From Heterostelium album PN500 (Eukaryota; Evosea; Eumycetozoa; Acytosteliales; Acytosteliaceae), in the NCBI RefSeq assembly GCF_000004825.1, contig NW_008805089.1:1394136-1458135 (forward strand): a stretch of 64,000 bases of DNA, read 5' to 3'. The position numbers and the translations under genes were made by a program. Under the pieces are notes generated by a model. The model was given only the letters and a program-made list of their open reading frames with translations, made no database searches and was not told where the DNA came from. This document shows, piece by piece, positions 1 through 64,000 of the stretch (its first letter is position 1; each line of letters begins with the position of its first letter).

Positions 1-1513
<1,513 letters not shown>

Positions 1514-1983
1514 ACAAAAAAAAAAAAAGTTAAATCAATCAAAAAAAAAAAAAAAAAACCTTAATAAAATTAAAATTTTATCAATTAGTAATTATTATGT
1601 TGTTGTTTTATTTGAATGGTAAATAAATCTTATTGTTCAAAATCAATAAAAATTTTAACCAATTAATAGATAAATTTAATTAACAGTAAACAATCAAATC
1701 ATTTTCATTGGTTCATCCCCTTTTTTCACCATCTGTTTTCAGAAAAAAAAACAAAATTGTTAACATATCTTCCCCACTTTCACCAAATACAATCCATTTT
1801 TTGATATTGTATTTAAATTGTTTATTTATTTTAATAATTTGATTTTAAAACAATTGATTATATAAACAAAAAAAAAAACAAAAAATATTAATATATACTA
1901 ATTTACTAATCAAAAAAAAACAATAAATAATTAAATATCACTTCTATTTATAAATCAAATAATTAAAATCTCTTAATAAAAAA
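1514..1983. other. Intergenic, MetAP2 to GST
   Basis: This AT-rich spacer contains the MetAP2 3' UTR and the GST promoter. It has two A-runs just after the stop (1517-1528 and about 1541-1558) and T-rich tracts. No gene or RNA is seen. Confidence 0.7.
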
Positions 1984-2678
1984 ATGGATACTGTTGAAAG
2001 TGGCAAACCTAATTTATATTATGTAAGTTTTTGCTTAACCTTTAAATAAATAGAATTTTTTCTAATTAGAAATTTTTTTTTTATTTTTTTATTTTTTATC
2101 AGTTTAATACTAGAGGTCGAGCTGAAACCATTAGATTAATATTGGCATATGTCGATATTGAATATAATGATATTCGTATTGATTATCCAATGAATGATAC
2201 TATTAGAAAGACATTTACCTTTGGCCAAGTCCCTTATTATGAAGATTCTGTAGTAGGAGGTCTCTCACAGTCTATCGCTATCGAACACTATTTGGCCAAT
2301 AGATACAATCTCTCTGGAAAGAGTTTGAAGGAGAGAGCTCTGATTGAGTCGTATGCCCATGCTACACGTGATGTTGTAAATCCATACTACCTTGTCAAAT
2401 TTGATGATGCTGCCATTCGTAGATACCAGACCGATGTTGCTCCAAACTATCTATTAAAATTTGAAAGGCTACTCTCTAAAAAAACAACGATCTATATTGT
2501 TTCTGATGAAATAACTTGGGCCGATCTGTCGATTTTCAATCTCATAGACTTTTTCCACCAACAAAAAATGTCAAAAGCTATTGAACCATTTCCAAATCTA
2601 AATCTCTTTTATCAACAAATTTCTTCAATTCCTTCAATATCTCAATACTTACAATCAAGAGAGAAAACAAGATTCTAA
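1984..2678 (+). CDS. Glutathione S-transferase, sigma/alpha-like
   Basis: Predicted cytosolic glutathione transferase of 204 residues, a normal length for the fold. Exon 1 (1984-2022) codes 13 residues; exon 2 (2103-2678) follows a GTAAGT...CAG intron of 80 bp. The N-terminal thioredoxin-like domain has LYYFNTRGRAETIR, with Tyr13 in the position of the catalytic Tyr of sigma-class enzymes, FGQVPYYED before the cis-Pro and SQSIAIEHYLA for glutathione binding. An all-helical C-terminal domain follows. It resembles haematopoietic prostaglandin D synthase-type GSTs, the usual dictyostelid form. The Ile/Asp-rich stretch after residue 30 lacks the basic residues often seen there, so the substrate cannot be inferred. 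Confidence 0.92.
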
Positions 2679-3951
2679 AAAAAATAATCTATGAATTTGA
2701 ATCAATTTAATATTTGTAAATATGAATAATCATCTTAATACCTTAATTTTGTTTAATAACAAAACAACTTTTATAACTCATCATAAAGATAATAAATAAT
2801 ATTAATTTATTATCTTGTTTGTTGATATTATTTTTTAAACAATTTGAAATTTCATATCTGGTAAAACCCAGAAAAAAAAAAATCGGTTTAAAACACCAGA
2901 ATTAGCTTTTTAAACAGAAAGATCTGCAACAAAAAAGTTTGAAAACAACAAAACTGACACCCATTTTTCACTGTCATCATTCAAAAATTTTAATTTATTC
3001 TATTTTTTATTCAATTTTTTCAAAACACCTCAATATCACATCATAAATATGAATTAGAATATTCGATTATAATATAATTTCATTCCATGATCATATAGAA
3101 TTGTACGATTATTTTTTTTTTGATATTTTTCCTCTTATAATAATATATAGTATTGTTTGGTCCGATTTTTTTGGGTGACAACATCTGTAATCAATCAAAA
3201 ACACCACAACAACCTGTTTTTTAAAACAAAAAACCAAACAAACCAAACAAATATTTACCAATTGATTTTAAACACAACTTCATCACACACACACATAAAC
3301 AACCAAGCCAACAAATAACAATTAAACTAAAAGTAAAAGTTCAATTTTTTTGAAAACCAAAAAAAAAAACAGGCGGTTATTAAAAGGTAATCACTCATTA
3401 ATATTTAACATTCCCCTTCATAAGCTTCCTCTTCATTCTTCCTCTTCTTTTAAAAAAAACATTAGCATTAGTTGGCTAAAACTTCCTCCTCCACACAACC
3501 AACCAACCAATTAATTATAAGAATAACTTTAAAACCAATCATTAATATATTAGTAGAATAAGATAATAGCATCTTTAAGTAGATAGAGATTATTTATTAT
3601 TTTTTTGTTGTTTTTTCTAATTATACAGAAATTAAACACACATTACCAAAATACAATAAAATACGAACATAGAAACCAAAAAAAAAACAAAAATACTTTG
3701 TTGTAACTTTTACACAACACACACACACACACACAAAATATCGCTCTTACTGCAAAATAAACAAAAAAGGTAGAATAATTTCACTTCACTTGTTTTTTTT
3801 TCTGTAATTGTTTATTTATTAAATATATATATATATAATTGTAATTGTTGTAATAATAATAGTAGTAGAATTCATAGTAATAATATTTTTTTTAAAAGAT
3901 TATTGTAATATAAAATAAAGATTATTAGGTAGAACAGTTTCGATATCGAAC
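2679..3951. other. Long intergenic region upstream of the copper ATPase
   Basis: About 1.27 kb without a supportable ORF. It is A/T-rich with many homopolymers, an AC microsatellite at about 3713-3735 and a TA run near 3822-3835. It probably holds the GST terminator and the ATPase promoter and leader. No RNA gene or clear operator is recognised. Confidence 0.6.
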
Positions 3952-6900
3952 ATGTCATATATTAAATTAGAGGTTATCAATGATACCTCTGATGAAAGAA
4001 TCGATATCAGTGATGGAGCTGCCAAAGAATCTAGTCTAAAGAAGGCTGTCTTTAGTGTACATGGTATGACTTGTTCATCATGTGTCGGTATCATTGAATC
4101 GTTTATGTCCAATGTAGATGGTATCATTTCGATTCAAGTTGCATTACTTCAAGAGACTGCCGATGTTAAATTTAACCCATCTATTATAAATGTAAGTGAA
4201 AACAAAAGTAAACATTAAATCACATCTTATTAACTATATTATTAAATTTATTATTATTTTTTTTTTAGGAAGAAGAGATTGCTGAACAAATAAATTCAGT
4301 TGGATTTGAAGCAAAGCATATAAAACAAGCGGAACATAATACTTTGATGTTACAGATTGGTGGTATGACATGTTCATCATGTGTCGGTATCATTGAGAGT
4401 ATCGTTGGTCAAATGGATGGTGTAACAGAGATTAAAGTAAATCTTGCATTAGAGAATGCTAGAATCATGTATGATCCTGATTTAACTGGTGCAAGAAATA
4501 TTATTCAACAAATTGAAGATGTAAGTTAATAATAATAATTAATAGATTTTAAAACATAATAATAACATTTTTTATTAAAGGTTGGATTTACAGCTAATTT
4601 ACCATCAACAAATATAGAAGATACAAAGAATCTACAAAAAGAAGAGATTGCAAAGATACAAAGAGTTCTATTTATTAGTGTTTGTTTCACCGTACCTGTA
4701 TTTTTAATTGGAATGATATTACATAAAGTTACATGTAAGTTTTATTATTAATCTAATTAATCATTAAAATCTAACTTTTTTTTAATATTATTTTTTTAGT
4801 TTGTCAATTTTTATTTACAAGACAAATTGTACATGGTGTTAGTATTGCTGATTTTTTAATGTTTGTGTTTACAACACCTGTACAGTTTTGGGTTGGAAAG
4901 AGATTTTATATTAATGGATACAAGTCATTGAAACATGGTGGTGCTAATATGGATGTTTTGGTTGCACTTGGTACTAGTTGTGCGTATTTCTACAGTTTGA
5001 TGGTTATGATTATGGATATGATGAATCCAGAGTTACCAGAGACCAATATGGAGATGAAGACCTTTTTCGATACTTCTGCTTCGTTGATTACCTTTATTTT
5101 GTTGGGCAAGTACTTGGAGATCATTGCCAAAGGAAAGACATCGGATGCCATCAAAAAGTTGATGTCACTTCAAGCGACCAAAGCTATTCTCTTGGGAACC
5201 GACGGTAATGGTAATATTCTAGAGGAGCGAGAGATTGATATCGAGTTGGTACAACGTGGTGATATTCTCAAGGTGTTACCAGGTAGTAAGATTCCAACCG
5301 ATGGTATTGTAGTTTCCGGTGTTTCCAGTGTTGACGAATCGATTATCACTGGTGAATCGATGCCTGCAACCAAGCAAGCCAATGACAAGGTGATTGGAGG
5401 TACTGTCAATCAAAAGGGTGTTCTTCATGTGCGTGCCACTCGTGTCGGTGGTGATACTTCGCTCTCGCAGATCATTCGTTTGGTTGAGCGTGCTCAGACC
5501 GAGCGTGCACCCATTCAATCGTTGGCCGATAAGATTAGTGGTGTGTTTGTACCGGCAGTTGTTAGTTTGGGATTGCTGACATTTTTCGTTTGGATTGGTA
5601 TTGGTGCTTCCGGTGCAATCGATAAGATCATAGAGAATGCCAATTCCACTGTATTCCAATTTGCTCTGAGAAATGCCATCTCTGTCATTGTAATTGCTTG
5701 TCCATGTGCACTTGGATTGGCTACACCCACAGCAGTCATGGTTGGAACTGGTATTGGTGCTCAATGCGGAATTCTAATCAAAGGTGGATCACATTTGGAA
5801 ACTGCACACAAGATATCTGCTGTCATTTTCGATAAAACCGGTACTCTCACCACTGGTAAACCGATTGTATCGGAATCACATATCATTGGAAACAAGTATG
5901 ATAAAAAGACATTCTTTGAGTTGGTGGCATCGGCAGAGGCAGCCTCTGAACATCCATTGGCTGGAGCTATCGTCAACTATGCCTTTACAGTTTGTGATGT
6001 CACTGCTACCACTGTACCAGAGAATTTCGAGAGTATCACAGGTTCAGGTATTAGAGCAATCGTCAACAAAGTACCACTGATGATTGGTAACATGAAATGG
6101 ATCAACGAGTGTGGTATCAACTTTGCCAAGACCATCTCTGACACCAACCGTATCAATGATATCGAAGCAAAGATCAAACGATTGGAATCCGAAGGAAATA
6201 CAGTTGTTTTTGTTGTGTTGAATGAAGAGATCTGTGGATTGATTGCCATTAGCGATCAACTGAAACCAGAGGCACGTCCAACTATTACCGCTCTCAAAAA
6301 GATGGGTATCTTCCCTTGGATGGTTACTGGTGATAATCCACGTACAGCCAATGCCATTGCAGCACAATGTGGTATCACACAGGTTTTCGCAGAGGTGTTG
6401 CCATCGAATAAATCGAAAAAAGTACAGGAATTAAAACAACAGGGACATGTCGTTGCTATGGTAGGTGATGGTATCAATGATTCACCGGCACTCGCCGAAG
6501 CAGATGTTGGTATTGCTATTGGTGCAGGTACAGATATCGCTATTGAAGCTGCTGATATCGTTCTCGTTAAATCGGATCTACGTGATGTCATCACCGCAAT
6601 CAGTCTTTCAAAAACAACTTTTAATAGAATTCGTTTCAACTATCTTTGGGCTACCATGTATAATATTCTTGGTATACCGTTGGCTGCAGGTGTTCTTATT
6701 CCAGCAGGTTTCAGTATTCCACCGATGGTTGCTGGTTTGGCAATGGCTTTTTCAAGTATTAGTGTAGTTTTATCAAGTTTACATCTTAAAATGTATAAGA
6801 AACCTGTTATTAAAATACATAGTGATAATTTCCAAGCAAATGGTAAGTTATATATAATTTATAATTAATTTAGATAATTAACTTGATAATTAACTTTTTA

Positions 6901-7012
6901 TTTATTTATTTATTCAGAATCATCATTTAAAAAACATATATCATTTGAAATACCACTTAAAGGTGTACAAGTCGAACAACAATCTTTATTATCTAGAGAA
7001 CCCGATCCCTAG
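3952..7012 (+). CDS. Copper-transporting P1B-type ATPase, two HMA domains
   Basis: Integral membrane pump that uses ATP to export Cu(I) or load it into the secretory pathway (ATP7/CCC2 family). Exons 3952-4191, 4269-4520, 4581-4734, 4800-6842 and 6918-7012 join in frame to 927 residues. Two heavy-metal-associated domains each carry GMTCSSC (Cys41/44 and Cys115/118). They are followed by the membrane helices, the actuator motif TGES (about 399-402), the metal-path motif CPC (about 516-518), the phosphorylation motif DKTGTLT (Asp about 560), the SEHPLA nucleotide motif and GDGIND in the hinge. All catalytic residues are present. Two HMA domains, instead of six as in human ATP7A/B, resembles fungal CCC2. 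The ATG at 3952 gives the longest sensible N-terminus; no signal peptide is expected. Confidence 0.97.
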
Positions 7013-7325
7013 ATATAAATTTATTTAATAAATATAATATTATTTTTTTGAAATCAACATTCATCATAGTCAATATGGTGTATAATATAATTTAAAGTCT
7101 TAAAACAACTCTAACTGGTAAGATGACCAACGATCTTCCGGAAGAGTACTTTTAAAATTAAAAATTGTTTCTTTATTTAATTTCTAAATTAAGAGTATTT
7201 TGCTTATTAAAAAATTAGAAAAAATATAGAATGAAAGAGAGTTGCAAGAATCTGTTGGTTTTTAAGTTGGCAGGAAATGAACTTGTTGGTCAAATGATAG
7301 ATCATTAAAATAAATCACATTATAG
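7013..7325. other. Intergenic, ATPase to ankyrin gene
   Basis: A short AT-rich spacer. The only distinct feature is a 10-bp palindrome CTTCCGGAAG near 7134-7143 within a slightly less AT-rich 40-bp patch. No gene is seen. Confidence 0.5.
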
Positions 7326-8999
7326 ATGAAATCAGAGTTATTTAAACTTGTATTTAATAATATTATTATTAGATCAAATATATTCAATCAGTTACAAAAT
7401 GAAGCATATGGCCCTGGATATGAAAGATACAAATGGATACAATTAGTTAATTTACCGTTTCTATTGATACAATATGACTATTTCGATCTTTTTGTAAAGC
7501 ATTGGATCACCGTTGGTTGCAGTAACTATCACTACAAACAAATGAAATTGAAAGACAACATGGGGATATTTAAAGTAGCTATCAAATTCAACCGATTAAA
7601 CTTTATCAAGTGTTTCGTGGAACTCAATCTATTGGACCTTTCAAAGTATTCAACAGAAGTAATAGAAGCCGCAAGGAGAGAAAGAAAAAAAGAGATTGCA
7701 GTATTTCTAGTTTCGACAAGCAAATCAGATACTATTTATGATTATTCGCGAGATCTGATTGATGCTTGTAGGTCAAACGATATTGAAACTGTCAAACTAT
7801 TATCACCAAAGGTCAACAAAGAATTCTATGAAGCTAATTCACCGTTGTTTGAAGCTGCCTTTAGCGACAATTTGGAGATTGTAGATTGGTTATTGAACAA
7901 CAGATTCGATGAAGCCAACTTAATCGGTAGAACTAGATTGGTTGGCATGGTTGTAAACCAAAATCTAATGCATATACCTGATTGGCTGTTGTCTAAAGGC
8001 CATATTGAAGATATAGTCTATCACAATAGAAATCTATATTTGCACTTCCAACCGGGAACATTTCAATGGTTGAAGACAACCAAACTAAAGATAAACTTTT
8101 CATCAGAAGATATTGATAATGGTGCATGTAGTTTGTCACTCGATGACCTAAAGTGGATGTGTGATCACTGTAATGAACAGTTTAGTGGTATGGCAATGTA
8201 TAATGCGATCACAAACTCCAATTTTGAGGTTGCGAAATGGTTACATGAAAATCATAATGCAGTTGGTTCAGAGGAGGTAGATTATATAACTGTAAATGAT
8301 GAAAAGGAAACGCTAGAAATGATAAAATGGTTTCATGAAAATAGAACAGATACACTCGGTCTCCATGTTATGGATAGGGCTGCTTCTTCGTCACTAGATA
8401 TTGTCAAATTCCTTCATTTCAACAGAACTGAAGGATGTACTGATAATGCAATGCTTAACGCTCTAAAGGCAGGTCACATAGAAATATTCGAATTTCTCAA
8501 AGAGAATAGAACAGAGGGTGTACCGAATGATCTCATTGAACAACTTTGTGCTGATGGTAATTTGGCGATGATTCAATATCTTCATAAAACTGGAAAACCA
8601 AATGAATATCGTAATTGGTCACAAGCAATCGATAAAGCTGCCGAAAAATCACATTTACATTTGATAAAGTGGATTCATCAGAATACTGCTCATCGTTGCT
8701 CAAATGAAGCTTTTAAATGGGCATTGTTAAATGGAGATTTTGAAATGGTTCAATATCTCATCAATAACAAACTTTGTTCATATGATTTAGAGTCGATGGT
8801 GATTTCAAGGATAGGTTCTAAATATGGCGACATTCCAACATTGGATTGGTTATTGAAACAAAACATATTTGATCATGCCAAACTTGTTGAATGTGCAAAT
8901 CAAAATTATGTAGATTTTATAGGTGCATTCTTCAAAGATTATCATATTGATATAATAGATTATTTTAATATGGACAAATTATTAAAGATCAACGATTAA
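7326..8999 (+). CDS. Ankyrin-repeat protein, dictyostelid expanded family
   Basis: Single-exon protein of 557 residues. It starts MKSELFKLVFNNII, the N-terminal signature shared with the gene at 31081 and with a large dictyostelid family. From about residue 130 it is built of divergent ankyrin-type helix pairs, for example FEAAFSDNLEIVDWLL, AMYNAITNSNFEVAKWLHEN, MDRAASSSLDIVKFLHFNR and MLNALKAGHIEIFEFLKEN. The repeats keep the W-L-H-x-N ending. No enzymatic domain, membrane segment or signal peptide is visible. Its partners are unknown; these proteins are presumed cytosolic protein-binding scaffolds. The ATG at 7326 is preceded by A-rich sequence as usual. Confidence 0.9.
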   Translation: MKSELFKLVFNNIIIRSNIFNQLQNEAYGPGYERYKWIQLVNLPFLLIQYDYFDLFVKHWITVGCSNYHYKQMKLKDNMGIFKVAIKFNRLNFIKCFVELNLLDLSKYSTEVIEAARRERKKEIAVFLVSTSKSDTIYDYSRDLIDACRSNDIETVKLLSPKVNKEFYEANSPLFEAAFSDNLEIVDWLLNNRFDEANLIGRTRLVGMVVNQNLMHIPDWLLSKGHIEDIVYHNRNLYLHFQPGTFQWLKTTKLKINFSSEDIDNGACSLSLDDLKWMCDHCNEQFSGMAMYNAITNSNFEVAKWLHENHNAVGSEEVDYITVNDEKETLEMIKWFHENRTDTLGLHVMDRAASSSLDIVKFLHFNRTEGCTDNAMLNALKAGHIEIFEFLKENRTEGVPNDLIEQLCADGNLAMIQYLHKTGKPNEYRNWSQAIDKAAEKSHLHLIKWIHQNTAHRCSNEAFKWALLNGDFEMVQYLINNKLCSYDLESMVISRIGSKYGDIPTLDWLLKQNIFDHAKLVECANQNYVDFIGAFFKDYHIDIIDYFNMDKLLKIND

Positions 9000-9299
9000 T
9001 TTTAAATAAAAAGAAAAACATTTAATTATTCTATTGCTTTATCGGTTTAGTTTCGAAATCAGATTAAGTAGATTTCTTTCTTTATTTAAATAACATATGT
9101 ATACAATATTTTAAAACTAAAACTAAATAAATATTTATTTTTTTATTTAATATTTAAAATTGGATATTCGGTGGAGAGACCAACACGATATAGTAGTTAA
9201 AATGATAAATCAAAACCAGTTTAATATAAAATTAAAGCTATATCTAATGGTATAAATAATTAAAAAGCTAGATTGTTGATTTATTTTTTTATTATTACT

Positions 9300-12200
9300 C
9301 TAAAGTCCAAATCTTTTAGTTGATATTTTTTTTATATCTTTTTTTCCACTTCCTGGTGATGAAATATTTTCTCGATGTTGAATTGGTGTTGATTTATCGT
9401 TATCAAATGTAAGTCTTTGGAATTTTGATGGTTTTGGAGCTGCTATGAGTTGTTCAAATTGTTTTGCATCGTTGGTGTCTTCTTCGTCTTCGATTCCATA
9501 TTCTTTTTCTCTCTTTTTTCTCTCTGTTTTCTGTTTGAATGATTCTTTGATTGTGAAAAACATTGGTCCCAACTCTGCTAGCCATTTAGGATCTACGGCA
9601 GTGACAATTTGCATGTACTCTTTGGTTGTCATGACCAATTCATGATAGACAATATAATCTGGTGCATATCCAAGACCGTACAGTGCTGAAGTGGGATGAA
9701 GGAAACATGGCATACCAGTTCTCATGTTGACATACTCACCAATACCTTTGATCTTTGCTGAATGATGGAAATAAGATGAACAAATAGCTTTACGAACCAC
9801 GTCCCAATCGGAGCCACAAGTTTCCACCGGTAACTTTTGTTGTTCCATAATTTCGAGAAGTTGACCACGTACCTCTCTAACCTTTCGCATTGCCTTGACA
9901 TGAATGAAATGTTCATTACACCACTGAGCACTGTAGTTGTTGATTTTCCACTGTTGATAGACGTGTAAGAGTGTAAGATGATCACTCTCTGGTACAAAGA
10001 ATTTCTCTCTTGAAGCATCACTCTCTTCCTCTGCTCCTTTGGGACGGAAAAACACCGATGGAATGGAAAGCATCGATACTATGGTGATTACTTCTTGTGC
10101 ACAACCCAGTTGAACAGAGAACAGCAACATCTTGGATAGTGGCGGATCCAGTGGGAATTCAACCATTTTCCTACCGATGGCAGTGATATCACCACTGTTC
10201 TCGAGAGCACCAAGTACCCAAAGTTGAAACATTGAGTTTAGGATGTTGTCGGCTGGAGGAGGATCCATAAAATCGAAATCCAATAGATTCTTGACACCGA
10301 TCGATTTGAGATTGAGAACGACATTACCGAGATTGGTACGTTGAATCTCTGGGATATTGTTGTCGAGCATATCGTTTTTGAAAGAATGTTCAGTGTACAT
10401 ACGATAGGCACGACCTGGACCAGTACGACCGGCACGACCAGATCTCTGATTGGCATTGGCTTTACTGATGGGTGTAACTTGGAGAGCATCCATACCGACA
10501 CGTGGATTATAAACCTTGAGTTTAGCATATCCTGTATCGATGACATATTTGATACCTTCGACTGTTAGCGAAGTCTCTGCAATGTTGGTAGCAACAATAC
10601 ATTTTCTAGTACCAGCTTCAGCGGCATCGAAAATCTTGGCTTGTAAATCGGATGCCAGCTGAGAGTAGATTGGTAATAACAAGAGTGGAGGTGTATCTTT
10701 ACCGAGTTGTTTCATTCTCTCTTCGATGGTGGCGCATGTTGCTTCGATATCTTCTTGTCCAGTCATAAAGATGAGAATATCACCCTCTGGATGTGTAAGA
10801 TGGATGGATAGAGCTTGTTTGACAGCGGCATCGACATAGTCTTCACACGGTGTTTTACTCCAAAGAACATCCACTGGAAAAGTACGTCCTGGAATAGTGA
10901 AAACCGGTACATCACCAAAGAACATTGAAAACTTTTTGGAATCCATAGTTGCAGATGTCACAATCAATTTAAGGTCATGTCTTCTCGCTAGGACTTTTCT
11001 CAAGATACCAAAGAGTACATCGGTATTTAGTGAACGTTCATGTGCTTCATCCATAATGATTGCAGTGTACTTGTCGAGATTGGGATCGTTCAGCGACTCA
11101 CGGAGCAATACACCATCGGTCATATACTTGATTGCTGTATCCGGTGCGGTACAATCTTCGAAACGAATGGAATAACCTACTTCCTCACCCAACTTTACGT
11201 TCATCTCTTCGGCAACACGCTTGGCAACAGAGACGGCAGCGACACGACGTGGTTGAGTACAACCGATCTTTCCAAACTTGGCATAGCCATCTTCATAGAG
11301 ATACTGAGTGAGCTGTGTTGTCTTTCCACTACCGGTTTCACCAACGATAACAACGATATTGTTTTCAGCGATGACACGCATCAAGTCACTTCGACAACCA
11401 TACACCGGAAGGTATTCACGTTGTTGTTTGATAGTTTTCGTTCTACCAAACTCACTGGTTGCAACAGCAGCTTTCAAATGAGATGCAAACTGTGAATTAC
11501 TCTTGAAATTAACAACCTCCCCAGTGGATTCGTCGACTTCATCCTTTACATTACTCTTATCACCAGCGGCACCAGACTCTTCATCCTCTGCTTTGACACC
11601 CATGATATTTCCAAGTACTGTACCACCAAGTTCCCATACCTTTTTTTGACCTTTGATACGATCTTTCTTGTCACGATACTCGCGCAGCAGTGAACTTCCT
11701 TTCTTTGAGATGACAGCAAGATCGGAAGTGACATCCTTTACCGTTTGAACGACACGTTGTTGTGATGCAGCGGCAGCAGCCGTTCCTTCAAGGAATGGTG
11801 GTACCGTATTTGTAACTATCAAATTGACACGATCTTCTTCCTCCTCTGCGAAATCCAAATTGATCTCTTGTTGTACCATGATACCGGATTGCATCATTCT
11901 ATTGGCTTCCCATCTAGAGTTGTCTTCGTTCTGTTGATTCTTCTTGGTAGATTGTCTTCTCTTTTGTTTCTTTTGCATCTCTTCCTCCATCTTTTTAAAC
12001 TTTTCTTCATCACCCAGGAATGGACCATCACCATGTTGATCATGAATAGCACCTTCACCTTCATCAGCATCATAATAATCTCTATCAAATTCTTCATCAT
12101 TTTCTTCATATCTCTTTTGATTATTACTATCATTATTATTATTATTATTATTTTTAATTGGTGTTTGATCATATTTTTTTCTATCATAATAATTATTATT

Positions 12201-13501
12201 ACTATTATTATATCTTGAAGGTGTTTGATCATATCTTTTTCTATCATTATTATTATTATTATCACTATTATTATTATTATTACTATTATTATATCTTGAA
12301 GGTGTTTGATCGAATCTTCTTCTATCATCTCTATCTTGTCTTGATGGTGTTTGATCGTATCTTCTTCTATCGTCTCTATCATTATCATTGTTTCTTGAAG
12401 GTGTCTGATCGTATCTTCTTCTATCGTCCCTATCATTATCATTGTTTCTTGAAGGTGTCTGATCGTATCTTCTCCTGTCATCTCTATCTCTTGTAGGTGT
12501 TTCGTCATATCTTCTTCTATCATCTCTATCTTGTCTTGAAGGTGTTTGATCGTATCTTCTTCTATAGTCTCTATCATTATCATTGTTTCTTGAAGGTGTC
12601 TGATCGTATCTTCTTCTATCGTCTCTATCACTATCATTGTTTCTCGATGGTGTTTGGTCGTGTCTTCTTCTATCATCTCTACTACTCTCCCTATTATAAT
12701 CTCTGTTATCTCTATTATCTCGTCTATCTCTATCATAATCCCTATCTCTATTATTATTTCTATTTTTATTATTTATTCTATCGAATACATCTTGATTTAC
12801 ACCTCCAGGATGAGAAGGTGTCTGTGAAAGTGATTCTCTATAATGTTTTTTTGCTTTACAAATGAGTGTGAATCATCATCTTTGTTGTCAATGGTATTAT
12901 CATTATCATTAATTAGACGACTCTCTATTTCTCTTGCTTCTTTCTCTTTTGCTTCTCTCTCTAATCTCTTTTCCTTTGCCAACTTGTCTAGACCAAGTAC
13001 AGACTCTCTAACTTGAGGTACTGCAAATTTATGTTGATCAATAGAACTACTATTATTGTTGTTCTTCTTGATAAGACCACCAACAGACATTGGTAATAAT
13101 CGATCATCATCATCAACATGTTTAACTGTATTAAATGTTAATGGTTGAACTCTCTTTTTATCATTACTATCATCTTGTTGTTGTTGTTGTTGTTGTTGTT
13201 GTGATTTATTAATACTCTTTACTTTATTATATATATCTGTTATTATATTACTATCTTTTAATCCATATTCTAAACATTCTATATTAATATAATTAAATAA
13301 CAATAATAAAGTTAATATTGTAATAATAATAATTAATATAAAGATAATTAACATACTTTCATTAAATTTATCTATAGATTTTGATAATAATGCTTCGTTT
13401 AATATGATTGAACCTAATTTATGATTCTTATTATCAAGTTGTAATGATTTACAAACGATATTAGTTATATCTGATTGTAATTCAACAGTATCATTATTCA
13501 T
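9300..13501 (-). CDS. dhx38: Prp16/DHX38 pre-mRNA-splicing DEAH-box RNA helicase (apparent -1 frameshift)
   Basis: Nuclear ATPase that remodels the spliceosome between the two splicing steps. Exon 1 is 13501-13357; exon 2 is 13278 down to 9300, but reading changes frame by -1 at an A7 run (12846-12852). The joined product is about 1374 residues (human is about 1230). The N-terminal [14 protein letters not shown] matches the DHX38 conserved N-region. Ten or eleven TP-containing repeats (YDQTPSR plus R/D/N spacers) follow, then FLGDEEKF, the helicase core and the OB/C-terminal domain. Motifs: GETGSGKT (about 695-702), DEAH (about 792-795), SAT (about 824-826) and QRSGRAGR (about 993-1000). Start: the upstream in-frame TTG is not used; the first ATG is at 13501. 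Neighbours are convergent or divergent and unrelated. Identity is certain; the frameshift is discussed separately. Confidence 0.95.
12159..12680 (-). repeat. Tandem repeat encoding DQTPSR motifs in DHX38
   Basis: About ten imperfect repeats of roughly 40-57 bp inside the helicase gene. Each encodes [10 protein letters not shown] followed by a variable N/D/R spacer. They resemble the TP repeats that are phosphorylated or read by partners in splicing factors such as SF3B1 (family knowledge; the role here is inference). All three minus-strand frames stay largely open across the repeat, which produces long spurious ORFs on both strands. Confidence 0.85.
12845..12852 (-). other. A7 run with in-phase A AAA AAC heptamer: frame change inside DHX38
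   Basis: Upstream codons read AAG CAA AAA AAC and then run to a stop within about 50 bases. The conserved continuation ([15 protein letters not shown]) is in the -1 frame, beginning with the C of AAC. The site is a textbook X XXY YYZ slip heptamer in the correct phase. It is equally what one missing A in a homopolymer (sequencing or assembly error) would produce. Confidence 0.75.
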
Positions 13502-14233
13502 AACTCTTAAAATATTATTGTTGAAATGACTGAATATTAATTGATCAATTTTCAATTAGTCAAACAATAATTATAATAATAAAGTGAGTGAATGATTATA
13601 TCAGCTGATTGATTTGTTTGATTAATGAAATTTCTTTAATATATTGATTTTTTTTAGTTCTCAACTCATTTATTTTTCTTTTTATCTTTTTGTTTTTTAT
13701 TCTATTTAAATATATTCTAATCATCAAATCCAATGCTCAAATGAAATCACAAAAGATATAGAATCAGACATAGAAATTTGATTCTTTGTTGCATCCTTAG
13801 GATAAAAGAACCGAAAATCTCATATCCTTACACAAAATGCTACATTTCATTTCAAATTGCTCTTTTCGTCTTTTGTCTATGAAGAAGAGATCTTTCTTTT
13901 CCAAACTTGATGGGATTCGAAAAAAAATTTTTGATCGTAATGAGCAATTTGAAAATGAAATGTAACATTTTGGAGATATATATCTTTATTATTTATAAAC
14001 TTTTATCTTTCCTCCGATTTATTTATTATTATCGCTACATTTTTCAAATTGCTTTATTAAATATTTATTATTTTTAAACACACACCACACAATTCAATAA
14101 GATAATTAACTTGAAAATTAAAATTAAATAAAATAAAAAAAAAACTAATCTTTTTTCATTTTTTTTTAATCTTTAATATTAATTTATTTGATCACCAATA
14201 TTGTTCTCATTCATATTAGAGATCAAATATCAA
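13502..14233. other. Divergent promoter region DHX38 / NUDT17-like
   Basis: A 732-bp spacer between divergent genes. It contains an imperfect inverted repeat (arms 13834-13862 and 13941-13972). The core word TCAAATTGC occurs three times, twice in the arms and again near 14047. No ORF is seen. Confidence 0.6.
13834..13972. repeat. Inverted repeat, about 29-bp arms, 78-bp spacer
   Basis: The left arm AAAATGCTACATTTCATTTC continuing to GCTC is matched in reverse complement by the right arm, with about two differences. It could form a long hairpin in RNA or a cruciform. It may be a small MITE-like insertion or a shared regulatory element of the two divergent genes. No known family is recognised. 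Confidence 0.7.
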
Positions 14234-15415
14234 ATGAGAAGACTTTCTATTCAAATTATTATTTTATTATTTTTATTATTGTTAATCAATTTAATTTTAT
14301 TAAAGAAAATTCAATTCAATCCTACAACATCATTTGATAATATTAATAATAAAAAAGATAAAGATATAGATAAAATGAACCAAACTGCTGCAGCTGCAAA
14401 AAGAATATATTGGCCTATTGTATATAGTTATGATGATAATAACAAATATGATAATATACCTTGGAATAAATGTTTATTACATCATATGTCAATAGAAAAT
14501 ACGATAGGAATGATTAGAATTGAATTTGATAGAACCAACGGTAGATTAATACTTTCGAATCCTAAAGAACCTGTTAGACTGACGTCAGATCATCAAATTG
14601 AAACCTATACAACTTTATTTGCACATCCAAAGTCATGTCCATTCTCAACGTTATTACGATCAAATTCAGACAAACATAAACAATTACAACAAAATATAAC
14701 ATTATCATCACATACAATAAAAGTAAGTTGTCATGTTTTTGCAAAACAAATATGATAAAGTTTTATTAACATTTATATTTAGGTTGGTGTATCAATATTA
14801 ATAGAAGATGTATTTGGTAGAGTTTTCTTAACGAAACGTGCGAAATCAATGAGAATATTCCCTAGTGTATGGGTATTACCAGGTGGTCATATGGAGAAAG
14901 GAGAGACTATATTTGAGACTGCATTGCGTGAGTTGAAGGAAGAAACTGGTTTGGTATTGAGTGACTCGGCAGCCGATATCTCTGTGATTGGTGCATTCGA
15001 GAGTACCTTTCCACAGTATTTAGATGACGATAGATTACCTTCCGATCATCACGTTGTACTATTCACAAAGATTAAACTACATAGCGATATTAGTAATCTT
15101 CAAAAGGTGGAGTTGGAACCAGATGAAGTAGAGGTTGCAGCATGGGTACCTACATCATCATTAGCACATCTACTCACTGACATCAGCACTGGTAAAGATT
15201 TCGAATTAACAAAACATGATTACCAATCATTATACAATGACAACGACGATAGTTTAGAGAATGATTTTCAATCATTCTACCCAACAAACATTAAACACAA
15301 TCCTGATAACATTAATTTAAAACAATCATTTATAAATAGAATTGAAAAGATACCTGCTGCAACAACATTTATATTAAAACAATATTTAAATAGTAAAGTT
15401 AACAAAGTTGTTTAA
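14234..15415 (+). CDS. NUDT17-like Nudix hydrolase with N-terminal membrane anchor
   Basis: Predicted Mg-dependent nucleoside-diphosphate-X hydrolase. Exons 14234-14722 and 14783-15415 join in frame to 373 residues. The ATG at 14234 is the first in frame; the upstream codon at 14201 is TTG. Residues 6-28 are a strongly hydrophobic Ile/Leu stretch, a signal anchor. The Nudix box lies at about residues 197-220 and fits Gx5Ex7REUxEExGU completely (GGHMEKGE, then RELKEETGL). WVLPGGHME and the downstream EVEVAAWVP resemble NUDT17, whose substrates are acyl-CoA-like molecules or mRNA caps in animals. The anchored N-terminal half (about 160 residues) is poorly conserved. The 3' end is only 42 bp from the convergent transporter gene. 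Confidence 0.9.
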
Positions 15416-15457
15416 TAAAATAGTTATTTATTTATATTTGTATTTTTTTTTTTTTTT

Positions 15458-17152
15458 TTAATGAGCAACTATCATTGCTTTTTGACCTGGTTTTGTTATA
15501 AATGTTAATTTACCAAAGAATATTAATGTTACACCGATGTCAAAGACCCACATTGCTAGTAGCACAAGGAAAAGAGGGAAACGGTTACTCATTGTGAGTC
15601 CGTACGATGCCCAGAGTGGTCCGACGATACGAGCTAGCGAACCCATAAGCATCATGAAACCAGTTTGGAAACCTTGTTGTTCATCTTCACCAAAGATACG
15701 ATTCAGTAGTTTCGAGTAGAGCGAGTAGATCGAGGTGTTCTGCGTTGGTATACCAACGGTTGTGATTGCCACCGAGAGACAGAACTTCCAGAGGTCGACA
15801 TGACGGTTTGCCGGCACACCAAAGAAAATAAAGAGCATAGTTAAACCGGCACCGAGGAAACACTGACCAAACAGTACCAAAAATTTGTCTTGAATACCCA
15901 TATTGCTTGCTGCGACCGTTGCGAAAATGAATACAATGATCTCTGCCGAGACAACGGAATACATCACTGAGTTTGAGAGCGTTTTGAATCCATATTGTTC
16001 GGATGTCATCGGTGTAATCATTGTTTCCAACGCACCGAAAACAAAGTTTTGTACGAAATTGATTACGAAACATGTTAGAAGCGATGCATTCAGCAATTTC
16101 TTTAGGTTTGTCCAGAATGTTTCTTTGTCTTCCTTGTAGTTCATGGCACCGCCATTCGACTTGTGTATCTTACTGACTGATTTCGCAATCGATTTATAAT
16201 TGAAAGAGAGATGTGCACTTGCACTTGTGATTTGTGTAATCGATGCGTGCACATCTTCCTGGTTCGCTGCTTGTTGATTGCTGTTGTTGTAGTTGCTATT
16301 GCTGGACTGATAGATTTGTGAACCACCCATGTATCGGCCACTGCGATACAACGATGAACCGTTGAGTGCTCCGGAGCCTCCAGGTACAACCAGCGATTGT
16401 TTCTCTTCGTCGGTGGCGTCGGTCGATCCACGAGGTGGCTCCTTGAACCAAATGAATGAAATCAAACAACACAACAAGAAGAATGCCAACATGTATCCCG
16501 GACTGTTTAGTGGGGTGACTTTCATTTCGAAACTCTTTATCTTTATAGTGAAATTGGTGACCGACAGCAGCAAATTGAAAGCGGGACCGGCCACCAAACC
16601 GATTGCGTTAATTCCGTTGATCTTTCCCATGTACCGAGTTCTCTGTTCTTTGGTGGTGATGGCGGCTATATAGCTGTTGGTGAGCGCCATGTTGGAACTA
16701 CCGATACCGGCAATGACACGACCCATTACAATCATGATTGGATTGATTGCAGTTGCGTAAATAATATTTCCAATGATTCCAATCATGATACACACAGAGA
16801 TTGCCTCTCTGATTGTTCGCTTGTCCGCCCAGATACCGACGATCGGGAGGAATACCAGCTGTGTCAAACTGAATCCAGACAGTGCCCAACCCAAATATGA
16901 ATCGCTCTGACTCTCACTGCTATCGCTACTATTACTTATATGTCCATGAAAATGGCTATCTTTTGAAATAATAAATTCATTGATCGATGGCATAACAATT
17001 CCATACTCTACATTTGCAATGAAACCAACCGCCATAATACTTATCATACTAATCCAATGAATTGGTTTTTCAGGTTCAACTTCAACCACTTCATCTTTAA
17101 TCAAAGGTGTTTTATCATCTTGATTAATTGATATATTTTCTTCTTCCGCCAT
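15458..17152 (-). CDS. MFS transporter, MFSD8/CLN7-like
   Basis: Single-exon membrane protein of 564 residues with about 12 hydrophobic segments in two six-helix bundles. It starts MAEEENISINQDDKTPLI with an acidic tail that includes a dileucine-like EVVEVE/PLI context, as in lysosome-sorted carriers. The first bundle has GWALSGFSLTQLVFLPIVG, then WADKR (the MFS A-motif loop) and GRVIAGIGSSNMALTNSY. A Ser/Asn/Gln-rich cytoplasmic loop of about 110 residues (about 235-345) separates the bundles. The pattern resembles MFSD8/CLN7 and dictyostelid relatives, which are lysosomal chloride or solute carriers. The substrate is not deducible from sequence, and SPX-less MFS relatives are an alternative. 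Confidence 0.85.
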   Translation of the reverse strand: MAEEENISINQDDKTPLIKDEVVEVEPEKPIHWISMISIMAVGFIANVEYGIVMPSINEFIISKDSHFHGHISNSSDSSESQSDSYLGWALSGFSLTQLVFLPIVGIWADKRTIREAISVCIMIGIIGNIIYATAINPIMIVMGRVIAGIGSSNMALTNSYIAAITTKEQRTRYMGKINGINAIGLVAGPAFNLLLSVTNFTIKIKSFEMKVTPLNSPGYMLAFFLLCCLISFIWFKEPPRGSTDATDEEKQSLVVPGGSGALNGSSLYRSGRYMGGSQIYQSSNSNYNNSNQQAANQEDVHASITQITSASAHLSFNYKSIAKSVSKIHKSNGGAMNYKEDKETFWTNLKKLLNASLLTCFVINFVQNFVFGALETMITPMTSEQYGFKTLSNSVMYSVVSAEIIVFIFATVAASNMGIQDKFLVLFGQCFLGAGLTMLFIFFGVPANRHVDLWKFCLSVAITTVGIPTQNTSIYSLYSKLLNRIFGEDEQQGFQTGFMMLMGSLARIVGPLWASYGLTMSNRFPLFLVLLAMWVFDIGVTLIFFGKLTFITKPGQKAMIVAH

Positions 17153-17841
17153 AAAAAAAAAATTATATATAATACTTATACTGAAAAAATTAAAGTTGGA
17201 AATATATAATAATAAATAATAAAAAATAAATAATTTTTATAAATACATTAAAAAGATAGAGTTCAATTTGATCGGATTATTATTTTATTGTGTATAACAA
17301 TTAGCAAAAAAGCATTGATCTAAATTTGATTATTTAAAAAAAAAATTAAAAAAAAATAAATAATATTAAATTGGAATTGTAAAGTGAAAAATTTAATAGA
17401 ACGATCTAAATCCTAAGCAGATTTTTTATTCAACCAACACCAATCCCTAAAAAAAAAAAAAAAAAAAAAGAAATAGAAAATTTTTGTTGTAGGAAGTTAA
17501 AACGGCGAAATGAAATGCATTTCAAAAATCATCAAAATGAGAAAAATGACCTCATTGTGGTGCCAATAAAAATCACTTCAAAGCCAAAATACCATCCAAC
17601 TCTGAAACGAAAAAAAAAAAAGAAAAATACGAAAAAACAAACTTGTTAATTTTTTTTTCTTTTAAAATCAATTAGATTGTTTTTGAATAATCATGATTTG
17701 CATTAATAAAAAAAAATAAAAAAATAAATATTAAGATAATTATTAAGAAATTTATTTATTCTTTATTTTAGTAAAAATAAAATAATTATTTATTTATTTA
17801 TTTAATTTATATATATGTTTTTAACGAAATTTTTATTTATT
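17153..17841. other. Intergenic, upstream of the MFS gene
   Basis: 689 bp with A-runs (one over 20 nt near 17450-17469) and a 12-bp palindrome GAAATGCATTTC at 17512-17523. No ORF or RNA gene is recognised. It probably holds the transporter promoter and the 3' UTR of the BTB gene. Confidence 0.55.
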
Positions 17842-19965
17842 TTAACCCCATTGACTTGTAAGATCAACCAACATTACAAAACTATCACCATAATGAGTAT
17901 ATTTATCTTTTTGAAGAGCTTCTAAACTAATGAAACGAGGCCAACCCCATGCACTGTCAAAGCCTTCTTCAAACATCTTTTTGTAGTTGAATTCGATGGA
18001 GTCTTGGAATCTGAAACCAATGATACTAGCGGATACACTGATAGCCAGTGGCTTTGTAATCTTTTGACCGAATGCCAAGTATACAGCGAGTTGACCCTTT
18101 TCTCTTTCTTTTAATTGTACAAAAAATTCTCTATCCTTAAAGGTGAATCTCTCCAAGTTTGCAGGTAGTTTAATATCTTTCTTGATACGATAAAGGAATT
18201 GATTGGAGGTCTGTCCAAACTCTTGAGTGAAAGGGTTCAACGCTATCACTTCATTGGTAACTTGTGGTGCATCAAAAGGTTGACTTATACCCATCAAAAA
18301 TTCCAAAGGATATGCACGTTTTCTTAGATTACGTGGTCTTCTATAATGATATCCCAAGAATTGAAAAGCTTCTCCTCTATTTGCTCTAATAATTCCCTAA
18401 ATTTATAGAAACAAACAAATTAATATCAAAATGAATTTATCTACATATATATATATATAGTTACTCTTAATAAATTTGTAATATCTTTTTCAGATATAAT
18501 ATGTAAATTATCTAATCTTTCAAAAGCTTCTCCAATATTCATATTTTCCCATCTAATCAAAGGTAATAATTTATTTAATAGATTTCTATCTATAGTTTCA
18601 TCATATTCATCTACTTGTTCATCCCTATTAAGATAAAAAAGAAAGAAGAGTTTAATAAATATAACTTTATATATTCTTATTATTTATAACTTACTGTTCA
18701 GCAAAATAATAATCATCATTTGCACTATCTTCTTTATCATCATCATCAGTGAAATCATCGTCATCATAATCACTTTCATCATTTGCATCGGAACCAGAAA
18801 ATGATTCACCGGTTTCACTGTGAGAATCTGTTCTATTCATGTCACCGGTTTCCTTTTCGTGAATTGAACCTCGACGACTACTACATCTACTACTACTGCA
18901 ACTACCGGTTGATTCACCATCGTCATGAGATCGTCTGCTACGATCGCTATAGCTCATACTATTACGTTTACCACTGTTACTAAGAGTATTGTTGTCTTTT
19001 GCTTGCGAGGATGTTGCGGTTGCCGGACTGTTGACACGACACCAATCGACTACACACTCTAATATATCGAGTTCCTCCATACGCAAACCATCGTTTCTCA
19101 GCATATCGCACACCGTCTTCTCGGACATCACCATAAAGAGATCGCTATAGAGTATCATCGATGCGTATTGAATGATGAATGCACGCAGATGCGGGTGAAT
19201 ACTCTCGATCGATATCATGTTGCGATTGGCCGAATCCCAGAGCTGAAGAGCTCCGTCAATGTCTGGCTTTGCCATGTAGGCGTTGGCCGACTTGGTCATG
19301 ATGCCAAGCGCCAACTCCTTGCCACGATTCAAACCGAGCAGATCACAGTAGTTGTAGATCGAACCGATGATACGTATATCAAAGTCCAAGTCCAATATAC
19401 CAATACAAATATAACGTAAAACAATATAGAATACATCGGGTTCAACACCTTCGAGAGTGATCTCCTTGACGCTCGACTCTTTCATACTACCTGTAAACAT
19501 TGCCTTAAAGTACTCGCTTCTCGAAACCAACATGATCTTACTGGCAAAGAACCGTCTGCCTTTGACACGAAATATTACATCGCTAAAAGGTGGTGGTTGA
19601 TCGGTATCACCCAACAACGTACCAAACGTATTTGTCAGATCTTTTGCCAACTTGAATATATCTTCATCTGTTGATCCAGAATCTTCTGTACCTGAACTAA
19701 ATGTAATTGGTGATCTACTTAATTGAAATTCATTTGATGATTCTAATTAAAATAAATAAAATGATTAATTAAACCATATATTAATTAAAATAAATTTTGA
19801 TTATTTTTCAAACAACTTACTTAGATTCGTTTTTTTAATATTGGATTTTGAACCATTAAATGATATTCTCCTATTAAAAAATAAATATTAAATAAATAAT
19901 CTTATTATTAATTTGAATGTTAATTATTTTTTTTTTGTTACTTACATTGCTGATTCAAGTTCCAT
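17842..19965 (-). CDS. BTB-BACK protein with C-terminal MATH-like domain
   Basis: Likely Cullin-3 substrate adaptor. Five exons (19965-19946, 19870-19821, 19742-18695, 18624-18465, 18396-17842) join in frame to 610 residues, starting MELESAMRISFNG. The BTB domain begins at about residue 75 (FSDVIFRVKGRRFFASK) and runs to about 175. A BACK-like helical region follows (SANAYMAKPDIDG to VVDWCRV). Next comes a Ser/Arg then Asp/Glu-rich linker (about 265-375), a short helical exon (IDRNLLNKLLPLIRWENM, BACK end) and a C-terminal part whose AWGWPRFISLEAL...DSFVMLVDL matches the last strands of MATH/TRAF domains. In animals SPOP-type proteins have MATH before BTB; here the order is reversed. The MATH assignment rests on the final 50 residues and is tentative. 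Confidence 0.85.
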
Positions 19966-22043
19966 TTACAATAAATTATTTGATTTACAATAGATTGTAA
20001 ATATATATATATATATTAATAAATAAATAATAATAATGACTAGTTATATTATAGTAATAAAAATTTTTTTAAAAAAAGAAACAAAATATTTGAATTATAT
20101 ATTATATAATGATTATATTTGTAAGTTATTAGGTATTTTAATTTATTTATAAATATAATTATATTTAATTTGTTTGATTGTGGTGATCGTGGTAAGTTTT
20201 GAAAATACCTTTTATTTATAAATGATAGGAGGGGGTAGGGTAGTGGTTTGGTTTAAATTTATTTTGTTTTGAATGGAAATTGAAATTATTTAGATTTGAG
20301 ATTATAAGATGGAATTGATGGATAAAAAGATATAGATGCTTGGTTGGTTGGTTAAATGATTATATTAAAAATGATAATTTGGATAATAGATATAATTATT
20401 ATATTTAGAAATATTGAATGAATGAATGTATGGATGAAATGTTATTGTTGAAATCTAAAGAGTTAAAAAACAAAGTTGGTTTTAATTCTATTCTATTCTA
20501 TTTTTGAAAGTAACTAAATCTAAATATCAAAGTTATAATAAAATTTTGGTTTTTGGAAATTGAATAAAAAGAAATAATAATTATTAAATTTGATGATGAT
20601 GAATTCACATCACATTTATTGGTTTTGTTTGTTTTTAATTTATTTTTATGATTTTTGTAATTAATTGGGTGTTTATTGCTATGTTGTTGTTGTTGTAGTA
20701 CTACTATTAGTATTTTTATTTTATTATTAATTTGTTATTGTTATTTTGTTTTTGTTGTTGTTGTTGTTTTTGGTTGCCTTTGTGTGTGTGTGTGTGTATG
20801 TGTGTTTGTTTAATATATATATATATATATATTTGTGTGTGTGGTCAAATTTTTAATGTAATAAATGGATTCATCTCACATATCCTTTATTTTTATTTAA
20901 TCATTTCAGATAGTTTGTCATACTATTATTTAAACACGACAATTGTGAGTTATTATTGTGATATGTTAAAAATACATTATTTTTTTTTTATTCATTAATT
21001 ATTATTGTTTTTCTCACAATCAAACCCAGAGGTTAATTAATGTTGTGACCTCGTGATATGAATGTGTGTTTTTTTTTTATCTAATTGACAATAGACAATC
21101 TGACTGTTCTTTTTTTAATTTTTTTCTATTGACATATATCCTTTTTTCAAAAAGACTCGTAATAATAACTAGTGTGGTTGTTGTTTTAGATGTCTGTTTA
21201 AATCACTGTATACAATGTCATTATACATAAAAATATTATTGAATAGTATTTGTTTTATCATTTTAAAAAATAAAAAAAGTATTTATAGATAGAGAATTGT
21301 TTTGTGATGTGTTGTTTTTTTATGTGTTTAGCTGTGATTGTTGTGTGTTTATAAATGATTAGTGAGTGGTGTGTGTGTGTGAGTAAGAGTGTGTGTTTAA
21401 AAAAAAAAAAAAAAACAAAAGATAGGAAATAAATTAAAGTATATTCCTGATAATCATCGAAATAAAGATCGATTTCTATTAAATTACAATTAATTTACCG
21501 GTAGGGTTATCACTATTGTAGTAGTATAAAGATGTAATCATCATTGTGATAATCCATTAAAGTATGTATGTCAGAAGTAGTGGTAACATTGTGTTACTCT
21601 CTTATCGATAACAGAATCTATTTTGTTGTTTTTATTAATGGATTACTTAATAAACAAGTAAAAATTTGAAACGAAACGAAATTAAACTATTAGAAAATGA
21701 ATAACATTAAAAAATATAATAGACTACAATTTAATAAAATGATGAATGCATTAATATTTTGACATTAATTACAAATAGAATATCTCATCGTACAATCTAT
21801 AGGTAAATCATATGAAAAAGAGGTAGAATCCCTTTGCAAATTGAAATCAATTGAAAAGATCTCCAAATATCCAAATTTCCAACCGAATCTGATTCAGATA
21901 TAATAATATATCTTGTCAATATTTGTTTAAATTTATATAATATTACACAATCTTTTACAAAAAAATGATCACAATTCAAAAATATTATTATTTTTTTATT
22001 ATTAATAATATTATATTTATTTTCTTTTTTTTTCTCTATTTAT
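19966..22043. other. Long intergenic region (2.1 kb)
   Basis: No convincing coding sequence. It holds the BTB gene promoter (divergent side) and T-rich tracts. There is a TG microsatellite at about 20779-20810 next to an AT run (about 20814-20831) and another short TG patch at about 21370-21405. ORFs here are homopolymer artefacts. A minus-strand stretch at 21797-21979 (NLDIWRSFQLISIC...) has ordinary composition but no recognisable family. Confidence 0.55.
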
Positions 22044-23750
22044 TTAATTATCTTGTAAAATAAATTTAGAACCTTGTAATGCAATGATCATTGTTGGTGA
22101 ATTTGTGTTTACTGTTGCGATGGATGGCATTACAGATGCGTCGATGACACGAACATTTCTAGTTCCCTTTAGTTTGAGATGTGGATCGAGTGGAGTGGTT
22201 GGATCATTCCATTTACCCATTCTAATTGAAGCATGTGGATGGAAATCACCTGAACCTCTACTTCTTGCATAGGCTTCGATTGATGCATCGTCTTGACCGA
22301 GATTGGTTAACTCTGGTTGACTTGCATCTACGATACCCATTTGAACGAGTTTATCTTGAATTCTACGACATTCTTTGATACCATCAATCAAAATTTGAAC
22401 ATCGCTTTCAGTTGTCAAAAAGTTGTTGTTGATCAATGGTTGGATGGCGGCACCGGTTGCATCGACATTCTTTAGCTGTACTCTTCCAACACTGGTGGCA
22501 TTGACAAGCTCGACTGGACAATCGAAACGGACTTGACCAGGACCATAGTAAACAAAGTTCAAACCCAAAATGAAATCGTGTTCTGTCTTGTTTTGTTTGG
22601 TACCGAAATAGAGGAATCCATCGGTGATTGAATATCTATAGAGATCACTTGCAGTCAAGTTTGCAGCAATGTTTGATACTACAGGCTTTCCTGTGAATGG
22701 TAAATAGATGTGATCTAATAAACCTTCACCAACATTTGGTGAGTTGATAACCGGTGTAATACCTGCTTGCAATAGCTTTGAGGGATTACCAACACCACTT
22801 GCTTGCAAAAGAACCGGTGATTCAAAAGCACCTAAACTAAGAATAATCTCTTTGTTGATTCTAACGTTTCTAATCTTTCCAGTTCCAACATCTCTTAATC
22901 TAACGGAAACAGCTCTATTTCCATTGAATTGAATCTTTTCAGCACGATGATAGACTAGAACATCTAAATTCTTACGATTGGCTGCAATTGGATCAATATA
23001 ATTTGAATAACTTGTTTCTCTTCTTTGGACGGTGATGTTGTCTGGTTTGGACATTGATACTCTGTTGGTCAAACCATTCAAATTACCAACATAGACATCT
23101 GGGACGTATGGTACACCAATGGCGGTAACTGCACTCTTTATCTCTGGAAGAAGAGCTCTGTTTTCATCCATCTTTCTAAAGTAAAACTTTGAACGAAGCT
23201 CTGGAATGTGTTTGGCGGCAACATTGTTCCAACCCCATTCACTCTCACCGGTTTGATCGGCCCAACGATTATACATATGTTTATCTCCAACAACAAGAAC
23301 CATACCATTGTGTGCATTACAACCACCAGTTACTTTAGCTCTCAACAGTGACATAGTACGGTTATTACAACCTGGTTCAGGAGCAGTGAAAAATGCTCTA
23401 GATACAACAGGCTCTGGATTAATAAGAAAATGTGGTACCCAATCTTTTGGATCCCAAATCCATGGATGTTGAGCAACTAAAATAAATTTAAAATTAATTA
23501 TTTATTTACAAGTTAACATTTATAATATAAATATTTTTTTTATTTTTATGTATTACTTACAACCACCTTCTTCAACTAATAATACCGAATTTCTTTTATT
23601 TTCAGATAGTTTATTTGCAACAATTGATCCTGCTGTACCTGCTCCAAGAACAATATAATCATAGTCATCATCATAAAATTCATCATCACCATTAATGAAT
23701 TGAATGACTACAAGTATACAAATAATTTTAAATAAATTATTATATTTCAT
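22044..23750 (-). CDS. Secreted GMC-family FAD oxidoreductase (choline/glucose dehydrogenase-like)
   Basis: FAD-dependent alcohol oxidoreductase. Exon 1 is 23750-23561 and exon 2 is 23476-22044, giving 540 residues. The start is the ATG at 23750; an upstream in-frame extension begins at a non-ATG codon. Residues 1-21 are a typical signal peptide (MKYNNLFKIICILVVIQFING) with likely cleavage before DDE, so the enzyme is secreted or lumenal. The FAD-binding motif VLGAGTAGS follows at about 32, then TGGCNAHNGM (the GMC PROSITE region 1 equivalent), a second signature near GAFESPVLLQASGVG, and the C-terminal active-site pair: His in FHPHASIRMG and Asn in ATVNTNSPTM. Length and order are normal for GMC enzymes. 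The substrate is unknown. No neighbour suggests a pathway. Confidence 0.93.
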
Positions 23751-24739
23751 TTTCTTTTTTTTAAATAAATAAATATAGAAAGAGTTTGAGTAAAATAGGA
23801 TAGCTAGAATGAGACATGTTTTCTTTTTATTGTAAAAAAAGTTGAACAAACGAAAAAAAGTTTTAAAATATATTGTTGTTCTGATAATTCAATCAAAATT
23901 AAAAGACAAATCAATTTGGTAAGGTGAATCTTTTTTTGGAGATTCTCAATAATAGTACATAGACACAAAAATCCAACACAATTTTTTCAATTTTTGGGGT
24001 TATTTTTTTTGAAAATTATTTAGTTAATTTCATTTGTAAAATGGTCATCATCAATACGCAATTCAATTTGAGATAAATAATGAATAAAATAAACACAACT
24101 CAAAATAATAATATATAATCTGTAAAGAAATTGATATAATACTTGTTTTTAGAATTATACTTTAAATTAAACTAATAGGAATATTATATCAATTTCTGAT
24201 GGGAATAATAAAAAAAATAGAACATCACAAAAAAATAGTTTGATGAACTCCCGAAAGAGCAAAGTTGTGCTGATGACCTATTTTTTTTTTTAGACGACAA
24301 AAAAATTTGTTGGAACCTACTTTTTTTTGAAATAAAAATTTTTATTTTAATTGTAGTCTTTTTTATTATATTTTTTATAAAAGTAAATGTTATAGTTATT
24401 TAGAAATATAAAAAAAAGATTATCATAATATTAAATAAAAGAAATTATTTGTTATCGTTCAAAAACTATTTTTTTTGTATACCATGGTTTTTTTATTTTC
24501 AAAAAAAAATTGATTTTTTTAAATAAAATATCTAAATTTATCAAGATATCTAACAGAAAGTGATCGAGTGTTTAAACAAAAATAAATAAATAAATTATTA
24601 TTTCATTAAAGAGGTGATTATTATTAATAAGAGATCAGTAAGTGATCATTTCGATTTGTAATTAACTTTGGTATAATTATAAACTAACAAACAATAAATA
24701 TAGTATGTTTATATTAATATTTATATTAACAAGATAATA
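23751..24739. other. Intergenic, upstream of the GMC oxidoreductase
   Basis: About 1 kb of AT-rich DNA. It contains a perfect 15-bp inverted repeat (24126-24140 / 24183-24197) and a small C/D-box-like hairpin near 24235-24290. No ORF is supported. Confidence 0.55.
24126..24197. repeat. Perfect 15-bp inverted repeat, 42-bp spacer
   Basis: AGAAATTGATATAAT at 24126-24140 is exactly reverse-complemented at 24183-24197. This is a possible hairpin or short transposon relic. It lies upstream of the GMC gene. Confidence 0.7.
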
Positions 24740-25110
24740 ATTTGAGTATGGAAGAACCAACTGAATATATATCAGATGATTGATAATATTGTTTTTTCAT
24801 TGCTTCCTATTTGTTTTATTAAGTTTAGAGCAATAAGGATTTCTAAAAGTTGTACAATAAATTCCAAAATAGTGCTTCAACTAATATTCTATTTTTACGC
24901 ATGTACAAGTTGTTTGATAATTTATCATATTATTGGCATTTCTAAAGTTATTACACACTCTCATTTCTATCAGTATAATAATGATATGTTTGAGTAAGAT
25001 CACGACCTTTACAATATTCAGTGATAATATAAAAGCTCTTATTATCTCTGTCATAATGATCAACAAGTTGAACAAACCTTTTGATTTCCTTTGAGAAGTT
25101 GCATTGCTTT
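24740..25110 (-). pseudogene. Decayed protein-kinase fragment (relative of the Fnk gene next door)
   Basis: Minus-strand translation gives a kinase hinge (VQLVDHYDRDNKSFYI then ITEYCKGRDL, about 25075-25000) and further downstream DIYSVGSSILKLLS (about 24785-24745), equivalent to DLYSVGSTILRLLS in the neighbouring kinase. The nucleotide alignment with the kinase at 26100-26720 is visible, for example the CAATATTC and GAACCAAC...GAATATA words. In-frame stops and frame changes between the pieces show it is dead. It is a tandem duplicate, located just downstream (3') of its relative. Confidence 0.8.
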
Positions 25111-25324
25111 GACTTTATTGATTGATCGATTAAAACTTTTCATATTGTCTAATATGTTAAAACATATCATATACTGCTCCCATCAAAGAACTCAATTAAA
25201 AGAAAGTAGAGTTGGTGGAGATAATCCTCTGTTTGTTTCTGATACCAATTAAAAATAGAGTCAAAACTTTAAAACAACTTATAATAAATTTAACATTAGT
25301 AGATGTCAAGTTTAAACTCTTTTT

Positions 25325-28228
25325 TTAATATTTTTTATTTCTCCAAATTATAAAATGAACAATATTATTACGATTAATTATTTTTTGATTGACAATGGAG
25401 AGTCTGCATGTTATTTGTTTTAATGTTTTCGGTATTATAGATTTCTTTAGAGGAATACGATAATGAAAACTAAGAGTCAACTTTTTGAGGCTACTAGGTA
25501 GTCTTCCAAGTTTATGATTGAATGACTTGCCAAATATAAGTACTTCAAGTGAATTGGGGAGAGCTCTCTTTTCGATTTTGTTACTAAATTCATCACCAAA
25601 TTGAAGTACCTTGAGATTCGATGGAAGTGCACCTTTCGGGATGTATTTATCAAAGAATCCACAGAGTTTTAACTTTTCCAGAGACTCTGGTAGTACATTG
25701 GATTCGATAGGTTGATTATAGGATCGCAAAAACTCTAACACTCTGAGTGTGTTTGGTAGAGTACCTGGTGGTATTGGTTGGTTGAAATTATGAGTAAAAG
25801 TCAACTTGGTGATTGAATGAGTGATTGGATATTTAATTGGGATATCAAAGTAATAGGTCCATGATTTACGTTTTTCACCAATCTGTGCATGTCTCAATAT
25901 CTTTTGAAGTGTTGCTCTATCCTCTCTCTTTGCTACCAACAAACTTCTAACAAATTCAATTAAATCCAATGAATATCTTGTAGTTGAAATAACCACATTA
26001 TCTCTTTGACTTTCAATTAATGAATGATTTTTACTATCTTCTGGATGACTAAAATAAAAGTTATTGATTAATAAAAAAATGAATAAATTTTAATAAAATT
26101 AATTAATACCATGATAATAATCTTAATATTGTTGAACCAACAGAATATAAATCAGCTCTACCATCTATTTCTAATTGTAATTCTAATTCCTAAAATAAAA
26201 AGTTAATATTTTTTGTTAAATAATTTAAACAAATATTTTATAATTACTTGAGCTAAATAACCAAAAGTACCAACATTTAAACTATCATTTGATGATGAAC
26301 TATCGATACTATCATCGGAATCATCTAATGATAGAATTTTACAACATCCAAAGTCACCCAACATTAATTGATTATTTTTGAAAAATAAATTACCAGGTTT
26401 AATATCACAATGAATAATTGAATGTTTATCCAATACAGTTAGAATCTCCAACAGCTCTGTACAATAATTCCATATTTCTTCTTCCTTGAAATATTGACAA
26501 CTTATTTCCAACATTGATAAATTAAGATTATGATTTGAATGTAATACATGAAATTGATCATTCCTAAAAAAAAATAATATATAAATTAATTATTAATTAA
26601 TATTAATTTAATTATTTTTTTTTATACCATTTATGTTTTTCGGATAAACGTTGATGTAAATCACCACCTTCACAATATTCCATTAATATATAAACAACTT
26701 GATTCTCTCTATCATGACTATAAGTTATATATTGTACAATATTTGGAGATCCTCTTAATGTTATCATTGCTTCAATCTCTTGAAATATTCTATCATAACG
26801 TTTTTGACAGAATTTTGAATACCATACTTCTTTAGATATTAACTAAAAAAAAACACATATTATTATTTATATTAATTAATTTAATTTTTTTTCAAAACTT
26901 ACCAATTCTTTTGTATCATGTGACATTATTAAATATACTTTATTTGAACCATTATCAAATCTTTTCATTTTATAGAAAAGTTGATTATTTAGTTCGACTG
27001 TTGCATAGAGATGAGTGATGTCGTAAGGTGTTTGTTGATAGTGATCCGATTTACTTTTATCGATGATCTGATACTTGTGACTGAATCTAAAGGAACTACC
27101 TTTGGGAACTTTGACACTTGAAAAGATTTCAAGATATTTCTTGGACTCTTTATTCTCGAGGAACACTGATACCCAACAACATCCAACCTCTGGCATACAC
27201 TGAATGGAATGAGAGCTATTGAGATTGATAGTGAATAGATGATTGTCAGAGGTGGATCCTTCTTTGGTTACTACTATCGATAGACATTTCTCATAGGTAT
27301 CGTTTGTGATATCGATAAAATCGAGTTGATCATCGATCACAGTGACATCATATGCGAAATCCTTTGTCATTACACAGTATTCATTTACAGCGAGGTCATT
27401 GAAAGATTCATCTCCAATCTTTATATGCTTTAGTGATGGGCATAGCTGAATTTCCTCGGTATACCAACGACCCAATGTAAGTGACTCTAGATTCGGTGGT
27501 AAGATCAAAGGGAATCGGAATTTGTCAGAGAAAACCAGTGTCCGTAGTGAAGCTGGAAAGGCATCCGGTGAAAATGGCTTATTAAAAGTGATACCCATTG
27601 TCAGTGATACCAAGGAAGGTGGTAATACATTCTGAAAGATCGGTTGATTGAATGAAGCACCAAATACGAGTGACTTTAAAGAGACTGGAAGTGAACCGGC
27701 TTGTAAAGGTTTATTGAAACTATAACCAAAGACCAAAGACTTTAGATTTCCTGGAAGTGTATTTGGTTGGATCGTATGATTAAACATACGACCAAATGTC
27801 AATCCATATAAATTGTTTGGTAAAGAATCACATGTAATAGGATGATTATAATGATCTTGTAATGTTAAATTTACTTTTTTCTTTGAATTTAAACTTCCAC
27901 TCCTTTGTTGTTGTTGTTGTTTGGAACTCTTTAAATTGATTGATTTTTGTTTTTTCTGTTTATCTATTTGTTGTTTTATCTTATTTTGTAAATGTATTAA
28001 ATAATGATTTGAGTTGTGACTTTTTTTTTTATCATTACTAATACTATCTATTTTATCTTTATCATCAAGATCTTCATCTTCATCACTACTTGAAGTTGTA
28101 GAAATGAAATTATTACCACTACTACCACTACCACTACTTATATCTTCAGCCTCATTACCACTACTTCCACCACCACTACTACCTTCACTACTTGTAGTTA
28201 ATATATGATTACTAATTGTTTTTAACAT
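25325..28228 (-). CDS. Fnk-type Ser/Thr protein kinase flanked by FNIP repeats
   Basis: Dictyostelid FNIP-kinase, like D. discoideum fnkA-E (family knowledge). Five exons (28228-26903, 26842-26628, 26563-26248, 26189-26110, 26048-25325) join in frame to 886 residues. A Ser/Gly and Asp-rich N-terminus and Gln/Lys tract precede about six FNIP repeats (SLPNNLYGLTFGRMFN, TLPGNLKSLVFGYSFNKP and so on). A roughly 100-residue region leads into the kinase domain: Lys in LLISKEVWYS, Glu in FQEIEAM, hinge MEYCEGGDL, HCDIKPGN (Asp567), GDFG (Asp584) and DLYSVG. A second block of about six FNIP repeats forms the C-terminus, ending HFIIWRNKKY. The Gly-rich loop is weak but the catalytic Lys, HxD and DFG are all present, so activity is likely. 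The target is unknown. Confidence 0.9.
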
Positions 28229-28482
28229 CCCAAAAAAAAAAGTTATTTATAAAAATAGTTTACAAATTAAATTGAATGGTTACATAACATAACCTTTTGG
28301 TTAATTAAATTATTTTTTTTTTAGATATTTAAAAATGATTTGATGGTTTTTTTTTTTTACATTTTTTTTTTTTAAATCAACAAACAGATTGTGATCATTT
28401 TGGAATTTTTTGTTCTTTTTAAAACCTTCATTGAATTAATTAAAATTTATTAATTATTATTTTTTAATTATTTTTAATCATT

Positions 28483-29772
28483 ATGTTATTAAATAATTAT
28501 TTATATAATATTTTAATTAAATATTTATGGAATTGTTTAGATAATATTCAATTTAATGATGATAATAGTGTAATACAATTCAATGAACATAGAAAATGGT
28601 GTTTGTCAAGTGTTTCTTTAGTTTGTTGGAATTTTTACAAGATAACAAGATCATTGAATGATAGTATATCATTGTCATCAGAAAAGATTGATTTATTTTT
28701 ACAATATAAAAATAAAAACTCTATCTTTTCAAATATAAATACAAATCAATTATATTCATTACATATAGATATTGTTTCACCATTGACTATTAGCGAATCG
28801 ATTTTATCATCACTATTTAATAATATAAATATTTTATCATTAAGATTTCCATCGAATCATGGTAGCATTCAGTTATCACCAACCATACACCATGAAACAG
28901 TAAAACAAAACAACAAATCAATACGTCAATTAACTATAAATTATAATGATGATTTAAGTATCTTTGATTCTGAATCATTCATTCTTACACTTTTATCTTT
29001 AAAGAGTTTAGAACATGTTTGTTTAAAGGTTGGTAGTGATCCTGCTACTTTTAAACTTTTAATATCACTACCCAGTTATTGTAGTCAAATAACGACGTTA
29101 GAGTTGGTAGATTACGATTCCAACGGTAGTATATCATGGGAGTATCTTAATAGTCCACAAACACTATTTGGTCAGTGTCTATCGAAACTAACGAATCTAA
29201 AGAGTTTAAAGATCGAATTGAAAGGAACCATTGCATTCCTTCAGATGTTGGACCAATTTCAAGATCATCTCTTGGCCTACCTCAAGACCGACGTACAGCT
29301 AAAGAGACTCTCTCTATTCCGACGACTCTTACTAATGAATAGTAAACCACTATTGGAGTTTCTATTTCAACAGTATCAGTGTTTGGAAGAGTTGGAGATT
29401 GGCTCTAATTATATCTTTCCAATAGAGATACCTTTCAAGAAACTATCGTTAACCGTTCGTAACCGATTGGACGATCAAATCATACAATCTTTTAATCGTG
29501 TAAAATCTCTAACACTCTACAACAAACCACAATTCAATCGTAGTTACAACGGAGAATGTGATATCCTAACAAGAGTGATTCAACTCAATCAAATAGCTTG
29601 TCTATCGATTACATTCCAAGTTGGATTCCTACTCATTGTAAATAATCAACTAATCGAAGCAATCAATAATAATCAAACATTACAATATCTCTATATCACT
29701 GGTAATATTAAATCAAAAGAGAAATTATCACAATTATTAGATATACATCCAACAATAAGAAATAAAATATAA
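28483..29772 (+). CDS. F-box/LRR-like dictyostelid protein
   Basis: Single-exon protein of 429 residues. The N-terminus has an F-box-like helix set (NILIKYLWNCLDNIQ, then WCLSSVSLVCWNFYKITRS), the usual start of a large dictyostelid family. It is followed by irregular leucine-rich repeats (LYSLHIDIVSPL, SLKSLEHVCLKVG, LTNLKSLKIELKG, QCLEELEIGSNY, IACLSITFQVG, QTLQYLYITGN). No enzymatic motif is seen. A role as substrate receptor of an SCF-type ubiquitin ligase is inferred from the architecture only. It is divergent from the Fnk gene with a 254-bp shared promoter of A/T homopolymers. Confidence 0.8.
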   Translation: MLLNNYLYNILIKYLWNCLDNIQFNDDNSVIQFNEHRKWCLSSVSLVCWNFYKITRSLNDSISLSSEKIDLFLQYKNKNSIFSNINTNQLYSLHIDIVSPLTISESILSSLFNNINILSLRFPSNHGSIQLSPTIHHETVKQNNKSIRQLTINYNDDLSIFDSESFILTLLSLKSLEHVCLKVGSDPATFKLLISLPSYCSQITTLELVDYDSNGSISWEYLNSPQTLFGQCLSKLTNLKSLKIELKGTIAFLQMLDQFQDHLLAYLKTDVQLKRLSLFRRLLLMNSKPLLEFLFQQYQCLEELEIGSNYIFPIEIPFKKLSLTVRNRLDDQIIQSFNRVKSLTLYNKPQFNRSYNGECDILTRVIQLNQIACLSITFQVGFLLIVNNQLIEAINNNQTLQYLYITGNIKSKEKLSQLLDIHPTIRNKI

Positions 29773-29826
29773 TTTTTAATTTTTAATTTATAATTTATAA
29801 TTTATCTATCTTTTTTTTATTTTATT

Positions 29827-30690
29827 TTATCTCTTTTTCAATCCAACTGAAAGACCAACTATTAAACCAATAACAATAATCGATAGGAAAACAATAACGA
29901 TAACCTTTTTACGGTATTTCTTCTTATATACATATGCATCACCTAGTTCCGCAACACCTTGCTCCACGTCCATGGCGGCAACCTCTGTGTTGGTGACGGC
30001 AACCTTTAGTTGTTCACCTTGCTCTACTGTAAGCATGTGTAGGTCGTTTGTAATCTCACGGATCGCTTCCAAATCTTTGACCAACGATTTGACTTCTGTA
30101 TTGTATTCTTGAATAATGATCTCTTCGGTTTCATGAGGATTGTCAAGAGTGACCTCGAGATGTCTAAAATTGATTGTCTGTTGTTGAGCACCCTCACCAA
30201 AGGAGTAGTCTTGTTGTGCGTAGCTATTATCACCCTTGAAACGAATACGCTCAGAGAATGATCCTCTGTCACGTCCGTTCATCGACAACGAATTGGAACG
30301 TCCACCAGTACCAATTGCATTGGCCAATTGCAAACCAATGATTTCCGATGCTTCTTTTTCAAATTCACTTGAAACCTGTTTAAATTGTCCAGTGATCTTT
30401 GTGATCTTAGCACGATCATTTCTATCGTGATTTGGTTTTGCTAAAAACTCTTTAATATTTTGAATCTTTGATTTACCTTCTTCTATTTGCTGGATAAATA
30501 AATAAAATGATATTTAAATTAATAAATAAATTGTTATTTTTTTTTTCATTAAAGTACTTACAGCATTGATTTGAGATCTAAAATCAACACCATCATTATC
30601 ACCACCAATAGATGATTTCTTTTTAATTAAACTCTTGGTGATTGTATTAATACTAGCTACTAATGGTCCAATTTGATCAACTGTTGTCAT
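29827..30690 (-). CDS. Qa-SNARE, syntaxin-7-like
   Basis: Membrane-fusion SNARE of the endosomal/lysosomal pathway. Exon 1 is 30690-30562 (MTTVDQIGPLVASINTITKS...) and exon 2 is 30489-29827, giving 263 residues. The N-terminal half is a helical Habc-like bundle (SQINAQIEEGKSKIQNIK, KITGQFKQVSSEFEKE). A Ser/Gly/Arg linker precedes the SNARE motif (about residues 165-232), with the ionic-layer Gln in TVEQGEQL. Basic residues KKKYRKK then lead into a C-terminal membrane anchor VIVIVFLSIIVIGLIVGLSV and a KKR tail. This tail-anchored topology and length are normal for syntaxin 7/12. The start at 30690 is the only ATG giving the complete Habc region. Confidence 0.93.
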
Positions 30691-31080
30691 TTTTTATCTA
30701 TCTATACAATTGTATTCAGGGAAAACAAAAAAAATAAACAACTACTAAAAAAACTGATTTCAAAAAAAAACTTTTTTAAAAAGATATTTAAAAAAAAAAA
30801 AAAAAATCAAAAAAATCAAAATTAATAAAATTGCAAAAAACCTTCACTTTTGACGTCAGCTTGGATTAGTTTTTTACAAAAAAACAACACACTGGTAATT
30901 TGTGGTTATCAAGATCATGATACTGTGAAAAAAAAAAAGATATTTTTAAAAAAAGGTGGTAATAAAAAAATAAAAAATAAAAAATAAAAATATTTTTAAA
31001 AAATCATTTCTGAGCAAGAAGCAAAAATTTAAAAAAGTTTATATATTCTATAAAAAGTTTTAACAATTATTTATTCATTT
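30691..31080. other. Divergent promoter region, syntaxin / ankyrin gene
   Basis: 390 bp, A/T homopolymers. The only standout word is the palindrome TGACGTCA at 30851-30858. No ORF is seen. Confidence 0.6.
30851..30858. promoter_or_regulatory. CRE-like palindrome TGACGTCA
   Basis: A perfect bZIP (CREB/ATF) consensus in the AT-rich divergent spacer between the syntaxin gene and the ankyrin gene. An 8-bp GC-containing palindrome is unexpected in this composition, but no binding evidence exists. Confidence 0.4.
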
Positions 31081-33000
31081 ATGGAAATAACATTATTTAG
31101 ATTAATATTTAATAATATATTTTTAAAAAAGTTTATATTTGATAAAGTTTATGTTGTTTGTAAGTTGGGGTGTGAACAACATTTCAGTTGGAGTGAATTG
31201 ATAAAGATACCAAAAGTTTTGACAGGTCATAGTTATTTTCATCAATTAAAACATTATATATCGACTAGTGGTACTAGAAACATTAGAATCAATGAATATG
31301 AAAAGAAACTAAACTACCATTGTTCAACAGAGATCTTTAGAAATGCAATCAAGTGTGGTACCGTTGAAATGTTGCAATATCTGATCGATCATCTCAATGT
31401 CGATATTGAGAATCACATTGATATTCGATCTCGTTACAATCATCGAAAGGCTTCCGAAGATATGTTTTATGAATCGTACAGTACGTTGAATAGTATTCTG
31501 TTTGGAGCATCACAATATGGTAGATTAGATATGATCCGTCATCTTTTAGAGAGATATCCAATATATGGATGGAATTTTCATAGAGCATTAGTTAAAGCAC
31601 CACTTTCCAAAGATATCGAGGTGTTGATGTTCTTTGTTGAGAAATCTATTGGTATAGCTAAAGACCTATCACATACAAACAATGTATTTAACATGGCATC
31701 GATAGTTGGAAGTATTGAAATGATTCAATATCTATGTGTCAATCGATCATGTGACTTGTCAACCTGTAATGTGTTTTTATATGCTATCAAGTCTGGACAT
31801 TTAGAGTTTATAGAATTTCTATTTTCAAACACCGAGTATTATCAGCAATTCATTGGAAAAGATAAAGATTATTTAATCATGTCGGCAGCAATGAACAATC
31901 ATTCTGAAATAGTAAAGTTATTAATAAAGAATGGTTTTCAAAGTAATAGTAATCTATGCAATGAGTTTTGTCGACATGGAAATTTACCAATGTTAAAATG
32001 GATAAAAGAGAATTCAAGTGATGCTTTTACAGATAAATCAATTAATTATGCTGCTACCAATGGTCATTTGGAGGTGGTGGTATGGATTTGTCAGAATACA
32101 ACTTTTGAATGTTCTTTGACTACTTGGTCAAGAGCTGCCGAGAAAGGACATCTTCAAGTACTCGAATGGATTGCCAATAACACAACTATACCAAGATTTT
32201 CATTCGATGCTTTTGAAAAGGCTGTCGGTAATGGTCATCTCTCTGTTATCGAATGGTTACACAAAAACAACAATCAAACAATACCATACCAAAGTGAAGT
32301 AATGGATATCTCTGCAAAAAGTGGTGATTTAAATCTTTTAAAATGGATGTATGATAATATTAAACTTCCATTTACAAAGAAAGCAATTAAATATTTAGTA
32401 AATGGTAATCATATGGAAGCTTTGAAATGGCTTTATGAAAATGGTGGAATCGATTGTTCTGGTGGTTCAAAATTAATGAAATCTGCTGCCAAGAATGGAC
32501 ACATAGCTATATTACAATGGTTGAATGATAATATACAGGAAGAGTGTAGTTATGATTCAATGGTTGCACCAGTTTTACAAGGTGACCTCAACACAATGAT
32601 ATGGTTGCATCAAAATAGAACTGAAATAAAGTGTTCCAATAGAGAAATGGTTGTGGCAGCAAGAGAAGGACACCTAGACATTCTACAATGGTTAAACGAG
32701 AATCGTAGTGATGCATTTTGTAGTATCGAGGCAATGGAGATGGCATTCCTATCTGCACATTCTAACGTTGCCAAATGGTTACACACTAACCGAACAGATT
32801 GTAATCTTGGACTCATCGATATGGAAAATCTAAAAGACTCTCTATTCAGATATGATAGACCACATATTATTAAATGGGTAATATCAGAGATACCCAATGA
32901 TAAACTAAATTATCTTTATCAATTATTATTAGAGGATCAATATGTAAATAATACATCAAAGAAAATATTAAAAGATTATTTATCAGATATTGTTTTTTAA
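31081..33000 (+). CDS. Ankyrin-repeat protein, dictyostelid expanded family
   Basis: Single-exon protein of 639 residues, paralogue of the gene at 7326: it begins MEITLFRLIFNNIFLKKFIFDKV, the same N-terminal cap. About 14 degenerate ankyrin units follow, for example LFGASQYGRLDMIRHLLERY, FNMASIVGSIEMIQYLC, INYAATNGHLEVVVWICQN, WSRAAEKGHLQVLEWIANN and MKSAAKNGHIAILQWLND. The units keep the G-H-L-x-x-L/I-x-W-L core. There is no transmembrane or catalytic segment. The function is unknown; a protein-interaction role is inferred from the fold. Confidence 0.92.
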   Translation: MEITLFRLIFNNIFLKKFIFDKVYVVCKLGCEQHFSWSELIKIPKVLTGHSYFHQLKHYISTSGTRNIRINEYEKKLNYHCSTEIFRNAIKCGTVEMLQYLIDHLNVDIENHIDIRSRYNHRKASEDMFYESYSTLNSILFGASQYGRLDMIRHLLERYPIYGWNFHRALVKAPLSKDIEVLMFFVEKSIGIAKDLSHTNNVFNMASIVGSIEMIQYLCVNRSCDLSTCNVFLYAIKSGHLEFIEFLFSNTEYYQQFIGKDKDYLIMSAAMNNHSEIVKLLIKNGFQSNSNLCNEFCRHGNLPMLKWIKENSSDAFTDKSINYAATNGHLEVVVWICQNTTFECSLTTWSRAAEKGHLQVLEWIANNTTIPRFSFDAFEKAVGNGHLSVIEWLHKNNNQTIPYQSEVMDISAKSGDLNLLKWMYDNIKLPFTKKAIKYLVNGNHMEALKWLYENGGIDCSGGSKLMKSAAKNGHIAILQWLNDNIQEECSYDSMVAPVLQGDLNTMIWLHQNRTEIKCSNREMVVAAREGHLDILQWLNENRSDAFCSIEAMEMAFLSAHSNVAKWLHTNRTDCNLGLIDMENLKDSLFRYDRPHIIKWVISEIPNDKLNYLYQLLLEDQYVNNTSKKILKDYLSDIVF

Positions 33001-33093
33001 AAAATATAAAATAAATAAAAAAAAAATAGTTATTAAATTTAAGTGATCATCTTTTTTAAATATTTTTTTGTAATAAACATAATTATAATAATA

Positions 33094-34577
33094 ATGGAAG
33101 GTAGATACATTGATAATCCTTATTTACAATCAACAATTAATAATATAGATAAACAATCATTATTAAATGAAGAATTACAATCATTATTTTCATCATCATT
33201 AAATGAAATAGATCAACAATTAAAAGATAATCAACCAACAATAAAGTATGTTTAAGAAATAAAAGTTATTTAATCTATATATATTAATAGTTTATTTATT
33301 TTATAGTAAAGATAATACAATATATACAGGTTCATTAGGATTATGTTTTAGTTATTTAATGAGATATTTAATACCAACTAGTAGTGGAAATCAACAACCA
33401 ACAACCTATTTAGATCTTTGTAGAGATTTATATAATTGTTTAACAAGAGATTATCAAAAAAAGAGATCATCTAAAAAGAGAATAACTTTTCTTTCAGGTG
33501 ATAATGGTTTATTAACTATTGGTATCATATTAAATTCATTAGATAGAGATAATGATAAAATGTAAAGTAACTAAATATAATCTCTGAGATTATTTTTTTA
33601 TTAATAACTATAATTATTATTAGGTTAATGTTATTTAAACAATTATTAAATCAATTAAATGAAATAATCAATGATGATGATGATGATGATGATGAACAAG
33701 AATATCCATATGAATTATTATATGGTAAAAGTGGATATCTTCAATGTTTATTATTGATAAAGCGATATTGTTTAAAGAATTCTTTAGAGAGTTTACAATT
33801 GTTAGAGACATTGGATCAATCTATAGAGGCATTGGTTGTAGAAATAGTAGAGAGTGGTAGAGATTATGCGATCGATGATGAATCAGAATCACCATTGATG
33901 TATGAATGGCATCGATCACAATATTTAGGTGGTGTACATGGTTTAGCAGGTATACTTTATATGTTGATGAGTTCATTAGAGATGATCTCCATCAATCAAG
34001 AAAAGAAGAGATCAATCGATAGCGATATTCGAGAATCATTAGATTATTTGGTTTCAACGATGTTACCGAGTGGTAACTTTCCAACACGTACCGATAGTGA
34101 CAGTGATCGATTGGTTCAGTTTTGTCATGGTGCACCCGGTATCATTCCCACCCTCGTAAAAGCATACTCTTATTTTAATAACGATCCAAAGTATTTAGAG
34201 TGTGCCAAGTATTCATCTAACGTCATTTGGAAGTATGGATTACTTACAAAAGGAACAGGTCTCTGTCATGGTATCTCTGGTAATACGTTTTCATTCCTTT
34301 TAATATATAAAGAGAGTAATGATCTTTGTTTTCTTTATAAAGCTATTGCTTTTGTAAAATTATCAACAACAAAATCTTTTTTTAAGCAGTAAGTTAATAG
34401 TTTACAAAAAATGTAAATTCAAATAACTAATAGTTTTTCTATAGATTAAATATACCAGATAATCCTTTTTCTTTATTCGAAGGTTTAGGTGGTTTAGCTT
34501 GGTTATTAAATGATATATTAAATATTTATAAATATGATAAAGATTATTTAAAATTAATAAATTTTCCATCTTTTTAA
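33094..34577 (+). CDS. LanC-like protein (LANCL family)
   Basis: Eukaryotic LanC-like zinc protein; animal relatives bind glutathione and add it to dehydroamino-acid-containing proteins (family knowledge). Exons 33094-33245, 33307-33561, 33624-34388 and 34445-34577 join in frame to 434 residues. The seven-fold alpha-barrel repeats show the GxxG boxes: YTGSLGLCFSYL, LGGVHGLAGILYML, CHGAPGIIPTL, GLCHGISGN and FEGLGGLAWLL. The zinc ligands are the Cys of FCHGAPG and the Cys-His of LCHG; all are present. An Asp run (GAT repeats near 33673-33695) sits in a loop. The start ATG is preceded by the usual A/T leader. Confidence 0.92.
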
Positions 34578-34750
34578 AAAATTAATAAACCAATAAAATA
34601 GATATTTATTACAATATATTATTCAATTAAACTCGATATTTTATCACTATTTATATTTCTATCGAATACCTTGACATTAAATCTCTCAATTGTTGAATTG
34701 AATGTATAAATCCACCACTGATTTGACTAAAGTTGTAACTAATAAAAGTT

Positions 34751-35305
34751 ATGGCAAATAAAGAATCTATTAATCCAACCACCATCACAAACGAACTGTC
34801 AAAGGGCGATATCGACAACAGCAATATTAAGAGTGAAAATCAACCAGCTACCACCCTATTCCCAGAGATCACTCCTACTAATTCCCGTCAGGATCCATTA
34901 CTAACCGATCTCTTCCAATCTAGTCTAGTACCACCCAAACTACCGATCTCCTCTCCCATCATACCAAGCCAAGCGGACGGAAAACAATTAAATAATAGTA
35001 ATTTAGAGAATCATCAGTTTTTAAATATAGTTTCAACATTTAATAATAGTATTATTCGTAGTTATAAGATAATAAATTTTCAACCAAATTTTATCGATTT
35101 TCCTAAAGAAAACTATTTCCAACAGCTTCAATCAATTTTTAAATCATCAACTTTAAAAACATTTTTTCAAATACAAGAAATAGCTCAGTTTATAATAGAA
35201 TCTTTATTAATATTAGGTTGCCAGTTGAATATTTTATACTCTCAAGTTAGAAGTACAGCACATAAAGTTGGTCTTGAAATAATCTTTTCTTTCCAAATTG
35301 ATTAA
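34751..35305 (+). pseudogene. Chimeric ORF: unknown Pro/Ser-rich head fused to a serine-recombinase-gene fragment
   Basis: An open frame of 184 codons. Residues 1-80 (MANKESINPTTITNELSK, then QDPLLTDLFQ and PPKLPISSPII) have higher GC and codon use unlike the rest; they resemble a mobile-element gag-type sequence but no family is recognised. From about 34990 the reading matches exon 1 of the recombinase gene at 40180: NHQFLNIVSTFNNSI against NHPFLKIVSTFNNSI, and IIESLLILGCQLN is shared. It ends abruptly (FSFQID) before the rest of that exon. It is probably a junction made by insertion or rearrangement rather than a working gene. Confidence 0.7.
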
Positions 35306-35339
35306 ACTCTTTAAAAAGAGGATTTGATCATTAGTAGAT

Positions 35340-36215
35340 TTATGATATTTTATAGATGAATGACCTTATATACCTGGAGAAGATCGACCAAATAGAATCT
35401 TCTGACTTTACATGATTCTTTGATGAATTCATTACAAAAAACTGGTAAAAAATCACTCCATTGTTCTCCAGTGTCCAATTCGTTTGTTGATTGTATCTAA
35501 ATGTATAAACTGAATGTTGGATTGATAATTGATGAAAAGAATGGTAAAACGTTCTGATCTTATCCAAAACTAGATTAATTGACAAATGAACATAACTCCC
35601 ATCTACCATTGTTCCATTCTTTCACTTTGGTTGTAAAAACCTGATTGCTTGAAAAATCCAACATACATGAAATGAATTTACCAAATATATCTATAGGTGT
35701 CATGGTAATGATGAATCGAACCTAATATTACTAAAGATTCTATTATAACTGAGGTATTTCTTGTTTTTGAAAAACTGTTTTTAATGTTGATGATTTAAAA
35801 ATTGATTGAAGCTGTTGGAAATAGTTTTCTTTAGGAAAATCGATAAAATTTGGTTGAAAATTTATTATCTTATAACTACGAATAATACTATTATTAAATG
35901 TTGAAACTATATTTAAAAACTGATGATTCTCTAAATTACTATTATCTAATATAATAACTTTTTTAGGTTGATTATTTGATGATTCATATACAGTATTAAA
36001 TACTGCTTCACCCGAAGGAAATAAATCAATAATAACATTTGATAAAAACAAAGATTGTTGTGATATAATCTCTGATTCTACTTAATTAAAGTGATTTATT
36101 ATTATTACTATCTATTATAAATGTTTTTTTTATTTTAGAAAATGAAAAAAGAATAGGTGATATGTTAATTTGTGGATAAGGCAAAAACAATTCAATTTTT
36201 AAATATTCTATTTAT
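35340..36215 (-). pseudogene. Broken, internally deleted copy of the serine-recombinase gene
   Basis: Minus strand, in order from 36215: LKIELFLPYPQINISP, a nonsense break, DLFPSGEAVFNTVYESS, NHQFLNIVSTFNNSI (all exon-1-like), a jump, then TPIDIFGKFISCMLDFSS and INLVLDKIRTFYHSFHQLS (exon-2-like, after the catalytic part). The segment carrying the catalytic Ser and LDRLSR is missing. About 170 bp (35776-35946) is nearly identical and inverted relative to 34990-35162, so the two fragments form an inverted duplication. It has frameshifts and stops, so it is a dead copy. Confidence 0.85.
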
Positions 36216-37244
36216 ATATATAAATAAGATTTTCTTTTAAAAAAAGTTACAAAAATATGTTTGTTTTTTGTTTAAAGTACCTTTCAAGTCAATATATTGA
36301 CAAAAAAAATTACAATTAAAATAGAAATAATTTTTGACTAGTTGTCTCTGATATTATCAATTAAGATATATAAAAAATAATTATTATTCTAAAAATAATC
36401 TATTTGATCAAAGAAACCTAAAAATTAGTTTAATATTTATTATTATATTCCTTTGAGCAATTGATCTATATCTTTATCTGATTTACAAAATTCTCTTTAT
36501 TAAATGAAGATTGTTGGAGCCATACAACAGTACTTATGAGATGGGAGCTTATTCTATAAAGGAAATCACAGATTGGTATTGACATCACTACTACTTGCAA
36601 AAGATCTATAGAAACTGATTGAGTATTGATTTAGTTTAGTGTTGAGCTTGAGGAATTTAAGTATTTGATTGAGTTGATAACATGGGTGATGAGGTATGAA
36701 TCTCCAAAAGCGGTTTCAAGACCTTCGATCGATCTTTAATTAACGTTTTAGAAATATAATTATAAATACCTACTTGATTCTTTATAAATAATATAATTAT
36801 TCTTAAAATAAATACCTACTTTGACTCTTATATATTCTAAATAAAAATTTCTAACAAACTATAAAACAAAAAAAACTGATGTTTGTCAAAATTGGTTTTA
36901 CAATTAAAACTATTTAAATATTTTTTTTTCAAAAATATCATAATGATTGTAGTAGAAGAGATAGTCTAATGGTATCATTCCAAAAATAAAAAACTATGAA
37001 TATAGAATATGGAATTATGTTAATGGTTTATAAGATTAAAAGACAGATGATCAAAGACAACCACAATGAGAAATGCTCAAAATGTAGATAAACATCACGA
37101 TGAATACAATCATAAATTAAACAGATGATCAAAATAAGAAGTTATAATCAATAAAAGAAATAGTAATATAGACAACTTTATACCAACTTTCAATCAGACA
37201 AATCAAGAGTTTCCAATATTTACCATCATCCAGAGGAGATCATT
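36216..37244. other. Intergenic AT-rich DNA
   Basis: About 1 kb between element remnants. I find no ORF with codon character, tRNA or inverted repeat here. The patch 36530-36740 is less AT-rich and may be an unrecognised relic. Confidence 0.5.
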
Positions 37245-37387
37245 CTTTCTGTAGTGAACTACAGTCATTACACAGAATCATGAGAGGTTTTTAATATTCT
37301 TTTTTTATCTTTCCAGTAGATCAATTCCTCTACACTCTGTGATATGTAGAAACGACAAAGGTATTGGCTGTAGTTCACTACAGAAAG
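37245..37387. repeat. Perfect 20-bp inverted repeat, 103-bp spacer
   Basis: CTTTCTGTAGTGAACTACAG at 37245-37264 is exactly reverse-complemented at 37368-37387. Each arm is itself a small hairpin (CTGTAG / CTACAG). The right arm lies inside the coding-like remnant that follows. Confidence 0.85.
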
Positions 37388-37680
37388 TCGATCGCGACAG
37401 TGAGAGCAAGCTCACCTTGACAAATCGTTTCAAGGAACACATGGAACGTGAGATTTCCACCTCTGCATCGTTGTTGACCGAAAACAAAGAGTTGGTATTT
37501 CAGGTATTCAGATCGATTCCTATCAACCGACCCCAAAGACGACTTTGTTACCACCCTCAAGGGTGCTGCCTCACATCATTCAATCCTCTTCAAAGGTGGA
37601 AATCACTATATTACACATTTGGTTGTATGTTATCAATATTGATGAATACTCAAACTGTCGACAGAAGAACAAACTAGAGC
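37339..37680 (+). pseudogene. Decayed coding fragment of an unrecognised gene (copy 1)
   Basis: GC-richer than its surroundings with dictyostelid codon use. It reads KVDRDSESKLTLTNRF then HMEREISTSASLLTENKELV, and after a frame change DPKDDFVTTLKGAASHHS and ILFKGGNHYITHLVV. A diverged copy of the second part lies near 44170-44300. I do not recognise the protein. Confidence 0.55.
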
Positions 37681-38329
37681 TTATGCATCAGTAAAATCAA
37701 CAAAACAATACTGCAAATCAAAACAAACAAAATTTTAATATATTCATTATCTATTTTAGAACATTCATTCTATAAATAATTATAGTTACAATGATCGAAG
37801 ACTACAATGATGATTCTAGTATTGAAGTAATGTTTGGTTTTTTATCTTATGCTATTTAATTTGTAAATATAAGATGATTATCAATAGCAGTATCTTAGTT
37901 TTATATTATATTTATAAGTGAAATAACATCAGAGAAAAAACATTTACAAATATTAAAAAATTGTTATATGATTTTTTTTTTTAAACTAACTTTTTTTTAT
38001 ATATCTATCACATATATAGTTGATAGTCGAGATTTTAACTTATTATATAAAACTCTTGTTTTATTTATTTTATTTTTAATACAATCATTAGTATTACCAT
38101 TACCATGGTGTTGTTTTTGATAACTTTCTCTCACCTTTGTCGCTAAAACAAAATGCAAAAACTAGTTAACACAATTCAATTTTGTGAGTCAAATTTAATG
38201 AGAATAAAACAATTTTTTAATTTAATTTCTCTTAATCAAAGAACACAACTTTATTATCATAGTTTTTATTTTGGTTTTAATTGATTTTTTATATATTAAT
38301 ATTAAAATGGTATTCAAAATTCTATTTTA
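37681..38329. other. Intergenic AT-rich DNA
   Basis: About 650 bp of homopolymer-rich sequence leading into the duplicated segment. No gene is seen. Confidence 0.5.
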
Positions 38330-39665
38330 GGCAAAAGAGATCTTATCAAGATACAACATTAGTAGATGATGAACAAATTAACAATATAGATTTCAACAAT
38401 CAATCATTAATAACTTGATATATAATCTCTATTATCAGTGTTTAGAGAGTAGTAGTTTACAGTGTAGTAGTTTACAGTTCTTTGTTGATCATCGATTCAA
38501 ATTTTTAGATTCTATCGATATTAGAGGTTGCATTGAGTTCATTGTAGATGTCTTTTTTGTTCCTTCATTTGTATAAGTATAAAATGTCATCTTTTCAAAG
38601 TCGACATTACATTCACCAACAATAACTTATTTATTAATTAATGATCAAAAGAGTAATTATTATAATGTCGTACCGATTTCAATCAATAGTTTATATTATG
38701 ATTTTAATGACTTCATCAATAAATATGACAATGACAATTTCAAAGTTCATATACTAGTATTTGGTTCAATTGTATAAGATATTTTATTAGAGAGTCATCT
38801 CTTTTATTTATCAATTGATTCCGAGATTGTTACATTGGTTTCGGATCACTGCAACTCTGTCAACTGCTCTTTAACAAAGTTATCAATTTGAACATCTTTT
38901 TTTTCAAATTCGTATCCCAAATATTCCATTTTGGTTATTATTTGTGTGGTCCTCTCAATCTCCAGTGTGAGGGTTTCATTGTTAGCTCATGTCGACATTT
39001 TATTATCATTTAATCCATCAAATATTGCGAGAGTTCAGATCGTATCATTCAATTCTACTCAAGAGTAAGATTAATTACACACAAAATAATGGTCATGGTA
39101 TTGTTCGATGTCATATCAATAAAGATAATCTAGTTTTTAGTTGTTTGGACTTTCTTGTTTCATTAATACTGCTTCATTCAAACTCATCAAGTTATCAATT
39201 GTAAGGCTTGCGATCTTTCCAACCATATCTTCTTGTTTTTTTTAATTATACTTGTTCAAGGTGTAGAGCTTACCCTACAGTTCGTGTTTATATCTTATTG
39301 CTATCTTTCCAACCCTTACCTTAATTCATTTTGTATACAGACTTTCCAACTAGTTGTTAGTGTTTGCCAACTTTTTTTGTTCAACCATATGTTTTTTTTC
39401 AATTTTTCGGGCTATATATTTTTTATACACATATTTTTATTCACAAGATGTCATCAAGACACTTTGTTTTTGCAAGTTTGTTGTTTTTCTCAGATGACTT
39501 TGTTGTGGCACCCAACAAAAAAAAATGTTGTTACTTCTCGTGCTTTAGTGGTCATCCTTGCGCAGGGACTACTGCTAATCTTCCTCTTGCACAACATTGG
39601 AAATTCTTTAAGAGCGCTTCTGTATTGTTCCATTTTTAATGAATCCCACCCGAAGGTGGTCCAAT
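38330..39665. repeat. Segmental duplication, copy A (contains an interrupted U6 gene)
   Basis: From AGATCTTATCAAGATACAAC near 38338 to the U6 5' end at 39662 this matches 46440-48395 with scattered substitutions and indels. Both copies contain a decayed plus-strand coding-like part (LDSIDIRGCIEFIVD, then DFNDFINKYDNDNFKV and TLVSDHCNSVNCS) full of stops, followed by the region downstream of a minus-strand U6 gene. This copy lacks most of the tandem expansion seen in copy B. Confidence 0.85.
39517..39662 (-). pseudogene. U6 snRNA pseudogene with insertion in the ACAGAGA box
   Basis: The minus strand starts with a stem-loop GGACCACCTTCGGGTGG (UUCG loop), then AATGGAACAATACAG, then about 37 nt of foreign sequence where intact U6 has two bases. 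It resumes with AAGATTAGCAG, CCCTGCGCAAGGATGACC and a T9 terminator. The insertion splits ACAGAGA, the catalytic and 5'-splice-site-pairing box. It does not have GT...AG ends, so it is probably not a removable intron. Confidence 0.85.
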
Positions 39666-40179
39666 CTTTGTATAGAATAGATCATCAAGTATTTAAATAA
39701 TCTACTTAATAAAATTTAGGGAATATTTTTATTTTTAACACTATTTTTTATATTAATATCATTTTAGTAATATTAAATCTTTGATTCTGAGAGATTGAAA
39801 ATTATTTATAAAAAAAATTAACAGGAATCAAATAGAATAGAAAAAAATTAAAAAAAAATTAAAAAGATTTTGTTAATTAACAAAATTGTTAATAGAATCA
39901 AATCTTTTTCATTGTTAAATATAAAAGTATTATTTTAAAGGAGGAATAATGACATCCTTCAATTTGATTACTTGTTTAAAAAAAAAAACATTTAAATTTT
40001 AATAAAACATTTATTTTTTAATAAACAAAAAAAAACTACAATCAAAATAGTATTATCTTTCTTTTACATCTTTTAATTATTTATCTTTAGAAATAAGAAT
40101 TAATTTAATAACTTTATATCATAGTTTATAGAAAATAGAATTTATTTTTAAATATTTATATAAATATTTATTTATAATA
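39666..40179. other. Upstream region of the serine-recombinase gene
   Basis: About 500 bp, extremely AT-rich. No terminal inverted repeat matching the 3' side (43957-44140) is apparent to the eye, and no ORF is present. Confidence 0.5.
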
Positions 40180-41662
40180 ATGAATAATAATAAACATTTA
40201 TTATACTTGATAGGAAATCAATATTATTATGAACAGAATTATCATATAATTAATAAAAATCCTTTAGAAATAATAAATGATACATATAAACATAATATTG
40301 ATATTTTTACTTTGTTTAATCGTATTTTCAAAGAATTATCAACTATATTTTTAGATTTAAAGATTGAATTGTTTATACCATATCCAGAGATTCACATATC
40401 ACCCATTATATTATCATTTTCTAAAATAAAAGATAATTTATTAATTAATAATATAAATAATAAATCACTTTTATTTAAAGCAACAGAAATAATAAAAAAG
40501 CTATCATTATTTTTATCAAATGATATTGTTGATTTATTTCCTTCTGGAGAAGCTTTGTTTAATACTGTTTTTCATTCTCCTACAACTCAACCAATCAAGG
40601 TTATTATATTAGATAATAGTAATAAAGATAATCATCCTTTTCTAAAGATTGTTTCAACTTTTAATAATAGTATTATATCTAGTTATAATAATGATAATCA
40701 TCAACCAAATTTTCTACCATTTCCAATAGAAATGTATTTTGAACAAATTGGTTTAATTTTTAATTCACCCAATGATTTTAAAAAATCATCAATACCAAAC
40801 AATATTATTGAATCTTTATTAATATTAGGCTGTCAATTAAATATTATATATTCACATGTTAGAAGAACACCACATCAAGTTGGTATCGAAATTATTATCT
40901 ATTTATATATTATCTATATAATTAATCACCCAAATGATTATGAAATATCTAAATTTCAAAATCATTATTCTTTATTATTTGAATCCATCCCAGAATGGTG
41001 TTTTAATTTTGTAAATTTCTCTATCAATAAACAAATCAACACATATTCAATCAAATCAATGACAATGGATGGCCAAACTGCTATTCCACTTCGTCCTCCA
41101 ACAGATGCTAAATCAGCTTTTATTTTAGGTGTTTCATCAAATTCAAATTATAAAAAGAAACAATACCTACCAATTCCAATCATTCCAAATGATTTCAAAT
41201 TGAAATCTAAAGATAACTCTGTAGTTTGTGATATCTTGGGTCTTATGGATTGCCAAGATACAGCTATAGATCAGAATCATGGTTTTTATATAATCTTTAT
41301 AAGTTCATTAAATATGAAATCAAATATTATTTCAATTTTAGAATCAAAATTGATCCCATCATCATCCATCTCTAAATATTTAATTGTAAATAATTATTTT
41401 ATTTTTAAAACAAATTTTTTTTATTGAAATTTTTTATATTGTTTCCTTTTTTAAACAGGTGGATATATCTATATGGTTAAATTCAATTGGTAGAAAGAGA
41501 CCAACTAGAATATTATCTTTACCATTCGATAAGAAGAGATCAGGAGGTGTTCATTTTTATACACCAAAGAATATAGACTCTATCACCCAAATATTTATAC
41601 AACAATCAACTAAGATAAGTGAAAAAGAAAAGAATTCACTTCTTTTTATGAATAATATGATA

Positions 41663-41719
<57 letters not shown>

Positions 41720-43956
41720 TCAATTCAATATGTTAATAATTGTTGGATATTAATTAGAGAATCAACAAAAGAACAATTGGAACATGGTAAAAGTCTGTTG
41801 AATCAATCATGTCTTGGTATCAATACTATGTTGTATCTAATGAATCTCAATCTACCAGTTGGAACTGTTCAGTTACAATCTATTAATCCTAGATTGATTA
41901 TAGAGATTGCTTCATGCTATTGGAATGATGCTAAAGACAGAACTCAATTGTCTTTTATGTTGGATAAATTGGAAACACTAGACTTGGTGATTATTGGTTC
42001 ATTAGATCGACTTTCTCGTCGAGTTGATGATTTCAATCATATCATTGATATCTTTGTTGAAAAGAAAGTTAGATTCATCATTATTATTGCACCAACAGAT
42101 ATATTTGGTAAATTCATTTCCTGTTTATTGGATTTCTCAAGCAAACAAGTATTTACAACAATGGTTAAAGAATGGAGCAATGGTAAATGGGAATTAAGTT
42201 CAATGTCAATTAATATGGTTTTGGATCAGATGAGAACGTTTTACAATGCTTTTCATCAATTATCAATTCAACAATCTATCTATACTTTGAGATATCATCA
42301 ACAATCATATTGGACTGTCAATAGCATTGGATCTTTGTTTTATGAATTTTTTGAAAATCAATTCAAAATTAATTCAAATACTGTAAGAGGATCTTACTTT
42401 GTTCGTTCATCTCCTGGTAAATTTGGTCAGTCTTCTTTAAAATACAACAAGTCGACTGAAGATCAATTGTTATTTCTAAAATCAATGATTAATTTGGATA
42501 GAAAAGATAGTTTTCCTAAAACTAAAGCTCATTCCTATTTGAATGTGGACAAGAATAGACTGAATCAAGATATCATTGATGATATCGATGATTTTGTAGA
42601 CGATTTAGAAGAAGGTAAGTAATTAAAATTTTAAATATTGGTTTTTTAAATAAAACTACTTGTAAACTAATTAAATTTTAATATAATTTATTAGACTCTA
42701 ATGATTTTTTAATTGAAAAATCAATAGAAGAATTTAAACAATTAAAAAATTCCAATAATTTTTTAATTGTTTCTATATGTATGTAATAAATATTTTTAAT
42801 ATTAGTATTTTTATCTTTTGTTTAATTATTTTATTTTATTTTCATAGCTCTTGACCGATTATTACGTGATGAAAGTTTTTATGATAAGATGATTCAATGC
42901 TCAGAGGAGAATGGTTGCCTAATTATCATATTTTTTCCTACATTCAACATTATCAAGGAATTATATAAATCAAATAATAATTATTTGTTATCAACACTCA
43001 ACCAAATTCTACAACATTTAAATTTAGAAACATCTACAACTCTTTCTCCTCAACTTGAACATTTAAATGAATATATCAAACTTCAAATTGAGAAGGAACA
43101 ATTCTTTCAATTAACATTTAATAATGGTGTAACAGACTCCAAGTACCACTTTACTCAACAAATGGTTCTTCCAGTTTTGGTAAATCGCTCCAACAAGGAT
43201 TTATTAATACAAGCAGTTCTAAATTCAAGACACTTTCTGGAATACACGAGAAAGAATATGATTCCATATACAATCTATAGAAGTAGGTTTACGAATGTAG
43301 TTGGAAACAAAACAGAGGTTTCGATTGCTGAAATTGATTTAGATAAGGAAGACAAATACTCAGTTTCAAAGTTCATGGGAACTGTTATGGATTCATGCAA
43401 CCTTGGCCCTCAAGATAGAGATTTGCTAAGCCAACCTATTCAAGAAGCATCAACTTTCTTCCATGCCAAGAATTTTTCTTCACAAGCTCACTCCAACGTC
43501 AATAAGAAAGCTCATGATACTATTAGAAAGTATGTATAAATTATAATTATTAAATTGTTTTACTTAAAGTTGTTTTTTTTGTTGGATATTAATATTTTAT
43601 TTTTTAATTTTAGTGTTAAATCTGTTTTGGATTTTGAAAAATATTATGATCCTTCAAATAAATATAACAAAGATGTTTTTAATATCTTTTCCAAGACTAT
43701 TGTCGATGATCTAAATTCACCTTCAAAAAAGACAATCAAATCTTCCACCTCGTCAACCTCTTCTAAATCAGGTGCATCTTCAACTATAACAACCTCAACC
43801 ACTACCACTTCTCAATCCTCAGAGTACTTTTGTAAAGATTGTGGTAAACCTAGAGAATATAAAACTAAAAAAGGAAAATATTGTGATGATTGTTTTAAAG
43901 CCAACAAAAACTTACAAAACAAATGTAAAAAACAAAAATTACACAATAATAAATAA
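40180..43956 (+). CDS. Serine-recombinase (resolvase/invertase)-domain protein with zinc ribbon
   Basis: Five exons (40180-41385, 41459-42614, 42695-42778, 42848-43529, 43614-43956) join in frame to 1156 residues. Residues 1-400 have no recognised domain. An Asn19 run (about 471-489) precedes a serine-recombinase catalytic domain: the nucleophile motif ILIREST (Arg502, Ser504), then DRTQLSFMLDKL and LVIIGSLDRLSRRVDDF (Asp585, Arg586, Ser588, Arg589) and VRFIIII. These residues equal the family's Arg-x-x-Ser and DRLxR active site, so strand cleavage through a 5'-phosphoserine link is plausible. A second, Ser-less resolvase-like segment follows (IVSISLDRLLRDESF, about 812-826). A Ser/Thr-rich linker leads to a CxxC...CxxC zinc ribbon (about 1116-1136). 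Eukaryotic codon use and introns rule out bacterial contamination. It is either a transposase or a domesticated one; residues and frame are sure, the function is inferred. Confidence 0.85.
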
Positions 43957-44139
43957 ATACAACATTTTGTTCTAAACTTGTACACTTATTATATCTTTAT
44001 TAACATGAGGTAATAAATATATTTATAATCTAATAGTTTAAAAACAAAGTCTTGAGGTAACTTTAATATTATTTGTAATATTTTATTATTTTCTAAAGTA
44101 TATATCTTTGTTTATCACTTGTGTCTTAAATATAAAGCA

Positions 44140-44650
44140 AATGGTTTAGAGGATGACTAACCGAGTTGTCCAGTATCCAAATCGTTGACCACCAAACATG
44201 ACTCTGTTACCAAACTCAAATTAGTAGCATTAAAAAAATACTAGTTTAAGGCACAGCATAACATCAAATCAACAAAGGTGGTTCCATGACATAACTAGCT
44301 ATTCGTCTCTAAACGTCTGACAGCATTGCAATCTCTCTACTACTAAGTGCGAGGCTCCTACGTGCCGCCACATGGTATGGATGTTCAACAGAGATATCTC
44401 TTGTCGCCAGTTTGCTTTTTTTTGCCAAGTGTTCATAGTACCGGAGAGTAGTATCGCATTTTAATACACAAACCAACTTTGACTATCGGTACTGCTATGC
44501 ATCATCCCACACTCGACACTACTATCTTTGTTCCTACGCTACTAGTATATTAGGTGACCACATACTTTTATCGTTATTATTAATTAATGAGTGCCTTTGG
44601 TAATTGTTTGTATTTTATGTAAACTGATAGACTTTACCATTCGCATTTTT
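44140..44650. pseudogene. Decayed coding remnants (unrecognised gene), copy 2
   Basis: A patch of higher GC with no open frame. The segment 44170-44300 is similar to 37510-37610 (LTTKHDSVTKLK against LSTDPKDDFVTTLK). The segment 44480-44620 shares the words CTGCTATGCAT, CTACTAGTATATTAG, ACATACTTTTAT and TTGTTTGTATTTTAT in order with 55890-56050. It is therefore a rearranged relic of sequences present elsewhere in the window. No product is assigned. Confidence 0.5.
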
Positions 44651-44677
44651 ATTTACTACAAAATTAGTGGGTTAATG

Positions 44678-45270
44678 GTGTTCAAAAAAAAATAAAAAAT
44701 AAAAATAAAAATAAAAATAAAACACAACCCTTTATAAAAAGAATTTGATTTAAAGTTAAAATATTTAAATCAAAAATGATGTTTGGCTCCAAAAAAAAAG
44801 TTTGTTACTAACACATTATCAATTAAAATTAAGAGATACAAAAAAAATATGAAGTATCAAAATATTTAATATAAAATAATTAAAAAAAAAAGAGATAAAT
44901 TAATATAAAATCATTGTATTGAGGTTATTTTAGCAAAACTATTCTAAATGAGGTTTTCCAATCAGGCACAAAAGTTTTAGTAAGTTGATGGTTTTTAATT
45001 CTATCAAATTCGTTTTGGTTAAAAGTATGATAGGAGAGGCCTCTTTAACAGTTGGTTAACCTTTGTTACATTTTCAAAATATTCTCTTTATTTAGATTAG
45101 TTCACTAAATAGAGAGTAGTTTGTGTTGTATTTAATCATATTTTATTTCTTTGCGCATTTATTTTTGGTAGATATCAATTTGTTAAAGCTTTTCATTGAC
45201 TACAACTGTTGTTAAATGATCAACTTCAAACCATAATTTTTAGGTATTTATTTCATATAGATAATTTGTA

Positions 45271-45319
<49 letters not shown>

Positions 45320-45496
45320 GTGATTGCTGCAATCACATTTCTGATATTAAGAGATGACTCAGGACTTATTGTTTTAATTAATAGTTGACTTCAATGTTGA
45401 TTTCCTGATCGGTGGTGGCAATTTCCAACAGATCTATTGTTGGTGGTTGTGTTTTATTTTTATTTTTATTTTTATTTTTTATTTTTTTTTGAACAC
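44678..45496. mobile_element. Non-autonomous element with perfect 52-bp terminal inverted repeats
   Basis: Left arm 44678-44729 (GTGTTC, A-runs broken by single T, then CACAACC) is the exact reverse complement of 45445-45496 (GGTTGTG ... GAACAC). Even the lengths of the five or so A/T runs match, so this is not chance. The interior is 715 bp without an ORF and contains an ATT microsatellite (about 45272-45318) and a small hairpin TGTGATTG/CAATCACA. I see no clear target-site duplication. A hAT remnant starts immediately to the right, so this may be an internal or end part of a hAT relative. Confidence 0.75.
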
Positions 45497-45499
45497 TAG

Positions 45500-46080
45500 T
45501 TTCATTTTTATGCAGTGTTACCACCAAAGTAGCATATAATTGAATGGGTTTGTCGAAACTGCAGTTTAGAACTCTCTTTAAAGTTACTTACAGGTTGAGA
45601 TTGCTTTAGTTTCTTCCTTGCCGCCTTTGTATTTGTTGATAGTTTTTTTATTGGTGGTAGCTGCCAGTGAGATAAAACTGACTATCCATTTGAGCTATTG
45701 ATTGTAGATTGTGTTTGTGTGGTGACTTGCTCAACTTCTTCATTGGCAGTTTGATTTCATCTTCCGTAGGTGGCTTGCCAATATCTATATAGTCATCGAC
45801 AAGTTCTAATGTTTATGGCTTTAGTGACATTCCAAGCATTATCAGTTACCGCAGCCATTACCTTGTCTTTACTATTCCATAACTCAAGGCAACTCACTTG
45901 TTGATTTGATAATCTTATCTGCTGTATTTCCAATACAAATGATACATTAATAACTTTATCCAAGTGAGATGTGATTGTGGTAAACTTGTCATTCTGATTG
46001 TTATGCCAACGATTTGTTGTTATTGCCACCCAATCTGCACGATCTATTTTCTGCTTCATCACATTTGTAAGCTCTTTCAT
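45500..46080 (-). pseudogene. hAT-family transposase fragment
   Basis: The minus strand from 46080 reads MKQKIDRADWVAITTNRWHN, FTTITSHLDKVINVSFVLE, and KDKVMAAVTDNAWNVTKAIN. These are the hAT/ZBED catalytic-core motifs (the xTTDxW strand and the VTDNAxN motif with the catalytic Asp). A weaker C-terminal part follows toward 45500 with stops. It lacks the N-terminal zinc finger and the C-terminal dimerisation domain, so it is dead. A closely similar fragment lies at the right end of the window. Confidence 0.85.
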
Positions 46081-46429
46081 GAGATCACTTCTCCTTAAAC
46101 CTCTACACTTGGTGGTAATAGTTTAAAGTTTGTAAAAACTCGTTAAACTCATCATTCTTTTTATTTTCGACCTTTAATGTAAAAAAATGTTTATAATCAT
46201 TATTCCTTCAAAATTATTGTAAAAGAGTTTGATTTTAACTTTATATTGTTATTTATTATTCTTATATTTTTATAAATTTAATTTGACTACACTTAAAAAC
46301 ATACTTTGATAGTTTTGTCCTCTTGTTTTATTTATTTATTTTTTAATACATCATTAGACACCCCTTTAGTGTTTTGTGGCTTTTAATTAGTTGTTAAATA
46401 GTGTAGTTTTTAATTACTTTTTTGCACCT
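46081..46429. other. Spacer between the hAT remnant and duplication copy B
   Basis: About 350 bp, AT-rich. No gene is seen. The 80 bases before 46440 are moderately similar to those before 38330. Confidence 0.5.
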
Positions 46430-48340
46430 TTGTCGCTAAAGAGATCTTATCAAGATACAACATTAGTAGATGATGAACAAATTAGCAATATACCCTTAAA
46501 CAATCAATCATTAATAAATCTCTATTCTCAGTGTAAATGACACTTTAAGATCACAAGGTTTACAGTTCTTTGTTGATATTTTATCATTCAAATTTTTAGA
46601 TTCTATCGATATTAGAGGTTGCATTGAGTTCATTGTAGATGTCTTTTTTGTTCCTTCATTTGTATAAGTATAAAATGTCATCTTTTCAAAGTCGACATTA
46701 CATTCACCAACAATAACTTATTTATTAATTAATGATCAAAAGAGTAATTATTATAATGTCGCCATTTCAATCAATAGTTTATATTATGATTTTAATGACT
46801 TCATCAATAAATATGACAATGACAATTCAAAGTTCATATACTAGTATTTGGTTCAATTGTATAAGATATTTTATTAGAGAGTCATCTCTTTTATTTATCA
46901 ATTGATTCCGAGATTGTTACATTGGTTTCGGATCACTGCAACTCTGTCAACTGCTCTTTTAACAAAGTTATCAATTTGAACATCTTTTTTTTCAAATTCG
47001 TATCCCAAATATTCCATTTTGGTTATTATTTGTGTGGTCCTCTCAATCTCCAGTGTGAGGGTTTCATTGCTAGCTCATCGACGTTTTCATATCATTTAAT
47101 CAATTATTCTCAAGAGTAATTCTGTATAGGTATCTATCTCAATTGAGTATACTTGGTCATTTATTTAGTGTCTTCTTTAATGATCATGGTATTGTTTGAT
47201 GTCATATCAACATTCATTCGGTTATCATGATCCAGTTTTTAATTGTTTGGACTTTCTTGTTTCATTAATACTGCTTCATACACTTACATGTGTAAGGCTT
47301 GCGATCTTTCCAACCATACCCATTCTCTTTTTTCAGGTTATCAGCTTTATTCATACCTGTATGGCTTGTGATCTTTCCAACCATCTTCTTGTTTTTTTTT
47401 TTAATTATCCTTGTACTACCTGACTATAGGTGTAGAGCTTACCCTACAGTTCGTGTTTATATCTTCTTGCGATCTTTCCAACCATACCATTCATTTTGTA
47501 TACAGACATTCATTGTTAGCTCATGTCGACGTTTTCATATCATTCAATTCTTCTCAAGAGTAATTCTGTATAGGTATCTATCTCAATACTTTGGTGTGTT
47601 CTTTGGTCATGGTATTGTTCGATGTCATATCAACATGATCATCTAGTTTTTAGTTTGGACTTTCTTGTTTCATTGTTAGGCTTGCGATCTTTCCAGTACC
47701 CTACCATACCCATTCTCATTTTTTAGGTTATAAGCATTCATACCTGTATGTTTTCTCTACTCTTTGGTCATTTGGTGTGCTCTTTGGTCATGGTACTGTT
47801 CGATGTCATTAATTTTCATGATCATTCAGTTTTTAGTTGTTTTGACTTTCTTTTTTCATTCATTGTAAGGCTTGCGATCTTTCCATACCATTCATTTTGT
47901 ATACAGACTTTCATTGTTAGCTCATGTCGACGTTTTCATATCATTGTATCTAGGGATCTATCTCATTATTTGGTGTGTTCTTTGGTCATGGTATTGTTCG
48001 ATGTCATATCAATTTTCATGATCATCTAGTTTTTAGTATGGACTTTCTTGTTTCATTCATTGTTCGTGTTTATGTCTTCTTGCGATCTTTCCAACCATTC
48101 ATTTTGTATACAGACTTTCAGTTGTTAGTGTTTGTCAACTTTTTTTGTTCGACCATATGTTTTTTTTCAATTTTTCAGGCTCTATTTTTTTTATACACAT
48201 ATTTTTATTCACAGGATGTCATCAAGACACTTTGTTTTAGCAAGTTTGTTGTTTTTCTCAGATGACTTTGTTGTGGCACCCAACAAAAAAAAATGTTGTT
48301 ACTTCTCGTGCTTTAGTGGTCATCCTTGCGCAGGGACTAC

Positions 48341-48371
<31 letters not shown>

Positions 48372-48400
48372 ATGGATCCCACCCGAGGGTGGTCCAATCT
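46430..48400. repeat. Segmental duplication, copy B, with internal tandem expansion
   Basis: Matches copy A (38330-39665). Between 47060 and 48110 a unit of about 200-400 bp is repeated three to four times. Recognisable words are CTTGCGATCTTTCCAACCAT, TTCATTTTGTATACAGAC, GTCGACGTTTTCATATCATT, TTTGGTCATGGTATTGTTCG and TTTTTAGTTTGGACTTTCTTG. The many ORFs here are low-quality by-products of the repeats. It ends with an intact-looking U6 gene on the minus strand. Confidence 0.85.
48285..48395 (-). ncRNA. U6 spliceosomal snRNA
   Basis: Catalytic RNA of the spliceosome, pol III-transcribed. The minus strand begins GGACCACCCTCGGGTGG (5' stem-loop), then ATTAAAATTGGAACGATACAG; ACAGAGA box intact; AAGATTAGC with the catalytic AGC triad; the internal stem-loop around CCCTGCGCAAGGATGACC; a 3' part AAAGCACGAGAAGTAACAAC; and a T9 run as terminator. 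Length of about 111 nt is normal. I see no clear upstream element or TATA box at -25, so expression from this copy is uncertain. Two damaged relatives lie at 39.5 and 53.3 kb. Confidence 0.92.
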
Positions 48401-49340
48401 ACCATTACGATCAAGGACATTATCAATCCACGATTCTTTACGACCATTTTTGGTTATGGTTACGAGTTTTTACTTTTTTTGTCAATTTTTTTGCAAGACA
48501 TTTTTATTTTTTTTAATTTTAACAATTTAATTCATGACATTTCATTAATCAACATATTCTTACCTTTTTTATATATCTCATTTTAAATTATTACATCCAA
48601 CTCAATCCCCTACATTATCTTTTTAATCCCACATTTACATTTTTTTTTCAACACCACCCAACATTTTTTTTTTTTTTTCAGTTATTTTTTGTAATCGATA
48701 GTTATTAATTAAATTTTCACAGGCGAACTACCCACACTATTTTTTAATTACGTATCGTTTTATATGGGGTTCGTAATTAATATTAATTTTATTTAAACAT
48801 CAAAAAATAAATATTTGATTATAAGTTGACAAAACAAAGTAAACAATTAAATAAAAAAAAAATTATAATTCATCAATTTTTATATGAGGGTTTACTGCAA
48901 ATCACTTTTTGGCAGGGTTCCAAAAAAAAAAAAATTTGTATGAGGGTTGTTTTTTTTTTTTTAGAACTTTTTGGTATCAAAACAATTTTTTTGATTAAAC
49001 GTTTCGTTACTATCAATTTTTTTTCTATATGACTTCATTCCTATGATTTGTTTTGTTTCATTTAAAAAAAAAAAAATTATTTAAAAATATCTTATTGTAA
49101 CAAGTTTGTTAATAAACTTTGTTATTTTTTATTTTTATCAAAACAATTTTTTGTTTTCAAACTATCAAATGTATAATTGTATTTTTTTTATTATTTTTTT
49201 TCTTGCATTATTGCAAAATTTATAAACTCAGTTAAATTTCAATTTCTGATGATTTCTATTTTTTTTTTTTTTTTTTTTTTTTTTGAAAAATATACGTTAA
49301 ACTTTTTTTACCACATCAAAAATATAATTTTTATTATAAT
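48401..49340. other. AT-rich region with a transposon-end-like repeat
   Basis: Homopolymer-rich. The segment TTTTTATATGAGGGTTTACT (about 48879-48898, continuing to 48908) recurs at about 52321-52349, next to the transposase remnant. A second TATGAGGGTT lies near 48939. This marks a possible end of that transposon family. There is a T-run of over 20 nt at about 49260-49284. No gene is seen. Confidence 0.55.
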
Positions 49341-49354
49341 GCAGAACACATATT

Positions 49355-49615
49355 TGAAAGTACGATAATAGTCATTTATTGCTTCACTTGACTTGATTGG
49401 TCATAGCTAACTATAATAACCTTATTTACGGCTCCAATTTAATTATTGGACTTACTGTAAAGAAGGACTTTTAGTAAGACATTCTTGCTTTTCGCTGAAT
49501 CTTATCTTATTAAAAGTAAAATTATCTATTAGCTAATGACCTATCATGCATATGTAAGCAACGAGTGATTGGAATCTGCTTAAACAAATATTTATTTTAT
49601 TACCCTAATTCATTT
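49355..49615 (+). pseudogene. Coiled-coil tandem family, copy 1 (5' end only)
   Basis: The leader, from GAAAGTACGATAATAGTC (about 49353), matches copy 3 closely and includes the hairpin at 49420-49466. The coding start MTYHAYVSNE corresponds to MTYHVYVSSSDWDLL of copy 3, but a one-base shift gives a stop after ten codons. Similarity ends near 49600, where copy 2 begins. Confidence 0.75.
49420..49466 (+). promoter_or_regulatory. Leader hairpin, copy 1
   Basis: The outer stem CCTTATTTACGG / CTGTAAAGAAGG (12 positions, one mismatch, one G-U) encloses an inner stem CCAAT / ATTGG. It sits in the untranslated leader about 70-80 bases before the (broken) start codon. The same fold recurs in copies 2 and 3 with compensatory changes. 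Confidence 0.75.
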
Positions 49616-49629
49616 GTGTAGCTACTTAA

Positions 49630-50860
49630 CTTGCTGCTTCACTACGATTGGTAGCTCTTGTACAGAACCCAACTTAGTTGGCCTCGCTGTACAAGAATTA
49701 CTTTTAGTAAGAAACTCACGCTATTGCTTGACCTCGTCTTATTAAGAGTAATGCGCTATCGATCAGAAATGCAACAACATGTTAAGCCTAGCAAAAGTGA
49801 TTGGGATCTACTTAACCAGATATTTAGTTTAGAATATGAATTAATAGACAACAATTCTGATCAATCTAAAAAATCAACAACAGATAATCCATTTACATAT
49901 TATTCAAATAAGTTTAATATCAACCCACGTTGGGTTTCAATTAGCATAATCATACCAAAAAGTTCCAAAATTTTCTTTAATTGTATTCAAAGTCATTTGT
50001 ATAATAACTATAAACAATAATTAAACTATAGTCAATCTAACAATTAAAATTTAACTTTTCTATAGAAAAGACCTATCGACCAAATTGACAGTTTGAAATT
50101 AACCAATCTTTGTGAACAACTCAGCAACAGCCTTGCGCTTTGAAACGCATACAGAAAATAAGAGACACAGGCAAACACCAACAAATAGCAACCCAGCAAC
50201 AACAACAACAAATTACAAATATAGTTAGAGCAGTAAGTAACTTATATAAATATATATTACAAACATTATCTAATGATATTCATTATTATTATTATTATCG
50301 TCAACAATAGTAGAACCAATCTCGACACAAGACGACCCACTTCTCAAAAATAATACCACTAGCGGTACAATATATAACATCGCTTTATCCGATATTAGCA
50401 GAAGCCAGGAAGTTATCATCAGTTCAGCTCAATTATCAACACAACAAACAACAACCAAATCAATATCAATATCAATTCAATATCTTTTGTGAATAATAAT
50501 ATAGATAAGATCAATGACCTTCAGACCAAGCTCAACCAGTCAGAGACTAACATCAATGACCTTAAAACCAAGCTCAACCAGTCAGAGACTAACGCCAATG
50601 ATCTTCAGACCAAGCTCAACCAGTCAGAGATAGAGATCAATCGATTACAATCAATTATTATGGATATGGTGCAACATTATATACCTAAAGAACTCTACAC
50701 CAACCTCTCTAAATGATGGCAATTCAAAGAGTCAATCCACATCAACTGATGATACCGCTCCAATCCCTAAATCCACATCCAACAGTGATGCCACCCCAAA
50801 GAAAAGAGACAGACCTCCAAAGAGTAAACCCTCACCTGTCAGTGAGGGATAAAGGATGAA
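49630..50860 (+). pseudogene. Coiled-coil tandem family, copy 2 (likely inactive)
   Basis: Start ATG at 49769: MQQHVKPSKSDWDLLNQIFS, then PFTYYSNKFNINPRWVSIS and IPKSSKIFF, the conserved N-terminal domain of the family. The intron donor that is GTAAGT in copy 3 is changed here, and the next exon (from about 50065, KRPIDQIDSLKLTNL) meets stops. A 42-bp repeat encoding INDLQTKLNQSETN (three units, about 50510-50640) forms the coiled coil, followed by MVQHYIPKELY. After a further frame change come a Ser/Thr/Pro tail and PKKRDRPPKSKP, an AT-hook/nuclear-localisation-like basic end. The several breaks imply a pseudogene, but it shows the ancestral C-terminus. Confidence 0.65.
49656..49696 (+). promoter_or_regulatory. 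Leader hairpin, copy 2
   Basis: The perfect 10-bp stem TCTTGTACAG / CTGTACAAGA encloses a perfect inner stem CCAAC / GTTGG. Compared with copies 1 and 3 both sides of both stems have changed together, so pairing, not sequence, is conserved. Confidence 0.8.
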
Positions 50861-51083
50861 GATGAAAATAAAATTAAATTATTTGTTTTTTTTCATTTTT
50901 GCATACACCCATGTTGCGATTATTTCTTTTTTTTTTTTTTTGAAATCACATCATACATATTTTTATTTAAAGATATTATAAATTATATATATATTATAAT
51001 TTATAAAATATATGTATTATAATTTGAAAGTACGATTATAGTCATTTATTGCTTCACTGATTGGTCATAGTTAATTGATATCC

Positions 51084-51126
51084 TTCTTTACGGCCCCAAT
51101 TTAATTATTGGACTTACTGTAAAGAA
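51084..51126 (+). promoter_or_regulatory. Leader hairpin, copy 3
   Basis: The stem TTCTTTACGG / CTGTAAAGAA (10 bp with one G-U) encloses the inner stem CCAAT / ATTGG. It lies 67 bases upstream of the ATG at 51194. Confidence 0.8.
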
Positions 51127-51193
51127 CACTGACTTACTGTCTCGCTTTTTAGCTTGATGCCTATCTTATTAAAAGTTAACTTTATCAACTAAA

Positions 51194-52249
51194 ATGACCT
51201 ATCATGTTTATGTGAGTAGTAGTGATTGGGATCTGCTTAAACAAATATTTAATTTAGAATATTCATTATTAGAGAACAACAGTTCTTTTCAATTTGAAAT
51301 AAATAAACAAGTGCCTATACGATCGAATGATAGTCCATACAAATGTTATTCAAATCAGTTTAATATCGATCCATGTTGGATTTCACGTTGCCTAATGATA
51401 CCAAAATCAAAATCATTCTTTAAATGTGTTGTAAGTAATAGTTTTGTATAGCAACATGTAAAGATAATCTAATATAATTAAATCAAATAGAAAAGATCAG
51501 GTGACCAAATTGACAGTTTCAAATTAACTAAACTTCGTGATCGACTCATCGAAAGCCTCGCCACAAGTCAACGCCAACAAAAAACAAACATGCACCAACA
51601 ATTGTCTAAAATATTAGAACCAACTACATCACAAGAAAACCCACTTCTCCAAAACAATACCAACACACTTCATAACATCACTACATGTATACCCAATAAG
51701 AATATAAGCCAAGAAGTTATTCTAAGCTCAACTCAACTATCAACTTTTCAAAACAATTATCAAATTAATATTATCAACAATTCAATAACTATAGTAAATA
51801 ATAATGTAAATCTGGTCAACGAGCTTCAAGCTAAACTTAATCATATGGAGGCCGAGCTTGAACATACCAATGCCGAGCTTGAACATACCAAAGCCGAGCT
51901 TGATCATGCCAAGGCCAAGCTTAAGGATACAGAGACCGAGCTTGATCATACCAAGGCCAAGCTTAAGGATACAGAGACCAAGCTTTATCATACCAAGGCC
52001 GAGCTTGATCATACCAAGGATGTGCTTAAGGATACAGAGACCAAGCTTGATCATACCAAGGCTGAGCTTGATCATACCAAGACCGAGCTTGATCATACCA
52101 AGGCCAAGCTTGATCATACCAAGGCCAAGCTTGATCATACCAAGGCCAAGCTTGATCATACCAAGGCTGTGCTTAAGGATACAGAGACGATTACAATTAA
52201 CTATTATGAATATCGTACAACATTATTTAAAAAAGTTAGAGCAATCTGA
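51194..52249 (+). CDS. Coiled-coil repeat protein, tandem family copy 3
   Basis: Exons 51194-51430 and 51491-52249 (GTAAGT...TAG intron) give 331 residues. Residues 1-79 form the family's conserved domain: SSDWDLLKQIFNLEYSLLEN, YKCYSNQFNIDPCWISR, IPKSKSFFKCV. A linker with KRSGDQIDSFKLTKLRDRL precedes 17 tandem heptads of LDHTKAK type (DNA repeat 51836-52192), a predicted long coiled coil. The last 20 residues are in a different frame from the conserved ending: one frame over reads MNIVQHYLKKLEQSDKVL, homologous to copy 2. So a one-base indel at about 52190 has cut off the original tail, or the tail frame is used by an unseen splice. There is no known family match; function unknown. Confidence 0.65.
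51836..52192 (+). repeat. 21-bp tandem repeat (17 units) coding heptads
   Basis: The unit is approximately CTTGATCATACCAAGGCCAAG. It has variants with CTTAAGGATACAGAGACC in a semi-regular order, suggesting a higher-order unit of 42-63 bp. All three forward frames and one reverse frame are open throughout. Confidence 0.9.
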
Positions 52250-52337
52250 CAAGGTACTGCAGGAATACAAGAACGAATGTAGTTTATTGGAGTTTGAACT
52301 TGCCAATAAACAAAAGAGTTTTTTATATGAGGGTTTA

Positions 52338-53110
52338 CTACAAATCATAACCATATCCTTCGCTAACGTTATGAAAACGTTTTTTTTTTTGAAAACCGAT
52401 TGCAAGATCGAACTTTTTGAAAGTCGGGGATTTAGGAACTTTGTGGGTTGGGCAGGCAACTTCAGCATAGTGGTTTCTCATGGTTCGGATTAATTCTATT
52501 ACTTCATCGACTGTATACAAAGGAATGTCAGTATCTCTTTGGAAAGTGGAGATCTTCTGTTTAATTTGAGATGCGGCTGCATCGCATGGATTACATCCAT
52601 GATAACTAGCGAAGAAATTGTAATATATCTCCATTTTACCACGATATATAGTACCCATGTAATGCCAAAAATACATGTTTGTTGCTAATTTAAAATGCTT
52701 CCTGCATCCATCTATCCATATATTCAGTGTTTTGATTCTCCTGAATATCGGTTCGTTTGTTAGAAATGATATCAAACAACCTACAACAAAGGCTGGATCA
52801 TTCTTGGTGGTCGTTGTTGGAGCTACGTAGGAGACATAGTTGAAATAACATGCGTTATCTTTATACCAATAAGCACTGATTATCAGTGCTTGTCTTAAAG
52901 ATTGTTGATGTGAGAGCTGTGAAAAATCCATAAGAATAATTGCACACTTGTACCATCAAGATCTTTGATTACATCAACGTTTTGTTTACTGTATAATTGT
53001 CTTTGGACCACTACAATGGTTTTATGAAGTTTCAGTTTTGCCATTTTCTTGCCTTTTTCACTGTCTGCTGGAAAAGCTACCCCCCTTTCGTCTCGTGTTC
53101 ACAACTCTGC
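52338..53110 (-). pseudogene. DDE-like transposase remnant
   Basis: The minus strand from about 53110 reads KMAKLKLHKTIVVVQRQLYS. After a frame change it gives AIILMDFSQLSHQQSL, YVAPTTTTKNDPAFVVG, LNIWIDGCRKHFKLATN, MEIYYNFFASYHGCNPCDAA and QIKQKISTF. The DFSQ Asp, the DGCxKHF Asp and the SxHGxxPCD motif resemble a DDE-type transposase family seen in animals. I cannot name it securely. The frame ends KRFHNVSEGYGYDL at a stop lying in the TATGAGGGTTTACT repeat shared with 48.9 kb. It is a truncated relic that abuts coiled-coil copy 3. Confidence 0.65.
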
Positions 53111-53327
53111 ACAGTCCTTGCATCTATTTGTATTCAAAAAATTATATTGATATTAGAAGAAAAATTTAAATTATTTAAAAAAGTTAACTTCTTCATTTCT
53201 CTGATGCTGCCAGTTCTAAACCTTAGACTTCCTATCTGAACACAAAAAATTTTTGGGTGTTAACTCATTTTGAAATATTTTTTGTCAAAAAATTGCCACA
53301 ATGAACAAAAATTTTTTTAGTGGGGTG

Positions 53328-53373
53328 AGCAAGGATGACCACTAAAGCACGAGAAGTAACAACATTTTTTTTT
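53328..53373 (+). pseudogene. 5'-truncated U6 snRNA fragment
   Basis: The plus strand reads AGCAAGGATGACCACTAAAG, GCACGAGAAGTAACAAC and T9, the 3' half of U6. It is followed for about 100 bp (to 53470) by the same flank found downstream of the other two U6 copies. The break lies exactly at GCGCAAGG of the internal stem-loop. Confidence 0.85.
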
Positions 53374-53479
53374 GTTGGGTGCCACAACAAAGTCATCTGA
53401 GAAAAACAACAAACTTGCTAAAACAAAGTGTCTTGATGACATCCTGTGAATAAAAATATGTGTATAAAAAAAATAGTTC

Positions 53480-54168
53480 ATAGAATCGAAAAAAAAATAT
53501 AATGAAAAATGACATTGTGAAAGAAATTAAAATTATATCATTTAGTTCTCTTATTATAGTGGTCTCAAACTTCATAGAATCGATTCTAAGAAGATTATTG
53601 ACTTCCTACTAATTGTTAAAAGTCAATTTAAAAGATAGTATGAAAAGCAAAAAACAATAGACTTAGCGAACTACTTGGCTGTTCACCATTATTTTTTAAT
53701 ACAAATAATTTTGTAAGTAATAACTAATAGTTATAACTTTATTTGTAAATAGTAAATTCAGAATATAATATCAAAATAAAATTCATTCAAAATTTGATAA
53801 AATAAATTGAAGAAAAATAAAACTGTTTTTTTGTTTTATTATCTCAACATTAACAGATCTATTTCATTTGATTTAACTGTTTCTATTTTAAAGATAACTA
53901 TTTTCTTTTTAAAAATTACTTTTAACTATTTAAATAAAATCAAGAAAAAAAATAGTAATTTTTATTATTTCAAATAATTCTATTTAAACAGAATTTAATT
54001 TTGAGTTTTCAAAAATTATATTAAATAGAATTATTACAATATTTACCTCTAAAGAGAAACAGTTAAATATATATTGATCAATATTATTTACAACTATTTA
54101 AAGTTTTATAACAATTTTACTCTTAAAAATGATTTTTTTATTATTAATAACAATATATTTATTTAAAG
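53480..54168. other. AT-rich intergenic DNA
   Basis: About 690 bp. No ORF with coding character is seen; the sequence approaches the next recombinase fragment. Confidence 0.5.
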
Positions 54169-54790
54169 GTACCAAGAAGGAAGATGTTTCGGAGGATAGT
54201 GATTGTAAGTTTAATTCTCTATCTATTATCATTGTTTTGAATTTATCAATTAACATAATATAAAAATAGATGAAGAATCAACCTCGACAACTTCTTCAAC
54301 AACAACTACAACAACAACCACTACAAATTCTGTTTCTAGACCAACCAGATCAAATAGAATAACATCATCATCCATTCAAAAAGGTCCATCTAAATCCAAT
54401 CATAGATACGGTAGAGTAACAAAGAATAAAGGTAAACAAGAAAGAATTGGAAAACAAAACCAAAGAACAATGACTTGTAAAGGTGGATGTGGAACTGTAT
54501 TCGAGTTGGGTACCTAAGTAGGACACTATTGTTTTACATGTTACAAAGAGTATCGCGAAGAAGTGATTGAAAATACTAATTGTATTGGAGAAGGATGCAA
54601 CCAACCACGTTTAAAGAAATCAGTTTGGTGCTCCAAGGTTTGCTATTCCAACAACACCAATGAAGAAGACATTCGAAGATGTAATTATGTAGATGATGGA
54701 TTGGAATGTACAAATATAGTACTTCCTGGTTATGGTACTAAATGTGAGAGTCATGTAACCAGAAGAAACAAAAAGGTTAAATTTAATTAA
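54169..54790 (+). pseudogene. 3' fragment of a second serine-recombinase-family gene (zinc-ribbon end)
   Basis: Two exons are visible: 54169-54204 and 54270-54790. They carry an acidic piece (KKEDVSEDSD), a Ser/Thr run, basic KSNHRYGRVTKNKGK, then Cys-rich TCKGGCGTVF, GHYCFTCYKEY, IGEGCNQPRLK and WCSKVCYSN, and a final Cys pair. The order (Ser/Thr linker, then CxxCG...GxYCxxC) parallels the C-terminus of the 40180 gene. An in-frame TAA at 54515-54517 splits the first ribbon. Everything upstream, including the recombinase domain, is missing. Confidence 0.65.
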
Positions 54791-55149
54791 AATAATAAAT
54801 AGCTTTTGACTGGTAAAAACATTTAGTAAAGGATACTTTTGGATATAGATTTTGGTATTACAAAAATATTTAAATATTTTTTCTTTCTCTCAATTTTGAT
54901 TTTAACTTATTCCAGATTTAATTTTAATAAATTTAGATCATCAAGTGATCTATATGAATTCAAAATAAATGAAAATCAAGTTGACGATATTTATTAAAAA
55001 TAAAATAAATTAATACTTTATCATCATTCAATAGTTTATAAATATTTGTCCAATACATTAAATTTTAGAGTTATACTCATTATTACTATTTATTAATAAC
55101 AAAGGAATTAATAAATAAAAATATTAATATGATCAATTTTGGTGATGAC
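54791..55149. other. AT-rich spacer
   Basis: 360 bp without coding character or repeats recognised. Confidence 0.5.
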
Positions 55150-56050
55150 AACAGAAAACTGAATTAGGAATGGAAAGTATCTATTGATGGCTGATCACTT
55201 TGTATCATTGCTACCAGTAACAGTCTTGGAAACGTTATAGCTATGCTTAAAACTTCTACAACTTCAGTCCTGGTCAACGTTATGCATACCTTCAGACTTG
55301 TTAGATCTCTTTCGTGGTACCAAGCAAGTTGCTGTTCCTCTTGGGAATTGAATACTTTTTCAAGGATATTAAAGGTTTGACGTCAGGTTCTCAGCTGATC
55401 AACCCACCAATTCACCGATGACACTGGTTCGCTCTAAATATGGTACAGCTATACGATTATCAGGTTGTACTCTTCCTTCTCTAAAAGATATACAGTTTCT
55501 ACTCAATTTCACAAAAGATACACTTATAGTCAAAGCAGAATGAAATTAGTATATAGCCTCAGCTTTGTTAAACAATACAAGTAATTGCTTACATCAAAAA
55601 CCCAGTCTATAGAGACGTTAACTTCAAGTTCTTTGCTCACTCATTACCTATCAACAATCTCAGAGATGAGCATATCTGTTGTTCAACCACTCTGGGTTTC
55701 GACACATACCACCACGCAATTTCTTGTCCTTCCTTTAAAAACAATCACTGGCTTTCTACTATCTTTGATTGGTACGAAAGCTCTGGGTTATATGGTCGTA
55801 TCACAGAATCAAATCTTTTTGTAATAGAGTCACTACTGCTGTATACAAGTCTATTTGTGTATTGGTTTCAAAACTTCTGTATGGTGGCTGCTGCTATGCA
55901 TATTCTACTAGTATATTAGATATGTCACTATATAACAGTGCTTTTATTAATGACTCTTACACAATACCAACATACATACTTTTATAGCTGTAATTTATTA
56001 AAGAGTGATCAAAACTTCTAGCACTAAATTGTTTGTATTTTATTTAAAAA
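55150..56050 (+). pseudogene. Decayed gene of unrecognised family
   Basis: Less AT-rich than its flanks. The best segment (about 55580-55900) reads AYIKNPVYRDVNFKFFAHSL, RDEHICCSTTLGFDTYHH, FKNNHWLSTIFDWYESSG and LYGRITESNLFVIE, with stops up- and downstream. The end (55890-56050) is repeated at 44480-44640. I do not recognise the protein. Confidence 0.5.
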
Positions 56051-56999
56051 CAGTGAGCTTTGCAAAACAAATAAATCAATTATGTAAGTAGATTGTTTTT
56101 TTAATTAATAAAAATAAGATGTATATGTAGTTGTTTAGTAGTATCACTAAAACCAAATATATAATGAAATGAGAGAACAAAAGAAAATAAAATTAATAGA
56201 TAAAAACAAGTTTCAAAAAAAAAGGGAGTTTCCCATTAATCTTAAAAAAATAGAAAAATTGATTTAACAGGATGTAAACAGAAATCTATTTATTTATTAA
56301 ATCATATAATCAGTGAGCATATCATATTCAATAAATTAATAATTGTTATGAGAAATACTTTATTATTATTTTTATTTAATTTTTTAAAGTTTAAAATCTT
56401 TTAAATTTTTTGATAGAAATCAAAATATTTAAAAAAATAAAAAAATAGATAAAAGTTTAACTTTATTTATTCTATTTTTATTTTTTTAAAGAGGTATAAA
56501 ATAGAAGATATTATTCATTAATATATCTCTATTTGATATATATGTAATCTTAAAGTAAAAAATAATTTTAATTGATTTTTAAAAAAATATTTTGAATTTA
56601 AAAAATTCATTATCTATTTATAAACTTGTTGTTTTGATAGTAATAGCAATAAATTAATATTAGTTAAAATTTACCTTTATTATTGTTCACTAAAACATTG
56701 AGTTTCAAAGAACTCTCTATATTAGATTCAATATGTTTTAGTTTAACTTGTAAAAAATTATTTTATAAAAGAGATAGATATTTGATTCTCAATAATAATT
56801 CTATTACATATACTCAAACTCAAATTATACAATACAGAATTCAACAAGCAACTCTACACTAATACATTACACAATTTAAAAATTGTATATTATATAAAGT
56901 TGATATGATAGTACAACCACTTTAGAGAATTATCCAATTAAACAATATGATTATCTAATTTAAAAAAAGTTAATAGTTTTAATATTCTCAAAATTCGAG
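56051..56999. other. AT-rich intergenic DNA
   Basis: About 950 bp of very AT-rich sequence. No gene, RNA or strong repeat is recognised. Confidence 0.5.
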
Positions 57000-57660
57000 A
57001 TGGGTACAATAACCTAAAAATTTTTTTATCTTTAAAATATATTAAAGTTCTAAATTAGATAATAGAGATTCTCTTTTCCGTAAAATACCTTTGAATATAA
57101 AGGAAGTTTATGTCAAAGAATGGAGTGACAATATGGTATTTGATATTTCAGTAGTAGTGTTCGGGTGCTCTCTATAAGATCTGAAAATATAAAGATATTA
57201 TATGATTCTCTCCCAAATTCAATTAAACAATTAGTTATGAGTACCACTTTCAACCCATCTATGCTTTCCAACACAATCAAAGAAATGACAGTAGATTGTA
57301 ATACACATGTGTATTTACCTGGATGTTTCCACTTTCTTTGGAATCACTCTTCATCTATTTTTATAAAAATCCATTAAACCAACACTCACTTCCCAACAAT
57401 CTCAAATCACTATCTTTATAAGAATCACCCAATCACAAATGTTGATTTTTAATAACTTCCTAAATCACTTGAAACAATTCAAATAGATAAATTAGTTTCT
57501 TATTTGATGGTCAACATTTTTAATCTCTCACAATTTAGAAGCCTAGAACATTAATAGGTTGTCATATCCAGTAGCTTGGTTCACTTCCACCATCGGATAC
57601 CACCTTGTTTTTACCAAGTGCTATCTCAATTACAACTTCATTCAGTAAGGAGACACTCCA
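57000..57660 (+). pseudogene. FNIP-repeat pseudogene
   Basis: Broken reading frames give FNIP-like units: IPLNIKEVYVKEWSDN, LPNSIKQLVMSTTFNPSM, TIKEMTVDCNTHVYLPG and SLPNNLKSLSL, separated by stops and frame changes. The pattern (LPxSIKxLxxxxxFNxxL) is the dictyostelid FNIP repeat. No F-box or kinase part is found. Confidence 0.75.
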
Positions 57661-57982
57661 TAAATATAAGAGTAGATCATTCTATTTTATAATTAAATTG
57701 TAAATAAATAATCGAAGGATCGCTCCACCGTAAGATAATTAATTTTCAATGATTGACAAAAAAACTAAAATCAGCTATTATTGGTTTGACAAATTTGTCA
57801 ATCAAAGTTATAATTATCTTTATTTGATTGTCAAAACATGGCTTATCCTTTAGCAATAAATATGAGGATCAGACAGTTCGACTCGTTTTTTTGCAACATT
57901 TTTTTTTTTTTTTTTCTTTTTCGTTTTTTGCAACACATTTTTTTTTTTTTTTGATTAATTTGTTTAATTAAAGATATATTAA
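57661..57982. other. Promoter region of NOL9
   Basis: 320 bp. It contains two long T-runs (about 57900-57915 and 57938-57952) and a 20-odd-bp imperfect inverted repeat around 57770-57830 (TTTGACAAATTTGTCAA core). No gene is seen. Confidence 0.5.
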
Positions 57983-60160
57983 ATGAACAAAGATATAGAT
58001 AACACAATACAAACTATAGATGAAGATGTCATAAACAGTGATCTTGAGTTCATTGACGAAGATGAAGATGCTGATAGAATACCAAATGAATCAACAATAC
58101 CAATTCAAACAACATCAACACCATTAAACAAGTCATGTCTATCTACAATAGAACATAGTTCAATGTTTAAAATAAAAGAAAACTTATTATTCATTATAAT
58201 AGATAAGAATCAAGTAACTATATATATTGTTATTATTTTTTTGTACTTTTAACTAATTTTTAATTTTTTTTTTATTAATACAGTATTTATATTTTCATGG
58301 TGTAGTTGATTTATTATTATTATATGGATCAATTAAATCACATGGTTATCAATTCAACTGTTCTAATAATAATGACGATAATGATAATAATAATAATAAT
58401 ATAAAGAAAACAACATTATATTCACCTTTTAGTTCAGTTGCTCTTTCAATTGAAGGTTGTAATGTTAATGATAGTAATAGTAATGATAATAAATCATCAA
58501 ATAATAATAATAATTTAATTAAAATCATTGAAAATAATAAGAATATAGATGAATTAGACAAGAAATTATTATTAGAATATATTCATTTAAATATAAACAA
58601 AATTAAATTCAATCCTATATTATCATCAATCATACTATTATATAATACACAACAATCAAAAGTTAAACACTATCATTTATATACAAAGAAAGATAATAAT
58701 AATAATAATGATAGTAATAATGATCATTTAGATATAACAATGGATTCATTTTATCCTGTATGTAATTTTATAGTTTTATAAAAGAGAATTAATATTAACA
58801 AACTAACTATCTTTTATTTATTAGTTATTCTATCCAGATTTCTCAGTAAAACCATTAATTATACCGAATCATTGGGATCAGTTTATTGCTGATAAGTTAT
58901 TGGATGTTAAACAACAATCACCTATTATAATGACTTGTGGAAATAAAGATATTGGAAAGAGTACATTCAATAGAACTGTTGTAAATAGATTGCTATCAAA
59001 GTATCGTTATGTTTTGTATTTGGATAGCGATGTTGGACAATCAGAGTTTGCACCGAATGCATTGATCACATTGAATATGCTGAGCGAACCACTGTTGGGA
59101 CCACCACATTCACATCAAATGAAACCGATTCGCTCTTACTTTTACGGAGATACCTCACCAAAGAACAACCCAGAGTACTACCTAGAGTTGGTACAATCAA
59201 TGATTGACTATGCCACCACACTACACAACGCATTCAACATTCCATTGGTATTCAATACATTAGGTTGGATCAAAGGAATGGGTTATCAGCTATTATTGGA
59301 ATTAATTAAATATCTTAAACCAACACATTTAATTTATTTATATTCAATTAAACAAAATAATATTAATAATCATAGTTTTAATAATAATAATAATAATAGT
59401 TTTAATAATAAGAATATAATATTTACACAACAAGATATAGATTCATTGTTTGAAGGTGTTGTTGGTTCTGCTGAAAGCACTACTAAAAAGAATACAACAC
59501 TATATACAATAGAAACAGTTCAAGTAGATGGAAATGTATCGATACCAATGAATAACTCTGCGATAAGACAACTCAATCTAAAGAGTTACTTTGGTGATAC
59601 AGATCTACAATCAATGTCACCCTATGCAATCAAATTCAAAGATTTAAAGATAGCGATCATCAACCATGAAGTACCATACAATCAAACAATGTATGCATTG
59701 AATTCAAGTATAGTTGGTATATGTTCAGATGAAAATTTAACTTTTAAAGATATAAATGTAAGTTGTTATTTAATAATTATAATATTTTATAATTAAATAT
59801 AATGTATAATTATTAATATTATTATTATTATATTAGTATCAATTAAATTCAGAATATCCAACATTTTTAAGTATGGTTGATGGTGAGATACCAATTGCTC
59901 AATGTCTTGGTATTGGATTGGTTCGATCAATAGATATAGAGAATAAGTTGCTATTCATTCTAACGCCACTGACACAACTAGAGCTAGAGAAATGTTCACT
60001 TCTTTTGAAAGGTTCTGTATCGATATCACCAGAGATGTCATTAACGGTATCATCTAAAGGTTCAATTCTCATTCCTTATCTTAAATTGGAATTGGTAAAA
60101 TCCAGTGGTTCAGGTGTAATGGAAAGACAAATGAAAAAGAAGAAATCAAACAAACAATAA
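57983..60160 (+). CDS. nol9: Polynucleotide 5'-hydroxyl-kinase NOL9/Grc3
   Basis: Nucleolar RNA 5'-kinase that acts in ITS2 removal during rRNA processing. Exons 57983-58213, 58284-58757, 58825-59757 and 59837-60160 join in frame to 653 residues. The acidic N-terminus and a first beta-rich domain (FHGVVDLLLLYGSIKSHGY) contain several Asn/Asp runs. The P-loop is CGNKDIGKST (about 274-281), and the Walker B/substrate strand is YLDSDVGQSEFAP, the Clp1/Grc3 signature (DxDxGQ). NTLGWIKGMGYQLL is the lid region. The C-terminal domain ends with a Lys-rich nuclear-type tail (RQMKKKKSNKQ). CLP1 itself lacks this tail and N-domain, so Grc3/NOL9 is the better call. All kinase residues are present. Confidence 0.93.
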
Positions 60161-60229
60161 ATTTATTTAAAATTAATTTTTGTTTTTTTTTTCAATTAAT
60201 AATATTTAATCAACAAACTTATTTATAAG

Positions 60230-61087
60230 ATGAGCGACGATCCGATTATATTATCATTTAAAGATGCATCTTTATATAAATCAGATTTATCTATTCTAAA
60301 AAATAGATATCAATGGTTAAATGATGCCATTATCTCTTTTTATTTTGAGTAAGTAAAAGTAATAAAACATTATATATATATTACATGTATTAAACAAAAT
60401 AACATATAATATAGATATCTATCAGATACATTGTTAAAAGATTATTTAGAAAAGATAACATTGATGAGTGCTTCTACAGTGTTTATGTTAAACTATGTAA
60501 ATGGTGATGATGTTGCAGAGTTGAATTCAATGATAGGTGCATTAGATCTACCTTCAAAAGAGATTATTTTCATACCAATTAATAATAATGAAGATCCAGA
60601 TCAAATTGCTGGTGGTTCTCATTGGTATGTAGATAAATTGTGGATCCAGATAGATTGTTTATAATTATATTAATTTTAATGATTTTGTTGTTGTTGTTGT
60701 TATTTTAGGTCATTACTTGTATATGAAAAAGTAAATCAATCATTTTATTATTATGATTCGATAAGTGGTGATTCAAACTATGCTTATGGTTGTGTTATTG
60801 CTAGAAAGCTGTATAAACTACTCACTGGTCAACAATATACATCATCAAAGATATCAAAGAGAAATACACCACAACAGAGAAATGGTTTCGATTGTGGAAT
60901 GTATCTATTATCAATCACAGAGAATCTATCACAACAATTAATTGAAAACTACAAACAAAACAATCAACAACCTTTGAAAATAACATCAGATATTGAATCA
61001 TCAATGTATAAAACGATAACACCAGATTATATTAGTATAAAACGTAATCAAATCTATGAAATCGTTGAAAAATTAATAAATAAATAA
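60230..61087 (+). CDS. senp8: NEDD8-specific protease SENP8 (NEDP1/DEN1)
   Basis: Ulp1-fold cysteine protease that matures NEDD8 and removes it from cullins and other proteins. Exons 60230-60348, 60415-60624 and 60709-61087 give 235 residues, the normal compact size without a regulatory N-terminus. It starts MSDDPIILSFKDASLYKSD, collinear with animal SENP8. The QWLNDAIISFYFEY helix is typical. The catalytic triad is complete: His109 (GGSHWS), Asp126 (FYYYDSISG) and Cys172 (QRNGFDCGMYL), with the oxyanion Gln before it. Both introns interrupt codons as usual here. It lies 69 bp downstream of NOL9 in the same direction. Confidence 0.95.
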
Positions 61088-61236
61088 AAAATGAACAACA
61101 GAAGAATTGTGATCAAACTTTGAATTGGTCCGACAAATGAAATTTCATTAAAACAAATCAAATATATTTTCATTTAATTTATTATTTTTAATATATTATT
61201 TATTTAAACATAAAGAATTAAATAATAAACAAAAAG

Positions 61237-62647
61237 ATGGTTAATTATAAATTAAAAATAAAGAATGCATCACAACTAGTTGTTGTTTCAAAGAATAAAC
61301 CATATCTTGTTGGTAAAGATATGAGTAATGTAAGTTAACTTTTTTACTTTTAAACTTTAAAAATATTTAACTTATTTATAAAATATTATAATAAAAGGTT
61401 GAAATAATTGAAAATGGATCATTAATAGTTGATAGTAATGGTATTATCATTGATATTGGAACGGAACAAGAGATTTTAGATAGACATAGAGATGATAGTT
61501 TCGACACTGTTATCGATTGTCAAGGTCGTGCTGTTATTCCAGGTTTGGTAGATGGTCATACTCATCCAGTGTATGCCGGTGATAGAGTACATGAGTTTGC
61601 TATGAAACTGGCGGGTGCAACCTACCTAGAGGTACAGAAAGCCGGTGGTGGTATTGGTTTCACCGTTCAACACACACGTCAAGCTAGCGAGTCGGATCTC
61701 TTCAACCTCTTGAAACCAAGACTCGATCGTATGTTGAAACAAGGTACCACTCTCATCGAAGCAAAGAGCGGTTATGGCTTGGAGACAGACACCGAGATGA
61801 AGATGCTCAAAGTACTACATCGTGCAGCTCAATCACATGCCATTGAGATCTCTGCTACCTACTTAGGTGGTCATGCCATTCCAAAAGGGTCGACCGCCGA
61901 GCAGGCAACCGAAGACATTGTCAACAAACAGCTGCCAGAGTTGAAGCGACTAAGAGATGCCGGTGAGATATCGCCAGAGAACATCGATGTCTTTTTGGAG
62001 CGTGGATTCTTTGAGTACGATGATACCAAGAGAATATTGGAAGCCGGTCAACAATTGGGATTGGCTATCAACTTTCACGGCGATGAACTTAGTTTTATGA
62101 AATCCGGTGAGTTGGCTGGCGAGCTAAAGGCACGTGCCATCAGTCATCTCGAGAAGGTCAGCGAAGAGGGAATGTTGGAGATGGCGAAAGTACCGACATT
62201 TGCAGTGCTTCTCCCAACCACCGCCTATGTACTACGTCTAGAGTGTCCACCAGCCAGAAGAATGATAGAACTCAACGTACCAGTTGCACTAGGTAGTGAT
62301 TACAATCCAAACGCACATTGTCTATCGATGCCATTCGTAATGAACCTTGCATGTGTTCTCATGAAAATGAATATGAACGAAGCATTGGTTGCTGCTACCA
62401 TAAATTCTGCAGGTAACTAAACTAATTATTATCATTCATGATCAATAACTAACATAGATATTTATTTTTTTCAGCATCTATTAATAAATCAAAAACACAT
62501 GGATCATTGGAAATAGGAAAATATGCTGATATGGTAATCATTGATTCCAATAGATGGGAGCATATCATCTATGAAATGGTTGATCCACCCATTTCACATG
62601 TTATTAAAAAGGGTAGTGTTGTATTCCAACAACAACAACAACAATAA
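61237..62647 (+). CDS. amdhd1: Imidazolonepropionase (AMDHD1/HutI)
   Basis: Third step of histidine degradation: hydrolyses 4-imidazolone-5-propanoate to N-formimidoyl-L-glutamate. Exons 61237-61329, 61398-62412 and 62475-62647 give 426 residues, the normal length. Amidohydrolase TIM-barrel features are all present: VDGHTHPVYAGDR (two metal His), IEAKSGYGLETDTE, ISATYLGGHAIP, NFHGDELS (His and the Glu) and ALGSDYNPNA (catalytic Asp). The C-terminal beta-sandwich ends HGSLEIGKYADMVII and then VIKKGSVVF, followed by a Gln run encoded by CAA repeats. No other histidine-degradation gene is in the window. Confidence 0.96.
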
Positions 62648-62710
62648 ATCAATCTATTTATTTAAAACCATAATAACCCTTTATGTGATTATCTTTATTA
62701 TTATTTATAT

Positions 62711-63418
62711 TTACAAAACCAATTGTTTGGCTAATTCTGATTTCTTATCAGGACCATAGAGTTGATTGACCAGTTCGAGAACAAATTCAAAGCTAGTTGC
62801 AGGACCTTGTGATGTGATGATGTTTCTATCTACAACCACTCTTTGATCAATATACTTGCTACCTAGTTGATCGATGTAGTTCTTTGCTGGATAGCATGTT
62901 GCTTCATTTCCAAGGAGTGAGTGTTTGTTTAGTACCACCGCTGGCGAAGCACATATTGCAGCCAAGAGTTTATGTTCTGCCTTTTGCTTTTTAAGTAATT
63001 CAATCAACTTGTTACATTCCGATAGATTAGATGCACCTGGCATACCACCTGGTAATGCAACTAAAAAAAAAAAAAAAAAAAAAAGTAGGTACAAATTTTA
63101 AAAAAATTGAACAAAATAAATTTATATTATTATTTTATATATTTACTCAAATCCCATTGAATATTATTATCTATATTCTCAATAAGTTGATCAGCAACTA
63201 TTTTAATATGTCTTGATCCATCTATCTTTTTATTTTAACAAATTAGTCAAGTTACTTTAATAACTGTTTAAACACAGATTTGAATGACATACTTGAAGAT
63301 TACTAGAAACAGATGCAACCGTAACTTTTGCACCTGCTCTTCTGAGAACATCAATAATAATTGATAATTCCATCTCCTCTGATCCATCTGCAATAGGTAC
63401 TAATACTAATTTATCCAT
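62711..63418 (-). CDS. DJ-1/PARK7 family protein
   Basis: DJ-1/ThiJ family, redox-sensing or glyoxalase/deglycase-like activity. Exons 63418-63293, 63225-63147 and 63060-62711 give 184 residues, close to human DJ-1 (189). It starts [19 protein letters not shown], with the conserved Glu next to the active site. The nucleophile elbow is [11 protein letters not shown] (Cys105), preceded by [11 protein letters not shown]. The exon 2 acceptor is AAAAAG just before ATAGATGG; using the TAG four bases later would introduce an early stop. The two families of DJ-1 function (chaperone or glyoxalase) cannot be told apart here. Confidence 0.93.
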
Positions 63419-63687
63419 TTCTTAATTAATAAATAAAAAAAGTTAATGAAAAAAAAAAATTTTAAAAAAAAAAAAAACAATCAAATTTAACATTAATTTT
63501 TTGATGTTCAATGTGTGGTTTTTTCAAATTTGAGTGAGTTCAAGTTAGTTAGTGGCACGTTTACTAACTTACCCCTTCAGTGAGTTCGTTACTTTTCAGT
63601 GAGCAAAAAAATGAAAATAATTGCAAATATTTATTTATTGAGATTTTAGAAAAAAATTGAGTAAATTAATAAAATTATTTAATAAAT
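63419..63687. other. Spacer between the DJ-1 gene and the right-end remnant
   Basis: 270 bp. It includes a repetitive stretch (TTAGTTAGTGGCACG...GTGAGTTCGTTACTTTTCAGTGAG, about 63545-63604) of higher GC, possibly an element end. No gene is seen. Confidence 0.4.
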
Positions 63688-63819
63688 ATGGATAATTTAT
63701 TACTATTATCTAAATTAAATAGTATAAAAGATAAATCAGGTGAGGATTTGAAGCAAAACACACTTTATAGTGATTTTAAACAGTTTTTTACAAAAAAGAG
63801 CGAAAACAACAAAAATATT

Positions 63820-64000
63820 TGTTTCTTTTGTATTGGACTTTATTGCATCGGAACTTTCGGATACATCAGAGAATCTCTCAAACCAACTAGTGAATTGCCT
63901 TGAGTCATGGAATATTAAAGACAAGGTAATAGCTGCGGTCACTGATAATGCTAGGAATGTCACTAAAGCTATAAACATTTCCAACATTAAGTCCTATAGA
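63820..64000 (+). pseudogene. hAT-family transposase fragment, cut by the window edge
   Basis: The open frame reads FVSFVLDFIASELSDTSEN, LSNQLVNCLESWNIKDKV and IAAVTDNARNVTKAINIS. It matches the fragment at 45793-46080 almost residue for residue around VTDNAxNVTKAIN. Just upstream, 63688-63820 encodes MDNLLLLSKLNSIKDKSGED in another frame and may be an unrelated exon disrupted by the element. The 3' part lies outside the window, so whether this copy is dead cannot be judged. Confidence 0.75.

Follow-up and report, generated by a model that had tools for sequence, protein, structure and literature searches.

The window analysed here, 64,000 nt of contig NW_008805089.1 of Heterostelium album PN500, contains on its plus strand a five-exon gene (40180–43956) predicted to encode a protein of 1,156 amino acids (Table 1). 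Combinations of candidate splice sites were tried for an open frame, and two models, of four exons (1,128 amino acids) and of five (1,156 amino acids), are open from start to stop. They differ by one extra small exon, exon 3, where the paralogues have matching residues; we prefer the five-exon model because the predicted exon 3 residues continue the paralogue pattern at the same place. All four introns are GT–AG, 69–84 nt long and 88–90% AT. The exons drawn in the original prediction were found where it had placed them, and its numbering of Ser504, Arg586 and Arg589 is correct in the five-exon protein.

Table 1 Features of the recombinase gene and of the relic near it in the window
Feature	Position	Strand	Content or evidence
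Broken, rearranged partial gene copy	34987–36204	both	exon 1 and exon 2 pieces; 4 kb upstream of the window gene
Exon 1	40180–41385	+	start codon and novel N-terminal region, 402 aa; open frame
Exon 2	41459–42614	+	catalytic domain 1 and N-terminal part of core 2; PF00239, paralogue alignment
Poly-Asn run (AAT repeat) preceding domain 1	41663–41719	+	
Resolvase catalytic domain 1	41735–42164	+	about aa 495–638; hhalign to phage recombinases
R-E-S motif, R502 and nucleophile S504	41756–41764	+	invariant in 4/4 members, window included
R563, aligned with R45 of γδ resolvase	41939–41941	+	PDB profile alignment; invariant in 4/4
D585, R586, R589 (= D67, R68, R71)	42005–42019	+	PDB profile alignment
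Putative core 2	42374–43008	+	about aa 708–869, over exons 2, 3 and 4; R718, S720, D818, R819, R822
Exon 3	42695–42778	+	28 aa; frame and paralogue match
Exon 4	42848–43529	+	core 2 (second half), then a further region; open frame
Exon 5	43614–43956	+	C terminus; two CxxC pairs at 43825–43893

The N-terminal region of about 400 residues, which had been called novel, gives no Pfam match above cut-off. It can be aligned with three paralogues (L020, L021 and L022; about 19% identity to L020), and a match of the N-terminal profile to Vts1p (E = 0.0047) was judged to reflect chance or low complexity, as were histone H2B matches of the profile of exon 4 (E = 0.08), an exon without a Pfam match. The zinc ribbon proposed for the C terminus is unproven: two CxxC pairs are present in exon 5, but no zinc family exceeds its Pfam cut-off there. 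PF11928 fell below threshold in the same exon (24.9 bits against a cut-off of 25), as did six other families, most of them judged due to a Ser/Thr-rich stretch.

Catalytic domain 1

In Pfam scans of exons 1, 2, 4 and 5, taken one by one, the PF00239 (Resolvase) model scored 28.2 bits on exon 2, above its cut-off of 23.3; the original prediction had named this search as one of its checks, and the score puts the motif beyond chance. Among the exon-2 frames of the paralogues, that of L022 also passes (27.0 bits), and those of L019 (22.1 bits), L021 (20.2 bits) and L020 (14.4 bits) lie below the cut-off. Searched against the organism's own assembly, PF00239 gave three matches at E ≤ 0.001, all three lying in copies of this family; the genome matches over the cut-off likewise number three. 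With exon 2 as query, PHROGs returned 'DNA invertase' (E = 2.2e-8) and 'integrase' (E = 3e-7), and NCBIfam a weak match only (E = 0.011). When the window protein and three paralogues were combined into one profile, a PDB search placed solved serine recombinases (γδ, Tn3, Sin and TP901-1) in the top 14 of 16 positions, at E values from 1.8e-4 to 0.05; the last two were an unrelated protein, RNase H2 subunit B (E = 0.28). In hhalign, domain 1 aligned with six phage serine recombinases at a probability of 97.0 (E = 9.4e-11), over a span reaching from the R-x-S strand to the strand that follows the DRLSR helix.

All six active-site residues are present in the window copy: R502 and S504, which we take to be R8 and S10 in γδ numbering, and the equivalents of R45, D67, R68 and R71. 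Five of the six are invariant in the four proteins aligned, R586 and R589 among them; the equivalent of D67 is a glutamate in L020. The window protein shares 24–25% identity with the three paralogues, and the 32 invariant columns of the 360 in the alignment include the active-site R, S, R, R and R. The complete active site claimed by the original prediction is thereby borne out, and for the assignment to serine recombinases Pfam, PHROGs, the PDB profile search and hhalign through the R-x-S motif agree. Judged by its sequence, the protein belongs to the serine recombinase superfamily, and we regard the gene as a real, active-site-complete member in a eukaryotic chromosome, whose domain 1 would be catalytically active.

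A candidate second core

Following domain 1 there seems to be a second, divergent resolvase-like core (core 2), which the original prediction had not described. A second R-x-S motif closes exon 2 in all five copies where the region was read (VRSS in the window, SRTS in L019, ARTS in L020, SRVS in L021 and SRMS in L022), and a hydrophobic strand ending in D-R-x-x-R occurs in each of the seven sequences compared, a set from which a relic without that motif (L038) was left out. Core 2 was first spotted by eye and the statistical test came afterwards: when its halves were aligned separately to phage recombinases, the first landed on the segment with R-x-S and the second on that with DRLSR, and 0 of 300 column shuffles equalled either score; when they were aligned to domain 1, 0 of 300 shuffles equalled the score of the second half and 1 of 300 that of the first. 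As a single profile the region aligns poorly (probabilities of 6.6 and 1.8 with phages, and 35.5 and 0.4 with domain 1), and long, partly acidic stretches separate its halves. Core 2 is probably not catalytic alone, because no arginine equivalent to Arg45 was seen at the R45 distance; it may instead act as a built-in partner subunit.

Copies in the genome

Searches of the 32.9-Mb, 39-contig assembly with exon 2, exon 4, N-terminal and C-terminal queries found at least 13 pieces in ten neighbourhoods on seven contigs (C3, C4, C9, C12, C24, C27 and C37), which gives substance to the recombinase family that had been proposed. The pieces comprise the window gene and its relic, L019, L020 with an adjacent relic, L021, the decayed L022, the internally deleted L080 and further relics at L078, L079 (two), L038 and L066. 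In one search, 8 of 32 matches belong to the family and 24 were dropped, nearly all of them matches to Asn-rich stretches (one dropped match, at C4:1054575, has E = 0.022 over query positions 66–225); in another, 10 of 18 belong to it, and two weak matches at known places (E = 0.045 and 0.09) and six others were left uncounted.

Outside this genome, no confirmed relative came from IMG/VR viral contigs (pattern scans with three alignments) or from GTDB genomes (pattern scans with the exon-2 alignment and the exon-2 protein), the patterns limiting the reach of both, and a viral or prokaryotic source was set aside as a candidate. Among the literature matches listed, from a search that most subscription journals lie outside, no family was recognisable as this one.

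Element ends and signs of mobility

Two copies, L019 (C12) and L080 (C9), lie on different contigs beside different neighbour genes and, gaps set aside, agree at 697 of 729 sites of the 5′ region and at 376 of 398 sites of the C-terminal exon, an identity of 94–96% at ungapped sites (about 5% substitutions; 80–88% by blastn with gaps). The sequence common to them ends in different flanks. As closely similar copies at unlinked sites, the pair has the character of a mobile element. Their differences are spread evenly over the three codon positions (8, 7 and 7), which fits unconstrained drift and is as expected if the two are recent relatives that have diverged since insertion.

Element ends could be defined for the L019 subfamily only, and a comparison of the flanks of five copies gave no common termini. 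At L019, an 11-bp direct repeat (2714–2724 and 6902–6912) abuts both ends of a 4.18-kb element; matches of at least 11 bp between random 30-bp pairs from the same loci arose in 17 of 20,000 trials. The one other copy whose ends could be used, L080, has no direct repeat of this kind, so the repeat is seen in one of two copies. L019 shows no evident terminal inverted repeat; of the single 9-bp inverted match there, one arm falls beyond the element. Serine recombinases make cuts staggered by 2 bases and do not normally duplicate their target, and the 11-bp repeat therefore fits them poorly. IS607 elements leave no target duplications, according to the available part of one account (PMC6188088).

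Two further candidates were rejected: an inverted repeat downstream of the window gene (44678–45496) as an element end, its arms matching each other only, and host repeats at L019 as integration sites, these repeats lying outside the element ends.

Neighbouring genes

In each of the nine neighbourhoods outside the window, a codon-optimised gene has its 3′ end about 0.8 kb or less from family sequence (the gap between the stop codon and the nearest family sequence is about 0.1 to 0.8 kb). The optimal-codon fraction of these neighbours, here a proxy for expression, is 0.58–0.74 in all nine, a level that 1 of 24 ORFs of the window reaches (Fisher 2.6e-7), for a threshold set after the values were seen. 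The background is small and crude: it consists of stop-to-stop ORFs of at least 150 amino acids from the window (26 listed, two element ORFs removed), with one relic ORF and some antisense frames still among them, and it excludes the other genes of the outside loci, most of which have low values (the ORF beyond the C4 relic has 0.62).

Pfam gave identities for eight neighbours out of nine. The gene whose 3′ end L019 faces encodes cofilin, and L022 lies beside profilin; L020 and its relic are downstream of EF-2, L021 of RPL15, L078 of S-adenosylhomocysteine hydrolase (SAHH), L038 of S-adenosylmethionine synthetase, L066 of a formin gene and L080 of an AAA ATPase gene that we read as CDC48. L079 lies downstream of a gene that we read as encoding a Pro/Gly-rich protein. 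At L080, only a 111-bp terminal piece is as near as 0.76 kb to the neighbour, the main copy being 2.0 kb away.

At some of these loci the host 3′ end is itself duplicated around the copy, directly over 128 bp for cofilin and in inverted orientation over 420 bp for profilin. The SAHH 3′ end has a candidate 23-bp duplication, a length reached by 0 of 60 shuffles, and at the other five of the nine loci nothing rose above shuffles. A 17-bp match at CDC48, although also reached in length by 0 of 60 shuffles, was dropped because it is poly-A.

The two pieces in the window break the pattern, neither of them adjoining a codon-optimised gene. About 0.5 kb separates the start of the window gene from the 5′ side of a weak U6-like snRNA match (39520–39660), which falls within a host duplication whose second duplicate holds a strong U6 match (48288–48393), and the relic lies downstream of a LanC-like gene with low codon bias.

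Proposed mode of action and alternatives

We think it probable that the family consists of lineage-specific, low-copy mobile elements whose likely transposase is a two-core serine recombinase, a reading made slightly less firm by the distance at L080 and by the weak Pfam scores of the paralogues. Each element would carry a large, intron-bearing gene encoding a complete core (domain 1) and a degenerate one (core 2), preceded by the novel N-terminal region and followed by a C terminus that bears cysteines. Domain 1 would attack DNA through Ser504, as resolvases and serine integrases do, and core 2 would supply the built-in partner, so that a single chain could serve in place of a dimer. Contact with DNA or chromatin may be the task of the N- and C-terminal regions, which would guide the complex to sites flanking strongly expressed genes; there the element would insert, mobilised by its own recombinase. 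A bolder version, which we hold to be less likely than not, is a eukaryotic transposon class with a fused double serine recombinase, one core live and the other degenerate, that would work as a built-in dimer; the element would home to the 3′ flanks of highly transcribed genes and make a longer target duplication than is known for serine recombinases.

The original prediction had left the choice between a transposon and a domesticated enzyme. Taken as a whole, the family resembles a transposon; the question of domestication attaches to the window copy, which might be a host recombinase maintained by selection for a chromosomal function, with the other copies as its old relatives or debris. That copy is fully open over five exons, its 3′ flank is mostly single-copy, and its differences from the local relic fall mainly at the third position of codons (63 of 305, 47 of 305 and 109 of 304 at positions 1, 2 and 3, or 20.7, 15.4 and 35.9%; p = 7e-9). 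This third-position excess is a sign of protein-level constraint since the two split, and it is what keeps domestication in consideration for this copy. An active transposon lineage evolves under constraint too, however, and the family includes copies that are broken, unlinked copies that closely resemble each other and, next to the window gene itself, a relic; the 5′ flank of the window gene is not single-copy and matches other places, many of them nearby. We consider domestication unlikely.

If, instead, the recombinase gene were a passenger or accessory and the elements were moved by another enzyme, such as a DDE transposase acting in trans, the direct repeat at L019, long for a serine recombinase, would be explained, and it is this tension that gives the idea its weight. 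Against it, no other transposase was noticed on reading the ORF lists of L019–L022, and L019 has neither an evident terminal inverted repeat nor an inverted match confined to the element. On balance a passenger role is improbable, and the recombinase is kept as the likely transposase.

That the R-E-S and LDRLSR motifs arose by chance in a protein that is not a serine recombinase is very hard to maintain. Searching the PDB with the single sequence gave weak and mixed results (best E = 0.033; unrelated chains occur among the 16 matches), the best phage tblastn match had E = 0.004 among the 20 listed of 110 records, and the spacing from S504 to R563, the R45 equivalent, is 59 residues, compared with 35 in γδ resolvase. 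Yet PF00239 exceeds its cut-off, the profile-based PDB search returns recombinases, the active site is conserved in diverged paralogues, and the alignment spans both motifs. Bacterial contamination or a misassembled prokaryotic gene, which the mainly prokaryotic occurrence of serine recombinases might suggest, is rejected as next to impossible given the four short AT-rich introns and the relatives on seven contigs next to eukaryotic housekeeping genes, and the IMG/VR and GTDB pattern scans yielded no confirmed relative.

A family of mobile elements with a two-core recombinase would matter in three respects. In the literature found, as far as the available text of those sources goes, the serine recombinases of eukaryotes are of the IS607 type; a two-core family with long, intron-bearing genes, so far from this genome only, would represent a separate route of this chemistry into eukaryotes. 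Its tandem cores could provide a natural single-chain dimer for studying strand exchange by serine recombinases. The insertion bias, if real, would add a target class, the 3′ flanks of protein-coding genes with high expression, to those of the described retrotransposons of this organism group, which target tRNA genes or centromeres according to the part of PMC5006619 available.

Comparison with known systems

With the small resolvases and invertases (γδ, Tn3 and Sin), the window protein has in common the Arg45 region, the DRLxR helix and the R-x-S motif. Those enzymes have about 180–210 amino acids, one core and a C-terminal helix-turn-helix, whereas the window protein has 1,156 amino acids, two cores and introns, and Pfam detected no C-terminal helix-turn-helix in the window or paralogue exons scanned. 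For the large serine integrases, represented in the comparison by TP901-1, A118 and staphylococcal phage integrases, the run RESTKEQLEHGKSLLNQ of the window protein closely resembles the start of the phage StB12 integrase, RVSTLEQKEHGYSIEEQ, and C-terminal zinc may be a further common feature. Unlike them, the window protein has a long region before the core, and two cores, and the PF07508 Recombinase domain is absent above cut-off from window exons 1, 2, 4 and 5 and from the paralogue exons scanned.

TnpA of IS607-type elements (bacteria, giant viruses and some eukaryotes), a short protein, is likewise a serine recombinase found at transposon-like eukaryotic loci, and in neither it nor the window protein is the catalytic domain N-terminal. 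The available parts of two accounts (PMC6188088, PMC3627910) give TnpA an N-terminal DNA-binding domain and, frequently, a TnpB/Fanzor partner. Exon 1 has no Pfam match above cut-off to an IS607-like N-terminal MerR-like domain, and no TnpB/Fanzor partner was noticed on reading the ORF lists of L019–L022 and the window. On the domain features tested, the predicted protein thus falls outside the large serine integrases, the small resolvases and the IS607 enzymes, and we could not match the architecture of the family to any known group compared. The yeast serine recombinases, as far as described in the available part of PMC2715888, also form a small eukaryotic family under constraint, but their architecture is unlike that of the window family: about 50 conserved N-terminal residues are followed by one catalytic domain that takes up almost all of the remainder.

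Repeats around the recombinase gene and its family copies

The recombinase gene is flanked on both sides by copies of a host duplication, which match each other at 82–84%, and two U6 snRNA matches, one strong and one weak, fall within this duplication. A 178-bp sequence occurs in three copies with 93–95% identity, two of them in partial overlap with the U6 matches. Starting 0.7 kb downstream of the gene, an 819-bp segment carries perfectly complementary 52-bp inverted repeats at both ends; in the genome these arms match only each other.

Repeated host 3′ ends also occur at family copies elsewhere in the assembly. At L022, a 420-bp inverted repeat (99% identity) consists of the profilin 3′ end and encloses a decayed element copy; relative to the partial profilin copy, the longer one reads out of frame near its end. 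At L019, both copies of a 128-bp direct repeat derived from the cofilin 3′ UTR lie beyond the element ends. The two relics at L079, each retaining part of core 2 (the second, divergent resolvase-like core), are 93% identical and 3.6 kb apart.

Other features of the window

The frame containing a set of imperfect tandem repeats reads as a long heptad-like run. The tRNA-Phe called by ARAGORN may be false, because it sits within a long open frame.

Coordinates of repeats and other features in the window and at family loci
Location	Feature	Coordinates	Strand	Detail
Window	Host duplication	38331-39667; 46435-48400
Window	U6 match, weak	39520-39660	-	46.1 bits
Window	U6 match, strong	48288-48393	-	82.5 bits
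Window	178-bp repeat	39387-39564; 48155-48332; 53326-53500
Window	819-bp segment	44678-45496
Window	Tandem repeats	51833-52188		offsets 105, 147, 210 bases
Window	tRNA-Phe call	32389-32486	+
Window	Open frame	31054-32997
L022	Inverted repeat	2057-2476; 7171-7588
L019	Direct repeat	2417-2539; 7557-7684
L079	Relics	1457-1759; 5066-5368
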